From: Winogradskyella tangerina
GTDB taxonomy: Bacteria; Bacteroidota; Bacteroidia; Flavobacteriales; Flavobacteriaceae
DNA length: 64,000 bases
Assembly (NCBI RefSeq): GCF_003260205.1
Contig: NZ_QERF01000001.1
Coordinates: forward strand, 248,001 to 312,000
Direction of reading: 5' to 3'
Made by a program: the position numbers and the translations under genes. This document shows, one piece after another, positions 1 through 64,000 of the stretch; position 1 is the stretch's first letter, and each line of letters begins with the position of its first letter. Under the pieces are notes generated by a model, which was given only the letters and a program-made list of their open reading frames with translations, had not been told where the DNA came from and did no database searches.

Positions 1-3000
1 TAGGAAAAGCAAAATCATGCTGGTCTTCTGCACTCTGAAAAGCTCTTAATAATGCATCAGAACCTTTGACTGAAACAAGAGCTGAACGGATATAGACGGT
101 TTCACTATTATCTCCAAAATACCGTGTAAACCCAGCGTGAGGAATAATAAATCTTTCATTATAAAATTCTGAAAAACCAATTTCTTTATCAAATTTATCT
201 TCGTTAATTGTATCTCTCCATTCTTTATCAAATTTATCATACTCATTTGTCCAAAACTTATCTAACAGAGGTAAGGGGTCTCGTAAATCTGAAGCCCAAA
301 AATCATTCCAAGTGATGGCTTTAGATTTAAGCCAATAGTCCCATGAATCGTAATCATCTTCGTCATCATAATAATTTACTAATTGAGGTTCTTTCGCTAA
401 CAACTCATTAGCAGCACAAAACATAGCATGGTATTCAAAATAAGTGTCTAAACTTTCAACTTGCGGATTGCTTCCTTTTCTCTTATCCCTCAATCCCCAA
501 TCGTAATTTCGAGTATAATCATCTTTATTTATATCGCCAGTATAACCCCATTTTTCTACAATATATTTATCAGCTATGTCTGCGACATCATATTCAGATA
601 AATTAAAAATGTCTCCAAGGTTGCTATACCAATAAGGTAAGACATCCATACCATCAAAATCAAACCTCCAACTTTTGTCTAAAGTTGAATTATATCTTCT
701 TTGCTTTCTTGAATATGATTCTTCTTTTACTTTGTCTAACTTACTTACTAAGACATTTGCAATTATTTCTTGTTCATCTTTGTTGTAGATCTTATCATTA
801 TATTTTAATAAGTTCTGACAGACCCTTTTAATGAAAAAATTAATTAACACGTGTGGTAACTCTTCATTTTGAAGTTCTTTGATAAAAAGTTCTTTTAAGT
901 CCACAAGTTTTTCGGGAGCTTCAGCACTTATTCTATCTATTGCAATCCAAAGATATAATTTGGCAGAAATCCAATAAAAAATGTATTTCTCATTCTGAAA
1001 TGGATTACAAGTGGTTTCATTTTGAGCTTTAATTAGATATTTAAGAATACTTTTATTATTAAGATTAACTAGATTTCTTATGCTATGAATTGCTTCCCAT
1101 CTTAGTTCTTTATCTGGAAGTCCTAAATACAATCGTAAAATATTTGCAATAGCTTCGTCGGTATCTGTTGGTGGAAGTAGCTTATCAGTCCATAAGCCAT
1201 CTCTAAATTCAAGCTTTATGTTTTTATTCCATCGAGTTAAAACCCAATTAAAAATTTCGGTATTATTTTTTTTGGTGAGCCTATGTTTAATTAAGAAAAA
1301 TACACTATATATAGATTCATCAGTTAATACTTCTATTTTTTCTGGTAAAATTTTAAGTATAATTTCTCCTAATTGAATTTCGTCAAAACCAAACATTTTA
1401 GCGAACTCTAACAATTTACCGATGCTAAGAGAATTTCCATAATCAAAGTTTTCAAACCATGTTAGAATGACATATCTAAACTTCTCTTTTTTCCATTGTT
1501 TTAAAGAAGGATAATAACTCCATTCCTCTAACCGTTCTCTAATTGCATCTTCAAATGAATAGAAACTCAAAAGCCCTGAGTCGATATCCACAATAGCATC
1601 CAATTGTTTTGAGTAATCATTAGGCTGACAATTGTTTTTTATTTCAGACAAAAAGTTATCTATTTCCCATCTATTAGAGTAACTGTCGCTATTTTCGATT
1701 ATAGTGCTAATAGCTTTTTCTAAATCTCTTGTAGAATTAATATCAATACTATTAAGGTCTATTCCATGGACGAATTTGTCTTTATCAAAATCATTAGAAT
1801 ATCTGCTTTCTTTTTCTTTTTCAATTGTTTCTCTAAAGTTTAAGTACGCTTTAATTTTTTGGATTATTTGCATTTCAACAAACGCACCTGACTTAATTGC
1901 ATTATAAATATGATTTAACGTATTTTTATTTTTATGAAGTAAGCAATCTCTATAAATAATTTCAACAAATTTAGTTTTACCGATTAAGTCTCTTGATTCA
2001 TCGTATTTAGTCAAAATCATATCATAAAGTTCAATCGATTCGTCTGTATAATATTTATAGTGATACATTGGAATCAACGAACCCGCTACAACATGATTAA
2101 TCTTACCTTTCTTTAAAGAAAACTTTAAAATAGCTACAATATATTTAGACAAACTAATTACACCTCTGTGATGCCATCTAGAGGCTATCGTAAACATTGA
2201 GTTAAAATTGATATCTGCAATTCCATATAAAGCATTTTTATAAGGGAAATGCTTTTTATCATAACCCTCTAACATGTAATCACTATATTCTGTAAACTTA
2301 GCATACTCATGAGCAAGTTTAGGGTCTGTTCTTTCAAATCCTATCTTCGCTAAATCTGACAAACAACTGATTTTAGAGAATGCTTCAAAATCAATTTCTT
2401 CCGTTGCTTTTATAGCTTCATTGAAGTAATACTTACCAGAATTAAAGTCTATTTTTCGACTTAATAAAGCGCATTTTATATAACTTTCTATTCTTTGTGA
2501 TGAAGGGTTTGAACCAGTTTTAATTAATTCATCAATTTCACTTAGCATTTTGAGATTTTTATTTAAGAAGACTTTTACGTGAATTGTTTCTTCAACAATC
2601 CAAAATCTCATTGCAATTTTACTTGCGTTGCTATCTAAGGATGTAACGAGAAAATCTATTAAATCATTATCGTTGATTTTTACTGCAAAGTTTGCTAGAA
2701 GGCCGGCAAAATAATTTACTTTTTCTTTATAACTATATCCGTTTTCGAATCTAAAATTATAATCCCCAGCAAAAGACTCACAAATATTCCTAATTGTAAT
2801 ATTTGCCTTTTCAACAGTTATTTTTTTAGAAACAAAATCCGTATTTAATTGAAATATGGGTAAAACATGCTTATAGAAACTTGTAAACTCTTTTTTCTCT
2901 CTTTCTAAAGAGCTTTTCTCTTTGTAATCTTCAGTCTTATCAATATCATTATATTTAGCTGGAAGTAAACTTTCGACTAACAATAGCTTATCATCAAGAA

Positions 3001-5953
3001 ATGCTTTTAAAGATTTAATCTTTAAAAATAAATTTATTCTGTCTGCACCATCATCACTACCATGTCTTCGATAAAAGCTTGGAATGTACCCTGGTAACTC
3101 AAATTTAATATGTTTTAGAATATTGTTTACCAAATATTTATCAATATCATTAGATATTAATATCTCACAGAAATCGACCAATAATAGTCTGAATTTAATA
3201 TTGAATTTAATTACTTTTCTGGATAGAACTTTTTCAATTTCACTGGCAATTATTTTTAGCTGTAAATCTTGATGCATCCCATATTTATAGGATTTAGTAA
3301 TAACAAATATCTTGGCATCAATTCTTAAAGGCTCTATTTTAAACCATTTATTAATTTCTGTTTTATTACTGAATAAAAATAAACTCTCAATTAAATAATT
3401 TCCCCCAGATAATCTAACGTCTCTAGGTGTCCAACTATTAATTGAACTCAAGGCTTCGTCAAAACCGACTAATCTCAAAACTGCTTCTGTGTAATAAGCT
3501 ATGTCCTTACTTGAAATAGGATATTTATGCAAATCATCTTTTTTAACAGAGTCACTTCTCCAATTAAGCCATTCCTTAGCTGTTTTTAAATGTTTTAAAG
3601 CGGCTTTATGATTCTCTGTCTCTCTTGAATACAGACCTGCTAACTTCATATGAAAAGAGCCAGCCCAGGATTTTTCATCTGAATTGAGTTTTAGTTTATT
3701 AAGCGAAGTATCATCTCCAAATTCGGAAACTAAATCTGGGTAATCAATTAATAATGCCGTTAAGGCTTTCTCCTTTTTAGCTTCTTCAGCAGCTATAAAT
3801 ATAAGTTTAAAATATGTTAAATTATCATCAACATTATCAGCAACCTTCATTGCCAATCTTGTCCTACTTATATAAGTTGCTCTATTTTTTATTGGGTCTT
3901 CTGGAAGTAATAAGAACTTTCTTTCTAGAACTATATCCTTTAATAATTGATTTTGTTTTGACTGAAAAAGTAAGTTACCCAAATTAACGGAAGCATAACT
4001 ATCATTCTTTGCATTTTTAAGAAAAACTTCAGTTATTTGATTTAACCTTTCCTTACTTAATGAATAATTATCTCTAATATAATTTTCAAAATCTTCATCC
4101 CGAAACTCAAAACTATTATTTTCATATATAAGGCCAGTCCAGACTTCAGATGAAATATCTAATAGAAAGCTTTGATCAACATTTAATATTTCTGATAAAT
4201 AATTTATAGGTACAGGTCTTGGCAACCCAATTAAAAGACTAAAAAAATCATCTATAACTATTTTCTCGATATTAGAAACCTTTTTTTTGGCTTCTTTAAT
4301 TTTATCAAGAATAAGTAACTCTACTGTTTTTCCATTTGGCTTTAAAAAATTTATAACTTCTTTTATACCTTTCTTCTTCAAATCGATTGAATAAAATTGA
4401 GCTCTTGGTATACCATAAGTATATTTATGGAAATCTTTAACTTCTTGTTCTGAAATTTCAGGAAAGTATGTTTTTGTGAACAGAGTCGTTTCTTCTAGAC
4501 TAAACGGTTCTAACTCAATATCAATGTAATCTTCCGGTAAGTTAAGTGTATTTCTTCGATGTGTTCTGGTGGTCACAATTAGGTTACAACCCGAGGGAAT
4601 ATCCATATTTAAAATATCATGAACAAAACTTTTATCTCCATTATTATTAGCTGCTGTAATACTATTATCAGCTGCATCGATAATAATGGTAAGAGTAGCA
4701 TCTTTATCTCTCTCCTTCAAAATTTCAACTGCATGTACAATTCTTTTTCTAAACTCCTTAATATAAACATCACTCTCCATAGGAAAATGAAATATTAAAA
4801 AATCTGTACCAACCTTTCTAGCAATATCGTTAGAAATATGTAAAAGTGCATTTTTGTGTAAATGCCTATTGTCTTCGGCATTTTGATATGCCCCTGAACC
4901 ATAACAATCAAAGGTTATACACTCATCGCTATTTCGTAAATATTTTTGTATTTGTTGAATTATAGTTGATTTCCCTATCCCAGCTCCACCGTGAATACAA
5001 ATTGGAAGAAAATCTGTATTTGTTGCTATTTTAGAAATTATCGATTCTAATTGCTCTCTTATAATACTATTCTTGTTATCCTCAAAACTTTGAGTCACAG
5101 GAAATAAATTTTCAATACTACCATCCTTAAAGCTTAAAACTGAAATTATATCTGTTTTAGTTATCTTTCTTTCATTTCTAGCTTCAGGCATCATTTTGTC
5201 AAAAACCATTGCTCTCAACTCGTTGTATTGGATTTTCGAAGTATGTGATGTTCTAGAAATTGCTTTATAAAGTTCAATTTTTAAACTAAACCGCGAATCG
5301 GTTCCGCAATCTTCCAAATCAAGTACCCTTATAAAATCAGTAAACTCTTTTACTTTTAATCTGGAAGCCGCAAATAATTTTTTTAACGAATCACTATTCC
5401 CGGGAATATCCTTGAGTACCTCATTAAAGCTTACTTTTCCTTTCTTTTTAAGTAGATAAGTTTTGATATCATTAATAGACTTGAGATGATTAGGATTAAA
5501 GTTTCTATTTGTAACTAATTTTATCTTAACTTTTTTTAAAACAGACTCTCTACCAAATTCATCTAAATAAATCTTAAATATATTCGCTAACCTGTGAACC
5601 AATGAATTTTCAGTAGATTTGCTTTTTTTTCCTCTATATAAATCGCCTAATGTATAATTCTTATTACTTCTAAGCGTACTATATTTTAGTTGGGAGATAA
5701 CAACTTTTTCAGCTTCAATATAATTATCAGCACCATAATATTCGCTTAGATCTACACCTAGTAAATTTTCCCCTGTTGGATCTAATTGATTTGATTCTGA
5801 CAGTTCAATATCTTCAATATAGATTGCTTTTATTCCCGAATCATCAAAATTTAATAATTCTAAAGATTTTTTTATTGTCCAAAGAATATGAAAATCGTCT
5901 CCTGCGCTAGAGATATCAGCATCTTGTATGTGTTTAATTTTGCCATTACTCAT
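1..5953 (-). CDS. Giant STAND NTPase, candidate Avs-like anti-phage sensor; C-terminus cut by the window edge
   Basis: One unbroken minus-strand reading frame runs from ATG at 5953 to the window edge, giving 1984 codons without a stop. The start is firm because an in-frame TAA lies directly upstream. Residues 15-100 hold a motif around GDDFHILW, then GVD (D68) and SQLK (Q88, K90); this D...QxK spacing fits a PD-(D/E)xK nuclease of the Mrr-like type. Walker A is GGAGIGKST at 322-330 and Walker B ends in IIID at 426 (DAAD). A TTRTHR segment follows, as in NACHT/STAND ATPases. About 1300 further residues look like helical repeats with no motif I recognise. Nuclease-like effector, STAND ATPase and long sensor is the layout of Avs-type defence proteins, which oligomerise on a phage protein. 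The length, the island context and the AT-rich DNA fit. Family placement is inference; the effector could be something other than a nuclease. Confidence 0.8.
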   Translation of the reverse strand, partial: MSNGKIKHIQDADISSAGDDFHILWTIKKSLELLNFDDSGIKAIYIEDIELSESNQLDPTGENLLGVDLSEYYGADNYIEAEKVVISQLKYSTLRSNKNYTLGDLYRGKKSKSTENSLVHRLANIFKIYLDEFGRESVLKKVKIKLVTNRNFNPNHLKSINDIKTYLLKKKGKVSFNEVLKDIPGNSDSLKKLFAASRLKVKEFTDFIRVLDLEDCGTDSRFSLKIELYKAISRTSHTSKIQYNELRAMVFDKMMPEARNERKITKTDIISVLSFKDGSIENLFPVTQSFEDNKNSIIREQLESIISKIATNTDFLPICIHGGAGIGKSTIIQQIQKYLRNSDECITFDCYGSGAYQNAEDNRHLHKNALLHISNDIARKVGTDFLIFHFPMESDVYIKEFRKRIVHAVEILKERDKDATLTIIIDAADNSITAANNNGDKSFVHDILNMDIPSGCNLIVTTRTHRRNTLNLPEDYIDIELEPFSLEETTLFTKTYFPEISEQEVKDFHKYTYGIPRAQFYSIDLKKKGIKEVINFLKPNGKTVELLILDKIKEAKKKVSNIEKIVIDDFFSLLIGLPRPVPINYLSEILNVDQSFLLDISSEVWTGLIYENNSFEFRDEDFENYIRDNYSLSKERLNQITEVFLKNAKNDSYASVNLGNLLFQSKQNQLLKDIVLERKFLLLPEDPIKNRATYISRTRLAMKVADNVDDNLTYFKLIFIAAEEAKKEKALTALLIDYPDLVSEFGDDTSLNKLKLNSDEKSWAGSFHMKLAGLYSRETENHKAALKHLKTAKEWLNWRSDSVKKDDLHKYPISSKDIAYYTEAVLRLVGFDEALSSINSWTPRDVRLSGGNYLIESLFLFSNKTEINKWFKIEPLRIDAKIFVITKSYKYGMHQDLQLKIIASEIEKVLSRKVIKFNIKFRLLLVDFCEILISNDIDKYLVNNILKHIKFELPGYIPSFYRRHGSDDGADRINLFLKIKSLKAFLDDKLLLVESLLPAKYNDIDKTEDYKEKSSLEREKKEFTSFYKHVLPIFQLNTDFVSKKITVEKANITIRNICESFAGDYNFRFENGYSYKEKVNYFAGLLANFAVKINDNDLIDFLVTSLDSNASKIAMRFWIVEETIHVKVFLNKNLKMLSEIDELIKTGSNPSSQRIESYIKCALLSRKIDFNSGKYYFNEAIKATEEIDFEAFSKISCLSDLAKIGFERTDPKLAHEYAKFTEYSDYMLEGYDKKHFPYKNALYGIADINFNSMFTIASRWHHRGVISLSKYIVAILKFSLKKGKINHVVAGSLIPMYHYKYYTDESIELYDMILTKYDESRDLIGKTKFVEIIYRDCLLHKNKNTLNHIYNAIKSGAFVEMQIIQKIKAYLNFRETIEKEKESRYSNDFDKDKFVHGIDLNSIDINSTRDLEKAISTIIENSDSYSNRWEIDNFLSEIKNNCQPNDYSKQLDAIVDIDSGLLSFYSFEDAIRERLEEWSYYPSLKQWKKEKFRYVILTWFENFDYGNSLSIGKLLEFAKMFGFDEIQLGEIILKILPEKIEVLTDESIYSVFFLIKHRLTKKNNTEIFNWVLTRWNKNIKLEFRDGLWTDKLLPPTDTDEAIANILRLYLGLPDKELRWEAIHSIRNLVNLNNKSILKYLIKAQNETTCNPFQNEKYIFYWISAKLYLWIAIDRISAEAPEKLVDLKELFIKELQNEELPHVLINFFIKRVCQNLLKYNDKIYNKDEQEIIANVLVSKLDKVKEESYSRKQRRYNSTLDKSWRFDFDGMDVLPYWYSNLGDIFNLSEYDVADIADKYIVEKWGYTGDINKDDYTRNYDWGLRDKRKGSNPQVESLDTYFEYHAMFCAANELLAKEPQLVNYYDDEDDYDSWDYWLKSKAITWNDFWASDLRDPLPLLDKFWTNEYDKFDKEWRDTINEDKFDKEIGFSEFYNERFIIPHAGFTRYFGDNSETVYIRSALVSVKGSDALLRAFQSAEDQHDFAFP

Positions 5954-6039
5954 TTAATAAACTTTATAAGACTATTAATGTAATCATTTTAATAAACTTG
6001 CATTATAAAGAAGAGATAGTCCAAAACAAATTATCAGAG

Positions 6040-6480
6040 TTACAAGAAATGAGTCTTTAAATTACGGATAATAATTTTTAGTTCATTTAGTTCTTTCCTT
6101 AAAAATATAATATCACCTTTCGTAGCTGGTAAAGATTTTGGCGCAAACAATTTTTTTGCAGCATATACTCCTGCGTCTGCTGCTATTGTACCCAAAGCCG
6201 CTTCCCCTAGAGAATTTGTTCCGACACCTTTTCTATTATTAAGTTCTTCTATACGTTTTTCTAGTGACTGAACAACTAATATTAAATCATCTATATTTGT
6301 AAGCTCGGGTAGATTTTCAGTATTTGAAAGTTCACTTTTTTCATAATGCCCAGAAATATACTTATAACCGTTTCTCTTATAGCTTGCTTTTGTCCTACAA
6401 CTGGCATTACAATATAAGTGGTTGCTTCTCCTCTGTACAAATTGTTGTTTACAATGTTTACAAAACCTTGTTTTTTCCAT
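6040..6480 (-). CDS. Small zinc-finger protein of unknown function
   Basis: This is a 146-residue protein. Four cysteines at 7, 10, 24 and 28 (CxxC, 13 residues, CxxxC) next to many basic residues suggest an N-terminal zinc finger that could bind nucleic acid. Residues 60-80 form a short coiled coil (VVQSLEKRIEELNNR). Residues 85-110 are Gly/Ala-rich (EAALGTIAADAG) and may insert into or lie on a membrane. A second helical stretch closes the protein. It lies between the helicase-loader gene and the giant STAND gene on the same strand, with 86 bp to the STAND start. I do not recognise a named family. It could be an element regulator or an accessory partner of the STAND protein; neither is shown. 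Confidence 0.7.
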   Translation of the reverse strand: MEKTRFCKHCKQQFVQRRSNHLYCNASCRTKASYKRNGYKYISGHYEKSELSNTENLPELTNIDDLILVVQSLEKRIEELNNRKGVGTNSLGEAALGTIAADAGVYAAKKLFAPKSLPATKGDIIFLRKELNELKIIIRNLKTHFL

Positions 6481-6507
6481 AGTTCTCCATTATTTACACA
6501 CTAATTC

Positions 6508-6531
6508 CGTTAAATAAAGTTTTATTTAACG
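6508..6531. repeat. Perfect 11-bp inverted repeat between helicase loader and zinc-finger genes
   Basis: CGTTAAATAAA and its exact complement TTTATTTAACG are separated by only GT. The repeat sits 2 bp beyond the stop of the DnaC-like gene and about 28 bp before the zinc-finger gene. There is no T-tract on the minus strand after it, so it is a poor intrinsic terminator. An operator controlling the zinc-finger and STAND genes, or an mRNA-processing hairpin, is possible. Confidence 0.6.
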
Positions 6532-6533
6532 TT

Positions 6534-7268
6534 TTACATCCTTTTACTTTTACCCCTTATTGTTACATAATTGCACATACCAAAAATTCTATCTGCTACT
6601 CTAGCATCATAAAAATCTTCTAATTGTAGTAAATTTTCCTTTGGTAACTCCTCAAAACCAGGTATAGGATTCATGGTATAATGTGTTTTACAATTATTTC
6701 TTTCTCTATTCATAATTATTCTCAGCATCACATTAGTTTTTCCGTAATTGTTAGCAATTTTTTCTGAATGTAAATCATCAAATAGAATTACACCTGTCGA
6801 ATATTTATTAAAAAATTCTTTTTTGTCATTAGGACATTTTAGTCCTTCAAATTCCTGAACTACATCATCAGTAGAAACTGTTTTGAATCTATGAGGTGGG
6901 TATTTTTTAAAAATCTTTTCAAAACATTTCATTATTCTAGTTTTGCCAACTCCTACTGGACCTGCAACAAAAAGTCCTTTATTGTACATCGGTACCACAT
7001 CATCTTGAAATAGGTTATTTGATCTGTAAAAATTTAAATCGTGTAAAAAATAATTGAATATTACTGCCCAATTATTTTTTAAATATTCATCTGTATAAAC
7101 GAATTTTACACCAAACAATTTTTCATAAGTATCTGTGAAAACATCCCAAAGTTCTTTCTTTGTAAATGGATGATTTATTCTAGAATTTATGCTTTTTTGT
7201 TTTAGCTCCATCCTGATTTTTTCAGAAATTATTCTGCAATCGTCGTTATTATTAGCTTGGTTTTTCAT
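6534..7268 (-). CDS. DnaC-like AAA+ ATPase, putative helicase loader of the element
   Basis: The 244-residue protein carries Walker A GPVGVGKT at 103-110 and Walker B VILFDDL with D164 and D165. A TMNP sensor-1-like segment lies near 200, and the DARVADRIF motif near 215-225 carries the likely arginine finger. This is the order of the DnaC/IstB-type AAA+ ATPases that load replicative helicase. The N-terminal 95 residues are helical and unassigned, as in phage DnaC-like loaders. The gene starts 2 bp after the DnaD-like gene ends, so the two are almost certainly co-transcribed and act together in replicating the element. IstB of an insertion sequence is less likely because no IstA transposase is nearby. 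Confidence 0.85.
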   Translation of the reverse strand: MKNQANNNDDCRIISEKIRMELKQKSINSRINHPFTKKELWDVFTDTYEKLFGVKFVYTDEYLKNNWAVIFNYFLHDLNFYRSNNLFQDDVVPMYNKGLFVAGPVGVGKTRIMKCFEKIFKKYPPHRFKTVSTDDVVQEFEGLKCPNDKKEFFNKYSTGVILFDDLHSEKIANNYGKTNVMLRIIMNRERNNCKTHYTMNPIPGFEELPKENLLQLEDFYDARVADRIFGMCNYVTIRGKSKRM

Positions 7269-7270
7269 AC

Positions 7271-7942
7271 CTATCTATTACCTATTACTTTTTTTGGTTC
7301 ATTAGACTTAACGACCACTGATTTGATGTTTTTTTCCATTATCAACCATTTCGACAGACGCTTGTCAATTTCAAAAAAACGCTCATTTTCAAATCTCATT
7401 CTAGATTTGTCAATATTTAACTCGCTCCAGTGGTTATAAAAACTATTTAAAATTTTAAAATCATATTGAGAGTGTTCAAAAACTTGGTTTTTGAATTTTT
7501 TACGTCTCAACTCTATTTTTTCTTTATTAGCCTTATTATTCTTATTTCTTTCTTTAGTAGTTGTTGATTGTTTGTTGTTAGAGTGTTGATTGTTTGTTAA
7601 CTGAGTGTTGTTTTGTTTGTTACTGTAAGATTTGGCCGTTTGGTAATTATCATAGTTTACAATGGTTATTAGCGTAAATCTGTTTGTTGGCTTCAATACT
7701 ATGGCATTACTATCACTAAGTTTAAAAAGTGAAGTTCTTATTGATTGAGCTGAAATCATTAATTCGGATGCTAAATGACCTATTGAAGTAATTAATTGTC
7801 CACGCTTTATTAATTTCCCTTGCCATTTTTTGTTTTTAAAATTGGCTTTAATAAGCAGATGTATATAAACTCGAAATACGTTGGGACTTTGGTACCACTC
7901 CCACTCCATAATATCCCTATGTAGAATAATGTGTCCAACCAT
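7271..7942 (-). CDS. DnaD-like / phage replisome-organiser-type replication protein
   Basis: The 223-residue protein begins with a segment (HRDIMEWEWYQSPNVFRVYIHLL, residues 8-30) typical of the winged-helix N-terminus of phage replisome organisers and DnaD-like proteins. Residues 45-75 continue that domain (GQLITSIGHLASEL). A low-complexity Asn/Gln/Thr/Lys linker spans about 105-145 and a helical C-terminal domain follows. Such proteins bind the origin and recruit the helicase loader, here encoded immediately downstream. The gene begins 1 bp from the end of the helix-turn-helix gene. The assignment rests on the N-terminal pattern and context. No iteron-type origin was recognised inside the gene. 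Confidence 0.7.
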   Translation of the reverse strand: MVGHIILHRDIMEWEWYQSPNVFRVYIHLLIKANFKNKKWQGKLIKRGQLITSIGHLASELMISAQSIRTSLFKLSDSNAIVLKPTNRFTLITIVNYDNYQTAKSYSNKQNNTQLTNNQHSNNKQSTTTKERNKNNKANKEKIELRRKKFKNQVFEHSQYDFKILNSFYNHWSELNIDKSRMRFENERFFEIDKRLSKWLIMEKNIKSVVVKSNEPKKVIGNR

Positions 7943-7943
7943 C

Positions 7944-8228
7944 TTAAACTTGCTTTACTAGTTTATTAAATATGTCGCTTTTCTTATAGTAAACGCGGTT
8001 TCCTAGACGGTAGGAAGGAAGGATGCCATTTTTACGCCAATTCCATAGTGCTTGTTTGGAGCATTTTAAGAGCTTCAGAGTTTCTTCAACTGTTAAAAGT
8101 TCGTCAGAAAATGCAGGTTTATTTACCTCCTTTTTCTGTTGAGGCATTAACTCTTGAACAATAGAGCGAATACTCTCCTTGAACTCATCAGGCGATAAAT
8201 TATATATTCTTATTTCTTTTGAATTCAT
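7944..8228 (-). CDS. Helix-turn-helix (MerR/excisionase-type) DNA-binding protein
   Basis: The 94-residue protein ends in a compact DNA-binding domain at about 45-90. It reads LLTVEETLKLLKCSKQALW, then RKNGILPSYRLGNRVYYKKSDI, the standard helix_turn_helix_17 / excisionase pattern with a wing. The N-terminal 40 residues are a helical extension. It is the first gene of a tight three-gene replication run and follows the integrase and RteC-like genes. This suggests a recombination directionality factor, a control protein, or both. Which role it plays cannot be read from sequence. Confidence 0.8.
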   Translation of the reverse strand: MNSKEIRIYNLSPDEFKESIRSIVQELMPQQKKEVNKPAFSDELLTVEETLKLLKCSKQALWNWRKNGILPSYRLGNRVYYKKSDIFNKLVKQV

Positions 8229-8255
8229 GATGCTCTATTTGAATTATGAACATCA

Positions 8256-8316
8256 CAAATCTATGGTATTGATAAAAAAACATCTGATTTTAGAGTACAC
8301 ACAAGTATACATACTT
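8256..8316 (-). promoter_or_regulatory. Putative promoter and operator of the element replication operon
   Basis: On the minus strand, TAGATTTG at 8263-8256 matches the Bacteroidetes -7 element TAnnTTTG, about 28 nt before the helix-turn-helix start codon. No clear -33 TTG is present. Upstream, AAGTAT-AC-ATACTT at 8303-8316 is a perfect 6-bp inverted repeat, suitably placed for an operator, possibly of the downstream DNA-binding protein itself. Confidence 0.4.
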
Positions 8317-8318
8317 AC

Positions 8319-9083
8319 CTAATCTAGTCCGTCCTTTTTGTTATATGGGAAAAGTGTAAAATGAAAGTTTTCTTTTGCCTGTTTATTTTTTTTGTTATTA
8401 GGATTAACATATACTTGTAAAGAGGTCAAAGCCACATTTTCATTACAATTGAAAATTTTTATCAATTCCTTTGCTAACCGCCTATTATTAATCTCACCTC
8501 TAGACTTTGGCCCATCCAAATAACCCTTTGTAATCAACTCCTCTATGATTACCCCTAATTCTGAAGGACCCGCCAGCCATTTTAAAGAAGTAACTGGTGA
8601 TGGATCTTTATATTCTTCGACAAAACTTTTTAGCAGTTCTAATTTCTTTTGTAACTCATGCTTTTTGTTTGTAGCCGAAGTAAAATGTTTAAAGTAATTG
8701 TTCTCGAACGTACGTTTTTTTATCACACCTTCTGTATTAACAAAATCATCTTCAAGAGGTATTTCTTTATAATAGCTCATACCCATTTGATAAGGTTGGC
8801 ATTCTTCAATAACATTTTCTACTGTGGGAACAACTTTTAATTCTAGCACTTTATAATACTCTTCAGGATCATCACAATAATCATAATGATGTTCTAAAAA
8901 GTCCTTAGTACTTAAAATATCAACATCTAATATAAACTTTGATAGGAAATATTTAAGATTGAAGTTTTCATCAAGTCTAAGGTTGTCATCTTTGTATTTA
9001 TCAATTAAATAACTGTAATCAATAAGTGAAAACTCACTTTGATCTTTTTTATCTCTGAATGCAAAAACATCTTTATAAACCAT
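8319..9083 (-). CDS. RteC-like protein, partner of the element integrase
   Basis: The 254-residue protein has an acidic, helical N-terminal half. Its C-terminal part at about 165-240 has the arrangement LKWLAGPSELGVIIEEL, then GYLD, then RRLAKELIKIFN and LQVYVNP. This resembles the C-terminal domain of RteC and related Bacteroidetes proteins, which regulate excision of conjugative elements. It begins 5 bp after the integrase gene ends, so both are probably transcribed together. RteC-like genes next to tyrosine integrases are common in flavobacterial islands. The similarity is judged by eye, so the name is tentative. Confidence 0.6.
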   Translation of the reverse strand: MVYKDVFAFRDKKDQSEFSLIDYSYLIDKYKDDNLRLDENFNLKYFLSKFILDVDILSTKDFLEHHYDYCDDPEEYYKVLELKVVPTVENVIEECQPYQMGMSYYKEIPLEDDFVNTEGVIKKRTFENNYFKHFTSATNKKHELQKKLELLKSFVEEYKDPSPVTSLKWLAGPSELGVIIEELITKGYLDGPKSRGEINNRRLAKELIKIFNCNENVALTSLQVYVNPNNKKNKQAKENFHFTLFPYNKKDGLD

Positions 9084-9088
9084 ATTAT

Positions 9089-10381
9089 TTATCTGAAAAA
9101 TTTACTGTCCGCAATTTTTACAGCTCTTTCTTGAGGTGTAACCTTAATATATTTATAGAACTCTCGTTCCGTCGAATGTCCGCTTATTGCCATAATATCA
9201 ATGACTGGCATCTTTGTCAAGTATGCATTAGTACAAAATGACCGTCTTGCCGTATGCGATTGAATAAGACTATATTTCGGTACAGTATGCTCTATCACCT
9301 TTCCATTCATCTTTCTTTCCAAAGGAATCTCACTATCAATTTTCGCTTTTCTACCAACCTCTTTTATGAACTCATTGATGTCGGGTGCATTCAATTCAGG
9401 CGGTGGATTACCGCCATATCGGTCTTTGAAAATTTTCTTCAATTTTGGGTGTAGAGGTACAAATAGCTTCTTACTTGTTTTCTTTTGCTTAAATTCAATG
9501 ACTTCTGTTCCTTGAAACTTTTTAATTTGATTTTGTACTATGGGATTATAATCTGAAACTCGTTGTCCTGTATAATATCCAACTAAAAAAATATCTCTGG
9601 CCAATTCCCAATCCTTAGTTTTTGACAAATCAACATCATAAATGGCATCTATTTCTTCTTCTGTTAAATAAATGGAAACAGTATCTTCAGATAGAGCTTT
9701 AAATTCTCTGTGTTTGTATTTTAAACTTGAATTGTAACCCTCCTCTGTAGCTGAATTTAAAATTGTCTTTAAGTTTTTTATATGCTTCCCGATGGTATTA
9801 GTTGTATAATTATTCTTTTCTAAGTATTTAATGAACTCATAATAGAAGTCTAAATCAATGGTATTAAAGTCTAATGAGTAACCCAATTCATTGCTAAAAT
9901 CTCGAAGCCTATTTACTGTTTGTTTATAAGATCTTACAGTTACAGGACTTAGTTTAGCACTAGTAATACTTTTAGACAGACTTTCCTTTCTTAAAATAAA
10001 GCTGTCTGCATATTGAAAGAAAGACTTCGGTATTGATACATCCTTCTGTTCACCTCTAATAATTTTTTGCAACAGTGATTTAAGGATTGATTTATTAGTC
10101 CTTTCGACATCATCTAGATTTACGGTCTCCTTTACAAATTCCGCTAAGTATTTTGCTAAATCAGCATTAACTGATTCTCTATTTTCAATTGTAGAAATAG
10201 CCCTGATTCTTTGGTTTGAGTCATCCCAATATTTTGGATTCACCTTATAACCAGTAGAAAATTTGATTCTATTGTTTCGCCCAAAACTATAATCTAATAT
10301 TATTGATGTTTCCTTCTTTGCATTTGGCTCTTTTAACCTGTATTTTGCTGTTCCAGAAGTAAGTTTTATAGTCTTAGTCAT
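9089..10381 (-). CDS. Tyrosine-type site-specific integrase of the island
   Basis: The 430-residue protein has the three-part plan of Bacteroidetes element integrases. An arm-type DNA-binding domain spans about 10-90, a SAM-like core-binding domain about 120-215, and a catalytic domain from about 235. The catalytic set is visible: R274 in TGQRVSD, a lysine in the QKKTSKK hairpin near 300, H376 and R379 in HTARR, H402 in SGHS, and the nucleophile Y411 in YKYIKV. It would cut and join the island at its attachment site. The gene reads away from the two 56-bp repeats at 10553-10775, so it lies at the right end of the island next to the presumed att site. Confidence 0.92.
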   Translation of the reverse strand: MTKTIKLTSGTAKYRLKEPNAKKETSIILDYSFGRNNRIKFSTGYKVNPKYWDDSNQRIRAISTIENRESVNADLAKYLAEFVKETVNLDDVERTNKSILKSLLQKIIRGEQKDVSIPKSFFQYADSFILRKESLSKSITSAKLSPVTVRSYKQTVNRLRDFSNELGYSLDFNTIDLDFYYEFIKYLEKNNYTTNTIGKHIKNLKTILNSATEEGYNSSLKYKHREFKALSEDTVSIYLTEEEIDAIYDVDLSKTKDWELARDIFLVGYYTGQRVSDYNPIVQNQIKKFQGTEVIEFKQKKTSKKLFVPLHPKLKKIFKDRYGGNPPPELNAPDINEFIKEVGRKAKIDSEIPLERKMNGKVIEHTVPKYSLIQSHTARRSFCTNAYLTKMPVIDIMAISGHSTEREFYKYIKVTPQERAVKIADSKFFR

Positions 10382-10403
10382 ATTTTAATATTATAAATTA
10401 AGA

Positions 10404-10432
10404 GAGACAACAAAAGGGACAACATAATGTTG
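10404..10432. repeat. Short direct and inverted repeats upstream of the integrase gene
   Basis: GAGACAACA at 10404-10412 and GGGACAACA at 10416-10424 form a 12-bp-phased direct repeat. CAACAT-A-ATGTTG at 10420-10432 is a perfect inverted repeat. A TATATTTG box on the minus strand at 10454-10447 could be the integrase -7 element. Clustered repeats between an integrase gene and its att site are typical of arm-type binding sites for integrase or directionality factors. The assignment is inferred from position. Confidence 0.4.
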
Positions 10433-10552
10433 AATCATTGTTATTTCAAATATAACTATTTTATACTACAATAACTTTAAATTCAATAATAACAGAGGTT
10501 TAAAACATTTTTGATTAAAATAAGATAACATAGCTTAAACTAAAAAATGGTA

Positions 10553-10608
10553 CTGGAGGCACCACCAGAAGCGCAAAACCCACTCAAACGAGTGGGTTTT
10601 TTGGTTTA
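10553..10608. repeat. Candidate attachment-site repeat, copy 1 (tRNA 3'-end-like plus terminator)
   Basis: This 56-bp unit matches 10720-10775 at 55 of 56 positions; only G10568 differs (A in copy 2). It starts CTGGAGGCACCACCA, which can be read as the 3' strand of a tRNA T-stem and acceptor stem, a discriminator A and CCA. A strong intrinsic terminator follows: an 11-bp stem AAAACCCACTC / GAGTGGGTTTT at 10575-10600 with loop AAAC and a T-run. No complete tRNA precedes it. An island inserted in the 3' end of a tRNA would leave just such a truncated copy at its distal end. The tRNA identity is unknown. Confidence 0.55.
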
Positions 10609-10719
10609 GACGATATAATGCTTGCATTAAAAATCGAATAAAGCAAAAAACTAGCTGCCACAGTAGCGTGGTTTTGCATTTGCAAAATTGGTTCCGAAGG
10701 AACATATAACTCATGAATC

Positions 10720-10775
10720 CTGGAGGCACCACCAAAAGCGCAAAACCCACTCAAACGAGTGGGTTTTTTGGTTTA
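10720..10775. repeat. Candidate attachment-site repeat, copy 2 (tRNA 3'-end-like plus terminator)
   Basis: This is the second copy of the 56-bp unit, 167 bp from the first, with the same terminator stem at 10742-10767. It is preceded by GAATC, so GAATCCTGG extends the T-loop and T-stem likeness further than in copy 1. The 111 bp between copies contain no gene. They hold small hairpins (GTTCC-GAA-GGAAC at 10691-10703). This copy would be the outermost one, adjoining chromosomal ilvE. Two copies suggest two successive insertions, or a leftover stub of an earlier element. Confidence 0.55.
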
Positions 10776-10983
10776 TAATCCTTAAAATCACCTCTTTTTA
10801 CTTCAAAATCAGCACTTTCCTAATTAATAATTCAATTTGGGTATTGTATTTTAATCAATTTAATTAATTGATAATAAGATATTTAGCTATTTTTTTTAAC
10901 ACTTGATTTTAAGCTAGACTACAAAGTTGAAGGCAATAACCTACAACAATCAATTAATTTCGATGGTTAAATAATTAATTTCC
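10776..10983. other. AT-rich leader region of the ilv-thr operon
   Basis: These 208 bp must hold the promoter for ilvE and the genes after it. I see no exact TAnnTTTG box with a spaced TTG, no riboswitch, and no short ORF rich in Ile, Leu or Val codons that would indicate attenuation here. Confidence 0.5.
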
Positions 10984-11877
10984 ATGTATTCTAAAGATAA
11001 TAGCATCATTTACCAAAACGGTAAATTCATTAATCCAAAGTCTGCAACAGGCGATATCTACAGTCAAACACTTCATTATGGAAATGGTGTTTTCGAAGGT
11101 ATTAGAGCCTACAAAACAAATGCTGGTACTAAGATCTTCAAAGCCAAAGAACACTATGAGCGCTTGCACTATGGCGCTAAGGTGATGAACATTCCATTTC
11201 AATATACCATCGATGAACTCATTGACATTACTTATAAATTGCTTGAGCTTAATGAGCTTCAGGATGCATATATCAGACCAATTATAACTACAGGCGCCAA
11301 TATGGGACTAGGCTCATCTGATGAATCTACACTGATCATTCAATGTTGGGAATGGGGTAAACTCATGGGCGATAAACTCCTAAAAGTTAGAACCTCATCT
11401 TTCCAGAGACCTAACCCTAAGTCGTGTTTTGTTGACGCCAAGGTCACAGGACATTACATCAATTCCATATTAGCGAGAAATGAGGCTAGTGCTTCACACT
11501 ATGACGAAGCGATTCTTTTAGATATGAATAATAATGTTGCTGAGTGCTCTGGCGCCAATGTATTTATTGAAAAGGATGGCAAACTATTTACGCCTCCGAA
11601 AGGTCATATAATGCCTGGAATTACTAGAACTACAATCATTGAACTTTGTCAGGAAGTAGGCATTCCAGTAGAAGAAAAACACTTTTCCTTGGAAGAAATG
11701 AAACAGGCTGATCATGCTTTTTTTACAGGTACGGCCGCAGAAGTTGTTGGACTTAAATCTATCGATGAATATCATTTTCCAAAATCATGGGAAAGCACAC
11801 TCGGTTACAAATTAATGCACCTCTATAAACAAGAAGTCTTAGGTGAACGTTCTAAAAATCTTTCAAAAGCAGTATGA
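10984..11877 (+). CDS. ilvE: Branched-chain amino acid aminotransferase
   Basis: The 297-residue fold-type IV PLP enzyme performs the last step of Ile, Val and Leu synthesis, the glutamate-dependent amination of the 2-oxo acids. Family landmarks are FEGIRAY near 38-43, the PLP lysine K153 in [11 protein letters not shown], the glutamate and asparagine of AECSGANVF, and the TRTTI phosphate-binding loop. Length is normal for the short ilvE type (about 295-310). It is the first gene of the ilv run and its stop overlaps the start of ilvD (ATGA), so the two are translationally coupled. D-amino acid aminotransferase is a paralogue but does not fit the context. Confidence 0.95.
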
Positions 11878-13553
11878 GTTCATTAAATAAATACAGTAAA
11901 ACGGTTACGCAAGATCCAACACAACCTGCTGCACAGGCCATGTTGCATGCCATCGGTTTAACCAAGGAAGATTTTGAAAAACCTATCGTCGGAATTGCAA
12001 GCACCGGTTATGAAGGGAATCCGTGCAATATGCATCTCAATGACTTGGCCAAATTAGTAAAGGAAGGAACTCAAAAGGAAGATGTCGTAGGCTTGATCTT
12101 TAATACCATTGGTGTAAGCGATGGAATTTCCATGGGAACACCAGGAATGCGTTACTCCTTGCCATCTCGCGATATTATTGCCGACTCTATGGAAACAGTG
12201 GTGCAAGCCATGAGTTATGATGGTTTAATAACTGTAGTGGGTTGCGACAAAAATATGCCGGGTGCATTGCTCGCCATGATAAGATTGAATCGACCTTCAA
12301 TTTTAGTTTATGGTGGCACGATAGATTCAGGGTGTCATAATGGTAAAAAACTAGATGTGGTTTCTGCTTTTGAAGCTTGGGGAAGTAAGGTTGCTGGGAC
12401 CATGACCGAAAACGAATACCAAAGCATTGTAGAAAAAGCGTGTCCGGGTGCAGGTGCTTGCGGTGGTATGTATACCGCAAATACTATGGCATCATCAATC
12501 GAAGCCTTAGGTATGGCATTACCATTCAATTCTTCGAACCCAGCATTGAGTGACGATAAAAAGCAAGAGTCCAAAAGAGCCGGCGAAGCTATTCGTGTTC
12601 TTTTAGAAAAAGACATAAAGCCTTCAGATATTATCACCAGAAAATCTTTAGAAAATGCCATCAGATTAGTGACCATCTTAGGTGGTTCTACTAATGCAGT
12701 GCTTCACTTTTTGGCAATTGCCAGGGCAGCTCAGATTGATTTCACACTTAAAGATTTTCAAAATATAAGCAACAATACACCGTTTTTGGCTGATCTGAAG
12801 CCTAGCGGAAAATACCTTATGGAAGATGTTCATGCTATAGGCGGTATTCCTGCGGTTCTAAAATACCTTCTCAAGAAAGGCCTACTACATGGCGATTGCC
12901 TCACCGTAACCGGAAAAACATTAGCGGAAAACTTGTTAGATGTTGAAGACCTTACAGAGGGACAGGATGTGATTAAACCCATCGAAAAACCAATAAAAAT
13001 TTCTGGGCATCTAAGAATGCTCTACGGAAACCTCGCTACAGAAGGCAGTGTTGCCAAGATTACGGGTAAAGAAGGCTTGAGCTTTAAAGGAAGAGCTAAA
13101 GTATTTGAAGGTGAATATGCCGCTAATGACGGTATTAGAGATGGAAAAGTTGAAAAGGGCGATGTAGTTGTTATTCGCTATGAAGGTCCAAAAGGCGGTC
13201 CGGGTATGCCAGAAATGCTCAAACCAACCGCAGCCATTATGGGTGCTGGTTTAGGAAAAGATGTAGCCTTAATTACTGACGGACGATTTTCGGGTGGTAC
13301 ACATGGTTTTGTGGTTGGCCACATTACTCCTGAAGCGCAAGAAGGTGGCAACATCGCATTAGTTGAGGATGGCGATATTATCACGATCGATGCAGAAACC
13401 AATACTATTTCAATGGAGGTATCGGAAGAAGAATTACAAAGAAGACGTCAGAACTGGGTAGCCCCAGAATTGAAATTTGAAAGAGGTGTCCTCTACAAAT
13501 ATGCGAAAACTGTTTCTTCAGCCTCAAAAGGTTGTGTAACAGATGAATTTTAA
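11874..13553 (+). CDS. ilvD: Dihydroxy-acid dehydratase
   Basis: The 559-residue enzyme dehydrates 2,3-dihydroxy-isovalerate and -methylvalerate to the oxo acids that IlvE aminates. The cluster-binding cysteines are visible: C51 in EGNPCN, C124 in GCDKNMPG and C196 in CPGAGACGG. The C-terminal KGGPGMPEM and [10 protein letters not shown] motifs are also present. Length matches the family (about 555-620). The start overlaps the end of ilvE by 4 bp, and 61 bp of spacer with no recognisable site separates it from ilvB. Confidence 0.97.
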
Positions 13554-13614
13554 ACATACGATTACTAGCAAATAGAAATCCTGAGCTTGCAATGGATCTC
13601 GAAATATAAATGAG

Positions 13615-15351
13615 ATGAAAGAAACTCAAACCTTACAAAATCAAATTGAAAGTAAAGCAACGACTGAACGCATTTCAGGAAGTGAGGCCATCGTAAGATG
13701 TCTCCTTGAAGAAGGCGTTAAAGTGCTTTATGGTTATCCTGGTGGCGCCATCATGCCGGTTTATGATGAGCTTTATAAATATCAGGACAAGATCCATCAC
13801 GTACTTACCAGACATGAGCAAGGCGCAACTCATGCGGCTCAAGGCTATGCGAGGATTTCTGGAGAAGTTGGTGTGGCCATCGCGACATCAGGACCAGGAG
13901 CAACAAACCTCATTACTGGTATTGCCGATGCGCAGATCGACTCCACACCTATGGTTTGCATCACTGGGCAGGTACCTTCAAATCTCTTAGGAAGCGATGC
14001 CTTTCAAGAAACTGATATCGTAGGTATTTCAACACCCATAACAAAGTGGAATCATCAAATTACTAAAGCATCTGAAATTCCGGAGGTTATAGCAAAAGCC
14101 TTTTACATTGCCAAAAGCGGAAGGCCAGGACCAGTACTAATCGATATCACTAAAGATGCACAGTTCGAGGAATTCGATTATAAATACGAAAAGTGCAAGG
14201 GCATCAGAAGTTATAAGCCTATACCAGAAACCGATAGATCATCTCTCGAACAGGCTGCGGGACTTATTAATAACGCTAAGAAACCTCTTGTTGTTTGGGG
14301 ACAAGGCGTTATCCTCGGAAAAGCTGAGGAAGAATTTAAAGCCGTTATTGAAAAGGCAGGAATTCCTTCTGCATGGACCATATTAGGTGCTTCTGCAATT
14401 CCTACATCTCATCCTTTAAACGTAGGAATGGTAGGTATGCATGGCAACTATGCGCCAAATGTATTAACCAATGAATGTGATGTTTTAATCGCTATCGGAA
14501 TGCGATTCGATGATCGTGTAACTGGGAATCTGGCAACCTACGCTAAGCAGGCGAAAGTGATTCATTTTGAAATTGATCCGGCTGAAGTTGATAAAAACGT
14601 CAAAACAGATGTTGCAGTTTTAGGTGACGCCAAACAAAGTTTGAAAGACCTCTTGCCATTATTGAATGCAAATTCACATCATGAATGGCATCATAAGTTC
14701 AAAGACTTATATGAAATAGAATTTGAAAAGGTCATCAAAAATGACTTACACCCAACAAAAGAAGGTCTTACAATGGGTGAAGTTTTAAAAGAGATCAACA
14801 AACAAACCAAAGGTGAAGCTGCAATAGTAAGCGATGTTGGTCAGCATCAAATGATCGCATGCCGCTATGCCGAATTCAATACAACAAAAAGTAACATTAC
14901 CTCTGGTGGATTAGGTACAATGGGCTTCGGGTTGCCAGCGGCAATCGGAGCAAAAATGGCTGCACCAGAACGCGAAGTTATCTCTATTTGTGGTGATGGC
15001 GGTTATCAAATGACCATTCAAGAATTAGGAACTATTTGCCAGCAAAGGGCCGCTGTAAAAGTGGTAGTACTCAACAATGATTTCTTAGGTATGGTTAGAC
15101 AATGGCAGCAGTTATTTTTTGACAAGCGCTATGCTTCTACCGAGATGACCAATCCAGATTTTGTAGCCATCGCCAAAGGGTACTATCTGAATGCAAAACG
15201 TGTAACCAAACGCGAGGAACTCCCCAGCGCAGTAGAAGAAATGATAGCAAGTAAAGAACCTTACTTCCTAGAAGTATGTGTAGAAAAAGAAGATAATGTA
15301 TTCCCGATGATACCTTCAGGTGCCTCGGTTTCAGATATAAGATTAGAGTAA
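13615..15351 (+). CDS. ilvB: Acetolactate synthase large (catalytic) subunit
   Basis: The 578-residue thiamine-diphosphate enzyme condenses pyruvate with pyruvate or 2-oxobutyrate, the committed step to Val/Leu and Ile. It has the N-terminal pyrimidine-binding domain with the catalytic glutamate E68 in TRHEQGA, a central FAD-associated domain (MRFDDRVTG), and the C-terminal GDGGYQMTIQE...NND metal/ThDP motif. The regulatory subunit gene begins 2 bp downstream. The first 15 residues are a variable extension. Confidence 0.97.
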   Translation: MKETQTLQNQIESKATTERISGSEAIVRCLLEEGVKVLYGYPGGAIMPVYDELYKYQDKIHHVLTRHEQGATHAAQGYARISGEVGVAIATSGPGATNLITGIADAQIDSTPMVCITGQVPSNLLGSDAFQETDIVGISTPITKWNHQITKASEIPEVIAKAFYIAKSGRPGPVLIDITKDAQFEEFDYKYEKCKGIRSYKPIPETDRSSLEQAAGLINNAKKPLVVWGQGVILGKAEEEFKAVIEKAGIPSAWTILGASAIPTSHPLNVGMVGMHGNYAPNVLTNECDVLIAIGMRFDDRVTGNLATYAKQAKVIHFEIDPAEVDKNVKTDVAVLGDAKQSLKDLLPLLNANSHHEWHHKFKDLYEIEFEKVIKNDLHPTKEGLTMGEVLKEINKQTKGEAAIVSDVGQHQMIACRYAEFNTTKSNITSGGLGTMGFGLPAAIGAKMAAPEREVISICGDGGYQMTIQELGTICQQRAAVKVVVLNNDFLGMVRQWQQLFFDKRYASTEMTNPDFVAIAKGYYLNAKRVTKREELPSAVEEMIASKEPYFLEVCVEKEDNVFPMIPSGASVSDIRLE

Positions 15352-15353
15352 TT

Positions 15354-15884
15354 ATGGACAAAGAAATCAAACATTTTACGGTTTCAATTTATACCGAAAA
15401 TAATATCGGTTTATTGAATAGAATTTCTGCGATTTTCCAACGTAGACATATCAATATTGAAAGTCTGAATACGTCCAGATCAGAAATTGAAGGCGTTTCA
15501 AGATTTACACTTGTAGTTGATATTACAGAAGATCAGATGAAGAAGATCATCGGACAGCTTGAACGTCAGGTTGAAGTGATCAAGGCCTACTATCATACGG
15601 ATGAGGAAACCATTTATCAAATTTCAGCCATTTTCAAAATTAAATCTGATTTATTATTCGAAGAACGTCAGATTCAAAATATAATCAAAGAAAGTAACGC
15701 AAGAATCGTTACGGTGAACAAGGAATTTTTCGTTCTTGAAAAATCAGGAAGAAAACAAGAGATCGATCTCTTACATCGCGAACTCAGTGCCTTTGGTATT
15801 ATGCAATTTGTACGTTCGGGTCGTATTGCAGTTACAAAAAACGAAATGAAAATATCACAAATGCTTGAAGCATTTCAACATTAA
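15354..15884 (+). CDS. ilvN: Acetolactate synthase small (regulatory) subunit
   Basis: The 176-residue protein activates the large subunit and confers valine feedback inhibition in this family. An N-terminal ACT domain spans about 8-80 (VSIYTENNIGLLNRISAIFQRR, ESLNTSRSE) and a C-terminal AHAS-small domain about 90-165. Length is usual for the one-ACT form (about 160-180). It is tightly spaced between ilvB (2 bp) and ilvC (12 bp). ilvH is an equally valid name. Confidence 0.95.
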   Translation: MDKEIKHFTVSIYTENNIGLLNRISAIFQRRHINIESLNTSRSEIEGVSRFTLVVDITEDQMKKIIGQLERQVEVIKAYYHTDEETIYQISAIFKIKSDLLFEERQIQNIIKESNARIVTVNKEFFVLEKSGRKQEIDLLHRELSAFGIMQFVRSGRIAVTKNEMKISQMLEAFQH

Positions 15885-15896
15885 AAATTAAAGACA

Positions 15897-17396
15897 ATGT
15901 CAAATTATTTCAACACATTATCATTAAGAGAACAGTTAGAGCAATTAGGAAAATGCCGTTTTATGGAAGCTTCAGAATTTGAAGATGGTGTAAAGGCATT
16001 ATTAGGAAAGAAAATTGTAATCGTTGGTTGCGGTGCTCAAGGCCTTAATCAGGGATTAAATATGAGAGATTCTGGTTTAGACATTTCTTATGCATTACGC
16101 CAACAAGCCATAGACGAACAAAGAGCATCTTATAAAAATGCAACGTCTAATGGTTTTACAGTTGGTACCTACGATGAGTTAATTCCAGAGGCAGATTTGG
16201 TATTAAACCTTACTCCAGATAAACAACACACCAATGTTGTCAAGGCGGTAATGCCTTTAATGAAACAAGGGGCAACTTTAAGCTATTCCCATGGCTTCAA
16301 CATCGTTGAAGAAGGCATGAAGATTCGTGAAGATCTTACAGTCATTATGGTGGCACCAAAATGTCCTGGTACTGAAGTGCGCGAAGAATATAAGCGTGGA
16401 TTTGGTGTTCCGACTTTAACAGCGGTTCACCCAGAAAACGATCCAGAAGGAAAGGGTTGGGCGCAAGCAAAAGCTTACGCCGTTGCCACAGGTGGTCATA
16501 GAGCCGGAGTGTTAGAGTCTTCATTTATTGCTGAAGTAAAAAGTGATTTGATGGGTGAGCAAACCATATTATGTGGGTTATTGCAAACGGGTGCAATTCT
16601 GTCTTTTGACAAAATGGTTGAAGAAGGTATTGAGCCAGGTTACGCAGCGAAATTAATCCAGTTCGGTTGGGAAACTATTACTGAAGCTTTAAAGCACGGT
16701 GGAATTACCAACATGATGGATCGTTTATCAAATCCGGCAAAAATCAAAGCTTTCGAATTATCAGAAGAATTGAAAGACATTATGCGTCCATTATTTGAAA
16801 AACATATGGATGATATCATCTCAGGGCACTTCTCAAAGACGATGATGGAAGACTGGGCGAATGACGATGTCAACCTTTTAACCTGGAGAGCCGCAACTGG
16901 TGAAACGGCCTTTGAAAAAACGACGTTAACTACAGATCATATCAGTGAGCAAGAGTACTTCGACCATGGTGTGCTTTTAGTTGCATTTGTAAAATCTGGT
17001 GTTGAATTGGCCTTTGAAACTATGGTAAGTGCAGGTATCATCGAAGATTCAGCATACTACGAGTCTTTACATGAATTACCTCTAATCGCTAACACCATTG
17101 CAAGGAAGAAATTATTTGAAATGAATCGTGTGATCTCTGATACTGCTGAGTATGGTTGCTATTTATTCGACCATGCATGTAAGCCATTGTTGGAAGATTT
17201 CATGAAGACCATTGATACTACAGTAATCGGAAAACCTTATGCCACTTCTAACGGAGTTGACAATATTGAACTTATTGCTGTCAATGACGCTATAAGAAAT
17301 CATCCGATCGAAGCCGTTGGAGAACGTTTAAGAGCAGCAATGACTGCAATGAAAACAATAAAAACGGCGGCAGTTCAAGATTCGGTATTAGTATAA
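15897..17396 (+). CDS. ilvC: Ketol-acid reductoisomerase, class II (long form)
   Basis: The 499-residue enzyme isomerises and reduces acetolactate and acetohydroxybutyrate with Mg2+ and NADPH. The Rossmann motif is [10 protein letters not shown] at 45-54. R68, R76 and S78 in [13 protein letters not shown] occupy the positions that bind the NADPH 2'-phosphate in the E. coli enzyme. At about 490 residues it is the long form with a duplicated C-terminal helical domain, whereas many bacteria carry the 330-residue form. A gene supplying NADPH (gapN) lies downstream in the same run. Confidence 0.97.
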
Positions 17397-17433
17397 TAAT
17401 TAACAATGAGAATTCAGTTGAGAATTCATCCTA

Positions 17434-18702
17434 ATGGACCATACAACTACTACATATAAACCTACGCTTGAAGCTGTTCAATTTGCGGCCGAAAAACTTC
17501 AGGGTATTGCATCGGTGACACCCTTGGTAAAAAACGATCGCTATTCTAAGCACTTTGGCGCTAATATCTTCTTTAAAAGAGAGGATTTGCAGGTGGTGCG
17601 TTCTTATAAAATACGAGGTGCTTACAATAAAATTTCATCTTTGAGTCCTTCACAAATTGAAAATGAAATTGTTTGTGCTAGTGCAGGCAATCATGCGCAA
17701 GGTGTAGCTATGTCTTGTAAACTCTTGAAAATAAAGGGGACAATTTTTATGCCTTCGCCCACACCGAAGCAAAAAATCGATCAGGTTAAAATGTTTGGTG
17801 AAGATTATATTGATGTGGTTTTAGTCGGTGATACTTTTGATGACGCCTATGCTGCGGCCATGGAACAATGCGAACGCCTCAATAAAACCTTTATTCATCC
17901 CTTTAATGATGAAAAGGTTATTGAAGGACAAGCTACAGTTGGACTAGAAATATTCAATCAGGCTAAGGAAGAACGCATCGATTACGTTTTTGTTCCTGTT
18001 GGTGGCGGTGGACTTTCAGCAGGTTTATCGAGCGTTTTCCAAATGCTTTCACCTAAAACCAAAATTATAGGTGTGGAGCCAAAAGGGGCGCCTTCCATGT
18101 TAACCTCTATTCAGAATGACAGGAATACAACGCTCAACACAATCGAGAATTTTGTAGATGGTGCCGCAGTGAAACGTGTTGGGGAGCTTAATTTCGCAAT
18201 TTGTAAATCTACTCTGAATGAGGTTGTTGTGGTAGATGAGGGAAAAATTTGTCAGACCATTTTAGACCTTTATAACAAAGATGCTATAGTGATTGAACCT
18301 GCAGGTGCGTTGAGTTTATCCGCGTTGGAACAATTTAGCGAAGTCATCAAAGGTAAAAATGTGGTTTGTGTGATCAGCGGAAGTAACAACGATATTACCC
18401 GTACTGCAGAAATCAAAGAGCGAGCGTTATTGTATGCAAAACTGAAGCATTATTTTATTATCAAATTCCCACAGCGCGCTGGTGCGTTGCGCGAATTTGT
18501 AACGACCATTTTAGGTCCTGAGGATGACATTACCCATTTTGAATACACTAAAAAAGTAAATCGTGAAAACGATGTTGCCGTCGTTGGACTGCAATTAAAA
18601 TCACCCGATGATTTACAACCACTTATCACGAAAATGAAGCTTCATAACTTTTTTGGAGATTACCTCAATGATAAGCCCGATTTGTTCCAATTTTTAATAT
18701 AA
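17434..18702 (+). CDS. ilvA: Threonine dehydratase, biosynthetic
   Basis: The 422-residue PLP enzyme deaminates threonine to 2-oxobutyrate, the first step specific to isoleucine. The PLP lysine is K59 in SYKIRGAY, the asparagine loop is SAGNHAQG, and the phosphate loop is GGGGLSAG. A C-terminal ACT-like domain at about 330-420 (FIIKFPQRAGALREF) supports the regulated biosynthetic form. It links the ilv genes to the thrABC genes that follow after 19 bp, placing producer and consumer of threonine in one transcript. Confidence 0.95.
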   Translation: MDHTTTTYKPTLEAVQFAAEKLQGIASVTPLVKNDRYSKHFGANIFFKREDLQVVRSYKIRGAYNKISSLSPSQIENEIVCASAGNHAQGVAMSCKLLKIKGTIFMPSPTPKQKIDQVKMFGEDYIDVVLVGDTFDDAYAAAMEQCERLNKTFIHPFNDEKVIEGQATVGLEIFNQAKEERIDYVFVPVGGGGLSAGLSSVFQMLSPKTKIIGVEPKGAPSMLTSIQNDRNTTLNTIENFVDGAAVKRVGELNFAICKSTLNEVVVVDEGKICQTILDLYNKDAIVIEPAGALSLSALEQFSEVIKGKNVVCVISGSNNDITRTAEIKERALLYAKLKHYFIIKFPQRAGALREFVTTILGPEDDITHFEYTKKVNRENDVAVVGLQLKSPDDLQPLITKMKLHNFFGDYLNDKPDLFQFLI

Positions 18703-18721
18703 TTGCTAAAAAATAAGTTAA

Positions 18722-21169
18722 GTGAAAGTACTTAAGTTTGGCGGCACATCAGTTGCCAATGCCGAGAATATAAATAAGGTAATTAATATCGCAAAAACCG
18801 AAGCGAAAAATGAAACGATCGCCGTGGTGGTCTCGGCTTTTGGTGGCATAACGGATGAGTTATTAAAAGCGGGAGAACAAGCTACTCATAAAGACCTTAG
18901 CTATGTAGACACCTTTGAAGGAATTAAGGATCGTCATCTTAAGACGGTGAAGCAATTACTTCCAAAGAAGAAAAGTGAGATCGTAAATTTAAAGGTAAAA
19001 GACCAGCTCAAGGCTTTATATGATCTGCTTCAAGGGATTTACCTCATCAATGAATTTTCAGATAAAACAAAGGACAAGATTCTAAGTTATGGCGAACTTT
19101 TATCTTCTTATATCATTTCCGAAGCTTTAAAAGAACAAGAAGAATCTTCAGACCTGAAGGATAGCCGTACATTGATCATAACCGATTCGAACCATACACA
19201 GGCTAACGTTAAAAAAGATATCACTTATAAAAATATTAAGGAATATTTCGACACATCGAAAAACAGAATTACCATTCTGCCGGGATTTGTTTCAAAAAGT
19301 GAAACTAATAATACAACGACGCTTGGTCGCGGCGGATCGGATTATACAGCTGCATTAATAGCAGCCGCTGTTGATGGTTCAGTTTTAGAAATTTGGACAG
19401 ACGTCAGCGGTATGTTTACGGCTAACCCGAAATTGGTCAGACAAGCATTTCCAATTGAAGAAATATCCTATCAGGAAGCCATGGAGTTATCTCATTTTGG
19501 CGCTAAAGTCTTATATCCACCAACGGTGCAGCCAACGCTTCAAAAGCGCATTCCGATATTAATCAAAAACACATTTGAACCAGATGCAGAAGGCACATTA
19601 ATTTCGAAAGATCCAAAAAATATTAATGGTCCTGTGAAAGGCATTAGCCATGTTGAAAATATTGCCCTGCTAACGCTTGAAGGTAATGGTATGGTTGGTG
19701 TTCCTGGGTTTTCGAAACGACTGTTTTCAGTATTGTCAGTCAATCAGATCAATGTTGTTTTAATTACTCAAGCCTCATCTGAGCACTCAATTTGTGTTGG
19801 TGTTTTTAGTGATGATGCCAAGAAGGCGAAAAAAGTGGTTGATGAAGAGTTTGCTTATGAAATTTCATTAAAGAAAATTAAGCCCCTACTGGTAGAAACT
19901 GATCTTGCAATTGTTGCCGTCGTCGGTGATAATATGAAAAATCACCAAGGTATTAGTGGACGCATGTTTAGAGCTCTAGGACAGAATAATGTGAATGTTA
20001 GAGCTATAGCTCAAGGCGCGTCAGAGCGAAATATCTCGGCAGTCATTGCACATAAGGATATTAAAAAGGCCTTAGTTTCGCTACATAATGTATTCTTTGA
20101 AAAACAAATAAAAACCCTCAATCTTTTTGTTGTTGGAATTGGTAACGTGGGCGGCATCTTGCTCGAGCAAATTAAAAAACAACAAGAGTATCTTAGAGAT
20201 CATCTCCTTCTGAATATTAGAGTTGTGGCTATTAGCAATTCTAGAAAAATGGTTTTCGATACAAACGGCATTGACCTGAAAGATTGGAAATCGCAAATTG
20301 AAGCAGGAACAAAAAGAACACACCAATCATTTTTTGAAACTGTAAAATCACTCAATTTAAGTAACAGTATTTTTATTGACATCACTGCGAATGAAGAAGT
20401 AGCTGCAACTTACACTGATTATTTTAAGCAAAGTATCTCCGTAATTGCCTGCAATAAAATAGCCTGTTCATCCTCATACGATTCGTATAGATCACTAAAA
20501 GTACTATCTAGAAAATATGGTGCTTCTTTCCTATTCGAAACTAACGTCGGAGCAGGTTTACCAGTGATCAGCACCTTAAATAACCTCATCGATTCAGGTG
20601 ATGAAGTTGTTTCAATTCAAGCGGTACTTTCAGGTAGTTTAAATTTCATATTTAATCATTTCGATGAAGAAAACAGTTTCCATGATATTGTAAAACAAGC
20701 TCAAGAGGAAGGTTATACCGAACCTGATCCAAGAATTGACCTAAGTGGTGTTGACGTGGCTCGAAAAATCTTAATTCTTGCTAGAGAAGGCGGATTCCAA
20801 TTAGATCTCGATGACATTGAGAATAATTCATTCTTACCTGAGACAAGCTTAAATGCTGACTCTGTTTCCGATTTCTACGAGACCCTAAAAACGGAGGCTT
20901 CACATTTTGAAAAGTTATATGCATCAGCACAAGAGAATGATGCCCAACTAAAATATGTTGCAGAGTTTAACAATGGTAAGGCTAAAGTTGGATTGAAGGA
21001 AGTTGACAAGGATCATCCATTTTACAATCTGAAAGGAAAAGATAATATCGTATTATTCTACACTAACCGTTACCCCGAACAACCTTTGATCATAAAAGGT
21101 GCGGGCGCGGGTGCTGAAGTAACAGCTTCAGGTTTGTTCGCAGATATTATTACCTTAGGAAAAAACTAA
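18722..21169 (+). CDS. thrA: Bifunctional aspartokinase / homoserine dehydrogenase I
   Basis: The 815-residue fusion covers the first and third steps from aspartate to threonine. The kinase half has KFGGTSVA at 4-11 and the GRGGSDYTAAL substrate motif. Two ACT regulatory repeats follow (about 310-460), then a homoserine dehydrogenase half with the Rossmann start VVGIGNVGG near 468-476 and catalytic EGYTEPDPR...DLSGVDVARK. Length is standard for ThrA (about 815-820). The start is GTG at 18722; the kinase motif follows at once, so a later start is not possible. Threonine feedback through the ACT domains is expected. Confidence 0.96.
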   Translation: MKVLKFGGTSVANAENINKVINIAKTEAKNETIAVVVSAFGGITDELLKAGEQATHKDLSYVDTFEGIKDRHLKTVKQLLPKKKSEIVNLKVKDQLKALYDLLQGIYLINEFSDKTKDKILSYGELLSSYIISEALKEQEESSDLKDSRTLIITDSNHTQANVKKDITYKNIKEYFDTSKNRITILPGFVSKSETNNTTTLGRGGSDYTAALIAAAVDGSVLEIWTDVSGMFTANPKLVRQAFPIEEISYQEAMELSHFGAKVLYPPTVQPTLQKRIPILIKNTFEPDAEGTLISKDPKNINGPVKGISHVENIALLTLEGNGMVGVPGFSKRLFSVLSVNQINVVLITQASSEHSICVGVFSDDAKKAKKVVDEEFAYEISLKKIKPLLVETDLAIVAVVGDNMKNHQGISGRMFRALGQNNVNVRAIAQGASERNISAVIAHKDIKKALVSLHNVFFEKQIKTLNLFVVGIGNVGGILLEQIKKQQEYLRDHLLLNIRVVAISNSRKMVFDTNGIDLKDWKSQIEAGTKRTHQSFFETVKSLNLSNSIFIDITANEEVAATYTDYFKQSISVIACNKIACSSSYDSYRSLKVLSRKYGASFLFETNVGAGLPVISTLNNLIDSGDEVVSIQAVLSGSLNFIFNHFDEENSFHDIVKQAQEEGYTEPDPRIDLSGVDVARKILILAREGGFQLDLDDIENNSFLPETSLNADSVSDFYETLKTEASHFEKLYASAQENDAQLKYVAEFNNGKAKVGLKEVDKDHPFYNLKGKDNIVLFYTNRYPEQPLIIKGAGAGAEVTASGLFADIITLGKN

Positions 21170-21172
21170 CGT

Positions 21173-22093
21173 ATGAACCAGATCAAAGTATTTGCACCTG
21201 CAACTGTTGCCAATGTTTCTTGTGGTTATGACGCCATGGGTTTTGCCTTAAGCGAACTTGGTGACGAGATGGTTTTTACGAAAACGAGCGATCAAGAGGT
21301 TAGAATTATTGATATTCAGGGTGCCGATCTGCCTTATGATGCAGACAAAAATGTTGTTGGTGTAGTAGCACAATTAATGCTAAAGGAGAGCAATTCAGAA
21401 TTTGGCCTGGATATCAAAATCCGTAAAAATTTCAAACCAGGAAGCGGATTAGGAAGTAGCGCAGCAAGTGCAGCCGGAACAGCCTATGCCGTGAATCAGC
21501 TTTTAGACCTGAAATATGACCATCTTCAACTGACCAAATTTGCAATGCAAGGTGAAGTTGCTGCTTGTGGCTCGGCTATAGCCGATAATGTGGCTGCTTG
21601 TATTTATGGCGGATTTGTTCTCGTTCGAAGTTATGACCCACTGGATATAGTCTCAATTCCCACACCTTCAGAATTGGTAGCAACAGTAATTCATCCTCAG
21701 ATAGAGATCAAAACTGAAGATGCTCGTAAAGTTGTACCCCAAGATATCCCCGTAAAAACTGCCATAGCACAGTGGGCTAATGTTGGAGGATTGATCAGTG
21801 GACTGCATGCTTCTGATTTTGAATTGATTGGTCGTTCGCTTCATGATTATGTCGCCGAACCAACACGAAAAAAATTAATTCCACATTTTGATAAAGTGAA
21901 AACAGCTGCAACAAATGCAGGTGCTTTAGGAGTAGGAATTTCAGGATCTGGACCATCAATATTTGCATTGAGCAAAGGCATGTTTGCTGCCAAACAAGTT
22001 GCTGAAGCAATGAATGGAGTTTATGAAAATACAGGCATTGATTATGCCATCTATGTTTCAAACATCAGTAAATCTGGAGCAAGAGAATTATGA
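21173..22093 (+). CDS. thrB: Homoserine kinase
   Basis: The 306-residue GHMP-family kinase phosphorylates homoserine. The ATP-binding glycine/serine loop PGSGLGSSAASAAG lies near 89-102, and the C-terminal GVGISGSGPS motif is present. The gene starts 3 bp after thrA and overlaps thrC by 4 bp (ATGA), so thrABC are coupled in the classical order. Confidence 0.96.
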   Translation: MNQIKVFAPATVANVSCGYDAMGFALSELGDEMVFTKTSDQEVRIIDIQGADLPYDADKNVVGVVAQLMLKESNSEFGLDIKIRKNFKPGSGLGSSAASAAGTAYAVNQLLDLKYDHLQLTKFAMQGEVAACGSAIADNVAACIYGGFVLVRSYDPLDIVSIPTPSELVATVIHPQIEIKTEDARKVVPQDIPVKTAIAQWANVGGLISGLHASDFELIGRSLHDYVAEPTRKKLIPHFDKVKTAATNAGALGVGISGSGPSIFALSKGMFAAKQVAEAMNGVYENTGIDYAIYVSNISKSGAREL

Positions 22094-23385
22094 AGTATTT
22101 CAGTTTGAACCATAACGCCCCAGACGTATCCTTTCAGGAAGCTGTTGTAAGAGGGCTTGCGCCAGATAAAGGTTTATATTTCCCAAAAGAAATCAATAAA
22201 CTGCCAGATTCATTTTTTAATGATATTGAATCTTTAGATAATGTTAGCATAGCTTATGAAGCCATCAAGCAATTTGTCGGTGATGAAATCCCAGAAACTG
22301 ATCTAAAAGCGATATTGACCGATGTTCTAAACTTCGATTTTCCAGTAGTAGAAATTGATGATAACATTGCCTCTTTAGAGTTATATCACGGACCTACAAT
22401 GGCCTTCAAAGATGTTGGTGCTCGATTTATGGCACGATGTCTCGGATATTTCAATAAACAAAATAACACCAAACAAGATGTTACGGTTTTAGTAGCAACC
22501 TCTGGTGATACAGGTGGTGCTGTTGCCAGTGGATTTTTAGGCGTTGACGGTGTTGAAGTCGTAATTCTGTATCCAAGTGGCAAGGTTAGCGATATTCAGG
22601 AAAGACAATTAACAACGCTAGGTCAAAACATTACAGCCTTTGAAGTTGAAGGCGTTTTTGATGATTGCCAAGATATGGTTAAGCGTGCTTTTTTAGATGA
22701 AGATTTTAAAGGAAAACGCAGCTTAACATCGGCTAATTCTATCAATATAGCCCGATGGTTGCCACAAATGTTCTATTACTTTTTTGCCTACAAAGTCTTG
22801 AAACACAAAAATGAAAAGTTAGTCTTTTCAGTACCGAGTGGTAATTACGGAAATATTTGTGCTGGTATGATGGCCCAAAAACTTGGGTTGCCCATTGAGC
22901 ATTTTATCACCGGGACCAATGCCAATGCGGTGGTTCCTGAATATTTAGAAACCGGTAATTATACTACAAAGTCTTCTGTTCAAACAATTTCAAATGCAAT
23001 GGATGTTGGCGCGCCGAGTAACTTTATCCGAATTGAAGAATTGCACCATCATAGTTTTGAAAAACTGAAAGCTAATTTATCGGGGTATAGCTATTCAGAT
23101 TCTGAAACCTTAGATGCTATTAATCATTTGAAGGAGAAATACAACTATGTGGCTGATCCTCATGGTGCTATAGGTTATATGGCATTAAAGGATTATCTTA
23201 ACAAAAAAATTGCTCAAGGTGTGTTTTTAGAAACGGCACATCCCATTAAGTTTTTGCCTGTAATGCCGAAGGCTATTGCAGACGAAATGTCTATTCCACC
23301 TCAAATTGAAGCGATTTTACATCTTGAAAAGAAACGCATTTTAATATCAAATTACGAGCAATTAAAGCAACAATTACTCAATTAA
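22090..23385 (+). CDS. thrC: Threonine synthase
   Basis: The 431-residue PLP enzyme converts O-phosphohomoserine to threonine. The PLP lysine is K107 in [10 protein letters not shown]. The [13 protein letters not shown] phosphate-binding loop and the [13 protein letters not shown] segment identify the long threonine-synthase type. Its start overlaps thrB, and gapN follows after 10 bp. Confidence 0.96.
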
Positions 23386-23395
23386 AATATTCATT

Positions 23396-24982
23396 ATGAC
23401 CTCTAATCCAATCCCTCCACAGTTTCAAATTAAAGAATTGACACACCAATCCACCTATTTGCTCGATGGCGAATTGATTGAATGGGATGGTGTAACTTCA
23501 GAAGTCTATTCTACAATTTCTTCAACAGAAGAATACCAACCAACCTTACTAGGTACCATTCCAACCTTAACTGAAAAAGAAGCACTACTAGCACTCGATG
23601 CAGCCTATAATGCTTATGATAAAGGTCAAGGGCTTTGGCCGACAATGAAGGTTGCAGATCGCGTGGCATGCATGGAAACCTTTGTAGAACAGATGAAAAC
23701 CAAGCGCGAAGAAGTCGTAAAATTACTTATGTGGGAGATAGGAAAGAACCTAGCCGACTCACAGAAGGAATTTGATCGAACTGTAGATTATATCTACGAC
23801 ACCATAGAAGATTACAAACAACTCGATCGCAATAGCGCTAAGTTTCATAAAGATAGTGGTGTTCATGCACATATTAGACGTGGTCCACTTGGAGTTGTAC
23901 TGTGCTTAGGGCCGTATAATTATCCATTAAATGAAACCTTTGCACTACTCATTCCGGCGCTAATGATGGGGAATACTACCATTTTTAAACCAGCCAAATT
24001 TGGAGTTTTATTGCTTTCGCCATTGCTTGAAGCTTTTCAAAACAGCTTCCCTAAAGGTGTTGTAAATATTATTTATGGTCGTGGTAGAACCGTGGCCACG
24101 CCGATTATGCAAGATGGACGTGTAGACGTATTAGCTCTTATTGGCAACAGTAAATCCGCAAACGCCCTGCAGGAACAACATCCAAAAAGTAACCGTCTAA
24201 GAATGGTACTTGGGCTAGAAGCTAAAAATCCAGCTATTGTTTTGAAAGATGCTGATCTCGATCTCGCCATCAGTGAGTGCATCGCTGGAACTACCTCGTT
24301 TAACGGACAGCGTTGCACAGCCTTGAAAGTTATTTATGTTCATGAGGATATTGTTGAAGAATTCAACAAGCGTTTCTCTGAGGCTGTCGATGCCTTAAAG
24401 TTTGGTAATCCATGGGAAGATGGTGCAAAACTTACACCATTACCAGAACCAGATAAACCAGCTTACATTCAAGAATTGATCGATGATGCTAAAGCTAAGG
24501 GAGCTCAGATTATTAATGCTAAAGGTGGTGAAACGACAGATAACTATATTTTTCCTGCTGTACTTTATCCGGTTACCAAGGATATGCGCGTTTATGAAGA
24601 AGAGCAATTTGGGCCGGTAATTCCGGTGATATCGTTTACAGATATTGAACAACCTCTAGATGACATGGCCGAATCTAACTACGGTCAACAGGTAAGTCTC
24701 TTCGGAAAAGATACTAATACATTAGCGCCATTGATCGATACACTTGTGAATTTGGTTTGTCGTGTAAACCTTAATAGCTCTTGTCAACGTGGCCCAGATG
24801 TTTATCCATTTACAGGTCGAAAAGATTCAGCAGTAGCTACCTTGAGTGTACATGATGCTTTGCGATCATTCTCCATTAGAACTTTCGTCGCATCCAAAGA
24901 CAATGCTTATAACAATGCCATTTTAAAGGACTTACTCGATTCGAAGGCATCAAACTTTGTAAGCACCGACTATATTTTATAG
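23396..24982 (+). CDS. gapN: NADP-dependent non-phosphorylating glyceraldehyde-3-phosphate dehydrogenase
   Basis: The 528-residue aldehyde dehydrogenase has the catalytic cysteine C307 in FNGQRCTA, the general base E275 in LGLEAKNP, and N175 in GPYNYPLNE. The [17 protein letters not shown] and NGQRCTALK signatures are those of GapN-type enzymes, which oxidise glyceraldehyde 3-phosphate to 3-phosphoglycerate and make NADPH without ATP. It sits 10 bp after thrC and so probably shares the ilv-thr transcript. The run consumes NADPH at ThrA and IlvC and at aspartate-semialdehyde formation, so co-expression makes sense. Another NADP-dependent aldehyde dehydrogenase remains possible. Confidence 0.85.
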
Positions 24983-24993
24983 CAAAACGTTTA

Positions 24994-25031
24994 GATATTC
25001 ATAAAATAGCGAAAGTTATTTTATGAATATC
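24994..25031. repeat. Very stable hairpin with a GAAA tetraloop after gapN
   Basis: GATATTCATAAAATA at 24994-25008 pairs perfectly with TATTTTATGAATATC at 25017-25031. The loop GCGAAAGT adds a G-U and a C-G pair, leaving a GNRA-type GAAA tetraloop, so the stem is 17 bp. It starts 12 bp after the gapN stop. No T-tract follows on the plus strand (ATAATTATTTTC), so it may end or protect the ilv-thr-gapN mRNA in a way unlike a standard terminator. Confidence 0.7.
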
Positions 25032-25118
25032 ATAATTATTTTCAATTAACTCATTAAAAGGTAGTCAGTTAAAAATATATTTCTACATTTATACCAACAT
25101 TTAAACGAAACAAGCATT

Positions 25119-25208
25119 TTGATCGCTTTAACCTTCATACTAATTTTAACGACTGTTGTTACCATTAATAACCGCAGAAGGTTACGTCCCGCTTTTCGTC
25201 GCCCGTAA
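25119..25208 (+). CDS. Putative arginine-rich leader peptide of the arg operon
   Basis: A 29-codon frame starts at TTG and ends at TAA 89 bp before the first arg gene. Its first 16 codons are rich in Ile, Leu, Thr and Val. The last 11 include six arginine codons (CGC AGA AGG at 19-21, CGT at 23, CGT CGC at 27-28), very unusual for random AT-rich DNA. A small hairpin (TAACC...GGTTA, 25169-25184) covers the first arginine codons, and CCC-GTAA-GGG (25202-25211) covers the stop. This is the form of a transcription-attenuation leader sensing charged arginyl-tRNA. There is no in-frame ATG, so the start is uncertain. It could be chance. Confidence 0.45.
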   Translation: MIALTFILILTTVVTINNRRRLRPAFRRP

Positions 25209-25225
25209 GGGTATACTTCTATTTT

Positions 25226-25254
25226 AGGAACTTAGGTGAGTCCGGTTCCGTTTT
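25226..25254 (+). terminator. Candidate attenuator hairpin between leader peptide and arg operon
   Basis: GGAAC at 25227-25231 pairs with GTTCC at 25245-25249, with GG (25234-25235) and CC (25242-25243) able to pair inside. G and four T's follow directly. This is a modest intrinsic-terminator shape lying 18 bp after the arginine-rich frame and about 45 bp before the first gene. No competing antiterminator could be proven by eye. Confidence 0.35.
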
Positions 25255-25297
25255 CAAAATAAATTCAAACACATTTTAAATTAAAAACACAATTACA

Positions 25298-25921
25298 ATG
25301 AAAATTGTTATTGCTGATAAATCACATACGGTTTACGCAGATATTATTTGTAAAACCATTGAAGACGCCGCACAAGTTAGAGGGACAGGGATTGCAAAGC
25401 GCCAACCTGAATACATCATTTCCAAAATGGAAAATGGCAACGCTGTTATTGCTCTTGAAGGTGAAAAATTTGCAGGCTTTTGCTATATCGAAGCCTGGAG
25501 TCATGGGAAGTTTGTAGCGAATTCAGGATTGATTGTTCATCCTGATTTTAGAAATCAAGGACTAGCCAAGAAAATTAAGAAGGTCATTTTTGAACACTCC
25601 AGAACCAAGTTTCCAAACTCGAAAGTATTCAGTATAACTACAGGTTTAGCCGTGATGAAAATGAACAGTGAGCTAGGCTACAAACCTGTCACCTTCTCTG
25701 AGCTTACCGATGATCAATCTTTCTGGAAAGGCTGTCAAACCTGTAAAAACTATGATGTGTTGCAACGAACTGAACAAAAAATGTGTTTGTGCACAGGAAT
25801 GCTTTACGATCCGGCGAAGCAGAACTCAGAAAAACCATCGAAACATAATTACGATAAAAAAGTATGGACCAGATTGAAAAACATCAAACAATCAAGGTTC
25901 CTAAAAAAAGATAAAAAATGA
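25298..25921 (+). CDS. GNAT acyltransferase starting the arg operon, likely N-acetyl- or N-succinylglutamate synthase
   Basis: The 207-residue protein has a GNAT fold. GLIVHPDFRNQGLAKKI at 77-93 contains the acetyl-CoA pyrophosphate loop, and a second conserved helix region lies near 115-130 (TTGLAVMKMNSELGYKP). The C-terminal tail has CQTCKNYD (C146, C149) and MCLCTGML (C163, C165), a possible metal site. As the first gene of the arg operon with argB, C and D present and no other argA, it most likely acylates glutamate. Whether the acyl group is acetyl or succinyl is open (see argF'). It overlaps argG by 4 bp. Confidence 0.75.
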   Translation: MKIVIADKSHTVYADIICKTIEDAAQVRGTGIAKRQPEYIISKMENGNAVIALEGEKFAGFCYIEAWSHGKFVANSGLIVHPDFRNQGLAKKIKKVIFEHSRTKFPNSKVFSITTGLAVMKMNSELGYKPVTFSELTDDQSFWKGCQTCKNYDVLQRTEQKMCLCTGMLYDPAKQNSEKPSKHNYDKKVWTRLKNIKQSRFLKKDKK

Positions 25922-27102
25922 AAAAATTAGTTATCGCCTATAGTGGAGGACTAGACACATCATACTGTGCTGTTAGCTTAAGTAAGGCAGGCTACGATGT
26001 GCATGCCGTAAGTGTAAACACTGGTGGATTCACAGATGAAGAAATTAAAACTATTGAAGCCAACGCCTATAAAATGGGTGTGAAAACTTACAAAAACATT
26101 GATGCAGTGGCTAGCTATTACAACAAAGTAATAAAGTATTTGATCTACGGCAATGTCCTTAAAAACAATACATATCCGTTGTCGGTTAGTGCGGAGCGAA
26201 TCATACAAGCCATTGAGATTATTCAATATGCTAAAGGTATCAATGCAAAATACATTGCACATGGCAGTACAGGCGCAGGTAATGATCAGGTGCGATTCGA
26301 TATGATCTTTCAAACCTTAGCTCCAGAAATTGAAATTATTACACCAATACGAGACAACAAACTGACGAGGCAAGAAGAAATTGATTATCTCAAATCGAAC
26401 GGAATCGATTTATCATGGGACAAAGCAAAATATTCAATAAATAAAGGGCTTTGGGGCACTAGCGTCGGCGGAGATGAAACTTTAACATCTGAAAAACCTC
26501 TTCCAGATTCAGCCTATCCATCGCAGCTTGAAAAAACAAGTGAACAAAAGATCGTACTCAATTTCAATAAGGGTGAACTTGTTGCAGTCAATGGGAAGAT
26601 CGATCAACCCCAGAATTGTATACAGACGCTTAATGATTTAGCTTCAAAATTCGCTATTGGAAGAGACATTCATGTTGGTGATACTATAGTCGGAATCAAA
26701 GGCCGTGTCGGTTTCGAGGCCGCAGCTGCTTTAATTACGATCAAAGCACATCATTTGCTTGAGAAGCACACTTTAACCAAATGGCAATTACAACACAAGG
26801 ATTATTTATCGAGTTTCTATGGCATGCACTTGCACGAAGGTCAGTATTTAGATCCTGTGATGAGAGATATGGAAGCCTTTCTTGAAAACAGTCAGTCTAA
26901 AGTAACTGGAAGCGTGTTTGTTACTTTAAAACCTTACCACTTTTCGTTAGATGGCGCCTCATCTTCAAACGATTTGATGAATGCCAAATTTGGAAGTTAT
27001 GGTGAAGAAAGCAAGGGTTGGACTGCCGAAGAAGCCAAGGGATTTATTAAGATCAATGGTAACCAAAATAGAATTTATCAACAAGTAAACTCGGAGTTAT
27101 GA
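25918..27102 (+). CDS. argG: Argininosuccinate synthase
   Basis: The 394-residue enzyme joins citrulline and aspartate with ATP. The N-terminal PP-loop is AYSGGLDTSYC at 8-18. The AHGSTGAGNDQVRFD segment and the EKPLPDSAYP region are typical of the family. Length is usual (about 395-400). It overlaps the upstream GNAT gene by 4 bp and argC by 4 bp, indicating tight coupling. Confidence 0.95.
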   Translation: MKKLVIAYSGGLDTSYCAVSLSKAGYDVHAVSVNTGGFTDEEIKTIEANAYKMGVKTYKNIDAVASYYNKVIKYLIYGNVLKNNTYPLSVSAERIIQAIEIIQYAKGINAKYIAHGSTGAGNDQVRFDMIFQTLAPEIEIITPIRDNKLTRQEEIDYLKSNGIDLSWDKAKYSINKGLWGTSVGGDETLTSEKPLPDSAYPSQLEKTSEQKIVLNFNKGELVAVNGKIDQPQNCIQTLNDLASKFAIGRDIHVGDTIVGIKGRVGFEAAAALITIKAHHLLEKHTLTKWQLQHKDYLSSFYGMHLHEGQYLDPVMRDMEAFLENSQSKVTGSVFVTLKPYHFSLDGASSSNDLMNAKFGSYGEESKGWTAEEAKGFIKINGNQNRIYQQVNSEL

Positions 27103-28076
27103 TCAAGGCAGGAATTATAGGAGGCGCAGGCTATACAGCGGGTGAGTTGATACGATTATTGCTCAATCACCAACAGGTGAATGTCGATTTTATTTTCAGT
27201 ACTTCGAATGCTGGTAATAAGGTGTTTAACGTTCATCAAGATCTTATTGGCAATACTGAATTAGAATTTACAAATCAAATCAATCCAGAGGTCGATGTCT
27301 TGTTCTTATGTTTAGGACATGGCAATTCAAAGGCATTTTTAGAACAGAATAGCTTTTCCGTAAATACGAAAATCATCGATCTTAGTAATGACTTTAGATT
27401 GAAAGCTGATAAACAATTTCAAGATAAAAACTTTGTTTACGGCCTACCGGAATTGCAGAAAACCAATATTCAAGATGCTGAGTATATTGCTAATCCAGGA
27501 TGTTTTGCAACAGCTATTCAGTTGGCGCTATTACCATTAGCGCATGCAAATTTGATTACGGATGATGTTCATGTAAACGCGGTCACCGGAGCAACAGGCG
27601 CCGGACAATCATTATCGAAAACAACCCATTTTACATGGCGGGATAATAATTTCTCTTATTACAAACCATTCACACACCAACATTTAGGAGAGATCAATCA
27701 GACCGTTGAAGAACTTCAAAGCAATTTTAATTCTGAAATCTTCTTTATGCCTAATCGCGGTAATTTTTCAAGAGGAATTTTCGCTACTGTTTATACCAAT
27801 TTTGAAGGTAACATTTCGAAAGCTAAGTCTTTATATGAAAACTATTATAAGGATGCGGCGTTTACGTTCGTTTCAGATGAATCCATTCACTTAAAGCAAG
27901 TGGTGAATACCAACAAATGCCTTATTCATTTGCATCAACACAAGAACAAATTATTAATAACCAGCATCATAGACAATCTATTAAAAGGTGCCTCTGGGCA
28001 AGCCATTCAGAATATGAATCTCATGTTTGGATTTGATGAAACCCAAGGATTAAATCTCAAAGCAAACTTTTTTTAA
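27099..28076 (+). CDS. argC: N-acetyl-gamma-glutamyl-phosphate reductase
   Basis: The 325-residue NADP-dependent reductase makes the acylated glutamate semialdehyde. The N-terminal GGAGYTAGELIRLL nucleotide motif and the catalytic cysteine C135 in NPGCFATA are clear, with GATGAGQSL and the HQHLGEI histidine segment further on. If the pathway uses succinylated intermediates, this enzyme would take the succinyl substrate. It overlaps argG by 4 bp. Confidence 0.95.
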   Translation: MIKAGIIGGAGYTAGELIRLLLNHQQVNVDFIFSTSNAGNKVFNVHQDLIGNTELEFTNQINPEVDVLFLCLGHGNSKAFLEQNSFSVNTKIIDLSNDFRLKADKQFQDKNFVYGLPELQKTNIQDAEYIANPGCFATAIQLALLPLAHANLITDDVHVNAVTGATGAGQSLSKTTHFTWRDNNFSYYKPFTHQHLGEINQTVEELQSNFNSEIFFMPNRGNFSRGIFATVYTNFEGNISKAKSLYENYYKDAAFTFVSDESIHLKQVVNTNKCLIHLHQHKNKLLITSIIDNLLKGASGQAIQNMNLMFGFDETQGLNLKANFF

Positions 28077-28090
28077 AAACTAGAAATAAA

Positions 28091-28891
28091 ATGAAAATTG
28101 CAATAATCGGAACAGGAAACCTAGGAAAGTCCATAGCAAAAGGACTCATAACGACCAATGCTATCACTACCTTATTTCTAACTAAAAGAAATCTTAGTGA
28201 CATTCAAGAATTTGAAGGTTATAACAACGTTTATCTCACCTCAGATAATATCGAAGCCGTTAAAAACTCTGACATTTTGATCTTTGCTGTGCAACCTGCA
28301 CATTTCGAAAAAATACTTCAAGACGTTAAACCATATCTCACTGATAACCATGTTTTGATTTCAACTATTACAGGTTTCACTATTCCAAATATCGAAGCAC
28401 AGGTTGGTGCAAATAATTTTATCATCAGAGCCATGCCAAATACAGCCATCGCTGTAGGTAAATCCATGACTTGTTTATGTAGTAATGATAACGGTAAAAA
28501 ACGTATAAAAGTTGCTGAGGCTATTTTCAATAGACTTGGACATACGTTGGCAATTCCAGAATCCCAAATGCAAGCTGCAACAGTAGTTTGCGCCAGCGGA
28601 ATAGCTTTTTGGATGCGATTGATCAGAGCAACAACACAAGCTGCAATTCAATTAGGATTTGATGCCAAGGAAGCCCAAGAATTGGCAATGTATACCAGCG
28701 AAGGAGCTGCTAATTTATTGATCACAACAGGGAACCATCCTGAAGAAGAAATCGATAAAGTAACCACACCAATGGGTTGCACCATAGAAGGATTAAACGA
28801 AATGGAACACAAAGGATTGAGTTCATCCTTAATCCAAGGGATGGTCGCCTCCTTCAAAAAAATCAACACTATAAAAGAGGAACAAATATGA
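28091..28891 (+). CDS. proC: Pyrroline-5-carboxylate reductase inside the arg operon
   Basis: The 266-residue protein has the Rossmann start IIGTGNLGKSIAKGL at 4-18. The C-terminal family signature runs from GATVVCASGIAFW-type residues through EGAANLL and TTPMGCTIEGLNEME. ProC reduces pyrroline-5-carboxylate to proline with NAD(P)H. Its place between argC and argD, overlapping argD by 4 bp, couples proline and arginine synthesis from glutamate. In some Bacteroidetes this is the usual proC location. Confidence 0.92.
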   Translation: MKIAIIGTGNLGKSIAKGLITTNAITTLFLTKRNLSDIQEFEGYNNVYLTSDNIEAVKNSDILIFAVQPAHFEKILQDVKPYLTDNHVLISTITGFTIPNIEAQVGANNFIIRAMPNTAIAVGKSMTCLCSNDNGKKRIKVAEAIFNRLGHTLAIPESQMQAATVVCASGIAFWMRLIRATTQAAIQLGFDAKEAQELAMYTSEGAANLLITTGNHPEEEIDKVTTPMGCTIEGLNEMEHKGLSSSLIQGMVASFKKINTIKEEQI

Positions 28892-30015
28892 GTTTGTTTG
28901 AGGTATATCCATTATACGACGTTACGCCCATAAAGGCTGAGGATGTTTTTGTTTATGATAATGAAGGCAACAAATATCTCGATCTGTATGGCGGGCATGC
29001 AGTGATTTCCATCGGGCATTCGCATCCAGATTATGTCGCTGCAATTACCAGCCAGGTTGAAAAGTTAGGATTCTATAGCAATTCCATAAAGAATCCATTA
29101 CAAAGTCAATTGGCCGATAGATTAGCTAAGATTTCAGGTTGTACAGATTATCAATTGTTCATGTGTAATTCTGGGGCAGAAGCAAATGAAAATGCCCTAA
29201 AACTGGCATCATTTCACAATGGTAAGTCTAAAGTTTTGGCATTCAAAAATTCATTTCATGGCAGAACTTCAGCAGCAGTTGCTGCGACAGATAATTCAAA
29301 GATCGTCGCACCAATTAACGCACAGCAAATTGTGGACTTTGTGGAGTTAGGTGATCTCGAAACCGTAGAATTTATCTTAAAACAAAACGAAACGTGTGCG
29401 GTTATCATTGAATGTATTCAGGGTGTTGGTGGATTAGATCAGAGCTCAACTGCTTTTTATCAAGGGTTGCAAGCCTTATGTAAAAGCTACAATACCGCAT
29501 TGATCGCTGATGAAGTGCAGTCGGGTTTTGGCAGAACAGGTGATTTTTTTGCCTTTCAAAAGCATGGTTTAAAACCCGATATTATTTCAATTGCTAAAGG
29601 TATGGGCAATGGATTCCCAGTTGGTGGAATATTGATCCATCCGTCAATTGAAGCTTCATTTGGGATGCTAGGGACTACTTTCGGAGGTAATCACCTGGCA
29701 TGTGCTGCAACATTGTCGGTTTTAGATGTTATTGCAAAGGAAAATCTGATGACTAACGCGACTTATATTTCAGAATATGTTTTTGAAAAAGCCAGGGAAT
29801 TACCAAAATTAAAATCACTAAAAGGAAGAGGATTAATGTTAGGATTGGAGTTCGATTTTCCTATTTCTGAATTACGAAAGCAACTCATCTTCAAGCATCA
29901 CATTTTTACAGGAAGTGCCAAAAACCCGAATTTAATTAGGATTCTTCCACCATTAACAGTTCAAAAGGAACATATTGATCAGCTCTTCGACGCTTTAAAA
30001 ATTGAACTTAGTTAA
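28888..30015 (+). CDS. argD: Acylornithine aminotransferase
   Basis: The 375-residue class-III PLP aminotransferase converts the acylated glutamate semialdehyde to acylornithine. CNSGAEANENA near 93-103, DEVQSGFGRTG near 208-218 and the PLP lysine K237 in SIAKGMGNGFP are all present. ATG at 28888 was chosen over a longer frame from 28777: it overlaps the proC stop (ATGA) and MSLFEVYPLYDV is the family's natural beginning. Confidence 0.95.
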   Translation: MSLFEVYPLYDVTPIKAEDVFVYDNEGNKYLDLYGGHAVISIGHSHPDYVAAITSQVEKLGFYSNSIKNPLQSQLADRLAKISGCTDYQLFMCNSGAEANENALKLASFHNGKSKVLAFKNSFHGRTSAAVAATDNSKIVAPINAQQIVDFVELGDLETVEFILKQNETCAVIIECIQGVGGLDQSSTAFYQGLQALCKSYNTALIADEVQSGFGRTGDFFAFQKHGLKPDIISIAKGMGNGFPVGGILIHPSIEASFGMLGTTFGGNHLACAATLSVLDVIAKENLMTNATYISEYVFEKARELPKLKSLKGRGLMLGLEFDFPISELRKQLIFKHHIFTGSAKNPNLIRILPPLTVQKEHIDQLFDALKIELS

Positions 30016-30016
30016 A

Positions 30017-30958
30017 ATGAAAAATTACACATCCATAAACGACATTCCGGACCTTTCAATATTGATTAAGGAGGCCATCGCATTAAAGAAAAATCCTTTT
30101 CAATTTGAATCATTAGGAAAACACAAAACCTTGGTAATGCTCTTTTTCAACTCGAGTTTAAGAACACGTCTAAGCACCGAAAAAGCTGCTCAAAATTTAG
30201 GAATGAAAACCATGGTTTTGAACATCAATAACGCATGGAACTTAGAGTTTGACGACGGAACAGTAATGAATTTAAACACTTCAGAACATATAAAAGAGGC
30301 TGCGAGAGTCATTTCACAATACGCCGATCTCATCGCTGTACGTGCCTTCCCTGAACTGATCGATAAAGTCAAAGACGAGTATGAAATTATCATCAATGGT
30401 TTCAAAACCTATGCGACAGTGCCGATCATTAGCATGGAGAGTTCAACCGCTCATCCTTTGCAAGCGTTGGCGGATGCCATTACCATCACAGAATTGTCAT
30501 CAAAACAAAAACCAAAGGTGGTCTTATCTTGGGCGCCACACCCAAAAGCACTGCCGCACGCGGTTGCCAATTCATTCGTAAAAATGATACAACAATTAGA
30601 TGTTGATTTTGAAATAACGCATCCTGAAGGCTATGAGCTTAATCCAAAAATTACCAAAGGTGTCACTATCAATTACGATCAGAATGAAGCATTGAGAAAG
30701 GCAGATTTTGTTTATGTGAAAAACTGGAGTAATTATAAAGACTATGGAAAAGTGACGAATGAAGACCCGAATTGGATGATCACTAAGTCTAAATTAGATC
30801 AGGCAAAATTTATGCATTGTTTACCTGTCAGGCGAAATGTGGTCGTTGAAGATGCCGTTTTAGATAGTGATCAATCCGTGGTTATTGAACAAGCTAATAA
30901 CCGAACATTTGCGGCTCAGATCATAATGAAAAAATTATTGGAAAATTTAAATGAATAG
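30017..30958 (+). CDS. argF': N-acyl-L-ornithine transcarbamylase (argF' type), possibly N-succinyl-specific
   Basis: The 313-residue protein has the carbamoyl-phosphate motif FFNSSLRTRLSTE near 43-55 (SLRTR in place of STRTR), and FMHCLPVRRNVVVED near the C-terminus in place of the ornithine-type HCLP. These mark the acylornithine transcarbamylases of Xanthomonas and Bacteroides. The position equal, by eye, to Glu92 of the acetyl enzyme and Pro90 of the B. fragilis succinyl enzyme is Ser89 here (NTSEHIKEAARV). In published work, replacing that Glu with Ser or Pro shifted specificity to succinylornithine. ATG at 30017 is preferred to a TTG at 30002 that lies inside argD. Confidence 0.88.
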   Translation: MKNYTSINDIPDLSILIKEAIALKKNPFQFESLGKHKTLVMLFFNSSLRTRLSTEKAAQNLGMKTMVLNINNAWNLEFDDGTVMNLNTSEHIKEAARVISQYADLIAVRAFPELIDKVKDEYEIIINGFKTYATVPIISMESSTAHPLQALADAITITELSSKQKPKVVLSWAPHPKALPHAVANSFVKMIQQLDVDFEITHPEGYELNPKITKGVTINYDQNEALRKADFVYVKNWSNYKDYGKVTNEDPNWMITKSKLDQAKFMHCLPVRRNVVVEDAVLDSDQSVVIEQANNRTFAAQIIMKKLLENLNE

Positions 30959-30985
30959 CGTCGTACTGAATGACGAAAGTAAAAT

Positions 30986-31762
30986 ATGAAACCTTTAAAA
31001 ATCATAAAAATAGGCGGGAATATAATTGACAACCAAAAAGCCTTAGCTAGTTTTTTGAAACAGTTTGCGCAATTAGATGGCCCAAAAGTGTTGGTGCACG
31101 GTGGTGGGAAATTAGCCTCAAAATTGGCGGCTCAAATGAATGTTCCAGTTAAGATGCATGAAGGCCGAAGAATCACTGATGTCAAAACCCTTGACATCAT
31201 TACTATGGTCTATGCCGGTAAAATAAACAAATCTATAGTTGCTCAATTACAAGCCCACAATTGCAATGCCATTGGTTTTTCAGGTGCTGACGGAAATACA
31301 ATAACCTCAGAGAAAAGACCGATTAAAACGGTCGATTTTGGGTTTGTTGGCGATATCAAATCCGTGAATACTAATATTCTAGAAACACTCTTAAAAGAAC
31401 AAATTACACCTGTATTTTGTGCCATAACTCATAATTCGAGCGGACAACTACTCAATACCAATGCTGATACTATAGCCTCAGAATTGGCCATTGGATTTGC
31501 AAAATCCTATGAGACAGAACTCTATTATTGCTTTGAAAAAAATGGCGTTTTACAAGATGTTTCAGATGACGATTCGGTTATTGAATTAATAACTTCTGAA
31601 GCGTATCAAACCTTATTATCCGAAGGAATAATAGCTGATGGTATGCTTCCTAAACTCACTAATTGTTTTCACGCAATAGAAAACCAAGTAAGCAAAGTTT
31701 GCATCGGTAAACCAGAGATGCTATTTCAATCAAATACCAGTTTTACAACCATTCAAAAATGA
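30986..31762 (+). CDS. argB: N-acetyl(succinyl)glutamate kinase
   Basis: The 258-residue amino-acid kinase has IKIGGNIIDN at 6-15 (phosphate binding) and the substrate loop VLVHGGGKLAS near 36-46. NTNADTIASELAIG near 160 holds the catalytic region. Length is typical of argB (about 255-300). It phosphorylates the acylglutamate made by the first gene of the operon. A 27-bp gap from argF' contains a weak CGTC...GACG repeat. The gene overlaps argE by 4 bp. Confidence 0.93.
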   Translation: MKPLKIIKIGGNIIDNQKALASFLKQFAQLDGPKVLVHGGGKLASKLAAQMNVPVKMHEGRRITDVKTLDIITMVYAGKINKSIVAQLQAHNCNAIGFSGADGNTITSEKRPIKTVDFGFVGDIKSVNTNILETLLKEQITPVFCAITHNSSGQLLNTNADTIASELAIGFAKSYETELYYCFEKNGVLQDVSDDDSVIELITSEAYQTLLSEGIIADGMLPKLTNCFHAIENQVSKVCIGKPEMLFQSNTSFTTIQK

Positions 31763-32820
31763 AAAAGAAACTCACAACAGAAGCCATAGAGTTATTAAAA
31801 CAACTCATAGAAACCCCTTCGTTTTCTTCCGAAGAAAATGAGACGGCGTCCCTTATCGAACAATGGTTTATATCACATAAGATCCCTTTCAAACGTGAAA
31901 AAAATAATATTTGGGCTATCAATAAACACTTCAATAAAAACAAGCAAACCTTACTTTTAAATTCGCATCACGATACGGTAAAACCAAACAATGGTTACAC
32001 TAAAGATCCTTTTAAAGCGATAGTGGAAGATGGAAAGTTATACGGTTTGGGCAGCAATGATGCAGGTGGTTGTTTGGTATCACTTTTGGCAACATTCACT
32101 TATTTCTATAAAAAGAAAAACCTCAGCTACAATTTAGTCATTGTGGCCTCTGCCGAGGAAGAAAGCAGTGGTCCTAATGGACTCAACTCAATGTTACCGA
32201 TCATTCCAAAAATTGATGTGGCAATTGTTGGAGAACCAACCTTGATGGATTTAGCGATAGCCGAAAAAGGCTTGGTTGTTTTTGATGCAAAGGTGAAGGG
32301 TACTGCCAGTCATGCTGCACACCCTAACGATGACAATGCGATTTATAATACGGTTGATGTTCTTAAATGGTTTCAGGAATTTAAGTTTGAGAAAAAATCA
32401 CCTGTTCTCGGAGACGTTAAAATGACCGTAACGCAAATTAATGCCGGAAAGCAGCACAATGCAGTACCTTCAGAGGTTGATTTGGTTATCGATGTTCGTG
32501 TGAATGACAAATACAGTAACGAAGAAATTGCCAAGATTCTTGAAAAGAAATCGCCTTGTTCGAGTATTACACCACGAAGTTTGCGCCTCAATTCGTCGTC
32601 CATTCCAGTGCATCATGATTTAGTTAAAGCAGGTGTTGAACTTGGTAGGGCGACCTATGGTTCGCCGACTTTGTCAGATCAGGCTGCTTTAAGTTGCCCC
32701 TCTTTAAAGTTGGGGCCTGGTGACAGCAGGCGTTCGCATACTGCTGATGAATTTATTTACCTTAAAGAAATTGAAGAAGGCGTTGATATTTATATAAAAT
32801 TATTAGAATTGGTATTGTAG
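31759..32820 (+). CDS. argE: M20-family acylornithine / acylcitrulline deacylase
   Basis: The 353-residue metallopeptidase-family protein has the metal motifs NSHHDTVKP, GLGSNDAGG and SAEEESSGPNG, the last carrying the catalytic EE pair. The lid domain lies at about 180-290. In pathways using an acylornithine transcarbamylase the substrate of this enzyme is acyl-L-citrulline, so that is the expected substrate here. The gene overlaps argB by 4 bp and is followed by a repeat-bearing gap before argH. Confidence 0.9.
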   Translation: MKKKLTTEAIELLKQLIETPSFSSEENETASLIEQWFISHKIPFKREKNNIWAINKHFNKNKQTLLLNSHHDTVKPNNGYTKDPFKAIVEDGKLYGLGSNDAGGCLVSLLATFTYFYKKKNLSYNLVIVASAEEESSGPNGLNSMLPIIPKIDVAIVGEPTLMDLAIAEKGLVVFDAKVKGTASHAAHPNDDNAIYNTVDVLKWFQEFKFEKKSPVLGDVKMTVTQINAGKQHNAVPSEVDLVIDVRVNDKYSNEEIAKILEKKSPCSSITPRSLRLNSSSIPVHHDLVKAGVELGRATYGSPTLSDQAALSCPSLKLGPGDSRRSHTADEFIYLKEIEEGVDIYIKLLELVL

Positions 32821-32836
32821 GAACCTCTAGATACAA

Positions 32837-32902
32837 TTCTGATAAAATCAGAATCACTCGAAGTGACGAAACATTAAAATAGATTCCTGCCTGGGCAGGA
32901 AT
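32837..32902. repeat. REP-like cluster of three hairpins between argE and argH
   Basis: Three perfect inverted repeats lie in 66 bp: TTCTGAT-AAA-ATCAGAA (32837-32853), TCACT-CGA-AGTGA (32854-32866) and ATTCCTGCC-TG-GGCAGGAAT (32883-32902), the last followed by GACA. AGATTCCTGCC...GGCAGGAATGACA and CACTTCGAGTG-type sequences are, from memory, widespread intergenic repeats in flavobacterial genomes. The cluster interrupts an otherwise tightly packed operon and could shape argE/argH mRNA. Confidence 0.6.
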
Positions 32903-32953
32903 GACAGAAAAATTTGAAAATCGCCATTAAGGCAACTACAAAAACAACAAATT

Positions 32954-34228
32954 ATGAAACTCTGGGATAAAGGCTATGCGATCGATAAAAAAATAGAAGC
33001 ATTTACCGTTGGAAACGACCGCGAAATTGATTTGCACATTGCTAAATACGATGTACAGGCATCTTTAGCACATGCCGTAATGTTAGAAGCTATTGGCATA
33101 ATTACTTCGGAAGAGTTATCTCAACTTAAAACGGGGTTGAATTCAATTGCAACCTCTATTGAAGAAGGCGTTTTCACTATTGACGACACTTTTGAAGATG
33201 TGCATTCAAAGATCGAATTCGAACTTACCAAAACCCTCGGTGATGTGGGTAAAAAGATTCATACAGCACGTTCTAGAAATGATCAGGTTTTAGTGGCCTT
33301 ACATCTCTATTACAAAGATCATTTGAAGCAAATCAAAACTAAGGCCCATACCTTTTTCGAAACACTGCTTTCCTTAGCTGAAACCCACAAAGACCAGCTG
33401 CTACCTGGATATACGCATTTACAAGTGGCTATGCCATCGTCATTTGGGTTATGGTTTTCAGCTTATGCGGAATTATTGATTGATGATGTTCACCTCCTAA
33501 ATGCCGTTTCAAAAATTGTAGATCAAAACCCTCTAGGCTCTGCCGCAGGTTATGGTAGTTCTTTTCCTATCGACAGACAAATAACCACCGAAGAACTCCA
33601 ATTTTCAACATTGAAGTACAATGTCGTTGCCGCACAATTGAGTCGTGGTAAAAATGAAAGAACGATCGCTAGTGCATTGGGTGCTTTATCCAATACCATG
33701 GCGCGATTTGCTATGGACATTTGCATATATATGAGTCAGAACTTTAGATTTATCAGTTTCCCAGACGAGCTTACAACGGGCAGTAGCATTATGCCACACA
33801 AGAAAAATCCTGATGTATTTGAACTGATTAGAGGTAAGTGTAATAAAATCCAAGCGCTTCATACTGAAATGCTTCTCATTACAAATAATTTACCAAGTGG
33901 ATATCACAGAGATTTTCAGTTACTGAAGGAAAATATGATCAATGCTTTTGAAGACATCAGTGATATTCTTGATATTTTCAACTTTGCCATTCAGCAGATC
34001 ATTGTGAAGGATATTGATCTTAACGATGAAAAATATAAATATCTTTTTACAGTAGATAGCATCAATAATTTGGTGGTTGCAGGTATGAGCTTCAGAGAGG
34101 CCTATCAAAACATTGGAGATCAAGTTCAGAATAACACCTATCAACCAGATTTGGGTAAAAAACATACCCATATTGGGAGTATGGGGAATTTATGTTTGGA
34201 AGAGATTAGAGCTAAGTTTCCGAAATAA
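32954..34228 (+). CDS. argH: Argininosuccinate lyase
   Basis: The 424-residue fumarase-superfamily enzyme splits argininosuccinate to arginine and fumarate. HTARSRNDQV near 108-117, LPGYTHLQVAMP near 150 and the signature GSSIMPHKKNPDVFE near 275-290 are clear. It is a little shorter than the usual 455-460 residues, with a shortened C-terminal end. It closes the arg operon and is followed directly by a terminator. Confidence 0.95.
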   Translation: MKLWDKGYAIDKKIEAFTVGNDREIDLHIAKYDVQASLAHAVMLEAIGIITSEELSQLKTGLNSIATSIEEGVFTIDDTFEDVHSKIEFELTKTLGDVGKKIHTARSRNDQVLVALHLYYKDHLKQIKTKAHTFFETLLSLAETHKDQLLPGYTHLQVAMPSSFGLWFSAYAELLIDDVHLLNAVSKIVDQNPLGSAAGYGSSFPIDRQITTEELQFSTLKYNVVAAQLSRGKNERTIASALGALSNTMARFAMDICIYMSQNFRFISFPDELTTGSSIMPHKKNPDVFELIRGKCNKIQALHTEMLLITNNLPSGYHRDFQLLKENMINAFEDISDILDIFNFAIQQIIVKDIDLNDEKYKYLFTVDSINNLVVAGMSFREAYQNIGDQVQNNTYQPDLGKKHTHIGSMGNLCLEEIRAKFPK

Positions 34229-34232
34229 AAAA

Positions 34233-34255
34233 AGCACCCTCATGGGTGCTCTTTC
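34233..34255. terminator. Intrinsic terminator between argH and gltD
   Basis: AGCACCC-TCAT-GGGTGCT at 34233-34250 is a perfect 7-bp stem with a 4-nt loop, preceded by A's and followed by CTTT. It lies 4 bp after the argH stop and, with A's on one side and T's on the other, can act for both converging transcripts. Confidence 0.8.
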
Positions 34256-34310
34256 GCCAACTAGTATTCATAGCCCTAACCCTAATTAACAAAACACTAG
34301 TAGTAATTTT

Positions 34311-35777
34311 TTAGGCTCTTGGCAGATCATTGGTATCTTTCAAAGGTAAATCAGATTCACCCATTAAGTAAGCATCCACATGATGTGCCGCTTGGCGTCC
34401 TTCCGAAATAGCCCAGACGATTAAGGATTGTCCTCTTCGCATATCACCTGCTGCGAAAATACCAGGCACGTTAGTGGCATAATCTTTTGTGGTCGCTTGG
34501 ATATTTGTTCTGAAATCCATTTCAACTCCAAATTGATCGGCTAATGTTTTTTCAGATCCTGTGAAGCCCAAGGCTAATAGTGCCAAATCACATTTCCACT
34601 CCTTTTCGGTGCCTTCAATTTCTTTTAGCTGTGGGCGTTCGCCTTCTTTGAATATCCACTCAACTTCTACTGTTTTTAAACCCTTCAAGTTACCATTACC
34701 ATCACCCAAAAATTCTTTAGTCGAAATACTAAAAAAGCGCTCCACACCTTCCTTATGCGATGAACTTGTACGCAGTTTCATTGGCCAATATGGCCATGGT
34801 TGATGCGCTGGTCGACCTTCGGTGGGTTTATTCAAAATTTCGAAATTTGTTATTGAAGCCGCACCATGACGATTAGAGGTCCCGATGCAATCACTTCCGG
34901 TATCGCCTCCACCAATGACAATTACGTGCTTATCTTTTGCTGAAATCACATCTTCAAAATTTACTAATCCATCTACATATTGGTTGTTCAACTTTAAAAA
35001 ATCCATCGCTTGGGTAACGCCTTTTAACTCAGCCCCAGGTATTGGAATATGTCTTCTTACTGTTGCACCTCCACAAAGAACTATAGCATCAAATTCGTCT
35101 TTTAGCTGATTGGCGTCGACGTTTTCTCCAACATGGGTATTAGTTTTAAATATAATGCCTTCCTCCTCCAAAACTTTTATACGACGGTCGATGATGTGCT
35201 TTTCCATCTTGAAATCCGGAATTCCATAACGCAATAGACCGCCAACCTTCGCATCGCGTTCAAAAATAGTTACGGTATGCCCGGCTCTATTTAATTGCTG
35301 CGCTGCGGCTAAACCTGCAGGTCCAGATCCAATGACGGCAACTGATTTACCTGTTCTAACATTAGGAAGTTGTGGTGTAATCCATCCTTCTTTAAAAGCC
35401 GTTTCTACGATATTTTTCTCAATATTTTCGATAGTGACTGGATCTTCGTTGATCCCTAACACACAGGCTTCCTCACAAGGCGCTGGGCATAATCGCCCTG
35501 TAAACTCTGGGAAATTATTGGTTTTATGCAGAATCTCTGCGGCTTCTTTCCATTTACCCTTGTATACTTTGTCATTAAAATCAGGAATCAAATTCCCTAA
35601 TGGGCAACCACTATGACAAAACGGAATTCCGCAATCCATGCAGCGCGCGCCCTGATCTTTTAGTTCTTCTTCCTCAAGCGGAATAGTGAACTCTTTATAG
35701 TTCTTAATGCGCTTTTTTGGCGCAACATATTGCTCGTTTTGTCGCTCAAATTCTAAAAATCCTGTAATCTTTCCCAT
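34311..35777 (-). CDS. gltD: Glutamate synthase (NADPH) small subunit
   Basis: The 488-residue flavoprotein passes electrons from NADPH to the large subunit. Two cysteine groups for 4Fe-4S clusters are visible: C46, C49, C54, C58 (CMDCGIPFCHSGCP) and C97, C101, C105 (CPAPCEEAC). The FAD motif GSGPAGLAAAQQL lies near 150-162 and the NADPH motif GGGDTGSDCIG near 290. It follows gltB by 3 bp on the same strand, as in the standard gltBD operon. Confidence 0.96.
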   Translation of the reverse strand: MGKITGFLEFERQNEQYVAPKKRIKNYKEFTIPLEEEELKDQGARCMDCGIPFCHSGCPLGNLIPDFNDKVYKGKWKEAAEILHKTNNFPEFTGRLCPAPCEEACVLGINEDPVTIENIEKNIVETAFKEGWITPQLPNVRTGKSVAVIGSGPAGLAAAQQLNRAGHTVTIFERDAKVGGLLRYGIPDFKMEKHIIDRRIKVLEEEGIIFKTNTHVGENVDANQLKDEFDAIVLCGGATVRRHIPIPGAELKGVTQAMDFLKLNNQYVDGLVNFEDVISAKDKHVIVIGGGDTGSDCIGTSNRHGAASITNFEILNKPTEGRPAHQPWPYWPMKLRTSSSHKEGVERFFSISTKEFLGDGNGNLKGLKTVEVEWIFKEGERPQLKEIEGTEKEWKCDLALLALGFTGSEKTLADQFGVEMDFRTNIQATTKDYATNVPGIFAAGDMRRGQSLIVWAISEGRQAAHHVDAYLMGESDLPLKDTNDLPRA

Positions 35778-35780
35778 GAC

Positions 35781-38700
35781 TTAAGCTGTTTCTAATTGTT
35801 CTTTTTCTAATCGTAATAAGGCTTGCCTGTACTCTTCAGGAAGCACTTTCTTAAACTTCGGAAGATAATTCTCCCAGTCTGACAAGAGGCGCTTTGCTAA
35901 TGGACTTGTTGTTGCGATATAATGGTTTTCAATTAATTCCTTCAATTGCTTTTGATCAGCTTCCAATTTAACCGGATCGATATTCAGGTCGTCCGAATTA
36001 CAGAAAGTTTCAAAAGTGTTTATAGGATCAAAAACATAGGCTATTCCACCGCTCATTCCAGCACCAAAATTTCGCCCCACAGTTCCTAAGATGACCGCTA
36101 CACCACCGGTCATGTATTCGCATCCGTGGTCACCAATTCCTTCCACAACAGCCTTGGCTCCAGAATTTCTTACGCAGAAGCGTTCACCAGCTTTTCCATT
36201 AATATAGACCTCACCACTTGTGGCACCGTAAAGTGTTACATTACCAGTGATGATATTTTCTTCTGGTACGATGGTACTTTCTGAAGGAACCTTGATAATC
36301 AATTTCCCTCCCGAAAGTCCTTTGCCTAAGTAGTCATTGGTATTGCCGTGAACCGTCATGCTAACGCCTTTGGTAGTGAATGCGCCAAAACTTTGTCCGG
36401 CCGAACCGCTAAAATCAATATTGATAGTATCTTCTGGTAGACCTTTCGCACCGTAAATTTTTGAAATTTCATTGCTTACAATAGCGCCCACTGCTCTATC
36501 CATATTGGTTATTGGTAGGTCTAAATGGGTACGTTGTCTTCTGAATAAGGCTTGGTGTGCTTTTTTTATAATTTGAAAATCTAAATGCGATTCTAAATGA
36601 TGATCTTGCTGTTCTGTATTGTAGAGTTTCACATCGTCTGCCACCTCAACCTTATGAAGAATTGGTGTTAAATCAATGCCTGAAGCTTTATAATGTTCGA
36701 TAGCTTTATTGCGATTTAGTTTCTGCACCTGACCTACCATTTCATTGACCGTTCTGAAACCAAGTTTCGCCATGATCTCACGTAATTCTTGAGCTACGAA
36801 ATACATGTAATTCACCACATGCTCTGGCTTGCCTTTGAATTTCTTTCGTAATTCTGGGTTTTGAGTTGCTATACCGACCGGACAAGTATTCAAATGACAA
36901 ACACGCATCATAATACATCCTGAAGCCACCAAAGGTGCCGTTGCAAATCCGAATTCCTCAGCGCCAAGCAAACAAGCAATCGCGACATCACGACCCGTTT
37001 TTAATTGGCCATCACATTCTAAAATCACACGGTTTCGTAAATCGTTCATCACTAGAGTTTGCTGTGCTTCGGCGATACCTAATTCCCATGGTAAACCTGC
37101 ATGTCGTAAAGAGGTTAATGGAGAGGCACCTGTTCCGCCATCAAAACCTGAGATTAGAATTACGTCAGCTTTGGCTTTTGCTACGCCTGCCGCAACCGTT
37201 CCTACGCCCACTTCAGAAACCAATTTCACGTTGATTCGTGCTTCTCTCTTTGCAGATTTTGCATCGTAAATTAATTGAGATAAATCCTCAATTGAATAAA
37301 TATCGTGATGTGGTGGAGGTGAAATTAAACCAACATAAGGTGTAGAATTTCGAGTTTTTGCTATTTCCCGATTTACCTTTGGACCCGGTAATTGGCCACC
37401 TTCACCAGGTTTTGCACCTTGGGCTATTTTAATTTGAATTTCATTTGCGTTGGTCAAATAATTGGAGGTTACTCCAAAACGTCCTGATGCAATTTGCTTA
37501 ATCGCAGAATTTCTCCAATCGCCTTGCGAACTTTTGTAAAAACGTTCTTGATCTTCGCCACCTTCTCCAGAATTAGATTTACCTCCAATACGGTTCATGG
37601 CAATGGCTAAATTTTCATGTGCTTCCTTGCTAATTGAACCATAAGACATGGCACCCGTTTTGAAACGTTTAACGATTTCAGTCCACGACTCAACTTCTTC
37701 CAAAGGAATTGGGTCAAATTGATCAAATTCGAAAAGCCCACGAATCGTCATCAAGTTTTTCGATTGATCATTGACAAGTTTAGAGTATTCTTTATAGGTT
37801 GAAGCCTTATTGGTACGTACCGATTCTTGAAGCTTGGCTACAGTTAAAGGATTGAACATGTGCTTTTCTTGTCCACGTCTCCAACGGTAATCACCACCAA
37901 CTTCAATATCGACATTGGTATCATTCACCTGAAATGCACGTCGGTGACGTTTTACTATTTCCTGCTCGATCTCGCGCAATCCTATGCCCTGAATTCGTGT
38001 TGGTGTATTTGGAAAGTACTTTTCAACCGTAGCGGTATTAATACCAATACATTCAAATAACTGTGAGGCTCTGTATGAGTTTAATGTTGAAATACCAATT
38101 TTATTCATCACCTTCAGAATGCCTTTACCAATCGCCTTATTATAATTTTTGATGGCGGTTAAGTATTCTAAATCGGTGACATCATTGGTATTGATCTGAT
38201 TTTGAACAATCTCATTAACGATGTACGGATTTACGGCACTCGCTCCAAACCCAAATAACAGCGCAAAATGATGAACTTCGCGCGGTTCTGCGGACTCAAT
38301 TATAATGCTGACTTGCGAACGTTTTCCTAGTTTATGAAGTGCATGATTTACATACGAGCAAGCCAATAATGCTGGGATTGGCGCATGATTTTCATCAACA
38401 TAGCGATCCGATAAAATTATAATATTGGTTCCTTGATCTACCGCTTTTGAAGCCTTTGTAACAAGATTATCTAGTGCGATCTCCAATTCGTTCAAACCAC
38501 GGTTGACCTCATATAACATAGAAATTGAAGTCACCTTGAAATCTGGATTTGAATCGTAGTTTCTGATCTTATCTAAATCGTGCTTAGAGATCACCGGATT
38601 TTGAATTTTTAATTTCTTGCAGTGCTCAGCATTAATATCGAATAAGTTCACATCGCTACCTAAAGTAAGACTGATGTCGGTGATTAACTCCTCGCGGATA

Positions 38701-40280
38701 CCATCTAACGGCGGGTTTGTTACCTGTGCAAATAACTGTTTGAAATAGTTATAAACCAATTGTGGTCGTTCAGATAAAACGGCGATTGGTGTATCGCTCC
38801 CCATGGAGCCGATGGGTTCTTTCCCCAATTGGGCCATTGGTCTGATAATGGTGTTGATATCTTCATGAGTGTAACCAAAAACGATCTCGCGTTTTTTTAG
38901 ATCGATCTCGTCATAAAGAATTGGTCCTTTTTTGGCGGAGATATCTTTGAGGTGGATTAAATTCTCGTCGAGCCATTTACGATATGGATATTTTGATGCG
39001 ATCTTTTCCTTGATCTCTTCGTCATTCACGATTCGCCCTTCATTCATATCTACTAAAAACATTTTCCCAGGCTCGAGACGACCATGATATTCTACGTTTT
39101 CAGGCTTAATATCAACAACGCCCGTTTCAGAAGACATAATAACATTTCCACTTTTCGTGACTGTATATCTCGAAGGACGTAACCCGTTTCTGTCTAGAAC
39201 CGCACCGATGTAATTACCGTCAGTAAATGGTATGGATGCAGGGCCATCCCATGGTTCCATCACACAAGAATTATATTCGTAGAACGCGCGTTTAGCATCG
39301 GACATATTTGGGTTTTTCTCCCAGGCTTCGGGTACCAACATCATCATGGCTTCGGGCAAAGAACGACCTGTCATTAGAAGTAATTCGACCACCATATCTA
39401 AGGTTGCCGAATCTGATTTTCCTTTCAGAACGGTTGGGATGATCTTTTTTATATCATCGCCGAAGGCTTCACTTTTCATGATCTCTTCGCGCGAGAACAT
39501 TCGTGAAACATTACCTCTTAAAGTGTTGATCTCTCCGTTGTGACATATATATCTGAATGGCTGCGCCAAATCCCAAGTTGGAAAGGTATTGGTAGAAAAA
39601 CGCTGATGAACTAATGCTAATCTTGTGTCTAATGCAGAGTTGAAAAGATCGAGATAGTACTCGTTGATATGTTCTGGTTTCAATAAACCTTTAAAAATAA
39701 TGACCTTAGTAGATAAACTAGGTAAGTAAAAGAATTGAGATTCTGATAACCTAGAATTATATATAGTATGCTCAGCAATTTTACGTGCTGCAAATAATTT
39801 AAGGTTGAATTCTTTATCAGTTTGATCTTCGGTGGCTTTACCAATAAATACTTGCTTTACAAATGGCTCTGTAGTTTTGGCAATTTCACCAAGCACATCA
39901 CTATTAACGGGTACGTCTCTCCATCCTAATAACTGTAATCCTTGATTTTTGATCTCGGTTTCAAAAACATCAATGCAATATTTGCGCTGATTTTCTTTTC
40001 TTGGCAAGAAAACATTACTTACAGCATATTGCCCAGCTTTGGGCAATTGGAACTCGCAAAATATTTTGAAAAAGTTGTGGGGAATATCGATTAAAATTCC
40101 GGCACCATCGCCGGTAACACCATCGGCACTAACCGCACCACGATGTTCTAATTTCACTAAAATTTCTAGTGCTTTATGAATAATGTCGTTTGAGCGTTGT
40201 CCGGTAAGACTACATATAAATCCAGCGCCGCAATTATCGTGTTCAAATTCTGGTAAATAAAGACCTTGTTTCTTCAGCAT
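35781..40280 (-). CDS. gltB: Glutamate synthase large subunit
   Basis: The 1499-residue enzyme makes two glutamates from glutamine and 2-oxoglutarate. The N-terminal glutaminase nucleophile is C17 in DNCGAGFIC, so a 16-residue propeptide should be removed. The FMN/2-oxoglutarate domain (SGEGGEDQERF, GGTGASPLTSLRHAG) and the 3Fe-4S cysteines (CIMMRVCHLNTCPVG) follow, then the C-terminal beta-helix (GGVAVILGTVGRNFGAGMSGG). Length is standard. It diverges from the ammonium-uptake operon across a 444-bp regulatory region, which suits joint nitrogen control. Confidence 0.97.
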   Translation of the reverse strand: MLKKQGLYLPEFEHDNCGAGFICSLTGQRSNDIIHKALEILVKLEHRGAVSADGVTGDGAGILIDIPHNFFKIFCEFQLPKAGQYAVSNVFLPRKENQRKYCIDVFETEIKNQGLQLLGWRDVPVNSDVLGEIAKTTEPFVKQVFIGKATEDQTDKEFNLKLFAARKIAEHTIYNSRLSESQFFYLPSLSTKVIIFKGLLKPEHINEYYLDLFNSALDTRLALVHQRFSTNTFPTWDLAQPFRYICHNGEINTLRGNVSRMFSREEIMKSEAFGDDIKKIIPTVLKGKSDSATLDMVVELLLMTGRSLPEAMMMLVPEAWEKNPNMSDAKRAFYEYNSCVMEPWDGPASIPFTDGNYIGAVLDRNGLRPSRYTVTKSGNVIMSSETGVVDIKPENVEYHGRLEPGKMFLVDMNEGRIVNDEEIKEKIASKYPYRKWLDENLIHLKDISAKKGPILYDEIDLKKREIVFGYTHEDINTIIRPMAQLGKEPIGSMGSDTPIAVLSERPQLVYNYFKQLFAQVTNPPLDGIREELITDISLTLGSDVNLFDINAEHCKKLKIQNPVISKHDLDKIRNYDSNPDFKVTSISMLYEVNRGLNELEIALDNLVTKASKAVDQGTNIIILSDRYVDENHAPIPALLACSYVNHALHKLGKRSQVSIIIESAEPREVHHFALLFGFGASAVNPYIVNEIVQNQINTNDVTDLEYLTAIKNYNKAIGKGILKVMNKIGISTLNSYRASQLFECIGINTATVEKYFPNTPTRIQGIGLREIEQEIVKRHRRAFQVNDTNVDIEVGGDYRWRRGQEKHMFNPLTVAKLQESVRTNKASTYKEYSKLVNDQSKNLMTIRGLFEFDQFDPIPLEEVESWTEIVKRFKTGAMSYGSISKEAHENLAIAMNRIGGKSNSGEGGEDQERFYKSSQGDWRNSAIKQIASGRFGVTSNYLTNANEIQIKIAQGAKPGEGGQLPGPKVNREIAKTRNSTPYVGLISPPPHHDIYSIEDLSQLIYDAKSAKREARINVKLVSEVGVGTVAAGVAKAKADVILISGFDGGTGASPLTSLRHAGLPWELGIAEAQQTLVMNDLRNRVILECDGQLKTGRDVAIACLLGAEEFGFATAPLVASGCIMMRVCHLNTCPVGIATQNPELRKKFKGKPEHVVNYMYFVAQELREIMAKLGFRTVNEMVGQVQKLNRNKAIEHYKASGIDLTPILHKVEVADDVKLYNTEQQDHHLESHLDFQIIKKAHQALFRRQRTHLDLPITNMDRAVGAIVSNEISKIYGAKGLPEDTINIDFSGSAGQSFGAFTTKGVSMTVHGNTNDYLGKGLSGGKLIIKVPSESTIVPEENIITGNVTLYGATSGEVYINGKAGERFCVRNSGAKAVVEGIGDHGCEYMTGGVAVILGTVGRNFGAGMSGGIAYVFDPINTFETFCNSDDLNIDPVKLEADQKQLKELIENHYIATTSPLAKRLLSDWENYLPKFKKVLPEEYRQALLRLEKEQLETA

Positions 40281-40724
40281 AATTCCTAAAATTTTAAGGG
40301 AATTTCAACCCCTAATTCATCACTAATATATAGTCAAGAATTCTATTAGAAAAAAAGCCAAATCACTTTTTCCAAATCCATAATTATGCGTGATTTTAAT
40401 GATAAATCATCAATAAAACGGCGATAAATTACAAATCTCACAATAAATTTTTCCGCAATGAATATTGACAATTTTTACGAAAACGTTTTCGAAAATGAGT
40501 TTTTTCTGATAATAATTCAACATAAGAGCCAAAATCTTGAATATTATTGAATTTCTTCATTATCAATTTTCCAAAAAAACAGCATAAAATAATTTAACCC
40601 CCAAAATTTTGGGGTCTAAAATATGATATTCATAAAAATGATATTTATTACCCTATTTTTTTGGGGGTATTAAATAAATTAAAATAGTTTTGGTCACTAA
40701 CTAACTTTTTAAACAAGAAGAACT
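40281..40724. other. Divergent regulatory region between gltB and the porin-PII-amtB operon
   Basis: These 444 bp contain no gene. They hold a perfect 14-bp palindrome CGAAAACGTTTTCG (40478-40491), with the look of a LacI-family operator, and a perfect 16-bp palindrome CCCCAAAATTTTGGGG (40599-40614). A looser CCC-N9-GGGGG copy lies at 40651-40667, on the promoter of the porin operon. No clear gltB promoter or sigma-54 site was found. Confidence 0.6.
40660..40692 (+). promoter_or_regulatory. Bacteroidetes-type promoter of the porin-glnK-amtB operon
   Basis: TTTG at 40660-40663 and TAGTTTTG at 40685-40692 match the -33 (TTTG) and -7 (TAnnTTTG) elements with a 21-nt spacer, in the allowed range. 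Transcription would start near 40699, about 26 nt before the ATG. The CCC...GGGGG half-palindrome overlaps the -33 element, so a bound regulator could act directly. Confidence 0.6.
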
Positions 40725-41753
40725 ATGAAAAAAATTTTTACACTATTAATGTTCTTAATGGCATTTAGTTTATATGCCCAAGAAGAAGAAAAAGAAGAAA
40801 AGAAAGGATTTAGTTTTAGCGGTAGTATAGATGCTTACTACAGAGCTAATATTACTGCTCCTAATGATGAGAACGCAATTGCTCCAGGATCTTCATTTGC
40901 TAATTTACCAGGTTTTGCTCTTGGTATGGCAAATGTTATTGCATCTTATGAAGGTGAGAAGATTGGATTTGTTGCTGACTTAGTATTTGGACCAAGAGGT
41001 ACAGATGCCATTTTTGCTTCACCAATGTATTCGGCAACAGGTGATATTGTAAATCAGCTTTACGCCTATTGGAATGTTAGCGAGACTGTAACATTAACAA
41101 TTGGTAACTTCAATACCTTTTTAGGTTATGAAGTTATTTCACCAGTGGCCAACTTTAACTACAGTACATCTTATTTGTTTTCTTACGGACCGTTTAGCCA
41201 CACAGGGTTAAAAGCAGACTTCGCAGTTTCTGAGGACTTTAGTATTATGGTTGGGGTATTTAATGATACAGATCTTACTGAGTTTAACCCAACGGGAGAT
41301 TATGCTGCCGGAGCTCAATTAGGATACAAGGATCAATTCTTGAATGTTCTATATGATCCATCATTCTTTGAAATCGACTACACAGGTGGTTTTAATATTT
41401 CTGATGACTTTTTCTTAGGAATAAATGCCGCTTATCTTAGTCTTGAAGATGATGCTGGTGGTTTCATGGGTGCAGCTTTATACCCACAATACACAGTTTC
41501 TGATACTTTTGCTTTAGGACTAAGAGCAGAATACTTCGCAGAAGATGAAAACTTCGGCGCTATTGGAACTGGCGTAGCAGACTCTAGCGTTTTCACAGCT
41601 ACATTAACTGGAAATTTCACTATTGAAGAAGATTTAATTATTAAACCGGAAATCAGATTAGATAGTGCTTCTGATAACGCTTTTATAGACAATGACTTGG
41701 CCGCAACGAAAAGCTTAGGGTCGTTCTTATTAGCTGCAGTATATAAATTCTAA
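40725..41753 (+). CDS. Outer-membrane beta-barrel porin (BBP2/OmpL-like) of the ammonium operon
   Basis: The 342-residue protein has a clear signal peptide (MKKIFTLLMFLMAFSLYAQ, cut after about residue 18) and a short Glu/Lys stretch. Alternating strands follow throughout, ending in a terminal aromatic (AAVYKF), as in outer-membrane barrels. GSIDAYYRAN and GNFNTFLGYEVISP are features of the putative beta-barrel porin-2 group often found beside PII and AmtB in Bacteroidetes. It probably carries ammonium or small nitrogen compounds across the outer membrane; the substrate is inferred from context only. Confidence 0.8.
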   Translation: MKKIFTLLMFLMAFSLYAQEEEKEEKKGFSFSGSIDAYYRANITAPNDENAIAPGSSFANLPGFALGMANVIASYEGEKIGFVADLVFGPRGTDAIFASPMYSATGDIVNQLYAYWNVSETVTLTIGNFNTFLGYEVISPVANFNYSTSYLFSYGPFSHTGLKADFAVSEDFSIMVGVFNDTDLTEFNPTGDYAAGAQLGYKDQFLNVLYDPSFFEIDYTGGFNISDDFFLGINAAYLSLEDDAGGFMGAALYPQYTVSDTFALGLRAEYFAEDENFGAIGTGVADSSVFTATLTGNFTIEEDLIIKPEIRLDSASDNAFIDNDLAATKSLGSFLLAAVYKF

Positions 41754-41771
41754 CTAATAATACTAAATACA

Positions 41772-42110
41772 ATGAAGAAAGTTGAAGCAATTATTAGAAA
41801 ATCCAAATTTTCTAAAGTAAAGGAGGCCTTACACAATGTTGGCGTGAATTTCTTTTCCTACTGGGATGTTACTGGTCTTGGAAATGAGAAAGAAGGACAT
41901 GTTTACAGAGGTGTAACCTATAGCACAAGTGATATTCAAAGACGCTATTTATCGATTGTTGTTAACGATGATTTTGAAGAGGTAACCATTAAGGCAATTT
42001 TAGAAGCTGGTGCCACAGGCGAGGTTGGTGACGGAAAAATATTCGTTTCAAACATCGAAGAAGTGTACAGAATTAGAACAGGAGAAAAAGGAGGTCAAAC
42101 TTTAAAATAA
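41772..42110 (+). CDS. glnK: PII-family nitrogen regulator
   Basis: The 112-residue signalling protein begins MKKVEAIIRKSKF. The T-loop reads EGHVYRGVTYSTSDIQRRY, with Tyr50 in the place of the uridylylated Tyr51 of GlnB. The C-terminal GDGKIFVSNIEEVYRIRTGE signature is present. In this group it binds ATP/ADP and 2-oxoglutarate and blocks AmtB when nitrogen is plentiful. It lies 6 bp before amtB. The T-loop differs from the proteobacterial form, so uridylylation is not certain. Confidence 0.93.
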   Translation: MKKVEAIIRKSKFSKVKEALHNVGVNFFSYWDVTGLGNEKEGHVYRGVTYSTSDIQRRYLSIVVNDDFEEVTIKAILEAGATGEVGDGKIFVSNIEEVYRIRTGEKGGQTLK

Positions 42111-42116
42111 AAACTT

Positions 42117-43349
42117 ATGGAATTATTAACTACAAATAACGTATGGATGATGATCTGTACAGCTCTAGTCTTTTTTATGCACTTAGGTTTTGCATTTTTA
42201 GAGATTGGATTAACAAGACAAAAAAATACAATTAACATTTTATTTAAAAACATTTTTATAATTACAGTAGGACTTCTACTCTATTGCCTAGTTGGATTTA
42301 ACTTAATGTATCCTGGTGAATTTAATGGATTTCTTGGATTTGCAGGATTTGGTCTAGAGGCCCCACTGACTGAGGCAGGTACATTAGACCTAGCTTACAA
42401 TGAAGGCTACACTTATTGGACAGATTTCTTATTTCAAGGGATGTTTGCCGCAACCGCAGCTACTATCGTTTCAGGAGCTGTAGCAGAGCGTATTAAAATT
42501 GGTCCATTTATGATTTTTACAATTTTATACGTAGGTATTGTTTACCCAATTGCAGGTTCTTGGAAATGGGGTGGAGGGTTTTTACAAACATTAGAAACTC
42601 CATTTTACGATTTTGCCGGATCTACACTTGTTCACTCTGTTGGTGGCTGGGCAGCTCTTGTTGCTGTTTGTCTTTTAGGTGCTAGAATTGGAAAATTCAA
42701 GGATGGGAAAATTCAAGCCATTCCAGGACATAATATTCCACTAGCTACAGCCGGTGTACTTATTTTATGGTTAGGCTGGTTTGGATTTAATGGCGGTTCT
42801 GTTTTATCAGCTGACCCTTCATTAACTTCACTTACATTGGTAACAACTTGTCTTGCTGCTGCTGCAGGTGGTGTTATTTCAGCACTTGTTTCATCCTTAA
42901 TTTATAAAAATCTTGATCTAACCATGTTCCTTAATGGTATCCTGGGTGGTCTGGTAGGAATTACTGCTGGAGCGGATCAAATGAGCCCAACCGATGCCAT
43001 AATCATTGGTGGTATTGCTGGGGCACTAATTGTATTTGCTGTCTCTTTAATTGACAGACTTAAACTAGATGATCCTGTAGGTGCAATCGCAGTACACCTC
43101 ATTTGCGGAATCTGGGGAACACTAGCTGTTGGTATGTTTGGAGAATTGGCCGGTGGCGCACAATTTGTAAGTCAACTTATAGGTGTTGGATGTTATGCTG
43201 CTATTTGTATTGTCTCGTCTTTCGTGATAATCTTCGTACTCAAAATAACTGTCGGAATAAGAGTTTCTGAACGAGAAGAACTTGAAGGTCTTGACGGCTA
43301 TGAGCATGGTATGGATGCGTATCCAGACTTTAGAATGAATGAACATTAA
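42117..43349 (+). CDS. amtB: Ammonium transporter
   Basis: The 410-residue inner-membrane protein has about eleven hydrophobic segments. The pore histidines appear in DFAGSTLVHSVGGWAALV and AIAVHLICGIWGTLAVG, with the periplasmic aromatic/tryptophan motif near YTYWTDFLFQGMFAATAATIVSGAVAERI. The cytosolic tail (about 380-410) is acidic with a conserved glycine. The gene directly follows glnK, the standard pair in which PII gates the channel. Confidence 0.96.
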   Translation: MELLTTNNVWMMICTALVFFMHLGFAFLEIGLTRQKNTINILFKNIFIITVGLLLYCLVGFNLMYPGEFNGFLGFAGFGLEAPLTEAGTLDLAYNEGYTYWTDFLFQGMFAATAATIVSGAVAERIKIGPFMIFTILYVGIVYPIAGSWKWGGGFLQTLETPFYDFAGSTLVHSVGGWAALVAVCLLGARIGKFKDGKIQAIPGHNIPLATAGVLILWLGWFGFNGGSVLSADPSLTSLTLVTTCLAAAAGGVISALVSSLIYKNLDLTMFLNGILGGLVGITAGADQMSPTDAIIIGGIAGALIVFAVSLIDRLKLDDPVGAIAVHLICGIWGTLAVGMFGELAGGAQFVSQLIGVGCYAAICIVSSFVIIFVLKITVGIRVSEREELEGLDGYEHGMDAYPDFRMNEH

Positions 43350-43382
43350 TCACTTCTCATATTTTTTAAATTGAATTGTTAA

Positions 43383-43415
43383 AAAAACCTCTGGTGTTAC
43401 ATCCAGAGGTTTTTT
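43383..43415. terminator. Strong bidirectional terminator between amtB and ppc
   Basis: AAAAACCTCTGG at 43383-43394 pairs with CCAGAGGTTTTT at 43403-43414 around the loop TGTTACAT, with A's before and T's after. It serves amtB on the plus strand and ppc on the minus strand. Confidence 0.9.
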
Positions 43416-43437
43416 GTTTCGAAATATATTGAATTTA

Positions 43438-46023
43438 CTACGCTGAATTTCTACTCGCATTAATATTTCCGAAGAGCGATCTTGTTACCATTTTTTCAAA
43501 GATTCTGATCTTCTCTTCGTCTCTTACCTCGGCTTTTTCAAGCTCTTGAATTTTCTTTAAGGCATATTGCTGAATCGTCAATAATGGCAAAACAATAGAT
43601 TCTCTTACAGCGATCGATGCTTTTGCTACCAACTCATCTTCCATCAATTCCTTAAAACCAGTGAGTTTCAAAATAAGGCGCTTTGTCGTTTCGTATTCCG
43701 TGTAAATGGTTGTCCAAAATTCCCCATACTCTGGGTCTTCAGACATGTATCTTGTTAAGTTGAAAAACGATTTTGACAGAGACATCATACTATTTGCAAT
43801 AAGTGCTCTAAAGAATCGCGACTCCTGATATAAATGCTGAACTTTTTCAAACTCACCACGATCTTCGTAATATTTCAATGCTGTTCCTACGCCATAAAAA
43901 CCAGGAACGTTTTGCTTAAGCTGACTCCAAGAACCTACAAAAGGAATAGCTCTTAGGTCTGCAAATACCAAACCTTCCGACTTACCACGTTTTGATGGTC
44001 TACTTCCAATATTGGTCTTTGCATAATATTTTAGCGTACTCATATGTTCCAAATATGATAGGAATTTTGGATGCTTTTTGAAATTCACATAAGTATCATA
44101 ACTCAAGCTAGCTAATTTGTCCATAACCTCTTTATCCTCGCCTCGCATTTCAAGATTTTTATCATTCAATCGATTAGAGATCCCTGAACTAATTAATTGC
44201 TCCATATTATATTGAGACGAATCTATTGTTCCGAAATTAGAACTAATGGTTTGCCCCTGAATGGTCAATTGAATTTCTTTATCCTCAACAGTTGGTCCAA
44301 GCGATGCATAGAACTGATGAGTTTTCCCGCCGCCACGTGCTGGTGGTCCACCTCTACCGTCGAAAAATATAACGTCGATATCGTATTTGCGCGATAATTC
44401 TGTTAGCGCTTCCTTCGCTCTAAAAATTCCCCAATTCGCCATAAGATATCCACCATCTTTTGTACCATCACTAAATCCTAGCATAATGGTTTGACGGTTG
44501 CCACGGGCTTCTAAATGTTTGCGATAAACAGGGTTTGTATACAGCTCTTCCATCACGCTTGGTGATGCCTCGAGATCAGTAACTGTCTCAAATAATGGCA
44601 CTACGTCAGCAGTTAAATCATCGCCAAATGCTATTATTTTTAACATAGCAAACAACTGCAGAACATTCAATGTAGTCTGATTATTACTGATTATGTATCG
44701 GTTACAAGCAATCTCACCATTTTTATCCTGAATGGTTTTCATGGCTCTTATAGTTTCAACTATATTGATTGCCATCTCGTCTTTAAATTCAACATCTTCA
44801 ATGACACCAGATACCTCAGATAAATGTTTCAACTGTGCTTTCAGTGGTAATTCGAAGAAGTCTGCAGGGAATGTATCATTTCCATTAGCGATTAATTCTT
44901 TCACTAAGGCTCTAAACATAGCATCGTGGACGCGGCTATCTTGACGAATGTCTAAACTCGCAAAGTGATAACCAAACAATGTGGTACGATTGATTAAGGT
45001 GGTCACCTTATCAACAAATAGTGATTGGTGCTGCTCGATAAGAATATTTCTTATGTCGAAAAGTTCCTTTCTGAATTCCTCTAATGAAATTCGACTTGAA
45101 GCTTCCTTGTGTAAAAGTGTATTGTGTAATCTGTGATTAATGTCAATGATGCGTTCTCTAATGCCTCTAAATGTTAATCGGCGTCTTAAATACTTTACGT
45201 CTTTGATATAACATTTAATTATAGATTCTTTTAGTTTTCTGGCGACATCGAGCGTAATTTGTGGCGTTACAAATGGATTACCATCTCGATCTCCTCCTGG
45301 CCAAAATCCGATATTAATCAGAGAATTATCAATTTCTTGATCGTCAAATATATTTTGCTGAACATAATCATAAATCCCTCCAAATGAATGGTAGAAAACG
45401 TTTTTCAAATACCAAATTAGATTTACGGCCTCATCATATGGTGTCGGCTTTTTATCTTTGAAGAAAGGCGTCTTACCTAGTTGCCCTAAAAGTGAATTAA
45501 TTTCAACCAGATTATCCACTTTAATCGCTTCTGCCAGATCAGTAATAATACCTAAAACTGCACCTGGATAGAACTGCGTTGGATGCGCGGTTAAAACAAT
45601 TCGAACTTTGAAAGCTTCAAGATATTCTTGTAACAACTCAGTCTTATGATCTGCTTGTGCATTTTCTTTCAAACTTCTCAATGTACCGATACCTTCCATG
45701 TTATTCACCACTGAAAAAGCGGCATCTTCTACGGCATCAAATAGTACTACTTGTCGTTCTATATACTGAATAAAACGAAACAAGAGATTGATCTGACTTT
45801 GCTCAGAACGTCTCGCCTGATATTTCTTGAAAAAGGTATTGACAATTGTTGTCGGATCTTCATGACGTTCAAATCCATCTTTACATGTATCATAAAATAA
45901 TGGCAGTAAGGCCACGGTTTTAGATAAAGTATCGAATGGCAAGGTCATGAATATACTGTTGTATATCCTATATTTTGATAAAACGTTTTGATTAAAACGC
46001 TTCAGTTTTGGCTCTGTTGGCAT
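43438..46023 (-). CDS. ppc: Phosphoenolpyruvate carboxylase
   Basis: The 861-residue enzyme makes oxaloacetate from PEP and bicarbonate. The catalytic histidine is H147 in LTAHPTQ. GGDRDGNPFVT near 245 and the glycine-rich FFDGRGGPPARGGG loop near 560-573 hold substrate-binding arginines. GSRPSKRGK follows near 700. It starts 4 bp after leuB on the same strand, so it is probably the last gene of the leucine transcript. Oxaloacetate supplies aspartate for the thr, arg and ilv genes in this window. Confidence 0.96.
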   Translation of the reverse strand: MPTEPKLKRFNQNVLSKYRIYNSIFMTLPFDTLSKTVALLPLFYDTCKDGFERHEDPTTIVNTFFKKYQARRSEQSQINLLFRFIQYIERQVVLFDAVEDAAFSVVNNMEGIGTLRSLKENAQADHKTELLQEYLEAFKVRIVLTAHPTQFYPGAVLGIITDLAEAIKVDNLVEINSLLGQLGKTPFFKDKKPTPYDEAVNLIWYLKNVFYHSFGGIYDYVQQNIFDDQEIDNSLINIGFWPGGDRDGNPFVTPQITLDVARKLKESIIKCYIKDVKYLRRRLTFRGIRERIIDINHRLHNTLLHKEASSRISLEEFRKELFDIRNILIEQHQSLFVDKVTTLINRTTLFGYHFASLDIRQDSRVHDAMFRALVKELIANGNDTFPADFFELPLKAQLKHLSEVSGVIEDVEFKDEMAINIVETIRAMKTIQDKNGEIACNRYIISNNQTTLNVLQLFAMLKIIAFGDDLTADVVPLFETVTDLEASPSVMEELYTNPVYRKHLEARGNRQTIMLGFSDGTKDGGYLMANWGIFRAKEALTELSRKYDIDVIFFDGRGGPPARGGGKTHQFYASLGPTVEDKEIQLTIQGQTISSNFGTIDSSQYNMEQLISSGISNRLNDKNLEMRGEDKEVMDKLASLSYDTYVNFKKHPKFLSYLEHMSTLKYYAKTNIGSRPSKRGKSEGLVFADLRAIPFVGSWSQLKQNVPGFYGVGTALKYYEDRGEFEKVQHLYQESRFFRALIANSMMSLSKSFFNLTRYMSEDPEYGEFWTTIYTEYETTKRLILKLTGFKELMEDELVAKASIAVRESIVLPLLTIQQYALKKIQELEKAEVRDEEKIRIFEKMVTRSLFGNINASRNSA

Positions 46024-46027
46024 GAAT

Positions 46028-47146
46028 TTAAATGATTGTAGATTGTCCCAAATGTATATTTGTAAAGTTAATATTTTTATCTTTTGGGTTGTAAATAAAA
46101 TCTTCTATAAATTCACCTACTCTTGTTGTAGTAACATTATCGTACTTGGTATTAACATCGGGTGTTGAAATATCTAATTTCAAGGATTTTTCTACGGCTA
46201 ATCTCAACAATTCAGCTTCACTAAATAATTCAAAATGCTCTAGCAACATAGCAGCAGAGAGTATCGATGCAATCGGATTGGCTATACCTTTACCTGTAGC
46301 TTGAGGATAGGATCCATGTATAGGTTCGAACATGGCATATTTCTCTCCAACAGAGGCTGAAGCTAACAAACCAATGGATCCACCAATAACACTGGCTTCA
46401 TCACTGATAATATCACCAAACATATTTTCCGTAAGAATTACATCAAATTGTTTTGGATTGAGGATCATTTGCATGGCCGCATTATCCACAAATAAAAAGT
46501 CTAATTCTACCTCTGAATATTGTTCTGAAATCTCGGTGACCACACGTCTCCATAATCTCGAACTTTCGAGAACATTTGCCTTATCTACTAGAGTGACTTT
46601 ATGGTTTCTATTTTCAGCAGCCTTGAAAGCCAAATGCGCAATACGCTCAATTTCTTCTTTTGAATATGCACAAAGATCTGAAGCGGAATTACCATCTTCA
46701 CTTAAATGTTTTTCACCGAAATAAATCCCACCAGTAAGCTCTCTGTAAATACTAATGTCTGTACCTTCAATGATATGTTTTTTTAGTGGCGACTTGTCTA
46801 ACAACGTCTGGTAAGCCTTTACTGGTCTGATATTAGCAAATAGACCCAATTCTTTCCTAAGTTTAAGCAACCCTTGTTCTGGTCTTACTTTTGCCGACGG
46901 ATCATTATCGTATTTTGGATGACCAATAGCGCCGAATAAAATGGCATCATTAGCTTTACAAATATCCAATGTTGCATCTGGTAAAGGATCCTTATGATTA
47001 TCAATGGCAATGGCACCAACGTCTGCTGTTGTGAAAACAAAATGGTGATTAAACTCGGCGGCAATCGCTTTTAATGCTTTTACAGCCTGATTAGTAACCT
47101 CTGGCCCAATACCATCTCCTGGTAATACTGCTATATTTAATTTCAT
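46028..47146 (-). CDS. leuB: 3-isopropylmalate dehydrogenase
   Basis: The 372-residue NAD-dependent decarboxylating dehydrogenase has LPGDGIGPEV at 8-17 and VDKANVLESSRLWR near 190. LTENMFGDIISDEASVIGGS near 240-260 carries the metal aspartates, and PIHGSYPQATGKGIANP follows. It catalyses the third leucine-specific step. It is 12 bp downstream of leuD and 4 bp upstream of ppc. Confidence 0.96.
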   Translation of the reverse strand: MKLNIAVLPGDGIGPEVTNQAVKALKAIAAEFNHHFVFTTADVGAIAIDNHKDPLPDATLDICKANDAILFGAIGHPKYDNDPSAKVRPEQGLLKLRKELGLFANIRPVKAYQTLLDKSPLKKHIIEGTDISIYRELTGGIYFGEKHLSEDGNSASDLCAYSKEEIERIAHLAFKAAENRNHKVTLVDKANVLESSRLWRRVVTEISEQYSEVELDFLFVDNAAMQMILNPKQFDVILTENMFGDIISDEASVIGGSIGLLASASVGEKYAMFEPIHGSYPQATGKGIANPIASILSAAMLLEHFELFSEAELLRLAVEKSLKLDISTPDVNTKYDNVTTTRVGEFIEDFIYNPKDKNINFTNIHLGQSTII

Positions 47147-47158
47147 TCTTAATCTTAG

Positions 47159-47752
47159 TTAGTATGTTCGTTGCGCTTCAAAAGCTTCAATTAATTCTTT
47201 ATTGTTGATCAAATAGTCTATATCGTCATATCCATTGATAAGGCAGGTTTTTTTGTAGGCGTCTATTTCGAAAGTCTCCGCAATAGATTTACCAACTACC
47301 GAAATCACCTGATCTTCTAGATTCACTTCAATTTCTGTCTGTGGATTGGACGCAATTTCACTGAACAAGTCACTTAAAAACGATTCTGAAACTTGCACAG
47401 GAAGCAACCCGTTATTTAATGCATTACCCTTGAAAATGTCAGCAAAAAAACTTGAAACTACCACCTTAAAGCCATAACCTACAATGGCCCAAGCCGCATG
47501 TTCTCTACTCGAACCACAACCAAAGTTATCACCTGCTACTAGGATACTTCCTGAATAGGTAGCATCATTCAAGACAAAATCTGAATTCACCGATCCATCC
47601 TTGTGAAAACGCCAATCTCTAAACACATTATCACCGAAACCCTTTTTATCTGTAGCTTTTAAAAAACGTGCCGGAATAATTTGATCTGTATCTACATTCT
47701 CAATATTTAATGGAATCGCATTAGATCTTAATGTTGTAAACTTCTCCATCAA
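47159..47752 (-). CDS. leuD: 3-isopropylmalate dehydratase small subunit
   Basis: The 197-residue swivel-domain subunit has [14 protein letters not shown] near 19-32 and [17 protein letters not shown] near 74-90, both diagnostic. It pairs with LeuC to isomerise isopropylmalate. The start overlaps the end of leuC by 4 bp. Confidence 0.96.
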
Positions 47753-49134
47753 TTTAAGTGTTTAGTAATATCAATAATTTTTCCTTCAACTGCTGTTGCA
47801 GCTGCGACTAATGGACTAGCAAGTATTGTTCTTGAACCCTGACCTTGGCGTCCTTCAAAATTTCTATTTGATGTCGACACACAGTATTCGCCTTGAGGAA
47901 TTTTATCATCATTCATGGCCAAACATGCAGAGCATCCTGGTTGACGTAATTCAAATCCGGCTTCATCAAAAATGGCTTTAAGGCCTTCCTCAATAATTTG
48001 CGCCTCCACTTGTTTACTTCCTGGCACTAACCAAGCCGTAACATTGTCTGCCTTTTGTTTGCCTTTAATATATTCGGCAGCGACTCTAAAATCTTCTATT
48101 CTCGAATTGGTACAACTCCCGATAAAAACATAGTTTATTGGTTTATCTATAAGGCTTTCACCAGCTTTGAAATCCATGTATTTTAACGACTTCTGAAAAG
48201 AAGCGTTGTCTTCAACTGGGATTGATTCAGTGATTTTAATTCCCATTCCAGGATTGGTTCCATAGGTCACCATTGGCTCAATATCTGCTGCATCGAAAGT
48301 GTATTCCTTATCGAAAACAGCACCCTCATCTGAAGGCAAAGTTTTCCAATAAGCAACTTTCTTTTCAAAGGCTTCACCTTGAGGGGCAAACTTTCGTCCT
48401 TTGATATATTCAAAAGTAGTTTCATCTGGTGCTATCATGCCGCCACGAGCACCCATTTCAATACTCATATTACAGACGGTCATTCGGCCTTCCATACTCA
48501 TATTTTCAACAACATCACCAGCATATTCACAGAAATATCCTGTCCCAGAATTGGTTCCTAATTTTGAAATGATATACAAAATCACATCCTTTGGAAGTAC
48601 GCCTTTTTTCAATTTCCCGTTTACGGTAACCCTTAAACTTTTTGGTTTTTTAAGCAACAAGCATTGACTGGCAAAAACCTGAGCCACTTGGCTTGTACCT
48701 ATTCCAAAGGCAATGGCTCCAAAAGCGCCATGCGTCGACGTATGACTGTCACCACAAACCATGGTAATACCAGGTTGCGTGATTCCTAATTCTGGAGCCA
48801 TAACATGTACAATTCCATTATATTTATGGCCTAACTCATATAATGTTATATTATTCTTCTTGCAATTTTCTGAAAGCTGTTCTAGTTGCTTTCTAGATAA
48901 AGCGTCTTTAATTGGCTGATCCTGGTTTAGTGTTGGTGTATTATGATCTGCCGTCGCAACGATCTGCTCAGGTCTAAAAATAGGAATTCCGCGATTTTCC
49001 AATTCATTGAAAGCTTGCGGACTCGTAACTTCGTGTATTAAATGCCTATCGATGTATAGTATCTGTGGCCCGTTCTCAATACTGCTGACCACATGTGCAT
49101 CCCAGACTTTATCAAATAATGTTTTCTTGCTCAT
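47749..49134 (-). CDS. leuC: 3-isopropylmalate dehydratase large subunit
   Basis: The 461-residue aconitase-family subunit has [20 protein letters not shown] near 128-148. The 4Fe-4S cysteines lie in [13 protein letters not shown] near 343 and in [11 protein letters not shown] near 404. Length is normal (about 465). It lies directly after leuA with no gap. Confidence 0.96.
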
Positions 49135-50310
49135 CTATGCTGAAATAATTTGCTGATAGACATTACTAGTTTCAATAATTTGATGAATATCGCTATCATC
49201 AATTTCTTTCTTTTTATCTGCGAAACTCAAGAAATTAGCATAGACCTCATCAAGCTGTAATTTGGTAAGATCATAGCCGACTTTCTTGGCTCTGTAAGCT
49301 AAGGCTGCTCTACCGCTACGAGCCGTAAGAACAATCGCAGATTCCGTAACACCAACATCTTTAGGGTCGATGATCTCATAAGTTTCACGATTTTTTATAA
49401 CACCATCCTGATGAATCCCTGAACTATGAGCAAAGGCATTAGCGCCAACTATGGCTTTATTTGGTTGGGTATAAATTCCCATACTATCGCTTACCAATTG
49501 ACTAATTCCGTAAAGCATTGAGGTGTTTATATTTGTATCTAAATTCAAATATGGATGCTGCTTTAAAATCATCACTACTTCTTCCAATGCTGTATTACCT
49601 GCACGCTCACCGATACCGTTAATAGTACATTCAATCTGACGTGCACCATTAATAACCCCTTCGATAGAATTGGCGGTTGCAAGCCCTAAGTCGTTATGGC
49701 AATGACATGATAAAATTGCCTTTTCAATGCCTTTTACATTTTCCTTCAGGTATTTAATTTTCGCACCATACTCGTGAGGCAAACAATAGCCTGTCGTATC
49801 CGGAATATTTAAAACCGTTGCACCTGCTTTTATCGCCATCTCGCATACTCTAGCCAAATAATCATTGTCTGTTCTACCAGCGTCTTCAGCATAAAATTCC
49901 ACATCCTCAACGAAGGACTTTGCATATTTAACGGCAGCATAGGCACGATCTAAAATATCTTCGCGTGTTGATTTAAACTTATGAACGATATGTGAATCTG
50001 AGGTACCAATTCCTGTGTGGATTCTAGGTTTTGCTGCATATTTCAATGCTTCGGCGGCCACTTTAATATCATTTTCCACCGAACGCGTTAATCCGCAAAC
50101 TGTGGCATTTTTTACAATTTTAGATATCGCCTCAACCGATTTAAAATCACCTGGACTAGACACCGGAAATCCTGCTTCAATCACATCCACACCTAGCGTA
50201 TCTAGTTGCTCAGCGATCACAACCTTTTGTTCTGTATTTAACTTACAGCCAGGGACTTGCTCGCCATCTCGAAGTGTTGTATCAAAAATTTGAATATTGG
50301 TATTTGCCAT
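49135..50310 (-). CDS. leuA: 2-isopropylmalate synthase, short form without the C-terminal regulatory domain
   Basis: The 391-residue enzyme condenses acetyl-CoA with 2-oxoisovalerate, the first leucine-specific step. [17 protein letters not shown] at 9-25 and the metal histidines in [15 protein letters not shown] near 205 are clear. [13 protein letters not shown] follows near 292. The usual LeuA has about 510-520 residues with a C-terminal leucine-binding dimer domain. This protein ends after the linker subdomains, so classical leucine feedback at that domain is not expected. Homocitrate synthase is excluded by the leuCDB context, though the fold is shared. Confidence 0.93.
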
Positions 50311-50402
50311 TTATCAAAATATAGATTAGTATTGTCTTACGAATTTATACCTTGAAATCCTCAATATTTTTAGCTACAATTTGTTTTTACGATGTTCAAA
50401 TC

Positions 50403-50433
50403 CAAATTTACATGTTAATGCATTGATTTTCAA
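50403..50433 (-). promoter_or_regulatory. Bacteroidetes-type promoter of the leu operon
   Basis: On the minus strand TTG (50433-50431) is followed after 20 nt by TAAATTTG (50410-50403), an exact TAnnTTTG match. Transcription would begin near 50396 and leave an 86-nt untranslated leader before leuA. The promoter lies just upstream of the divergent gene at 50454. No leader peptide or riboswitch was seen in the leader. Confidence 0.6.
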
Positions 50434-50453
50434 TTATATATACCTATTTTTCG

Positions 50454-52004
50454 TTGACAACTAAAGGGCAAAAAGATAACTTATTTTCATTGGTGAAATC
50501 TCTTACGAAATCAGAGAAACGCCAATTTAAACTCTACGTAGGAAGATTAGGGGTAAATACCGATTCGAAATTTCTGAATTTGTTTAATCTTTTAGACAAG
50601 TCTAAAGTCTATAATGAAACTGCAATTTTAAAAAGTGGAATTGTCAAAAAACAGCAGCTCGCTAACGTTAAAGCCCATTTATACAAACAAATCTTGATCA
50701 GTCTTAAACTCAATCCATCTCACCAAAATGTGCGCTCGCAAATTAGAGAGCAATTGGATTTTGCTTCAATTTTATATCACAAGGGTTTGTATAAACAAAG
50801 TCTGAAAATTTTGGATAAAGCGAAGGAGTTAGCCATCGTTTATGAAGAAAAAAATATGGCCTTCGAGATTGTTGAACTTGAGAAAATTATTGAATCGCAA
50901 TATATCACCAGAAGTATTAGTACGAGGGCTGACGAATTGGCCATTCAAGCGAGAGATCTCAGTACACAAAATGTTATTGCTAGTAAACTGTCTAATTTAT
51001 CGCTTCAGCTTTATAGCATCATTCTGAAATCTGGTTATGTAAAGAATGAGGAAGAGGCGACGGAAGTCACAAAGTATTTTAATAACCGGCTTCCAGGTAT
51101 TAAAAACAAGCGCCTTGGCTTTAGAGAAAAACTTTGGTACTGCAAGGCTCATCTGTGGTATAATCTTCTGTTGCAAGATTTTTTGAATAGTTATCGCTAC
51201 GCTTCAAAATGGGTGGATCTGTTTTATCAATATCCAAAAATGATCAATGTGAATCCGGTATTTTTTCTGAAAGGAAACAACTATTTACTGGAGTCAATTT
51301 TTTTCCTGAGAAACAAGGATAAATTTGTTGAAAAGCTCGATGATTTCAAAGCCACAGTGAATAATCCTAAGTTTATTAAAGACGAAAATGTTGCAACCTT
51401 AGTATTCTTATACACCAACTTCCATAGCATTAATCAACATTTTATCGACGGAAGTTTTGAGGAAGGTTTAGCATTAATTCCGAAGATCGAAAGGGAGCTT
51501 GTAGACTATGAAGATCGAATAGATCCACACCATAAAGCTATCTTTTACTACAAATTTGCAAGCCTCGAATTTGGATCGGGAAATAACAAAGCCTGTATAA
51601 AATATCTCGACAAAATCATTTCAAATAAATCCCTTTCAATGCGTGAAGATCTCCTCTGTTTCTCTAGAGTTTTGAATTTAGTAGCGCACTATGAAGCTGG
51701 GTTAGACTACCATCTTGAATCCTTGCTCAGAAGCACCTATAAGTTCCTGATAAAGATGAACGATTTGCATGAGGTACAAAAAGAAATGATCAAATTTATT
51801 CGTGGTTTACAAGACATTTATCCTCACGATCTAAAAAATGCATTTAAGGAATTAGCCGAGCAACTCAAGGTACACGAAGATCATCCATACGAACGCCGAT
51901 CCTTCCTTTATTTAGATATTATTTCATGGTTAGAAAGTAAGATTGAAAACAAATCTGTTGCCGATATTATTAAGGCTAAGTACCTGAAGCGCAATAATAT
52001 CTAG
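50454..52004 (+). CDS. Helical-repeat protein of unknown function
   Basis: The 516-residue protein is soluble and almost wholly alpha-helical, without signal peptide or membrane segment. Residues 15-30 (VKSLTKSEKRQFKLYV) and later stretches such as GLYKQSLKILDKAKELAI near 115-135 and ACIKYLDKIISNKSL near 385 look like TPR-type repeats. No catalytic motif is visible. The only usable start is TTG at 50454, because a stop lies in frame 30 bp upstream and there is no ATG before the conserved-looking start. It diverges from leuA. I do not recognise the family. Confidence 0.75.
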   Translation: MTTKGQKDNLFSLVKSLTKSEKRQFKLYVGRLGVNTDSKFLNLFNLLDKSKVYNETAILKSGIVKKQQLANVKAHLYKQILISLKLNPSHQNVRSQIREQLDFASILYHKGLYKQSLKILDKAKELAIVYEEKNMAFEIVELEKIIESQYITRSISTRADELAIQARDLSTQNVIASKLSNLSLQLYSIILKSGYVKNEEEATEVTKYFNNRLPGIKNKRLGFREKLWYCKAHLWYNLLLQDFLNSYRYASKWVDLFYQYPKMINVNPVFFLKGNNYLLESIFFLRNKDKFVEKLDDFKATVNNPKFIKDENVATLVFLYTNFHSINQHFIDGSFEEGLALIPKIERELVDYEDRIDPHHKAIFYYKFASLEFGSGNNKACIKYLDKIISNKSLSMREDLLCFSRVLNLVAHYEAGLDYHLESLLRSTYKFLIKMNDLHEVQKEMIKFIRGLQDIYPHDLKNAFKELAEQLKVHEDHPYERRSFLYLDIISWLESKIENKSVADIIKAKYLKRNNI

Positions 52005-52092
52005 GTGATTATTAATCTGATATTTAGGATTTTGTAATTTTTCTAACATAATTTTTCCATTTTCATAAAAAATGCATAAAAATGAAAATAAA

Positions 52093-52125
52093 TTTGGATT
52101 TTAAATTTTTGTGACGCAATATTTG
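52093..52125 (+). promoter_or_regulatory. Putative promoter of the metY operon
   Basis: TTTG at 52093-52096 and AATATTTG at 52118-52125 (seven of eight matches to TAnnTTTG) are spaced 21 nt. Transcription would begin near 52132, about 25 nt before the riboswitch. Upstream, 52005-52092 is AT-rich and without other signals. Confidence 0.5.
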
Positions 52126-52156
52126 TACAGACAAAGTTCAAAACACTTACTGAAAT

Positions 52157-52277
52157 GTTATCAAGAAAGGTGGAGGGAATAGACCCGGTGAAGCCTTAGC
52201 AACCCTCAGATTTACTGAGAAGGTGCTAAATTCTACTTGAATGCGCAGGTCATTTTTTGCAAGTTCGGATAGATAAC
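52157..52277 (+). promoter_or_regulatory. SAM-I (S-box) riboswitch
   Basis: The leader has the S-box signature. P1 forms between GTTATC (52157-52162) and GATAAC (52272-52277). Between them lie AGAAAGGTGGAGGGA, GACCCGGTGAAGCC, TTAGCAACC, then AAGGTGCTAAATTC and GGATAGATAA. This aptamer binds S-adenosylmethionine and controls methionine-pathway genes. Here it precedes metY by about 120 bp. CTAATTAC-TCATCT-GTAATTAG at 52284-52305 is a perfect 8-bp hairpin just downstream without a T-tract, so the expression platform is not an ordinary terminator. Confidence 0.93.
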
Positions 52278-52399
52278 TAAAGACTAATTACTCATCTGTA
52301 ATTAGCATATTCTTATAACATTTTTCTATTAAGTACGCTTCTAAAAAGGAGTTTATTTGACTTTTGGTTTAATTTATTTTAACTCAAAAAACTAGAAAA

Positions 52400-53698
52400 A
52401 TGAGTACACAAAAATTCGCAACCAAAGCGTTGCACGCCGGACACGATGTTCAAAGCAATGGAGGAACGAGAGCTGTTCCAATTTATCAATCTACAGCGTA
52501 TGTTTTTAACGATTCTGATCACGCTGCTAATCTTTTCGCCTTAGCCGAAACTGGTAATATTTATACCAGAATTAACAACCCAACAAACGACATTTTAGAA
52601 CAGCGCTTAGCTGCATTAGAAGGTGGTATTGCTGCTGTTGTTACGGCCTCAGGGACCTCAGCTATAGCCACGTCATTACTCACACTTTTAAAAGCCGGAG
52701 ACCATATTGTGGCTTCAAATAGCTTGTATGGTGGAACCTACAATTTGTTGAGTGTAACCTTACCACGACATGGTATTACAACCACTTTTGTTGATCCTTC
52801 AAACCCAGAAAATTTCAATAGAGCTGCTCAAGAAAATACCAGAGCCTTCTTTATTGAATCCCTTGGGAATCCGAAACTAGATGTTTTAGATATCGAGGCA
52901 ATTTCAAAAGAAGCTAAAGCCTACAAGGTGCCACTAATAGTAGATAATACCGTGGCGACACCTTACTTGCTTAACCCAATAGAGCATGGCGCTAATATTG
53001 TAATTCACTCTCTAACAAAGTACATAAACGGAAATGGTACCGCACTTGGAGGTGTGATTATTGATGCCGGTACTTTTGACTGGACAAATGGTAAATTCCC
53101 AGAATTTACAGAACCATCACCTGGATATCACGGATTGGTTTATAGCGAAGCTTTGGAAGCAGCAGCCTTTATTGCCAAAATCAGAATTGAAGGGTTAAGA
53201 GATTACGGCGGTGCATTAAGTCCGTTTAATGCTTTTCAAATTATACAAGGGTTAGAAACGCTAGAACTCCGTATTAAAAAACACAGTGAAAACGCTCTCG
53301 AGTTAGCCAAATGGTTGCAAGAACAACCAGAGGTGAATTGGGTAAATTACCCAGGATTAGAGACTAGTGCTTATAAGCATTTAGCAGATAAATACTTACC
53401 AAATGGTCAAAGTGGAATTGTAACTTTTGGAGTTGATGGTGGTTATGACGCGGCCAAAACAATCGCCGATACAACTAAGTTGTTCTCATTATTAGCAAAT
53501 ATTGGAGATACGAAGTCTCTAATTATACATCCCGCAAGTACCACACATCAGCAATTAAGTGATGAAGCACAAGAAAGCACAGGTGTTACCAAGGACCTCA
53601 TTCGCCTCTCCGTAGGTATTGAAAATATTGATGATCTCAAAGCTGATCTTAAGGAGTCTTTTGCCGTTTTAAAACAACAAAAAGAACTTCAAAATTAG
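52400..53698 (+). CDS. metY: O-acetylhomoserine sulfhydrylase
   Basis: The 432-residue Cys/Met-metabolism PLP enzyme has the PLP lysine K207 in IHSLTKYINGNG. YTRINNPTNDILEQRLAALEGG and SLYGGTYNLL are also present. At about 430 residues, with metX in the same operon, it fits direct sulfhydrylation of O-acetylhomoserine to homocysteine rather than cystathionine gamma-synthase (about 380). The SAM riboswitch upstream agrees. Confidence 0.92.
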   Translation: MSTQKFATKALHAGHDVQSNGGTRAVPIYQSTAYVFNDSDHAANLFALAETGNIYTRINNPTNDILEQRLAALEGGIAAVVTASGTSAIATSLLTLLKAGDHIVASNSLYGGTYNLLSVTLPRHGITTTFVDPSNPENFNRAAQENTRAFFIESLGNPKLDVLDIEAISKEAKAYKVPLIVDNTVATPYLLNPIEHGANIVIHSLTKYINGNGTALGGVIIDAGTFDWTNGKFPEFTEPSPGYHGLVYSEALEAAAFIAKIRIEGLRDYGGALSPFNAFQIIQGLETLELRIKKHSENALELAKWLQEQPEVNWVNYPGLETSAYKHLADKYLPNGQSGIVTFGVDGGYDAAKTIADTTKLFSLLANIGDTKSLIIHPASTTHQQLSDEAQESTGVTKDLIRLSVGIENIDDLKADLKESFAVLKQQKELQN

Positions 53699-53774
53699 CC
53701 TTTGTTAGTGTTGTTTAGTTAGAAACAGGTGCCTTGTAAAGGAGGCATCTGTTTTCATCAAAATTTTTAAGAAA

Positions 53775-54224
53775 ATGAGTTATTTAGAATTTAAAATTTC
53801 GGGTGAAAGTTCATCCGAAACGAAGTTTATAGGTAATACCAGACAGTTTACTTTAACTGTAGACGAGCCTGAAGCTCTTGGCGGAACGGACGATTATCCA
53901 AATCCAGTAGAATATATTCTTGCAGGCTTTGCAGGATGTATCAATGTCGTAGGTCATGTCGTTGCTAAGGAATTAGGATTTACGATTAACAGTTTAAAGA
54001 TTGAAGTCAATGGAGAATTAAATCCTGATCGCTTTTTAGGAACATCCGATAAAGATCGTGCCGGATTTAAAAACATCAAACTACATCTTATTCCAGACAC
54101 TGATGCAGACATTGAAACTCTAACCAAATGGCTACAGATTGTTGAAGATCGGTGCCCTGTTAGAGATAATCTTCAGAACGCCACACCAGTTTCTATCGCT
54201 GTAGAAAAGCAATACAATTATTGA
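53775..54224 (+). CDS. OsmC-family protein
   Basis: The 149-residue protein has the two OsmC cysteines: C55 in GFAGCINVVGHVVAKELG and C127 in EDRCPVRDNL. OsmC/Ohr proteins reduce organic hydroperoxides with this pair, but members located in methionine/sulfur operons may handle sulfur compounds. The gene lies between metY and metX, with metX starting 11 bp after its stop. The specific role is unknown. Confidence 0.88.
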   Translation: MSYLEFKISGESSSETKFIGNTRQFTLTVDEPEALGGTDDYPNPVEYILAGFAGCINVVGHVVAKELGFTINSLKIEVNGELNPDRFLGTSDKDRAGFKNIKLHLIPDTDADIETLTKWLQIVEDRCPVRDNLQNATPVSIAVEKQYNY

Positions 54225-54235
54225 AAACAATTAAA

Positions 54236-55243
54236 ATGAGTGCATTAAAACATATCACAATTTCAAAATACCAGCTAAAAAATGGTGAGGTAAAAGATAT
54301 TGGATTGTCCTATCAGACATTTGGTTTACCACTTGCCGAAGCACCAATTGTGCTCGTAATCCATGCCCTTACTGGCAACTCTAATGTTATTGGTGAAAAG
54401 GGCTGGTGGAATGATTTAATTGGCGATCAGAAATGTATAGACACCAATGAATATACGATACTTGCGTTTAATATTCCTGGTAATGGCTATGATAATAATC
54501 CTGAAAATTTAATTGAAAATTATAAGGATTTCAACGCTAGAAATATTGCAGAACTTTTCAGTTTGGGACTAGAAGAGTTAGACGTTAAGCAACTATTCGC
54601 CGTTATTGGCGGCTCTGTTGGAGGCGGTATTGCCTGGGAATTAGCAGCCCTTAAACCAAATTTAATTCAGCATTTAATTCCGGTAGCAACCGATTGGAAA
54701 TCTACAGATTGGTTAATTGCAAACTGTCATATACAGGACGCCATTTTGAACCATTCAAATCGACCATTGGCTGATGCCAGAATGCATGCGATGACCCTTT
54801 ACCGTACACCAGAATCATTGACGCAAAAGTTTCAAAGAACAAAAAGGGAATCGACATTGTTCAATATTGAATCATGGTTGAACCATCACGGGAATACCTT
54901 AACGAATCGATTTAATCTTTCTGCATACAAAATGATGAATCAAATTTTGCGAACCATCGATATTTGTGAGGATCGTGGTGACTTCTTAGAGGTAGCCTCC
55001 AAGATCAAGTCGTGTATTCATCTGGTAACCATAAATTCTGACTTATTTTTTAAGCCAGAAGAAAACTGGAATACCTATGTAGAATTAAAGGCTGTAAAGG
55101 AAAACGTTACCATTCATGAAATAAAATCTATTCATGGACATGATGCTTTTTTGATAGAATTTGATCAATTGGCAAGGTTCTTGAAACCTATTTTCAAGGT
55201 TCAAGTAAATGCTATTGAAACAGTTTCAAAATGTGTAGCTTAA
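54236..55243 (+). CDS. metX: Homoserine O-acetyltransferase-like alpha/beta hydrolase
   Basis: The 335-residue protein has the nucleophile serine near 127 in GGSVGGGIAWE, an aspartate in TINSDLFF, and the histidine in HGHDAFLIEF, the MetX triad. IHALTGNSN near the start forms the oxyanion region. It is a little short for MetX (about 350-380). ATG at 54236 was chosen over TTG at 54221, which overlaps the OsmC gene. Together with MetY it makes homocysteine from homoserine, which ThrA here provides. Confidence 0.88.
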   Translation: MSALKHITISKYQLKNGEVKDIGLSYQTFGLPLAEAPIVLVIHALTGNSNVIGEKGWWNDLIGDQKCIDTNEYTILAFNIPGNGYDNNPENLIENYKDFNARNIAELFSLGLEELDVKQLFAVIGGSVGGGIAWELAALKPNLIQHLIPVATDWKSTDWLIANCHIQDAILNHSNRPLADARMHAMTLYRTPESLTQKFQRTKRESTLFNIESWLNHHGNTLTNRFNLSAYKMMNQILRTIDICEDRGDFLEVASKIKSCIHLVTINSDLFFKPEENWNTYVELKAVKENVTIHEIKSIHGHDAFLIEFDQLARFLKPIFKVQVNAIETVSKCVA

Positions 55244-55264
55244 ACCAATGTGCTATTAATCAAA

Positions 55265-55292
55265 AAATCCGAGTTTAGGCTCGGATTTTTTT
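55265..55292 (+). terminator. Intrinsic terminator of the met operon
   Basis: AAATCCGAG (55265-55273) pairs with CTCGGATTT (55280-55288) around TTTAGG, followed by a run of T's to 55292. It lies 22 bp after the metX stop. Confidence 0.9.
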
Positions 55293-55373
55293 ATGCTCAT
55301 AACTGCTGAAAATTCAAACTATACTTTCAAAATTTTACAAATACCAGTATCTTTCCTTATTATTTAAATTCAA

Positions 55374-55847
55374 ATGAACGACAAAGAAAAGTTTATGAAA
55401 GCGGCCGTTAATGAGGCGCTCAAAGGCATGAGAAATAATGAAGGTGGGCCTTTTGGATGTGTGATTGTTAAGGACGGAAAAATTGTAGGCCGTGGTCATA
55501 ATATCGTGACCTCAACTAATGATCCAACAGCGCACGCTGAAGTAACGGCGATTAGAAACGCCTGTGAAAATTTAGGATCATTTCAATTAGAAGGTTGCGA
55601 AATCTTCACCTCTTGCGAACCCTGCCCAATGTGCTTAGGCGCTATTTATTGGGCACGACCAGACAAAGTCTATTACGGAAGTAATCAAATAGATGCTGCT
55701 AACATTGGATTTGACGACGCCTTTATTTACAAAGAAATTCCGTTGCCATATCATGAACGAAGTATTCCTTTTGAACAGCTGGCTAGAGATATTGCTCTAG
55801 AACCCTTCAACGAATGGAAAGACAAGGAAGACAAAACTGAATACTAA
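55374..55847 (+). CDS. Guanine deaminase-like cytidine/deoxycytidylate-deaminase-fold enzyme
   Basis: The 157-residue zinc enzyme has the ligand histidine H54 with catalytic E56 in AHAEVTAIRNAC, and C84 and C87 in EPCPMCLGAIYWAR. GGPFGCVIVKDGKIV and the DDAFIYKEIPLP tail are those of the guanine deaminase (GuaD) group in this fold. tRNA adenosine deaminase is less likely because the C-terminal segment is of the GuaD type. It is a single gene with its own short upstream region. Confidence 0.85.
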   Translation: MNDKEKFMKAAVNEALKGMRNNEGGPFGCVIVKDGKIVGRGHNIVTSTNDPTAHAEVTAIRNACENLGSFQLEGCEIFTSCEPCPMCLGAIYWARPDKVYYGSNQIDAANIGFDDAFIYKEIPLPYHERSIPFEQLARDIALEPFNEWKDKEDKTEY

Positions 55848-55978
55848 AGGTCAACTACCTTAAATTTATGATCCTTCAAAAATCAATAATTAAAAATGCA
55901 GATTTTCTGTAATCTTTAAGAATTAACTTCGACAAAAAGCAGTATATTGATTTTTCGTAAAAAATTATAACTACATAT

Positions 55979-56314
55979 ATGTCTAAAAACTATTATGATC
56001 CGGCGGATTTAAGAAAGTTTGGAAAAATTACTGAATGGAGTGAAGAACTTGGCAACAAGTTTTTTGATTACTATGGAAAAGTTTTTGAAGAAGGTGCTTT
56101 AACTGCGCGCGAAAAGTCTTTAATAGCCTTGGCGGTTGCGCACACCGAACAGTGTCCTTATTGTATAGATGCTTATACAAAAGATGGCCTGCAACGTGGT
56201 GTAACCAAAGAAGAAATGATGGAAGCCATTCATGTTGGTGCTGCAATAAAAAGCGGCGCAACCTTAGTACATGGTGTCCAAATGATGAATAAGGTGAACA
56301 AACTCGACGGTTAG
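55979..56314 (+). CDS. Arsenosugar-cluster peroxidase-like protein (AhpD/CMD fold)
   Basis: The 111-residue all-helical protein has the AhpD-type CPYC motif (C59, C62) in HTEQCPYCIDAYTKDGLQRG. EEMMEAIHVGAAIKSGATLVHGVQ follows. These match the arsenosugar-biosynthesis-associated peroxidase-like family that travels with ArsS. It is the first gene of the ars run, 18 bp before arsS. Its upstream 131 bp contain no clear promoter and no ArsR-like operator I recognise. Confidence 0.85.
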   Translation: MSKNYYDPADLRKFGKITEWSEELGNKFFDYYGKVFEEGALTAREKSLIALAVAHTEQCPYCIDAYTKDGLQRGVTKEEMMEAIHVGAAIKSGATLVHGVQMMNKVNKLDG

Positions 56315-56332
56315 AAACTAAAAAACTACTTA

Positions 56333-57388
56333 ATGGCGACGAAGTCTCTAAAGAAGCGCGAAAGCGAACTAGCAAATAGTAATAGGCAACTTGAAATACT
56401 TTCAAACGGAATTTTTCAGAATGGTGAATTACCAACCTTTGCTTCAAAAATTGCTGAAACTGATCAATTTCCACTTAAAGCAAAAAAGCTCGAAATTTTA
56501 CAAATCAATGTTGGTTACATGTGCAACCAGGTATGCGAGCATTGCCACGTTGATGCAGGTCCAGATCGCAAGGAAATAATGACACGTGAAACCATGCAAC
56601 AATGTTTGGAAGTCATTAAAAAAACAGGAGCACATACACTCGATCTCACCGGAGGTGCACCCGAGATGAACCCCGATTTTAGATGGTTCGTAGAGGAAGC
56701 TGCAAAAGCTGGAATTAAAGACTTTATCGTAAGATCTAATCTTACGATTATTCGTGCAAATAAAAAGTATTACGACCTTCCGGAGTTTTTCAAAAAGCAT
56801 AATGTGCATGTGGTAAGTTCTATGCCGCATTGGACAAGAGGTAAAACCGACAAGCAACGTGGTGACGGGGTCTTTGACAAGTCGATCAAAGCACTACAAG
56901 AATTAAATGCTATTGGCTATGGAATGCCCGATAGTGATTTAAGGCTCGATTTGGTCTACAATCCTTCTGGTGCATTTTTGCCAGGAGACCAAGTGTCTAT
57001 GGAAAAGGATTTCAAGAAAGCATTAATGGAAGATTTCGGAATTCAATTTCACAATCTATTTGCCATAACTAACCTTCCTATCAGTAGATTCTTAGATTAT
57101 TTGATTGCCTCAGAAAACTATGAAGATTACATGTACCAGCTGGTTGATGCATACAATCCGGCAGCTGTTGCCAACGTAATGTGTACCAATACGCTTTCTG
57201 TAAGCTGGGACGGATATTTGTATGATTGTGATTTTAATCAGATGTTAGAATTACCCGTAAATAGTAAAGCGAAGCATATTTCAGAATACAACGAAGAACT
57301 TCTCGAAGGTAGAAAAATTGTAATTTCACAACATTGTTACGGCTGTACCGCTGGCGCTGGAAGTAGTTGCCAAGGTACTGTTGCTTAA
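56333..57388 (+). CDS. arsS: Arsenosugar biosynthesis radical SAM protein
   Basis: The 351-residue protein has the radical-SAM cluster cysteines C64, C68 and C71 in CNQVCEHCHVDAGP. A GGAPEMNP motif follows near 104-111. The C-terminal cysteine segments (CTNTLSVSWDGYLYDCDF, then HCYGCTAGAGSSCQG at the end) resemble a twitch/SPASM-like region. ArsS attaches the deoxyadenosyl group to dimethylarsinous acid. Length and tail match the named family, and arsM lies four genes downstream. Confidence 0.93.
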   Translation: MATKSLKKRESELANSNRQLEILSNGIFQNGELPTFASKIAETDQFPLKAKKLEILQINVGYMCNQVCEHCHVDAGPDRKEIMTRETMQQCLEVIKKTGAHTLDLTGGAPEMNPDFRWFVEEAAKAGIKDFIVRSNLTIIRANKKYYDLPEFFKKHNVHVVSSMPHWTRGKTDKQRGDGVFDKSIKALQELNAIGYGMPDSDLRLDLVYNPSGAFLPGDQVSMEKDFKKALMEDFGIQFHNLFAITNLPISRFLDYLIASENYEDYMYQLVDAYNPAAVANVMCTNTLSVSWDGYLYDCDFNQMLELPVNSKAKHISEYNEELLEGRKIVISQHCYGCTAGAGSSCQGTVA

Positions 57389-57406
57389 GTCCAACTATTG
57401 TTATTT

Positions 57407-57901
57407 ATGAAGAACCTACTTTTCGTTTTTACGCTTTCATTTTCATTTTTGATCAGTGCCCAAGATTCTATCTCAGAATTACTTGAAGATTACAATACTG
57501 AAAGTATTCCTTATATAAAGGTTGAAAATTTGGCATTAAACGAAACATCAACCATTCTTCTAGATGCCAGAGAAATCAAAGAATACAACACCAGTCATTT
57601 AAAAGGTGCCATTCATGTTGGATACGACGAATTTGATATTTCAAAAGTAACTCAAACTGTATCTGATAAAAGTTCAAAAATTGTAGTGTATTGTTCTATC
57701 GGTATTCGTTCTGAAGACATCGCCGAAGAATTAAAAAAAGAAGGATATACCAACGTTTACAATTTATTTGGTGGTATTTTTGAATGGAAAAATAACGACC
57801 ATACCATTTACGATAACTCAAATCAACCCACTGAAAATGTTCACACTTATTCCGAAAAATGGAGCAAGTGGCTCTTAAAAGGCAATAAGATATATGACTG
57901 A
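57407..57901 (+). CDS. Periplasmic rhodanese-domain protein
   Basis: The 164-residue protein begins with a signal peptide (MKNLLFVFTLSFSFLISAQ). A single rhodanese domain has LLDAREIKEYNTSHLKGAIHVGY and the active cysteine in VVYCSIGIRSE. It probably handles sulfane sulfur or reduces an oxidised arsenic or sulfur species outside the cytoplasm; the substrate is unknown. ATG at 57407 is preferred to a TTG at 57398. It overlaps the next gene by 8 bp. Confidence 0.85.
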   Translation: MKNLLFVFTLSFSFLISAQDSISELLEDYNTESIPYIKVENLALNETSTILLDAREIKEYNTSHLKGAIHVGYDEFDISKVTQTVSDKSSKIVVYCSIGIRSEDIAEELKKEGYTNVYNLFGGIFEWKNNDHTIYDNSNQPTENVHTYSEKWSKWLLKGNKIYD

Positions 57902-58523
57902 AGCACTTGTAATTGTATTTGTAAAAAATATAAAACTAGGCACTGTTAAAACCCGATTGGCAAAAACCATCGGAGATTACGGTGCTTTTGAAGTTTACTC
58001 AGAATTAGTAAAGATCACCGAAACAGCGACTTCAAAATTAAGTATTGATAAGCGAATTTACTTTTCAAATGCTATTGTTGAATCGAAATGGGGACAACAC
58101 TACAAAGCGGTTCAGGACGGTGAAGATTTAGGTGAAAGAATGCTCAATGCCTTTAAAGATGGATTTGAAGCAGGTTATAAAAAAATCGTTTTGATCGGTT
58201 CAGATCTTCCAGATATCAATGAGGATCATATCAAAAAAGGCATTGAGGCTTTAGCTCAAAGTGAGGTTGTATTTGGACCAGCTGAAGACGGTGGGTATTA
58301 CCTCATCGGATTAAGTAAACTTATTCCTGAAATATTCATAAACAAGCCTTGGAGCCAGTCGAACTTACTGAAGGAAACGTTACAAGAGTTACAAAGTTTA
58401 GATCAAAAGGTAATTACTTTAGACACCCTCAATGATATTGATACCTACGAAGATTTGATTGCCTCAGATTTTTATAAAAACAACGAAAAACTACAAGAAA
58501 AAATACAGCAGCTCAATGATTAA
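57894..58523 (+). CDS. DUF2064 / TIGR04282-type arsenosugar cluster glycosyltransferase-like protein
   Basis: The 209-residue protein has a nucleotide-sugar-transferase fold: VIVFVKNIKLGTVKTRLAKTIG near 6-27, LIGSDLPDI near 100, and GPAEDGGYYLIGL near 122-134. These are the marks of the TIGR04282 family of arsenosugar clusters. It overlaps its neighbours on both sides, so it is co-translated with the nucleoside phosphorylase. The exact donor and acceptor are not established. Confidence 0.85.
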   Translation: MTEALVIVFVKNIKLGTVKTRLAKTIGDYGAFEVYSELVKITETATSKLSIDKRIYFSNAIVESKWGQHYKAVQDGEDLGERMLNAFKDGFEAGYKKIVLIGSDLPDINEDHIKKGIEALAQSEVVFGPAEDGGYYLIGLSKLIPEIFINKPWSQSNLLKETLQELQSLDQKVITLDTLNDIDTYEDLIASDFYKNNEKLQEKIQQLND

Positions 58524-59328
58524 ATTTATTACAGAAAGTACTGAATACTTGCAAAACAAGGGGTTTGACAATCCTGAAGTGGGAATAATTCTAGGCACAG
58601 GCCTTGGACAATTAATAAATGAGATCGATATCATTGCTGAAGCTAGTTATAATCATATCCCAAACTTTCCGACGGCGACCGTTGAATTTCACAAGGGAAA
58701 ATTGATCTATGGAAATCTTGGCGGTAAAAAAGTGGTTGTAATGCAAGGGCGCTTTCATGTGTATGAAGGTTATACACTTCAAGATGTTACTTTCCCGGTA
58801 AGAATAATGGAAAAATTGGGTATTAAAACCTTATTAGTTTCGAATGCTGCTGGTGCTGTTAATTTAGATTTCAAAAAAGGGGAATTAATGCTTATAGATG
58901 ATCATATCAATCTTCAAGGAAGTTCTCCTCTAGCCTTCAAAGGCGTTGCGAAATTAGGTGATCGGTTTACAGATATGAGCGCGCCTTACGACGCAGAGAT
59001 CAATTCAAAAATTGAAACCATTGCTGAAGCTCAAGGTATTAAATTACACAAAGGCGTTTACGCTAGTGTCGTTGGACCTCAGTTAGAAACAAGAGCTGAA
59101 TATAGGATGTTGAAGATCATTGGCGCAGATGCTGTTGGGATGAGTACAGTACCAGAAATTATTGTTGCCAACCACTTGAGATTAAAAGCGGCTGCGGTGT
59201 CAGTTTTGACGGATGAATGCGACCCAGATAATTTAGAACCGGTAAATATTGATGAGATCATTGCTATGGCAGCCAAAGCGGAGCCACATATGATCACCTT
59301 ATTTAAGGAATTGATAAAGAGCCTTTAA
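58516..59328 (+). CDS. Purine nucleoside phosphorylase
   Basis: The 270-residue enzyme has GIILGTGLGQL near 24-34, the phosphate-site motif QGRFHVYEGY near 76-85, and VSNAAGAVN near 110. The GVYASVVGPQLETRAEYRML and DAVGMSTVPE segments identify the trimeric PNP type. In this cluster it can remove adenine from the arsenic-containing adenosine made by ArsS and leave a ribose phosphate. ATG at 58516, overlapping the previous stop, was chosen over a longer TTG-started frame from 58459. Confidence 0.92.
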   Translation: MIKFITESTEYLQNKGFDNPEVGIILGTGLGQLINEIDIIAEASYNHIPNFPTATVEFHKGKLIYGNLGGKKVVVMQGRFHVYEGYTLQDVTFPVRIMEKLGIKTLLVSNAAGAVNLDFKKGELMLIDDHINLQGSSPLAFKGVAKLGDRFTDMSAPYDAEINSKIETIAEAQGIKLHKGVYASVVGPQLETRAEYRMLKIIGADAVGMSTVPEIIVANHLRLKAAAVSVLTDECDPDNLEPVNIDEIIAMAAKAEPHMITLFKELIKSL

Positions 59329-59352
59329 AAATTTTATATTAATTAAAAATGA

Positions 59353-59369
59353 TTTCTGCTTGGCAGAAA
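59353..59369. repeat. Small hairpin upstream of arsM
   Basis: TTTCTGC-TTG-GCAGAAA is a perfect 7-bp inverted repeat. It resembles a degenerate version of the ATTCCTGCC...GGCAGGAAT repeat at 32883-32902. It lies within the frame extension before the chosen arsM start, which argues that the extension is not coding. Confidence 0.45.
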
Positions 59370-59378
59370 AACCAAATT

Positions 59379-60347
59379 ATGAGTTACTTAGAAGCTACAC
59401 ACGATTTATACAAAGAAGCGGCCTTAACACCCGATGTCGGGCTTTGTTGCACCACGAATCCTATTTGGGAACTCCCAGGATTGAAGATCCCTAAAATAAT
59501 GCAAGAAATGAATTATGGTTGTGGCTCTACCGTGCATGCGCGCGATCTTACAAATAATCCGAAGATGCTTTATGTTGGTGTAGGCGGCGGTATGGAATTA
59601 CTGCAGTTTGCCTACTTCAATCGCAATAAGGGTGGTGTTGTTGGTGTTGATGTGGTTGATGAAATGCTTGAAGCTTCAAGAAAGAACTTCAAGGAAGCTG
59701 AGGAATTAAACCCATGGTTTAAGAGCGAATTTGTAGATCTAAAAAAAGGTGACGCTTTAAATCTTCCTGTTGAAGATAATAGTATTGATGTTGCTGCGCA
59801 GAACTGCTTATTCAATATTTTTAAAGCTGATGATCTGAAGAAAGCAATTGCCGAAATGTACCGTGTTTTAAAACCTCACGGAAGGTTGGTAATGAGCGAT
59901 CCCACTTGCGAACAACCAATGAATGACGAATTGCGTAACGATGACAGACTACGAGCACTTTGCCTTAGCGGAAGTTTACCAATAGCTGAATACGTAAAAA
60001 TGCTTACGGATGCCGGATTTGGAACTATTGAGATCAGAGCACGCAAGCCATACCGTATATTAGACCCTAAACATTACAATACAGACGAACTCATTTATAT
60101 CGAATCGATTGAGGTAGCAGCTATTAAAGATCCGATGCCAGCGGATGGCCCTTGTATCTTTACTGGCAAAGCGGCAATCTATTTTGGAGATGAAGATTAT
60201 ATCGATGATAATGCAGGTCATATTTTATTGAAAAATCAACCGCTTGCAGTATGCGATAAGACGGCTGGTGCTTTGGCCAGTTTAGGAAGAGATGATATTT
60301 TTATTAGCGAATCGACCTTCCATTACGACGGTGGAGGTTGCTGTTAA
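59379..60347 (+). CDS. arsM: Arsenosugar biosynthesis arsenite methyltransferase
   Basis: The 322-residue SAM-dependent methyltransferase has CC in DVGLCCTTNP (about residues 23-24), MNYGCGSTVHARDL with a third cysteine, and the SAM loop YVGVGGGMELLQFA near 65-78. A late CC pair closes the protein (DGGGCC). The ArsM arsenic-binding cysteines and the TIGR-type N-terminus match the arsenosugar branch. ATG at 59379 (MSYLEATHDLYKEAA) was preferred over 59349, which would add 10 residues across a hairpin; the longer form cannot be excluded. It makes the methylated arsenic that ArsS uses. Confidence 0.93.
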   Translation: MSYLEATHDLYKEAALTPDVGLCCTTNPIWELPGLKIPKIMQEMNYGCGSTVHARDLTNNPKMLYVGVGGGMELLQFAYFNRNKGGVVGVDVVDEMLEASRKNFKEAEELNPWFKSEFVDLKKGDALNLPVEDNSIDVAAQNCLFNIFKADDLKKAIAEMYRVLKPHGRLVMSDPTCEQPMNDELRNDDRLRALCLSGSLPIAEYVKMLTDAGFGTIEIRARKPYRILDPKHYNTDELIYIESIEVAAIKDPMPADGPCIFTGKAAIYFGDEDYIDDNAGHILLKNQPLAVCDKTAGALASLGRDDIFISESTFHYDGGGCC

Positions 60348-60389
60348 TTAGAAGCCTAGCGCCTACGTTTTAAGATTGAAAAACTTCTG

Positions 60390-61271
60390 ATGGATAAGTA
60401 TATAGACATCATACAAAACTCCTATTCAGGGTATTGGAATTACCTCAAGTACGAGCTCATCGACCTCAATCATTGGGATAATTATTTCTATGGACTTATT
60501 TTGATATCCGTACTGGTCTGGATCTTAGAAATTGCATTCCCCTGGCGCAAAGAACAAGCGTTGTTTAGAAAAGACTTCTGGCTAGACACCTTTTATATGT
60601 TTTTCAACTTTTTTGTGTTGAATCTCATTGTTTTAATAGCCCTTTCAAACACCGTTGCCGAACTACTTAATGACGGTTTAGCTACTGTAGGATTATTGTT
60701 ATCTAGCTTTCAATTATTTGATTCTAATGATCTCCCTAAATGGTTGGGATTACTCATCTTCTTTTTGGTAAATGATTTTGTACAGTGGAATACGCATCGA
60801 CTCTTACATCGTGTACCGTTCTTATGGAATTTCCATAAGGTGCATCACTCTGTTAAAGAAATGGGATTTGCAGCACATTTGCGCTACCATTGGATGGAAC
60901 CCGTGGTTTATAACTCTATTCGCTATATTCCTTTGGCCATCATCGCAAACTATAGCTCTCAGGACGTGGCCATTGTTTATTTCTTTACCATAGCCATTGG
61001 TCATTTAAATCACGCTAATCTGGGTTGGGATTATGGTATTTTCAAGTATATTTTCAATAATCCTAAAATGCACATTTGGCATCATGCTAAGCAATTGCCT
61101 GAACGTGTAAGGTATGGTGTTAATTTCGGACTAACACTAAGTCTTTGGGACTATATCTTTAAAACTAATTACATTCCTCACGATGGTAGAGATATTGAAT
61201 TGGGCTTTGAAGGTGATGAAGATTTCCCGAAGGATTTTGTGAGTCAGGAGTTATACCCCATCAAGAAATGA
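60390..61271 (+). CDS. Sterol desaturase / fatty acid hydroxylase family membrane protein
   Basis: The 293-residue inner-membrane protein has about four hydrophobic segments (residues 33-50, 65-88, 117-133, 192-208). It has the three histidine boxes of the di-iron hydroxylases: HRLLH at 136-140, HKVHH at 149-153 and HIWHH at 228-232. The family oxidises C-H bonds of lipids. Its conserved place in arsenosugar clusters suggests it modifies an arsenosugar or its lipid carrier; this is inferred. It is 42 bp after arsM. Confidence 0.87.
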   Translation: MDKYIDIIQNSYSGYWNYLKYELIDLNHWDNYFYGLILISVLVWILEIAFPWRKEQALFRKDFWLDTFYMFFNFFVLNLIVLIALSNTVAELLNDGLATVGLLLSSFQLFDSNDLPKWLGLLIFFLVNDFVQWNTHRLLHRVPFLWNFHKVHHSVKEMGFAAHLRYHWMEPVVYNSIRYIPLAIIANYSSQDVAIVYFFTIAIGHLNHANLGWDYGIFKYIFNNPKMHIWHHAKQLPERVRYGVNFGLTLSLWDYIFKTNYIPHDGRDIELGFEGDEDFPKDFVSQELYPIKK

Positions 61272-61317
61272 GTTGTATACCTTCCTCAGTTGAAACATAC
61301 ATTCATACGTTTTAAGC

Positions 61318-62187
61318 ATGAAATACATTTCCATTTTATTACTAGCAGTCGTTCTGTTTTCGTGCGGAGGAACAAAAAATGTGGTTCAAGATCAAAGCAA
61401 TACAACACAAGAAGTCAGTACATCAGAATCTCCTGAAGTTCAGGATTCAATACCTGTAGAGGAGCCTATTCAAACTGAAAAAAGTAGTATTCAAAAAGAA
61501 AGCCAACCTACAGATTCAGTGATTAATGTATCTCGAGGCAAAACTATTTCGATACACGATGCATGGAACGATCTACTTCAAAAATATGTATCATCCGAAG
61601 GAGAAGTCGACTATGGGGGCTTTAAAAGTGACAAAGCAAAACTACGATCTTACATTGATGCATTATCTGAATTATCACCTAATAATGAATGGTTAAAAAA
61701 CGAAACACTTGCCTATTGGATCAATGCCTATAACGCCTTAACGATCGATCTTATTCTACGTAATTACCCTTTAGAAAGCATTAAAGACATTAAAGATCCT
61801 TGGGATCAACGCCTTTGGAAATTTGGTGAAAAGTGGATCAATTTAAATGACATAGAGCACAAGATCTTGAGAAAAATGAACGAACCGCGGATTCATTTTG
61901 CGATTGTCTGCGCCTCAGAATCTTGTCCGAAGTTATTAAATGAAGCTTTCACTGCCAACACTTTAGAAACGCAATTATCAGATGCTACAAGAGGTTTTCT
62001 TTCGGATACTTCAAAAAATGAAATTTCAGAAAACGAGATAAAACTCTCTAAGATTTTCAAATGGTTTGCCAAGGATTTTAAAACTGAAGGAAGCCTGATC
62101 GATTTTCTTAATGCCTATACCGATGTCAACATTTCTAATAAAGCCAAAAAGAGTTTTAAGGACTATGATTGGAGTTTAAATAATTAA
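61318..62187 (+). CDS. DUF547 lipoprotein
   Basis: The 289-residue protein starts with a lipoprotein signal: a hydrophobic stretch, then LFSC with the lipid-anchored cysteine near residue 16. A Ser/Thr/Glu/Gln-rich linker to about 80 follows, then a DUF547 domain (about 85-270). Its landmarks are LAYWINAYNALTIDLILRNYP, SIKDIKDPWDQRLWK and IHFAIVCASESCPKL. A cysteine in the last motif may be catalytic in this transglutaminase-like fold. It belongs to the arsenosugar run by spacing (46 bp) and recurring association; the function is unknown. Confidence 0.85.
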   Translation: MKYISILLLAVVLFSCGGTKNVVQDQSNTTQEVSTSESPEVQDSIPVEEPIQTEKSSIQKESQPTDSVINVSRGKTISIHDAWNDLLQKYVSSEGEVDYGGFKSDKAKLRSYIDALSELSPNNEWLKNETLAYWINAYNALTIDLILRNYPLESIKDIKDPWDQRLWKFGEKWINLNDIEHKILRKMNEPRIHFAIVCASESCPKLLNEAFTANTLETQLSDATRGFLSDTSKNEISENEIKLSKIFKWFAKDFKTEGSLIDFLNAYTDVNISNKAKKSFKDYDWSLNN

Positions 62188-62203
62188 TTTCAGCCCCAGC
62201 AAT

Positions 62204-63010
62204 ATGATAAATATAATTATTCCTGTTTTGAATGAATCTGAGATGATTGGAGACCTACTCCATCACCTTATGAATAATTCTTCCAAAGGGAATATTAGCG
62301 ATATTATTGTTGTAGACGGCGGAAGCACTGACGGTACACAAAAGATTGTAAATGATTTCATCGCTTCAAATCTTTCCGTTACTGATGAAAAGCTGGTTTT
62401 TGAAAATTCAAATCTGAAATCAAACAATACATCAACCTTTGTAGTCGATACAAAAGTTTCGATTGAAAGTTCCTTACAGACCAACATTCAATTGATCAAT
62501 TCAAAAAAAGGCCGCGCTAAACAAATGAATTTTGGGGCAAAACATGCTAAAGGAAGTATTCTTTATTTTTTACATGCAGACGCCTTCCCGCCTAAAAATT
62601 TTGATCAGCTCATTATCGATGAAATTAAAAAAGGGAATGATGCGGGTTGTTTCAGAATGCAATTTGAGAGCAAACATTGGTGGCTTAGATTAGCCAGCTG
62701 GCTCACCCAATTTTCTTGGCGGGCGTGTCGTGGAGGAGACCAAAGTCAGTTTATTACCAAGGCTCTTTTCGATGCCATTGGTGGCTTTGATGAAAATTAT
62801 ATGATCTATGAAGACAATATCTTAATTAACGAGCTCTACGCGCGCAAAGAATTTGTTGTGATCAATAAAAAGATTAGAACCTCAGCCCGACTTTACAAAA
62901 AGGTAGGAATATGGAAACTACAATACCATTTTTGGGCAATTTATGTGAAGCGCTGGTTTGGTGCCTCTGCTGATGAATTATTGGCTTATTATAAGCGGCA
63001 TATAAGCTAA
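62204..63010 (+). CDS. TIGR04283-type arsenosugar cluster glycosyltransferase with an insertion
   Basis: The 268-residue GT-A fold protein has IIIPVLNESEMIGDLL near 4-19, VVDGGSTDGT at 36-45, GRAKQMNFGAKHAKG at 103-117, and LHADAFPP near 123. FRACRGGDQS-type residues and IYEDNILINEL follow. These are the marks of the TIGR04283 family. The stretch between DGGSTDGT and GRAKQMN is 57 residues, whereas I expect about 20-25, so about 30 extra residues are inserted. It closes the cluster, 16 bp after the DUF547 gene. Confidence 0.88.
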   Translation: MINIIIPVLNESEMIGDLLHHLMNNSSKGNISDIIVVDGGSTDGTQKIVNDFIASNLSVTDEKLVFENSNLKSNNTSTFVVDTKVSIESSLQTNIQLINSKKGRAKQMNFGAKHAKGSILYFLHADAFPPKNFDQLIIDEIKKGNDAGCFRMQFESKHWWLRLASWLTQFSWRACRGGDQSQFITKALFDAIGGFDENYMIYEDNILINELYARKEFVVINKKIRTSARLYKKVGIWKLQYHFWAIYVKRWFGASADELLAYYKRHIS

Positions 63011-63129
63011 AGTTAGCAGTTTATTTTAGCCATGTCAGATTACAAAAAATTTATTTAAAGTTTAGTTAATCCTCTAAAGATTTTCGTCACTTAGCCCTAA
63101 CTTAACAAATCATTTTCTATTAAGATTAC

Positions 63130-64000
63130 ATGAGGGCTTGGTTTACTTTCATTTTCCTGGGATTATTTTCATTTCAATGTGTTTTTGCACAAAATTTAGA
63201 ACAGATTTTACTCAAAATAATAGATAGTGAGTCTTTCGAACCTATTTCTTTTTCAACGGTTAGAATTAAAGCATCAAGTATTGGAGTTATTGCAGATTAC
63301 AACGGCGAACTAAGAATCCCTTCAATCTATCAAAATGAAATAGCCATAATTTCTTGTATTGGATATGAAGCTCAAGAAATTGATCTCAGTGAATTGCAAA
63401 CTAATGCACTTTATACTATAAGGCTTACGCCGCAGGTTGAAGCGCTTAATCCTGTTTTTATAAGTTCAAGGAATAAGGTAAAAGGCATTAATCTTAGTCC
63501 AAAAAGTTATGTTGAAAAAAGCAGAAAATTATATGCGAAGGATATTGTTTTAGAAGCCATTGCAAAAATTCCGGAAAACCTCAGCAGCCAGCCTCACTCT
63601 TATGTGGGTTACTATAGAGACTACCAGTTAGTAGATAATGAATTCCACAATTTAAATGAAGCTATACTAGAAACTTTCGACACTGGAATAAACACACGAC
63701 TCTTAGACGCGAATACGGTGTCTACAGTGGTTTATAACTTCAATCAGAATAAAGATTTTAAACAAGATACTTCCCTAACGAAAGCTTACAACGGAATAAC
63801 CAAGTACATAGAAAACTCTCAAATTTTACCGCGAGGCGGAAATGAACATACCATTTTAAGCATTCATGATCCCATCAGAAACTACAACTTAAACACCTTT
63901 TCTTATGTTTACGAATTGCGATCAGATTTTCCAAAATTGCACAAGTTTGAAAAGGGTAAGGTTTTGTTTTTGAACAACGAGCCCATTCTAGTGGTTAATT
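63130..64000 (+). CDS. CarboxypepD_reg-like outer-membrane-associated protein, 3' end outside the window
   Basis: The frame from ATG at 63130 is open to the edge (290 codons). A signal peptide (MRAWFTFIFLGLFSFQCVFAQ) precedes a carboxypeptidase-regulatory-like beta-sandwich at about 22-100 (residues such as FSTVRIKASSIGVIADYNGELRIP and ISCIGYEAQEIDL). This domain is common at the start of TonB-dependent receptors and related Bacteroidetes surface proteins. The remainder begins a region with no recognised motif. No SusC-type plug is visible, so it is more likely a DUF-type CarboxypepD_reg-like protein than a receptor. The 119 bp before it contain no recognised promoter. Confidence 0.75.
   Translation, partial: MRAWFTFIFLGLFSFQCVFAQNLEQILLKIIDSESFEPISFSTVRIKASSIGVIADYNGELRIPSIYQNEIAIISCIGYEAQEIDLSELQTNALYTIRLTPQVEALNPVFISSRNKVKGINLSPKSYVEKSRKLYAKDIVLEAIAKIPENLSSQPHSYVGYYRDYQLVDNEFHNLNEAILETFDTGINTRLLDANTVSTVVYNFNQNKDFKQDTSLTKAYNGITKYIENSQILPRGGNEHTILSIHDPIRNYNLNTFSYVYELRSDFPKLHKFEKGKVLFLNNEPILVVN

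Follow-up and report, generated by a model that had tools for sequence, protein, structure and literature searches.

The island and its genes

The window, a 64,000-nucleotide stretch of the Winogradskyella tangerina genome (C1:248001-312000), begins within a giant gene, avs3a, on the reverse strand. The reading frame (2..5953) is open to the window edge, with 1983 codons inside the window, and in the genome it continues to the left to give a complete product of 2152 aa (C1:247495-253953) with the frame open throughout. The features of the locus are collected in Table 1. Placement of the giant gene at the distal end of the island, also part of the original prediction, proved incorrect, as three further genes (avs3b, a HEPN-like gene and a DUF4238 gene) lie beyond it and outside the window.

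Table 1. Features of the avs3 island, in window positions or, where marked C1, in genome positions
Feature	Position	Strand	Basis or remark
DUF4238 gene (367 aa)	C1:244917-246020		outside window, after HEPN-like gene; Pfam 4.9e-36
HEPN-like gene (244 aa)	C1:246024-246758		outside window, after avs3b
avs3b	C1:246837-247541		outside window, after avs3a; PADLOC Avs3b match
avs3a	1..5953	-	first 1983 of 2152 codons, remainder left of window to C1:247495; reading frame, Avs3a profiles and 8DGC
Helical sensor region, from about residue 661 on (part inside window)	1..3970	-	alignment to SeAvs3; least conserved part
STAND ATPase core, about residues 315-525 (Walker A 322-330, Walker B D426)	4380..5010	-	NACHT and related Pfam matches; conserved motifs
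Cap4-type PD-(D/E)xK nuclease domain, residues 1 to about 283 (D68, Q88, K90)	5104..5953	-	motifs in 20/20; model best match 8dgc_A
146-aa gene just upstream of avs3a	6040..6480	-	no confident family; homologue in G163 island
244-aa P-loop ATPase resembling DnaC/DnaA-type loaders	6534..7268	-	weak NCBIfam and Pfam matches
223-aa gene	7271..7942	-	no family match; homologue in G163 island
HTH_17 excisionase-like protein	7944..8228	-	Pfam HTH_17 6.9e-12
254-aa gene	8319..9083	-	no family match; homologue in G163 island
Tyrosine recombinase (island integrase)	9089..10381	-	Phage_int_SAM_5, Phage_integrase, Arm-DNA-bind_5

Avs3a and its proposed mode of action

The giant protein matches the PADLOC Avs3a profile from end to end (E 4.3e-238, profile positions 10-2090 of 2090), and the Avs3a matches of PADLOC and NCBIfam cover residues 15-2144, including the sensor to the C-terminus. 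Among PADLOC profiles for Avs types, Avs3a alone came within the E limit of 1. The sole sequence match in the PDB is SeAvs3 (8DGC, E 3.9e-143), a structure titled 'Avs3 bound to phage PhiV-1 terminase', to which residues 1155-2147 align with 224 bits. The Pfam NACHT match sits at its cutoff (26.9 vs 26.7 bits). The catalytic and nucleotide-binding residues lie where they had been expected (D68, Q88-L-K90, the Walker A motif GGAGIGKST at 322-330 with K328, and D426 of Walker B), and all 20 aligned homologues, which come from Bacteroidota, Proteobacteria and Bacillota, share D68, Q88, L89, K90, the Walker A GK[ST] and the Walker B DA[AG]DN; because of this conservation the motifs are not chance occurrences. 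In a fold search the predicted structure of residues 1-283 found 8dgc_A first and then other Cap4-type nucleases, a restriction-type match in line with what had been proposed, from a model of middling confidence (pLDDT 62.4, with residues 46-74, including D68, below 50). The nuclease domains of Cap4, HerA-DUF4297, LmuA and Hachiman are among the closest known systems for this domain.

These results support the original reading of a putative anti-phage STAND ATPase of the Avs type, whose N-terminus carries a QxK nuclease and which adjoins an integrase. They run against the further proposal of an unnamed branch whose effector and sensor belong to no nameable family, and with it the best candidate for an undescribed system in this DNA: such a branch was expected to match no Avs profile, whereas here an Avs3a profile is matched end to end, SeAvs3 is found in the PDB and an Avs3b partner follows. 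Nor do the homologues point to a housekeeping role, as they lie beside Avs3b and partly beside integrase or other defence-like genes. Judged by its sequence, the giant protein is a distant Avs3a, and avs3a and avs3b form a known kind of system rather than an undescribed one.

The distance is nevertheless considerable. The avs3a product scores 852.1 bits against a curated cutoff of 2800 in the NCBIfam pair tested (NF041816 and NF041817), and the avs3b product 98 bits against 200, so that NCBI's own rule would not name the protein Avs3a. On these scores the two proteins are members of the wider Avs3 family and not of the narrow equivalogs. Identity to Klebsiella Avs3a is about 23% overall, whereas the Klebsiella protein itself scores 4396 bits against 8DGC. 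The likeness to SeAvs3 lies in the order of nuclease, STAND ATPase and helical sensor, the end-to-end alignment, the catalytic and Walker motifs, and the overlapping avs3b.

The best explanation of the locus, to which we give a probability of about 0.8, is that avs3a encodes the STAND nuclease of a Bacteroidota-type AVAST type III (Avs3) system that would sense phage terminase and stop the infected cell, with avs3b overlapping its 3' end. The domain order, the end-to-end homology, the conserved catalytic and Walker residues, the nuclease fold match, the Avs3b partner and the integrase context are all observed at this locus. The ligand, the tetramer, DNA cutting and cell death we infer by transfer from SeAvs3: on infection, the long C-terminal helical region would bind the phage's large terminase subunit, tetramerisation driven by the STAND ATPase would follow, and paired N-terminal Cap4-type nuclease domains (D68, Q88, K90) would cut double-stranded DNA, which would stop the infection, probably through cell killing. 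Any role of Avs3b would be that of a helical accessory translated from the overlapping frame. PMC12931631 describes Avs1-Avs4 as causing cell death via cleavage of phage and host genomes.

A different ligand would leave the same effector and switch in place, with the Bacteroidota-branch sensor reading a portal or other structural phage protein instead of the large terminase. The sensor is only 20.6% identical to that of Klebsiella Avs3a, compared with 28% for the nuclease and ATPase, which suggests that the ligand may differ, and Avs1-Avs4 are described in PMC12931631 as recognising large terminase and portal proteins, or Ksap1 (Avs1, Avs2, Avs4 and Avs5 being likewise STAND sensors of phage proteins). 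However, the Avs3a match spans the sensor to its C-terminus and the C-terminal half aligns with the terminase-bound structure, and we consider this alternative improbable. That the locus has lost its function, the gene being intact but silent in what is left of an island, is very improbable: mosaic composition and broken relatives (below) would fit it, but all 2152 codons are open, all motifs are kept and avs3b is open too.

The Avs3b partner and the Argonaute-island tail

The gene after avs3a matches the PADLOC Avs3b profile (1e-25). It lies directly behind avs3a in 23 of the 24 full-length loci read (the window locus, L005-L018, L028-L033 and L054-L056); in the remaining one, L033, phmmer found no Avs3b. 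On a Fibrella plasmid (L034), outside this count, avs3b stands behind a shortened avs3a. Avs3b is predicted to be all helical (pTM 0.46), and a fold search with this model gave no PDB match at E <=0.001.

In a sample of 397 genomes of the host's family, an Avs3a match (E <=1e-10) is present in 5, as long copies in the window's own genome, G163, G382 and G393 and as short fragments in G389. Avs3b matches (E 0.001) likewise number five, in the same four genomes and in G179, where the match contains stops. The G389 fragments are N-terminal (C2:20963-21385 and C1:24936-25124, in frames of 156 and 82 aa, 78-80% identical), and this genome also carries an Argonaute-HEPN island. In the wider contig collection, 13 Bacteroidota genomes yielded 16 loci with the Avs3a query, of which 14 are full length, and Winogradskyella luteola and Lacinutrix algicola each have an avs3a-avs3b pair that is 88% identical; two partial relatives with no Avs3b match, L019 (an 887-aa frame) and the short L020, were left out of further analysis. 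Nineteen plasmid records match Avs3a, and the regions of seven were read; the phage collection held no Avs3a match.

The 244-aa gene beyond avs3b contains RNLIVH, which we take to be a HEPN-like motif; its R-N-x-x-V-H pattern is kept in 12 of 13 rows, L090 having G for R. Homologues (E 1e-15) occur in 18 of the 397 family genomes. Besides the window's own genome and G163 these are 16, and 11 loci were read from them (G076, G084, G130, G306 and G348 being left out). At every one of the 11 a relative of a 703-aa Argonaute stands beside the HEPN-like gene, in reversed order in L088-L090 and with a shorter frame of 410 aa in L086. The same-genus loci L051 and L052 also have the order Argonaute, HEPN, DUF4238; their Argonautes match PADLOC pAgo (1.3e-288 and 5.6e-290) and Pfam Piwi. 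Across L080-L090, L051 and L052 the Argonaute of about 703 aa and the 244-aa gene are joined in most cases by the DUF4238 gene, and Argonaute and HEPN look like a conserved pair from this gene order. The gene on the other side of the pair is variable (ApeA-like in L052).

In the window's island, 24 to 34 nt just before the HEPN gene align to the Argonaute 3' end. This remnant indicates a past joining of the avs3 pair to an Argonaute island's tail. The island as a whole is a patchwork of defence modules.

To the right, homology with same-genus loci begins at C1:258,806 (window 10,806). A left boundary at C1:244,903 was considered and rejected: seven same-genus loci cease to be homologous at 244,839-244,902, yet similar metal-efflux genes adjoin the Argonaute islands of relatives. 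Left of the window (L002:2554-12868), genes that by eye resemble Cus-type metal-efflux genes adjoin the DUF4238 end, and given their counterparts beside other Argonaute islands this cluster may belong to the cargo of such islands. C1:258001-259000 and C1:232001-246000 share no exact direct repeat as long as 13 nt, the longest in a narrower scan being 12 nt, and neither the window nor L002 contains a tRNA or tmRNA. Two near-identical 55-nt direct repeats (window 10554-10608 and 10721-10775), each with a terminator-like inverted repeat, lie by the integrase end; they are the only two matches of the motif in the genome at <=2 mismatches.

The avs3a-avs3b overlap and two exchanges near it

The start of avs3b, predicted as the first ATG of its frame, precedes the avs3a end by 47 nt in the window locus, in all of L005-L018 (14/14) and in G163, and thus in 16 of 17 loci of the Bacteroidota clade. 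The exception is G382, where the avs3b start is aligned and a longer avs3a extends the overlap to 74 nt. In the distant G393 the frames overlap by 44 nt, and annotated overlaps in five loci outside the clade measure 107 (the Klebsiella record), 35, 11, 41 and 14 nt. Across 16 aligned clade sequences (without G382), no other of the 2191 15-codon windows reaches the synonymous-codon identity of the final 15 codons of avs3a (0.876 against a mean of 0.555, sd 0.067). They also rank first of 1982 when only four- and sixfold residues are counted (0.825 against 0.403), and first of 1879 with ten representatives (0.749 against 0.361). From this codon conservation, both reading frames are evidently constrained within the overlap. 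A second peak, near alignment column 2029 toward the avs3a 3' end (0.833), may reflect twofold codons only. Among the matches listed for Avs3, SeAvs3 and AVAST, titles and abstract openings made no mention of the overlap or of exchange, and the word Avs3b did not occur in the literature searched, a search with most subscription papers outside its scope.

G163, from another genus of the host's family, carries its genes in the order of the window island (integrase, 252 aa, HTH, 239 aa, ATPase, 147 aa, avs3a, avs3b, HEPN-like and DUF4238), and its Avs3b is 88.9% identical to that of the window while its Avs3a is 48.6% identical. Scored per 25 nt, identity at the DNA level ranges from 28-84% over the 400 nt leading up to the avs3b start to 84-100% over the following 300 nt; the step falls exactly at the start codon, and the overlap itself is identical. 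The reverse is seen between L011 and L017 (Polaribacter and Algibacter), with 87.3% for Avs3a and 53.5% for Avs3b; here identity is 64-96% before the start codon, 76-88% in the 75 nt that follow it and 40-68% farther on. This fall is softer and gradual, and it comes 50-100 nt into avs3b, shortly beyond the overlap. The Avs3b tree joins G163 with the window (100/99) and rejects L011 with L017 (p-AU 5.6e-6), whereas a quick Avs3a tree joins L011 with L017 (SH-aLRT 100) and rejects the window with G163 (2.5e-5); in the latter, G163 as sister to a clade of five close rows is not rejected (p-AU 0.082). Both pairs were chosen afterwards as the largest discordances among 253, over which Avs3a and Avs3b identities otherwise correlate at r 0.92, so that exchange is the exception.

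The overlap probably persists only because it couples translation and happens to be shared by two conserved protein ends, in which case breaks fall there as at any gene border and the shared DNA has no special role in exchange. This would fit the varied overlap lengths outside the clade, which make the overlap as such general, as well as the scarcity of exchanges (two, with the identities otherwise moving together) and the gradual L011/L017 fall beyond the overlap. It accounts less well for the window/G163 step, placed exactly at the start codon beside an identical overlap, and for the fact that no DNA in avs3a is better conserved than the overlap, a property by which it could act as a shared stretch for recombination. 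A more tentative reading is that in Bacteroidota the 47-nt dual-coding overlap might be kept as a recombination hinge, across which the whole sensor-nuclease gene is swapped under a retained Avs3b. Avs3a proteins with only about 49% identity would then share one kind of Avs3b, and the pair would reside on mosaic islands that also acquire pieces of Argonaute islands (the HEPN-DUF4238 tail).

The presence of Avs3 with its Avs3b partner is shown here in several Bacteroidota families. A pair of islands whose Avs3b is almost the same (89%) and whose Avs3a differs greatly (49%) amounts to a natural swap experiment, through which the role of Avs3b becomes testable. It also suggests a simple route by which bacteria could change their immune sensor and keep the accessory.
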